The notes under the pieces: model-generated
Database searches by the model: none
Told to the model about the DNA's origin: nothing
What the model saw: the letters and a program-made list of their open reading frames with translations, nothing else
From: Fibrobacter sp.
GTDB lineage: Bacteria; Fibrobacterota; Fibrobacteria; Fibrobacterales; Fibrobacteraceae
Reading direction: 5' to 3'
Length of the DNA stretch: 8,499 bases
NCBI GenBank assembly: GCA_021443065.1
Contig: JABUUR010000472.1
Location: 1-8,499 of the forward strand
Program-made: the position numbers and the translations under genes
In this document: positions 1 to 8,499 of the stretch, one piece after another
How positions within the stretch are numbered: position 1 is the stretch's first letter
Layout: each line of letters starts with the position of its first letter

Positions 1-22
1 CCGGGTCAAGCCCGGGATGACG
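1..22. repeat. CCCGGG-TCAAG-CCCGGG palindromic repeat, cut by window edge
   Basis: The window opens inside a short palindromic element: CCGGG, the five-base spacer TCAAG, CCCGGG, then ATGAC. The same core starts again 38 bases further on (38-59) and at 181-202, and a variant lies at 8449-8467. Two CCCGGG blocks around a 5-base loop can form a small hairpin. It is a dispersed intergenic repeat with no coding content; its left boundary is outside the window. Confidence 0.75.
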
Positions 23-34
23 ATGCGGGACGGG

Positions 35-117
35 GATCCCGGGTCAAGCCCGGGATGACAATCACCAATTGGGAGGATTCTCAGTGGAGGGGGGGGGGCG
101 TAGCCCCTTGCATCATT
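35..117. repeat. 83-bp direct repeat, copy 1 (palindrome plus poly-G tract)
   Basis: This block matches 178-259 nearly base for base. In order it holds GAT, the CCCGGG-TCAAG-CCCGGG palindrome (38-54), ATGACAATCACCAA, a GGGAGGA(T/C)TCTCAGTGG segment, a run of 10 G (89-98), and a C(G/A)TAGCCCCTTGCATCATT tail. The last G residues and the tail form a second hairpin, GGGGC-GTA-GCCCC at 95-107. Compared with copy 2 there are about four substitutions and a different G-run length. It looks like a dispersed intergenic element, not a gene. Confidence 0.85.
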
Positions 118-138
118 CCTTCTGCACCAGTAAGAAAC

Positions 139-160
139 GCAGACGGACAAATCCGTCTGC
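139..160 (-). terminator. Perfect 9-bp hairpin, possible terminator for the sigma gene
   Basis: GCAGACGGA, loop CAAA, then TCCGTCTGC form a perfect 9-bp stem with a 4-base loop. On the minus strand, the direction in which the sigma gene is read, the stem is followed by GTTTCTT, a short interrupted T-rich stretch. It lies about 100 bases past that gene's stop codon. The weak T tract makes it only a possible intrinsic terminator. It could instead be part of the repeat landscape, since it sits between two repeat copies. Confidence 0.4.
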
Positions 161-177
161 CGGGGGGTATGAAAAAA

Positions 178-259
178 GATCCCGGGTCAAGCCCGGGATG
201 ACAATCACCAACTGGGAGGACTCTCAGTGGGGGGGGGGGGCATAGCCCCTTGCATCATT
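178..259. repeat. 83-bp direct repeat, copy 2, touching the sigma gene stop
   Basis: This is the second copy of the repeat at 35-117: palindrome at 181-197, a run of 12 G (229-240), hairpin GGGGC-ATA-GCCCC at 237-249, and the tail GCATCATT. The repeat covers the first two bases of the minus-strand stop codon (258-260), so the element abuts the 3' end of the sigma gene exactly. On the minus strand the GGGGCTATGCCCC hairpin comes a few bases after the stop and could protect or end the mRNA. Confidence 0.85.
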
Positions 260-1070
260 ATTTGTTTATTGCAGCGAGGAATGCGTCTTTCTTTTCCTGG
301 AGGAATTCCTTGCTGTTGTATTTGCGGATACGGCGTAAAGCCTGGTCGCGCAACTGACGGACGCGCTCATGGGAAATGTTCATGGATTCGCCCACTTCAC
401 GAAGGGTCTGGGGTGCTTCCTGGTTGATGCCGAAAATGCCGGTAATGACCTTGGCTTCGCGTTCGGGCAGCTGTTCCATAAGGTCGCGGGCCAGGGCTTC
501 GACGCTCTGTATTTCGGACTCGGCTTCGGGATTGGAGGCTCCGCCGTCGGGGAGGACTTCGGCGTATGTCGCCTTGGAGTCGGCTTTGAGGGGACTGTCG
601 AAGGAAACGCCCCGCTGGCCAATCTGGATGAGTTCGCGAATCTCTTCGTTGATTTCTTTACCACGGGACTGTTCGTGCAAAGCCTTGCGCACGCGGAGGT
701 GCTGGTTTGCGGGAAGGCGAATCAGGTTGCCCTGTTCGTTGATGGCGCGGGTAATGTAAGCCTTGATCCACCAGACACCGTAAGAAATGAACTTGAGGCC
801 GCGGGTGTGTTCGAAGGATTCGATGGCGCGGACCAGACCCATGGCGCCTTCGCTGACCAAGTCCGGCAGGGGAATGGGGCAACCGCGGTACTGGATGGCG
901 ACCTTCAAAACGAATCGCATGTTTGCAGAAATAAGTTTTTTACGGGCGATCTTGTCGCCTTCTTTGGCTTTCTGGAAAAGAATCTGTTCTTCTTCGCGAG
1001 AGAGGGGGGCGGTGCGACGAATGTCTTCTAAGTAACGCTTGAGGGTGGTGTCTGTAGAATCGATATGCAT
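258..1070 (-). CDS. RNA polymerase sigma-70 family factor (short RpoD/RpoS-like)
   Basis: A 270-residue sigma factor that would guide core RNA polymerase to promoters. It has no region 1.1. Region 1.2 lies at about 8-40, regions 2.1-2.2 at 41-83 (SANMRFVLKVA; DLVSEGAMGL), and 2.3-2.4 at 88-115 (GLKFISYGVWWIKAYITRAI). Region 4 lies at about 193-250, with LPEREAKVI and the helix-turn-helix SHERVRQLRDQALRRIRK. The paired tryptophans W100-W101, which help melt the -10 element, are kept, but the residue matching E. coli sigma70 Q437 is Ala104. Region 3 is about 17 residues shorter than in E. coli sigma70. The ATG at 1070 has an upstream AAGGAAGTAAGG ribosome site. It stands alone, divergent from the other genes. 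It may be the compact primary sigma of its phylum or a group 2 alternative sigma, so I give no symbol. Confidence 0.93.
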   Translation of the reverse strand: MHIDSTDTTLKRYLEDIRRTAPLSREEEQILFQKAKEGDKIARKKLISANMRFVLKVAIQYRGCPIPLPDLVSEGAMGLVRAIESFEHTRGLKFISYGVWWIKAYITRAINEQGNLIRLPANQHLRVRKALHEQSRGKEINEEIRELIQIGQRGVSFDSPLKADSKATYAEVLPDGGASNPEAESEIQSVEALARDLMEQLPEREAKVITGIFGINQEAPQTLREVGESMNISHERVRQLRDQALRRIRKYNSKEFLQEKKDAFLAAINK

Positions 1071-1173
1071 TTTAAAACCTTACTTCCTTAATATCGCATT
1101 TTTTAAAGCAAGTTGCGTGCCAATAGTGTAAAATTTTGAAAAGTAATGGCATAAAAGTTCCCGTTTTTTGTTT

Positions 1174-1203
1174 TTTATCGAAATTCATAAGCGATTGTGT
1201 CAA
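1174..1203 (-). promoter_or_regulatory. Candidate promoter for the sigma gene
   Basis: Read on the minus strand, a perfect TTGACA (1198-1203) is followed after 18 bases by GATAAA (1174-1179), a 4-of-6 match to TATAAT. It would give a leader of roughly 100 bases before the ATG at 1070. The boxes follow the sigma-70 consensus, and the actual preference of this organism's polymerase is unknown. Confidence 0.4.
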
Positions 1204-1227
1204 GATTCAGTGACTCTAGAATAGATT

Positions 1228-1257
1228 TTGTCATAAAATATATAAAATTCTTAAAAT
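1228..1257 (+). promoter_or_regulatory. Candidate upstream promoter for the methyltransferase operon
   Basis: TTGTCA (1228-1233) and TAAAAT (1252-1257) are each 5-of-6 matches to the sigma-70 boxes and are 18 bases apart. The leader to the chosen ATG at 1399 would be about 135 bases. In such AT-rich DNA chance matches are likely, so confidence is limited. Confidence 0.35.
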
Positions 1258-1370
1258 TATGACTTTATTGTCTAAAATTTATTACAAGTGACGTGCCCAT
1301 TTTTAGGCATTTTTTTTGGCAGGATTGATCAAATCTATGGGCATTGCATTTGGTTTCTTTCTCCTATCCC

Positions 1371-1390
1371 GTTCTTTTTTCATATATTTT
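1371..1390 (+). promoter_or_regulatory. T-tract plus TATATT box just before the methyltransferase
   Basis: A T-rich run leads into CATATATTTT, with TATATT at 1383-1388, only about 10 bases before the ATG at 1399. No convincing -35 box sits 17 bases upstream. If this is a -10 element, transcription would begin within a few bases of the start codon, giving an almost leaderless mRNA. That would fit the lack of a Shine-Dalgarno sequence there. Confidence 0.3.
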
Positions 1391-1398
1391 CTGCCGTT

Positions 1399-2175
1399 AT
1401 GTCAATTAAAGAACCCGATCAGTCCGTTTGGAACAAGTTTTGGCAAAAAAAGAACGACATGGACAAGGTGTATCCTTCGTCTCCGTCGGTTTTGGAGGCT
1501 ATCAAGAAGAATTTTAAGTTGGAGGGCATGAAAATTCTTGAAGTAGGGGCAGGTACCGGCCGCGACAGCGCTGAGCTGGCCCGCCTTGGTGCCGAAGTCT
1601 ACGTGCTGGATTTCGCTGACAACAGTTTGAAGATCGTGAACTCCCTTCGCGAGAAGGAAGGCCTTTCCAATTTGCATTTGGTTCGTGGAGACGCTTTCAA
1701 GGCTCCGTTCCCCGACAACACCTTTGACCTGGTTTTTCATCAGGGCCTTGCAGAACATTTCAAGGATTCACTGCCACTCCTTAAAGAAAACTTCCGCATT
1801 CTAAGGCAGGGCGGACATTGCCTTTGCGATGTACCCCAGACCGTTCACCCCTACACCGTGATCAAGCATATCTTGATTGCCATGGACAAGTGGTTTGCCG
1901 GCTGGGAAAAGCAGTTTACCATGCCGCAACTCAAAAAGCTGATGAACGACGCGGGTTTTGAAAACGTTTACGCATACGGCGACTGGATGCGCCCCAACCT
2001 TTACTACCGCATGCTTCGCGAAGTGGGCTTTAAGGTGGGCGTGGAGTTGCCCAAGTACCCCCTTCAGGGGACTGCCTATCAAAAGTTCAAGGATCGAATC
2101 CTGGATTCCTTGGCTACACATCCGGTTATGCATTACACACAGCTTTGCATTGGGGTCTTGGGTCGTAAGCCCTAA
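1399..2175 (+). CDS. Class I SAM-dependent methyltransferase (Methyltransf_11-like)
   Basis: A 258-residue predicted methyl transferase using S-adenosylmethionine; the acceptor is unknown. The N-terminal stretch VWNKFWQKKND is followed by motif I, ILEVGAGTGRDSAELA (residues 46-61). The acidic residue ending strand 2 is D71 in VYVLDFAD, which would hold the ribose of SAM. Then come VRGDAF (95-100), FDLVFHQGLAEHF (109-121) for strand 4, and LRQGGHCLCDVP (135-146) for the post-motif. The C-terminal ~100 residues are unusual and may bind the acceptor. I chose the ATG at 1399 because MSIKEPDQ begins normal family sequence; an in-frame GTG at 1288 would add 37 hydrophobic residues and has no better ribosome site. 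A glycosyltransferase starts 10 bases later, so the target may be a sugar or lipid-linked glycan, though a small-molecule target cannot be excluded. Confidence 0.88.
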   Translation: MSIKEPDQSVWNKFWQKKNDMDKVYPSSPSVLEAIKKNFKLEGMKILEVGAGTGRDSAELARLGAEVYVLDFADNSLKIVNSLREKEGLSNLHLVRGDAFKAPFPDNTFDLVFHQGLAEHFKDSLPLLKENFRILRQGGHCLCDVPQTVHPYTVIKHILIAMDKWFAGWEKQFTMPQLKKLMNDAGFENVYAYGDWMRPNLYYRMLREVGFKVGVELPKYPLQGTAYQKFKDRILDSLATHPVMHYTQLCIGVLGRKP

Positions 2176-2185
2176 GTCGTAAGTC

Positions 2186-3331
2186 TTGAAAATTCTTGTA
2201 GTCAATTATAGAGATCGTTTGCACCCTGCCGCCGGCGGCGCCGAAAAGCACCTTCATCGGATTTTCTCATTGATAGTCCAAATGGGCCATCAGGTTGTCT
2301 TGCTGACCACGAGCTTTTCCGGTGCCAGGGAACGCGAAGTTGTAGACGGGATTCAGGTGGTTCGCAAGGGGTCTGATTTGCTGTTCCAACTGACGGTGGC
2401 CGTGAACATCCGCAAACTGGACAGGGAATTCAATTTTGACGTGGTGCTGGAAGACTTGAACAAACTGCCTCTGTTTACGCCCTTGTTGCAGAAAAAGCCC
2501 GTGGTGGTCCAGATGCATCATTTGTGGCGGTCTTCCATTTTTCACGAAGCCTTTTTCCCTGTGGCATTCGGGGTGTGGCTTTTTGAACGGATCATCCCGT
2601 GGTTCTATCGCAAGGAACCCTTCATTGTGGTAAGCCCCAGTACAAAACGGGAACTCTGCGAACTTGGCGTGGACGAAGACCGTGTGGCTGTGATTTATAA
2701 CGGCTCTGATGATTGTACCGATGAAAACGGGGCGGACGCCCTGGAAGGATCGGATATTGACGCCCCCTATTTCCTGTGGCTTTCTCGGGTGCACCGTTAC
2801 AAGGGAATCTGGACTGCGCTGGAAGCCTTTGAAGAATTTGCAAGGAAGCATCAGGACGTAAAACTGGTGGTGGCGGGCGATGGCCCTTTGCTGAAGGATA
2901 TTCCTGCCTGGCTTGAAACACACGGCCTTAAGGAACGAGTGGTCTTGACGGGTTATGTGTCTACGGCAAGGAAACGCGCTTTGCTTAAGAATGCCGTTGC
3001 CCTTTTGCAGACAAGTTTCAAGGAAGGCTGGGGACTGACTGTGGTAGAAGCCGCTAAACTGGGGACGACTACGGTGGCTTGCGACGTGCCTGGCCTTAGG
3101 GATAGCGTACGCAATGGCGAAACGGGTTTGCTGTTTCCTGCGGGGGACAAGGTGGCCTGCGCCTTTGAAATGGACCGTGTCTACAGCGACGACGACCTGC
3201 GCACACGCCTCGAAGAAGAGGCCAGGTCTTACTCCGACGAGTTCCGCTGGGACACCGCCGCGGAACTGACTGCGAACCTTTTGCAAGATGCCGTGATTGA
3301 ACATCAGGTGGATCAGGTTGCCAATGAATAG
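2186..3331 (+). CDS. GT4-family glycosyltransferase (GT-B fold)
   Basis: A 381-residue enzyme predicted to move a sugar from a nucleotide-sugar donor to a surface glycan or lipid acceptor. The N-terminal domain begins MKILVVNYRD and has the glycine loop PAAGGAEKHLHRI (14-26). The linker region has VVSPSTKRELCELGV (148-162) and AVIYNGSD (168-175). The C-terminal Glycos_transf_1 domain shows FLWLSRVHRYKGI (196-208), LVVAGDGPLL (227-236) and LTGYVS (254-259). The retaining-GT E-x7-E motif is E280 and E288 in KEGWGLTVVEAAKLG, and GETGLLFPAGD (311-321) follows. The start is TTG at 2186, which gives the standard N-terminal strand. The ribosome site is weak, so translation probably depends on coupling to the methyltransferase ending 10 bases earlier. 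The 3' end overlaps the next gene by 8 bases. Donor and acceptor cannot be told from sequence. Confidence 0.93.
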   Translation: MKILVVNYRDRLHPAAGGAEKHLHRIFSLIVQMGHQVVLLTTSFSGAREREVVDGIQVVRKGSDLLFQLTVAVNIRKLDREFNFDVVLEDLNKLPLFTPLLQKKPVVVQMHHLWRSSIFHEAFFPVAFGVWLFERIIPWFYRKEPFIVVSPSTKRELCELGVDEDRVAVIYNGSDDCTDENGADALEGSDIDAPYFLWLSRVHRYKGIWTALEAFEEFARKHQDVKLVVAGDGPLLKDIPAWLETHGLKERVVLTGYVSTARKRALLKNAVALLQTSFKEGWGLTVVEAAKLGTTTVACDVPGLRDSVRNGETGLLFPAGDKVACAFEMDRVYSDDDLRTRLEEEARSYSDEFRWDTAAELTANLLQDAVIEHQVDQVANE

Positions 3332-4358
3332 CCGGTTGAAATCATTCCTGGTGTTTTGCCTGAAGTTGGCGGTGACCTTGATTCCGGCTTATTTCGTGTA
3401 CCGCAACATCGTGATGGCGCCGGACTGGAACATCGAAGACCTGTACGAACTGTTTACAGGCAAAAGCGTGCTGCCTTTGGTGCTTGCCTTGCTTTGCCTT
3501 ACGGTTTCAAACTTTACCGCCTGCATGCAGTGGAAGTTGCTTCTGGAAAGGCAGGATGTGCACTTGTCTTACGGTCGCCTGCTGAAACTTTACCACGTGG
3601 GTTTGTTCTTTAACAATTTTATGCCGGGTAACGTGGGGGGCGATGCCAAGAAGATTTATGACATCCGTGTGCAGGGCGGGCAGGATTCTGTGGGTGCTGG
3701 TTTTACGGCGACTTTCTTCGACAGGTTGTTCGGATTGTTCTTTATTACTTTGTTTGCACTAGGCATGGGCCTGTTGTTCTTTATGCACGATTCAGAGCAG
3801 CGTGCCTTGATGTGGCCTTCCGTTTGGATTTTTGTAGGCTTTTGCACGTTGTTCGCTTCTTTGTTCAGCCGTCGCCTGGGCAATTTGGTTTGCAGGCTGA
3901 TGGCAAAGCTTTTGCCCGAAAAGATCAACGTGAGACTGATCAATATGTTCAAGCGTTTCCAGCAGTTCCGCTCCCTGAAACTCTGGATTTGCATCAGCTG
4001 CCTTTCGGCCGTGACCCAGTCCCTTCGCATTTTTGTCCACTTTTTCTGTGGCATGGCCCTGGGCGTTGATCTTTCTATATCCTGGTATTTCTACTACATT
4101 CCCCTGGTGGCAATCATCAGTGCCCTGCCTATTTCCATTGGCGGATTTGGCCCCAGGGAATTGCTTGCGCAGTCCTTGTTTGCAAAGGCCGGCGTTGCAA
4201 GCCTGGAATCTGTAGTTATCCAACTTTTGGCCTACTTTGTAAGCCTTGTGATTAGTCTGTTCGGAGCCTTTGTGTTTTTACTTGACGGCGGTTCGCCGAG
4301 GGTAAAGGCGGTCGCTCAAGGCCTTGGAACAGACGACGCTAATGGTAAGGACGCGTAA
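3324..4358 (+). CDS. Flippase-like/lysylphosphatidylglycerol synthase TM family membrane protein
   Basis: A 344-residue polytopic inner-membrane protein. Hydrophobic segments lie near residues 8-29, 48-67, 88-100, 134-154, 166-182, 219-245, 255-275 and 296-320. Two family signatures are clear: FFNNFMPGNVGGDAKKIY (95-112) and ALPISIGGFGPRELLA (267-282), typical of PF03706 (UPF0104, the membrane part of MprF). The lysyl-transfer domain of MprF is absent, so aminoacylation is not expected. Members of this size are often found beside glycosyltransferases and are thought to handle lipids or lipid-linked sugars. The ATG at 3324 has AGG six bases upstream and overlaps the glycosyltransferase stop by 8 bases, a sign of translational coupling. 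An in-frame TTG at 3297 would add 9 residues but has no such support. The exact substrate is unknown. Confidence 0.9.
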   Translation: MNSRLKSFLVFCLKLAVTLIPAYFVYRNIVMAPDWNIEDLYELFTGKSVLPLVLALLCLTVSNFTACMQWKLLLERQDVHLSYGRLLKLYHVGLFFNNFMPGNVGGDAKKIYDIRVQGGQDSVGAGFTATFFDRLFGLFFITLFALGMGLLFFMHDSEQRALMWPSVWIFVGFCTLFASLFSRRLGNLVCRLMAKLLPEKINVRLINMFKRFQQFRSLKLWICISCLSAVTQSLRIFVHFFCGMALGVDLSISWYFYYIPLVAIISALPISIGGFGPRELLAQSLFAKAGVASLESVVIQLLAYFVSLVISLFGAFVFLLDGGSPRVKAVAQGLGTDDANGKDA

Positions 4359-4440
4359 AGCCTTCCTTTTTTAGATTCTGGTGGCGGGCCTGTTGTGAAC
4401 CGAGCTTGCAGGATATCGCCCCATTCCAAAACGAGGAACT
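4359..4440 (+). promoter_or_regulatory. Short intergenic region with T-tract and TAGATT box
   Basis: Eighty-two bases separate the membrane-protein gene from the helicase gene. A run of six T (4367-4372) flows into TAGATT (4372-4377), a -10-like box, but no -35 match is clear. The T run follows only a 4-bp AAGG/CCTT stem, too weak to call a terminator. AGGA at 4434-4437 is the ribosome site for the ATG at 4441. The helicase may thus have its own promoter or continue the upstream operon. Confidence 0.3.
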
Positions 4441-6672
4441 ATGGATGCGCAAAGCATCTTGGCTGGACTGAATGCAGACCAACGTGCCGCTGTTTTGCAT
4501 GACCACGAAACAGGTTGTCAACTTTTGATCTTGGCAGGGGCGGGCTCCGGCAAGACTTCTGTGCTTACCAAGCGGATCCAGTACAGGATCCTTTGCGGTG
4601 TAAAGCCCGAAAAAATCCTGGCATTGACTTTTACTGCCAAGGCTGCTGCGGAAATGCGGGAACGTGTGCAGAGCCTTTTCCCTAATGCGGGGGTGCGGCT
4701 GTGTACCTTTCATTCTTTGGCCTTGTACATGTTGAAGTGCAAGGTCCCCTGCGGAGGGGGTGCAGACGGCTTGCGAGGGGAACGGTATGCATACGAGATG
4801 CTGGGCTTTAAGAAAATGCCAGTCCCCGCGGAGGCCGCCAACCGGGATTTTCTTCAGAAACTTTCGAAATTGAACTTGAAGAAAAAGAAACTCTCCAGGG
4901 AAAATCTTTTTGCCGACGGCTACAGCGCGGGCATGCTTGCAAAACTTGCCCCTTTGCAACAGGAGGTACTGGATTCGGGGCAGGTCGTGTTTGAAGACCT
5001 GATTTACATGGCCATTCGTCTGCTTGAAAGTTTTGAGGAGGCCCGCCGGTTTTTTCAGGAGATGTGGCACGAGATTTTGGTGGATGAATATCAGGATATT
5101 AATCCCACCCAGTACCGCCTGGTGAAAAATATTCTTGGCGACCGCAAACAACTTTTTGTGGTGGGGGATGACGACCAGGCGATTTACGGGTTTCGTGGGG
5201 CGGACATCGGAAATATCAACCGTTTCTGTCAGGATTTTAGGCAGAGCACGCTGATCCGCCTGGAATGGAATTATCGCTCGGTGCCCAATATTCTCCACTT
5301 GGCCAATGGAATCTTTACCGACAAGCCTGTCCATTTGAGAAAGGTGCTCAGGGCCGGAAATCCCAAGGGCTCGGGTGGAAACCCAATCTACCGGGAAAAT
5401 CGCAGGCCCCAGGTGTGGGTGTCGGACAACCCGGTGGAGGAAATGCAGAAGGTGGTGTGCTCCATGAAGGAGTTGCGCCTTTCCTACGACCTGGAATGGA
5501 AGAACTTTGCCATTCTGGTGCGGTATAACCGCCAGCGCCTTTATTACGAGACCGCTCTTCGGGATTACGGCATTCCGGTGTTCGGCGATAGCGTGGGGAT
5601 TGCCGAAAGCGATTCGGGGGAGTCGGTGGAGGCTGTCGTGGAAAACGGAGTGCACGTGGAAACGGTCCATGCCTCCAAGGGGCTGCAGTACGCTGTGGTC
5701 TACTATGCAGGGATGGCGGAGAACTTGACGCCGGGAGAATGTACCGGCACCCGAATCCAGCGCAAACGCCAAATGGAGGAGGAACGGAGACTGTATTATG
5801 TGGGAGTCACCCGTGCGGAATCATTTTTGGTTTTGCTATATTGCAAACAGAGATACTGGAAGGGCAGGCTTCGCAAGTTGCGAAGGTCTCGGTTCCTTCC
5901 AAAAGAAAAACCTTATTCGGAATTTTATATGCCGCTGATTATTTTTAGAATCTACGTGGTCGTCGTGGTTCTGGGATACATGTGTTTCCAGATGCTGCGG
6001 GTGCCCTTTAGTCTGCTGCGCAATGGCCGTGAAAAATTCAACGCCTGGGTGGATGACCGAATCCAGTTCTTTGCGGGCTTTTGCATGAAGATGCTGCGGG
6101 TGGACTTGTCTATCGAGAATCAGGCGGTCCTGGGCAAGGTGGACTGGAGTCGCCCGGTGTTTGTGGTGGGCAATCACAGCTCCTTTGCGGATATCCCTAT
6201 CGTTTTTCTTTCGATCCAGAAGACCATCGGCTTTGTGGCGAAGAAATCCCTGGGGAACATTCCTTTTTTGAATTTCTGGATGCACCGCATCGGCTGCATT
6301 CTGGTGGACCGTAAAAAGGGTGGTGCCGCTGCGGGTATTCGTGCGGCCATTGCTGAACGCGGTTCTGCCCCCCGCGTGTTTATTTTCCCGGAGGGAACTC
6401 GCAGCAAGGACGGAAAAATCGGCCCCTTCAAGAGTGGTGCCTTCCGTTTTGCCCACGAATCCAACGGAATCATATTGCCCCTGGTGATTACGGGTTCTGC
6501 CGATGTGTGGGAGGCTCGCAAGAATTCTTCCCCCTGCAAGGTGAACGTGAAGATCCTTGACCCGGTGGACGTTGCCGCCATGCTTAAGGAAAACCCTCAG
6601 TTGGACCCCAAGCGGGACCTTGCCCACATAGTCCGCGAAAGGATGGTGGAAGCCAAGGAAGGCGTAAGGTAG
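4441..6672 (+). CDS. UvrD/Rep-type helicase fused in frame to PlsC-type acyltransferase
   Basis: A 743-residue frame joining two enzymes. Residues 1-489 are a superfamily 1A DNA helicase: Q motif LNADQRAAV (10-18), Walker A AGAGSGKT (32-39), Ia LTFTAKAAAEMRERV (62-76), TFHSLA (89-94), motif II VDEYQD (214-219), III GDDDQAIYGFRGA (242-254), IV WNYRS (276-280), V TVHASKGLQ (408-416), and VI EEERRLYYVGVTRA (446-459). Only about 44 residues separate RYNRQ (361-365) from motif V, so the 2B subdomain is essentially missing. SRFLPKE (483-489) resembles the usual UvrD-family end. Residues 497-743 are a 1-acyl-glycerol-3-phosphate acyltransferase. It has an N-terminal hydrophobic anchor (498-517), catalytic H-x4-D as NHSSFAD (H579, D584), GCILVDRKKG (618-627), and FPEGTRSKDG (649-658), which binds the acyl acceptor phosphate. 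murI follows at once. An independent start for the acyltransferase at 5929 is plausible, so this may behave as two genes. Confidence 0.88.
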   Translation: MDAQSILAGLNADQRAAVLHDHETGCQLLILAGAGSGKTSVLTKRIQYRILCGVKPEKILALTFTAKAAAEMRERVQSLFPNAGVRLCTFHSLALYMLKCKVPCGGGADGLRGERYAYEMLGFKKMPVPAEAANRDFLQKLSKLNLKKKKLSRENLFADGYSAGMLAKLAPLQQEVLDSGQVVFEDLIYMAIRLLESFEEARRFFQEMWHEILVDEYQDINPTQYRLVKNILGDRKQLFVVGDDDQAIYGFRGADIGNINRFCQDFRQSTLIRLEWNYRSVPNILHLANGIFTDKPVHLRKVLRAGNPKGSGGNPIYRENRRPQVWVSDNPVEEMQKVVCSMKELRLSYDLEWKNFAILVRYNRQRLYYETALRDYGIPVFGDSVGIAESDSGESVEAVVENGVHVETVHASKGLQYAVVYYAGMAENLTPGECTGTRIQRKRQMEEERRLYYVGVTRAESFLVLLYCKQRYWKGRLRKLRRSRFLPKEKPYSEFYMPLIIFRIYVVVVVLGYMCFQMLRVPFSLLRNGREKFNAWVDDRIQFFAGFCMKMLRVDLSIENQAVLGKVDWSRPVFVVGNHSSFADIPIVFLSIQKTIGFVAKKSLGNIPFLNFWMHRIGCILVDRKKGGAAAGIRAAIAERGSAPRVFIFPEGTRSKDGKIGPFKSGAFRFAHESNGIILPLVITGSADVWEARKNSSPCKVNVKILDPVDVAAMLKENPQLDPKRDLAHIVRERMVEAKEGVR
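5837..5842 (+). promoter_or_regulatory. Possible internal -10 box ahead of the acyltransferase part
   Basis: Inside the helicase 3' end, TTTTTGGTTTTGC leads into TATATT (5837-5842), the same T-rich plus TATATT pattern seen before the methyltransferase. It would start a transcript about 80 bases before the internal ATG at 5929. No -35 match sits at the usual distance, and the bases also encode the conserved hydrophobic strand FLVLLYC, so chance is a serious alternative. Confidence 0.2.
5919..5931 (+). promoter_or_regulatory. plsC: Internal ribosome site and ATG for a stand-alone PlsC
   Basis: GGA at 5919-5921 lies 7 bases before an in-frame ATG (5929-5931). The peptide from that ATG begins MPLIIFRIYVVVVVLGYM, exactly how a separate PlsC with an N-terminal membrane anchor would begin. 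It comes eight codons after the SRFLPKE box where UvrD-type helicases usually end. A 247-residue acyltransferase could therefore be made alone from this site, whether or not the fused protein is also made. Confidence 0.45.
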
Positions 6673-7482
6673 ATGATAGGCGTCTTCGACTCCGGATTCG
6701 GCGGCATGACTATTTTGAGGGACTTGCAAAAGGCCCTCCCCGAGTACGACTACCTGTACCTGGGCGACAACGCTCGCGCCCCTTACGGATCTCGAAGTTA
6801 CGAGACCATCTATCGCTATACTTTGCAGTGTGTTCGTGAGCTGTTCTCCAGGGGCTGCCCCCTGGTGATCCTGGCCTGCAATACCGCCTCGGCCAGGGCG
6901 CTTCGCAGCATTCAACAGCAGGTTCTTCCTTTCGAGTTCCCGGACCGTCGGGTGCTGGGCATTATACGCCCTACGGCAGAGGAAGTCGGGTCTTTTAGCA
7001 AGTCCGGACATATCGGGATTTTTGCTACGGCGGGGACGGTGTCTTCTGGAAGTTATCTGATTGAAATCAACCATTTTTACCCGGAACTGAAGGTGACCCA
7101 GCATGCCTGCCCCATGTGGGTGCCCCTGGTGGAATATGGCGAAAGCGAATCCCAGGGTGCAGATTACTTTGTTCAAAAAGAAGTGTCTGCTTTGCTTCAG
7201 GAGGATCCCGAAATCGATACGATCCTCTTGGCTTGCACCCACTACCCTCTTTTGGAAAAGTCCATACGCAGGTCCGTGCCCGAAAAAATCCGTCTAGTTT
7301 TCCAAGGGAACATTGTGGCCTCTAAAACCGTGGACTACCTGAACCGCCATCCTGAGATTGAAAATCGACTTACAAAGAATGGAAAATGCAATTTTTTGAC
7401 CACAGATACGGCGAAATTCTTCGAAAAAGGCGCTTTTCTCTTTGGAATGAAAGATATTTCTGCAGAGTCGTTGACTTTTTAG
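6673..7482 (+). CDS. murI: Glutamate racemase MurI
   Basis: A cofactor-independent cytosolic racemase of 269 residues, normal for the family, that makes D-glutamate for peptidoglycan precursors. The N-terminus GVFDSGFGGMTILRDL (3-18) carries the D6-S7 substrate contacts, and LGDNARAPYGSRS follows at 30-42. The two catalytic cysteines are C69 in ACNTASARAL and C188 in LLACTHYPLL, the latter followed by T189 and H190. CPMWVPLVEYGE (146-157) supplies the conserved glutamate near the active site. The ATG at 6673 follows the upstream TAG with no gap, and AAGGAAGG about 10 bases upstream lies within the preceding gene, so the two are almost surely co-transcribed and coupled. MurI with PlsC gives this end of the operon an envelope-building theme. 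No activator insertion or fusion is seen. Confidence 0.97.
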   Translation: MIGVFDSGFGGMTILRDLQKALPEYDYLYLGDNARAPYGSRSYETIYRYTLQCVRELFSRGCPLVILACNTASARALRSIQQQVLPFEFPDRRVLGIIRPTAEEVGSFSKSGHIGIFATAGTVSSGSYLIEINHFYPELKVTQHACPMWVPLVEYGESESQGADYFVQKEVSALLQEDPEIDTILLACTHYPLLEKSIRRSVPEKIRLVFQGNIVASKTVDYLNRHPEIENRLTKNGKCNFLTTDTAKFFEKGAFLFGMKDISAESLTF

Positions 7483-7520
7483 TGAGTAAATTGTAATTTT
7501 TATGGCGTAATCAATAACGA

Positions 7521-7533
7521 ACCGATTATCGGT
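7521..7533. promoter_or_regulatory. 13-bp perfect palindrome, possible operator
   Basis: ACCGAT-T-ATCGGT is a perfect 6-1-6 inverted repeat about 15 bases upstream of the TATATA box and 85 bases before the start of the unrecognised gene. The position fits a repressor or activator binding site. A stem of 6 bp without a T run is a poor terminator for murI. Confidence 0.35.
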
Positions 7534-7547
7534 CCGCTTTTGGAAAT

Positions 7548-7555
7548 TATATATA
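7548..7555 (+). promoter_or_regulatory. Candidate -10 box for the downstream hypothetical gene
   Basis: TATATATA in an AT-rich patch, preceded by CTTTTGGAAAT, is the best -10-like element in the 136-base gap after murI. No good -35 match is present at 17 bases. A GC-rich leader of about 60 bases then runs to the GGAAG ribosome site (7608-7612), six bases before the ATG at 7619. Confidence 0.35.
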
Positions 7556-7618
7556 GGGGCGACTCCGGGCGGTGGTTCGGGGTTGTCAAGGTTTAACTTA
7601 TTTGTGTGGAAGTAACAA

Positions 7619-8257
7619 ATGCCAAAGACTCAGATTAATCTTGATGGTTGGCAGGACTACCGCGGCAACACCGCAGGTACCTTGCTCTATGTAGAAACTA
7701 GCCATCAGTCCGAAATGCCTGTACGCGATCAGTTGAACGAAAACGGCAAGGGCTTTCTTTACGAACCCAACTACGAAACCAGCACCTATGGTCTCATGAG
7801 TTGCTACAACGTGAAGACCGTGAATTCCATTCTCAAGGCGAAGAGCCGCTACATTTTGTTCGGCACCCGCTACGAAGGCTTGAGCGACTCCGAGTTGCGC
7901 AACAAGTACCTGATCATGGGCTACATGCGTATCGACAAGATCAAGGATGTACGCACCCGCCATATCCAGCGCTTTATGGCTAATCCCGAACTTCAGGAAC
8001 CGGAATGCATGCAGATGGAACACAACTGGGCTGTCTATGGACCCATGCGCTTTGTTTCCATGAACGATTCTTTTGTCGTTACCGACGAGATTCTCAAGGA
8101 ATGGGGATATCGCGGTCACGCGTCGCGTCAGCTTAAGGCTGTATTCCAGAAGGAGCATCTGGAGCAGATTTTGTCCTACCTGGATTCCAAGGAAGACATG
8201 ATCGACGAGTATATCGCCACGGTGGACGAATACAAGGAAGCCATGGAAGATCTGTAA
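7619..8257 (+). CDS. Unrecognised soluble protein, 212 aa
   Basis: I do not recognise this protein. The start is firm: GGAAG lies six bases before the ATG, and the gene is framed by a promoter-like region and strong terminators. There is no signal peptide or membrane segment, so it is probably cytosolic. A central core, SRYILFGTRYEGL (76-88) and KYLIMGYMRIDKIKDV (96-111), alternates hydrophobic strands in a way that recalls small PUA/ASCH-like beta-barrel folds, as does NWAVYGPMRFVSMNDSFVV (136-154). This resemblance is impression only. Next come EWGYRGHASRQLKAVF (161-176) and a charged, probably helical tail (177-212) that is acidic toward the end. Only two cysteines (62, 130) are present and no metal site is evident. 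Codon use looks like that of the neighbours, so it is probably a native gene. It seems to form its own transcription unit. Confidence 0.85.
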   Translation: MPKTQINLDGWQDYRGNTAGTLLYVETSHQSEMPVRDQLNENGKGFLYEPNYETSTYGLMSCYNVKTVNSILKAKSRYILFGTRYEGLSDSELRNKYLIMGYMRIDKIKDVRTRHIQRFMANPELQEPECMQMEHNWAVYGPMRFVSMNDSFVVTDEILKEWGYRGHASRQLKAVFQKEHLEQILSYLDSKEDMIDEYIATVDEYKEAMEDL

Positions 8258-8262
8258 CTAAA

Positions 8263-8282
8263 AAAGAACTTTCGAGTTTTTT
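8263..8282 (+). terminator. First of two tandem terminators (UUCG tetraloop)
   Basis: Just 5 bases after the stop codon at 8257, AACT-TTCG-AGTT (8267-8278) forms a hairpin closed by a stable UUCG tetraloop. It is extended by a G-T wobble and A-T pairs out to 8263/8282, with six T from 8277 to 8282. The stem is AT-rich and may terminate only partly by itself. Confidence 0.6.
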
Positions 8283-8283
8283 A

Positions 8284-8313
8284 AAAAAGTCCCGCCATGA
8301 GGTGGGGCTTTTT
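8284..8313. terminator. Second tandem terminator, strong and likely bidirectional
   Basis: AAAAAGTCCCGCC, loop ATGA, then GGTGGGGCTTTTT pair over 13 positions with two G-T wobbles. The GC core sits between A and T runs, so it has the form of an intrinsic terminator on both strands. It ends the hypothetical gene and could also stop transcription entering from the right. Confidence 0.85.
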
Positions 8314-8328
8314 GATTTTAATGACGCA

Positions 8329-8336
8329 GGGGGGGG
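8329..8336. repeat. Poly-G tract in right intergenic repeat region
   Basis: A run of eight G followed by ACCCTTGGAACCCC. Its setting, after the end of a gene and before hairpin and palindrome elements, resembles the two poly-G tracts at 89-98 and 229-240, although the flanking sequence differs. Confidence 0.6.
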
Positions 8337-8350
8337 ACCCTTGGAACCCC

Positions 8351-8381
8351 TCGAAAAGTCAAGTTTCGCAAGACTTTTCGA
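8351..8381. repeat. Perfect 10-bp inverted repeat
   Basis: TCGAAAAGTC and GACTTTTCGA are perfect reverse complements around an 11-base spacer (AAGTTTCGCAA). No T run follows on either strand, so it is unlikely to be a simple terminator. It lies in non-coding DNA between the terminators and the right-edge palindrome and is probably part of a dispersed intergenic repeat. Confidence 0.65.
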
Positions 8382-8440
8382 AGGTATATCTGCTTTGGAC
8401 CCTATCGGTCGTTCCTCCCTCCAGGGAGACAGCATGCAGG

Positions 8441-8483
8441 TCCCGGCTCCCCGGGTCAAGCCCGGGGCAGGCTTAGGCCGGGA
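8441..8483. repeat. Nested-stem variant of the CCCGGG palindromic repeat
   Basis: An inner hairpin CCCCGGG-TCAAG-CCCGGGG (8449-8467, 7-bp stem) sits inside an outer stem, TCCCGGC (8441-8447) with GCCGGGA (8477-8483). The inner core is that of the left-edge repeats, and the closing CCGGGATGA matches the tail of those repeats. This copy therefore looks like the standard element with extra sequence (CAGGCTTAG) opened between its halves. Confidence 0.7.
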
Positions 8484-8499
8484 TGAAGCATTTCTTAGC

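What the first reader, a model, noticed from the sequence alone, without database searches (positions are those of the whole stretch)
4441..6672. DNA helicase and phospholipid acyltransferase in a single reading frame
All SF1A helicase motifs (residues 10-459) and all PlsC motifs (H579-x4-D584, FPEGTRSKDG at 649-658) lie in one uninterrupted 743-residue frame. The hydrophobic anchor at 498-517 is between them. If translated as one chain, it would tether a DNA helicase to the inner membrane and to phosphatidic acid synthesis. I know of no described enzyme joining these activities; that novelty statement rests on memory only.
Basis: partly seen in the sequence, partly recalled or inferred. Interest (0 to 1): 0.75.

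Follow-up and report, generated by a model that had tools for sequence, protein, structure and literature searches.

The report
Helicase-acyltransferase gene with second start
In a family of bacteria that includes Fibrobacter, one unbroken gene encodes a DNA-unwinding motor followed by a membrane-lipid-making enzyme and keeps a start codon between the two, so it likely makes both a predicted membrane-tied motor and a free lipid enzyme, a pairing that would link DNA work to membrane building.

Summary
Window 4441-6672 is one 743-residue frame: a UvrD-type SF1A helicase (1-489) followed by a PlsC-type acyltransferase (494-743). It is no assembly error: 108 of 110 fetched loci, one per genome of this family, hold both halves in one frame; the other 2 are cut by contig ends, and one further genome has no match. 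In one genus of the same class (6 of 6 genomes) the halves are separate genes, stop and start overlapping.

All six changes from ATG, independent on the tree, are to start codons. In Fibrobacter the gene's highest AT3 peak lies on this codon; in seven other genera (12 genomes) a Shine-Dalgarno-like motif precedes it beyond synonymous expectation. So the gene likely yields a fusion plus free PlsC. Against: no protein data, no SD signal in Fibrobacter, and Pro498 is more conserved than Met497.

The helicase lacks the 2B subdomain; the 'anchor' is PlsC's own N-terminal helix. No paper describing this fusion turned up in the searches made. Tethering and its purpose are inferred.

The parts
4433..4437 (+). 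GAGGA, Shine-Dalgarno-like, before the long-form start
   Evidence: read in the sequence
4441..6672 (+). whole fused ORF, 743 codons and TAG; long form, helicase-PlsC
   Evidence: one frame in 108 of 110 loci
4441..5907 (+). 2B-less UvrD/PcrA-like SF1A helicase, residues 1-489
5899..5928 (+). variable linker, residues 487-496; 10-29 codons across 108 rows, always in frame and without stop
5919..5921 (+). GGA, weak Shine-Dalgarno-like element before the inner start
   Evidence: in this genus not stronger than synonymous versions
5929..5931 (+). inner start codon ATG (Met497), predicted start of free PlsC
   Evidence: start codon in 108 of 108 rows, 3 of them one codon later; AT3 peak at residues 490-504 in the genus
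5929..6672 (+). PlsC-type acyltransferase, 247 residues if started at the inner ATG
5935..6024 (+). long N-terminal helix of PlsC, residues 499-528, predicted membrane-binding
   Evidence: model helix H499-528; membrane role inferred from PlsC
6673..7482 (+). glutamate racemase murI, ATG directly after the fusion's TAG; probable same operon
   Evidence: TIGR00067 184.5 bits over its cut-off of 146.65; a murI match on the same strand in the fetched stretch of 85 of 108 loci

Best explanation
This is one gene, unbroken in 108 of 108 readable loci of this Fibrobacter-containing family, that encodes a 2B-less UvrD-type helicase followed in frame by a PlsC-type acyltransferase with a start codon kept at the boundary, and it likely yields two proteins: a helicase-PlsC fusion predicted to sit at the inner membrane and, from the inner start, a free PlsC. 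Shown: the single frame, the conserved catalytic residues of both halves, the conserved inner start codon, and the overlapping two-gene arrangement in a related genus. Inferred: a helicase-plsC pair with overlapping stop and start lost its stop in the ancestor of the family; ribosomes from the upstream start now run on into PlsC, while others enter at the inner start, where the mRNA is AT-rich and weakly folded (Fibrobacter) or carries a Shine-Dalgarno-like motif (seven other genera). As a result the helicase would be made only as a PlsC-tethered protein (unless cleaved), whereas PlsC would exist free as well. By analogy with Rep lacking 2B, the motor would unwind DNA without the usual 2B brake but be poor at stripping proteins from it; PlsC would acylate lysophosphatidate at the inner membrane.
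For: One frame in 108 of 110 loci, the other 2 contig-cut; linker length varies (10, 11, 12, 13, 16, 21, 25, 29 codons) but always in frame. Start codon at the junction in 108 of 108: 102 ATG, 4 GTG, 2 TTG; 105 in the aligned column, 3 one codon later. Codons replacing ATG: 6 of 6 are GTG/TTG here versus 15 of 144 at the five other Met-majority columns that vary (Fisher 3.8e-6); as tree changes 6 of 6 versus 13 of 51 (P 7e-4). Fibrobacter (80 rows): junction mRNA less folded than synonymous versions (-4.76 versus -7.14 kcal/mol, P 7e-11; 240 other ATGs show none); the top AT3-excess 15-codon window of the gene is residues 490-504, also in 18 rows thinned below 80% identity; codons 2-9 after the inner start have an excess of 0.293, against 0.11, 0.11, 0.12 and 0.39 at the starts of four neighbouring genes. 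Twelve genomes of seven other genera (five of these genera with one genome each): junction SD stronger than about 94-99% of synonymous versions. Related genus: 6 of 6 with stop/start overlap; fused PlsC rows form one group near those PlsCs. Catalytic residues conserved. Rep without 2B: PMC6158625 (abstract); 2B deletion activates a monomer: PMC13238157 (passages).
Against: No protein evidence for either product. Taken strictly in the aligned column, 5 of 8 replacing codons are GTG/TTG, the other three being TCA, AAT and CGT with a start codon next to them: versus other columns P 0.001 by rows but only 0.049 by tree changes. Pro498 is more conserved (105 of 108) than Met497 (100 of 108), as a structural Met-Pro would be. 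In the window's own genus the SD is no better than synonymous versions (mean percentile 0.42). The other genera show no AT3 peak (codons 2-9, 0.062), and their lower folding is not significant (P 0.06). The long form's own start shows little AT3 excess in the genus (0.03 over residues 1-15; 0.074 over codons 2-9). AT3 also rises before the junction (second region near 460-475, up to 0.192) and at other gene ends (murI 0.22), so the peak is not specific to starts. Rows are related, so row-based P values overstate.
Confidence: 0.63

Rival explanations
1. Fusion only: the gene makes a single bifunctional protein, and Met497-Pro498 is kept because it begins the PlsC membrane helix, not as a start.
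For: Pro498 is kept in 105 of 108 rows, more than Met497 with 100; helix 499-528 starts there in the model; no SD enrichment in Fibrobacter; none of the 108 readable loci has a stop between the halves.
Against: Where ATG is lost from the column a start codon (GTG, TTG or a neighbouring ATG) stands at or next to the position; AT3 and folding signals peak on this codon in Fibrobacter; SD-like motifs in seven other genera.
Confidence: 0.23
2. Neutral ratchet: both products are made, but the tether has no function; a stop-loss joined two co-expressed genes and the fusion is merely tolerated. (A variant of the best explanation, so the odds overlap.)
For: The forerunner pair overlaps; in 20 further loci of other families of the phylum no PlsC was found beside the helicase, so the pairing is not needed in general; other PlsC-type genes exist in the genus.
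Against: No readable lineage has regained a stop between the halves: 0 of 108 loci, which hold 18 + 19 representatives under 80% identity. A random 10-codon linker would be stop-free about 62% of the time per lineage (my arithmetic, rough).
Confidence: 0.4
3. The chain is cut after translation, so helicase and PlsC act apart.
For: The region 481-500 is low in conservation in the genus (0.60).
Against: No conserved site between Leu486 and Met497 was seen by eye in the alignments.
Confidence: 0.07
4. Assembly error joining two genes.
For: The window's genome is a fragmented draft (535 contigs).
Against: The same joined frame in 107 other loci, including genomes rated 100% complete such as G003, G005 and G125.
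Confidence: 0.01

Closest known systems
PcrA / Rep / UvrD SF1A helicases
   Different: PcrA 378-536, about 159 residues that hold the 2B subdomain (placing recalled), has almost no counterpart; the C-terminus is PlsC; far below the PcrA equivalog cut-off (291 versus 911 bits).
Rep lacking 2B (engineered)
   Same: 2B absent; the engineered form is hyperactivated for unwinding in vitro (PMC6158625 abstract).
   Different: Natural; relatives of similar length occur as separate genes elsewhere in the phylum; here joined to a membrane enzyme.
PlsC, 1-acyl-sn-glycerol-3-phosphate acyltransferase (T. maritima 5kym)
   Different: Carries a helicase upstream in frame; 90.6 bits is under the TIGR00530 cut-off of 102.95.
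Genes with in-frame inner starts (e.g. Cas11b made from inside a larger Cas gene)
   Same: One frame, a second start yielding the C-terminal part (PMC11899642, search listing and abstract start only).
   Different: Here the inner start is the old start of an unrelated enzyme gene, kept after a gene fusion.

Membership tests
UvrD-like SF1A helicase | catalytic motif residues (Q14, GxGK38T, DEYQD, GDDDQ, NYR, HxSKG, VTRA) | tested here: met
   same in every covering row of 108 for the residues checked, A459 in 107 of 108; motif names recalled
UvrD-like SF1A helicase | fold of 1A, 1B, 2A | tested here: met
UvrD-like SF1A helicase | 2B regulatory subdomain as in PcrA/Rep/UvrD | tested here: not met
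   query 379-383 bridges PcrA 377-537; hence not filed as PcrA, Rep or UvrD proper
UvrD-like SF1A helicase | ATP-driven 3'-5' translocation or unwinding | not testable with these tools
   biochemistry needed
PlsC / LPLAT acyltransferase | NHx4D and FPEGTR motifs | tested here: met
   N578, H579, D584 in 108 of 108; F649, P650, E651, G652, R654 in 107 of 107 covering rows, T653 in 104 of 107
PlsC / LPLAT acyltransferase | Pfam PF01553 over cut-off and PlsC fold | tested here: met
TIGR00530 1-acylglycerol-3-phosphate O-acyltransferase | score over NCBI's curated cut-off | tested here: not met
   90.6 versus 102.95 bits; substrate therefore inferred
PlsC / LPLAT acyltransferase | acylation of lysophosphatidate | not testable with these tools
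   enzyme assay or complementation needed
dual-product gene with in-frame inner start | conserved start codon inside the frame | tested here: met
   108 of 108, 3 of them one codon later
dual-product gene with in-frame inner start | ribosome-binding site before it | tested here: inconclusive
   beyond synonymous expectation in 7 genera (12 genomes), not in genera g1, g14, g16, g23 (96 genomes)
dual-product gene with in-frame inner start | both proteins detected | not testable with these tools
   no proteomic data held

The most novel reading that the evidence does not exclude
The long form is a working membrane-tethered helicase: PlsC holds an unbraked DNA motor at the sites of phosphatidic acid synthesis, so that DNA or R-loop processing and membrane growth are physically linked, and the ratio of fusion to free PlsC, set at the inner start, tunes that link.
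Probability: 0.22. Interest if true: 0.85.

Novelty: new variant of a known kind. Interest (0 to 1): 0.62.

Why it matters
Two unrelated enzymes, one for DNA and one for membrane lipid, have stayed joined through a bacterial family, while the nucleotide sequence still carries the start of the second gene. That would make it a case where a gene fusion became a two-product gene. It is also a natural UvrD-type motor without the 2B subdomain, whose removal has been studied in engineered Rep. If the fusion is membrane-bound and active, it would give a direct handle on how chromosome work and membrane synthesis are tied together.

Tried and rejected
Assembly error: rejected, 107 other loci have the join. 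Sole PlsC of the cell: rejected, 4-7 PF01553 matches in each of 10 genus genomes, a separate PlsC clade among them. TAG reported inside the match of G120: by the coordinates it is the gene's own stop, directly after the ORF in L097. Proteomic support from print: text searches of two F. succinogenes papers; the main text of PMC4619616 has none of the four terms; PMC6851124 lists FSU_0064, '1-acyl-sn-glycerol-3-phosphate acyltransferase', among cell-envelope proteins (passages only), but I could not tell whether that is this gene. Supplements could not be looked up. Search for a recalled plsC-nucleoid segregation link (parF): two papers hold the terms, neither on this by title and abstract start. 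A Wilcoxon test was run in the wrong direction; one search replaces it with a synonymous control. G124 (98% complete) has no match at 1e-30 and a best one of 6.6e-26, the level of ordinary UvrD-type proteins: loss or gap, not resolved. L099 and L105 were dropped from the 110 because the contig ends inside the gene; three of the 108 (L083, L086, L087) are also open at one end but span the junction.

Full report
WHAT IS THERE. The window's frame 4441-6672 is 743 codons long, ATG to TAG, with GAGGA just before the start and the murI ATG directly after the stop. Pfam finds UvrD-helicase and UvrD_C in the first part and Acyltransferase PF01553 in the second. The window lies in G000, a 70% complete draft of 535 contigs. 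The genus is Fibrobacter: protein hits are so named, and contigs of three same-genus handles have exactly the lengths of named Fibrobacter records (G024 and L060, G025 and L059, G034 and L064). The family name Fibrobacteraceae is recalled, not given by a call.

IT RECURS. A search of 126 genomes of the class covers 80 genomes of the genus and 31 of ten other genera of its family, 111 in all. I had loci for 110 of these; the 111th, G124, has no match at 1e-30. In 108 of the 110 one ORF holds both halves; the remaining two, L099 and L105, are cut by the end of the contig. Identity to the window falls to 45-47%. Of 7837 matching database proteins the best 120 were listed; these carry both Pfam domains, and the 9 with a legible source name are called either 'UvrD-helicase domain-containing protein' or '1-acyl-sn-glycerol-3-phosphate acyltransferase', so each annotation sees one half.

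WHERE IT CAME FROM. In genus g5 of the same class, 6 of 6 genomes have the helicase and a PlsC as separate neighbouring genes in different frames; read by homology, the stop overlaps the start as GTGA in three, ATGA in two and ATGCTGA in one. In 20 further loci of other families no PlsC match lies in the fetched stretch beside the helicase (26 loci examined, six of them g5; downstream room at least 420 bases). Genera g3 and g4 of the class were not examined for this. In a tree of 43 PlsC-type rows (18 of the 108 fused ones were given) the fused rows form one group (support 90/83), with a separate PlsC of G051 as sister (97/96) and then a group with the six g5 rows and four other separate rows of the class; a second, separate PlsC of Fibrobacter (5 rows) lies elsewhere. 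One origin in the ancestor of the family, from an overlapping pair, is the simplest reading (inference). I did not build a tree of the helicase half.

THE OLD START IS STILL THERE. At the junction every one of 108 rows has a bacterial start codon: 102 ATG, 4 GTG, 2 TTG; 105 in the aligned column and 3 (L081, L103, L104) one codon later, found by allowing one codon either way. The residues just before it vary and the linker runs from 10 to 29 codons, always in frame. Seven other columns have Met in at least half of the rows, column 1 left aside; two never vary, and at the five that do, 15 of 144 replacing codons are GTG or TTG, whereas at the junction 6 of 6 are (Fisher 3.8e-6). On a FastTree tree the six are independent changes; counted as changes the contrast is 6 of 6 against 13 of 51, P 7e-4. 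Taken strictly in the column it is 5 of 8 (P 0.001 by rows, 0.049 by changes), and without the three shifted rows 5 of 5 (3e-5 and 0.002). Pro498 is kept in 105 of 108 rows, Met497 in 100, so a structural share cannot be excluded.

NUCLEOTIDE SIGNALS. In Fibrobacter (80 rows) the mRNA around the codon is less folded than synonymous versions, -4.76 against -7.14 kcal/mol, while 240 other ATGs show no such effect. A scan of third-position AT excess along the gene, corrected for amino acid, has its top window at residues 490-504 (0.292; SD of all windows 0.067), and again in 18 rows thinned below 80% identity (0.231); outside 480-515 the highest window is 0.192, starting at 460. Codons 2-9 after the inner start show 0.293, the 8 before it 0.267, and codons 2-9 of the long form's own start 0.074. 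Starts of neighbouring genes show 0.11 (murI, 79 sequences), 0.11 (flippase-like, 80), 0.12 (glycosyltransferase, 17) and 0.39 (p212, 32), but gene 3' ends rise too (murI 0.22). Selection for high AT and low mRNA stability in the first ten codons is described, with the warning that mutation may contribute, in PMC12725619 (abstract). The other genera show no AT3 peak. In seven of them (12 genomes, five genera with one genome each) the duplex with the anti-SD is stronger than about 94-99% of synonymous versions; in genera g1, g14, g16 and g23 (96 genomes) it is not. The two non-ATG Fibrobacter rows carry GAGGA and AAAGGA upstream (two cases, no test).

HOW IT MOST LIKELY WORKS. With no stop between the halves, a ribosome from the first start must make the fusion; with a start kept at the boundary, free PlsC is probably made too. 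The helicase can then appear only tied to PlsC (unless cleaved), and PlsC is predicted to sit on the inner membrane. Whether the tie serves DNA work at the membrane, or is a tolerated accident that is not easily undone, is open; I put the functional tether at about one in five.

LITERATURE. Searches for the fusion gave one paper, irrelevant by title, or none; one search listed seven papers, none of which by title or start of abstract concerns it. The library is open-access PMC only.

Noticed in passing
7619-8254 (+): A 212-residue ORF without any Pfam or NCBIfam match at E 0.001; 32 distinct related sequences in the genus loci, with the strongest AT3 excess at its start (0.39) of the four neighbouring genes.
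   Followed up: no
258-1070 (-): A 270-residue sigma-70 family factor closest to RpoS models (195 bits, below the 378.7 cut-off).
   Followed up: no
3297-4358 (+): A flippase-like LPG_synthase_TM protein (PF03706) upstream of the fusion; a match on the same strand in the fetched stretch of 89 of 108 loci.
   Followed up: partly
L042, L043, L044 near window residues 104-116: Several genus members match in two pieces (about 1-104 and about 115-739; G020, G006, G019, G095, G097, G098, G113), which suggests an insertion in the helicase half.
   Followed up: no
L173-L187 and other phylum loci: A short helicase like the fusion's first half, in open frames of mostly about 500-560 codons, occurs in several families of the phylum without PlsC beside it, next to ordinary UvrD-type proteins of about 700-1000 codons.
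   Followed up: partly
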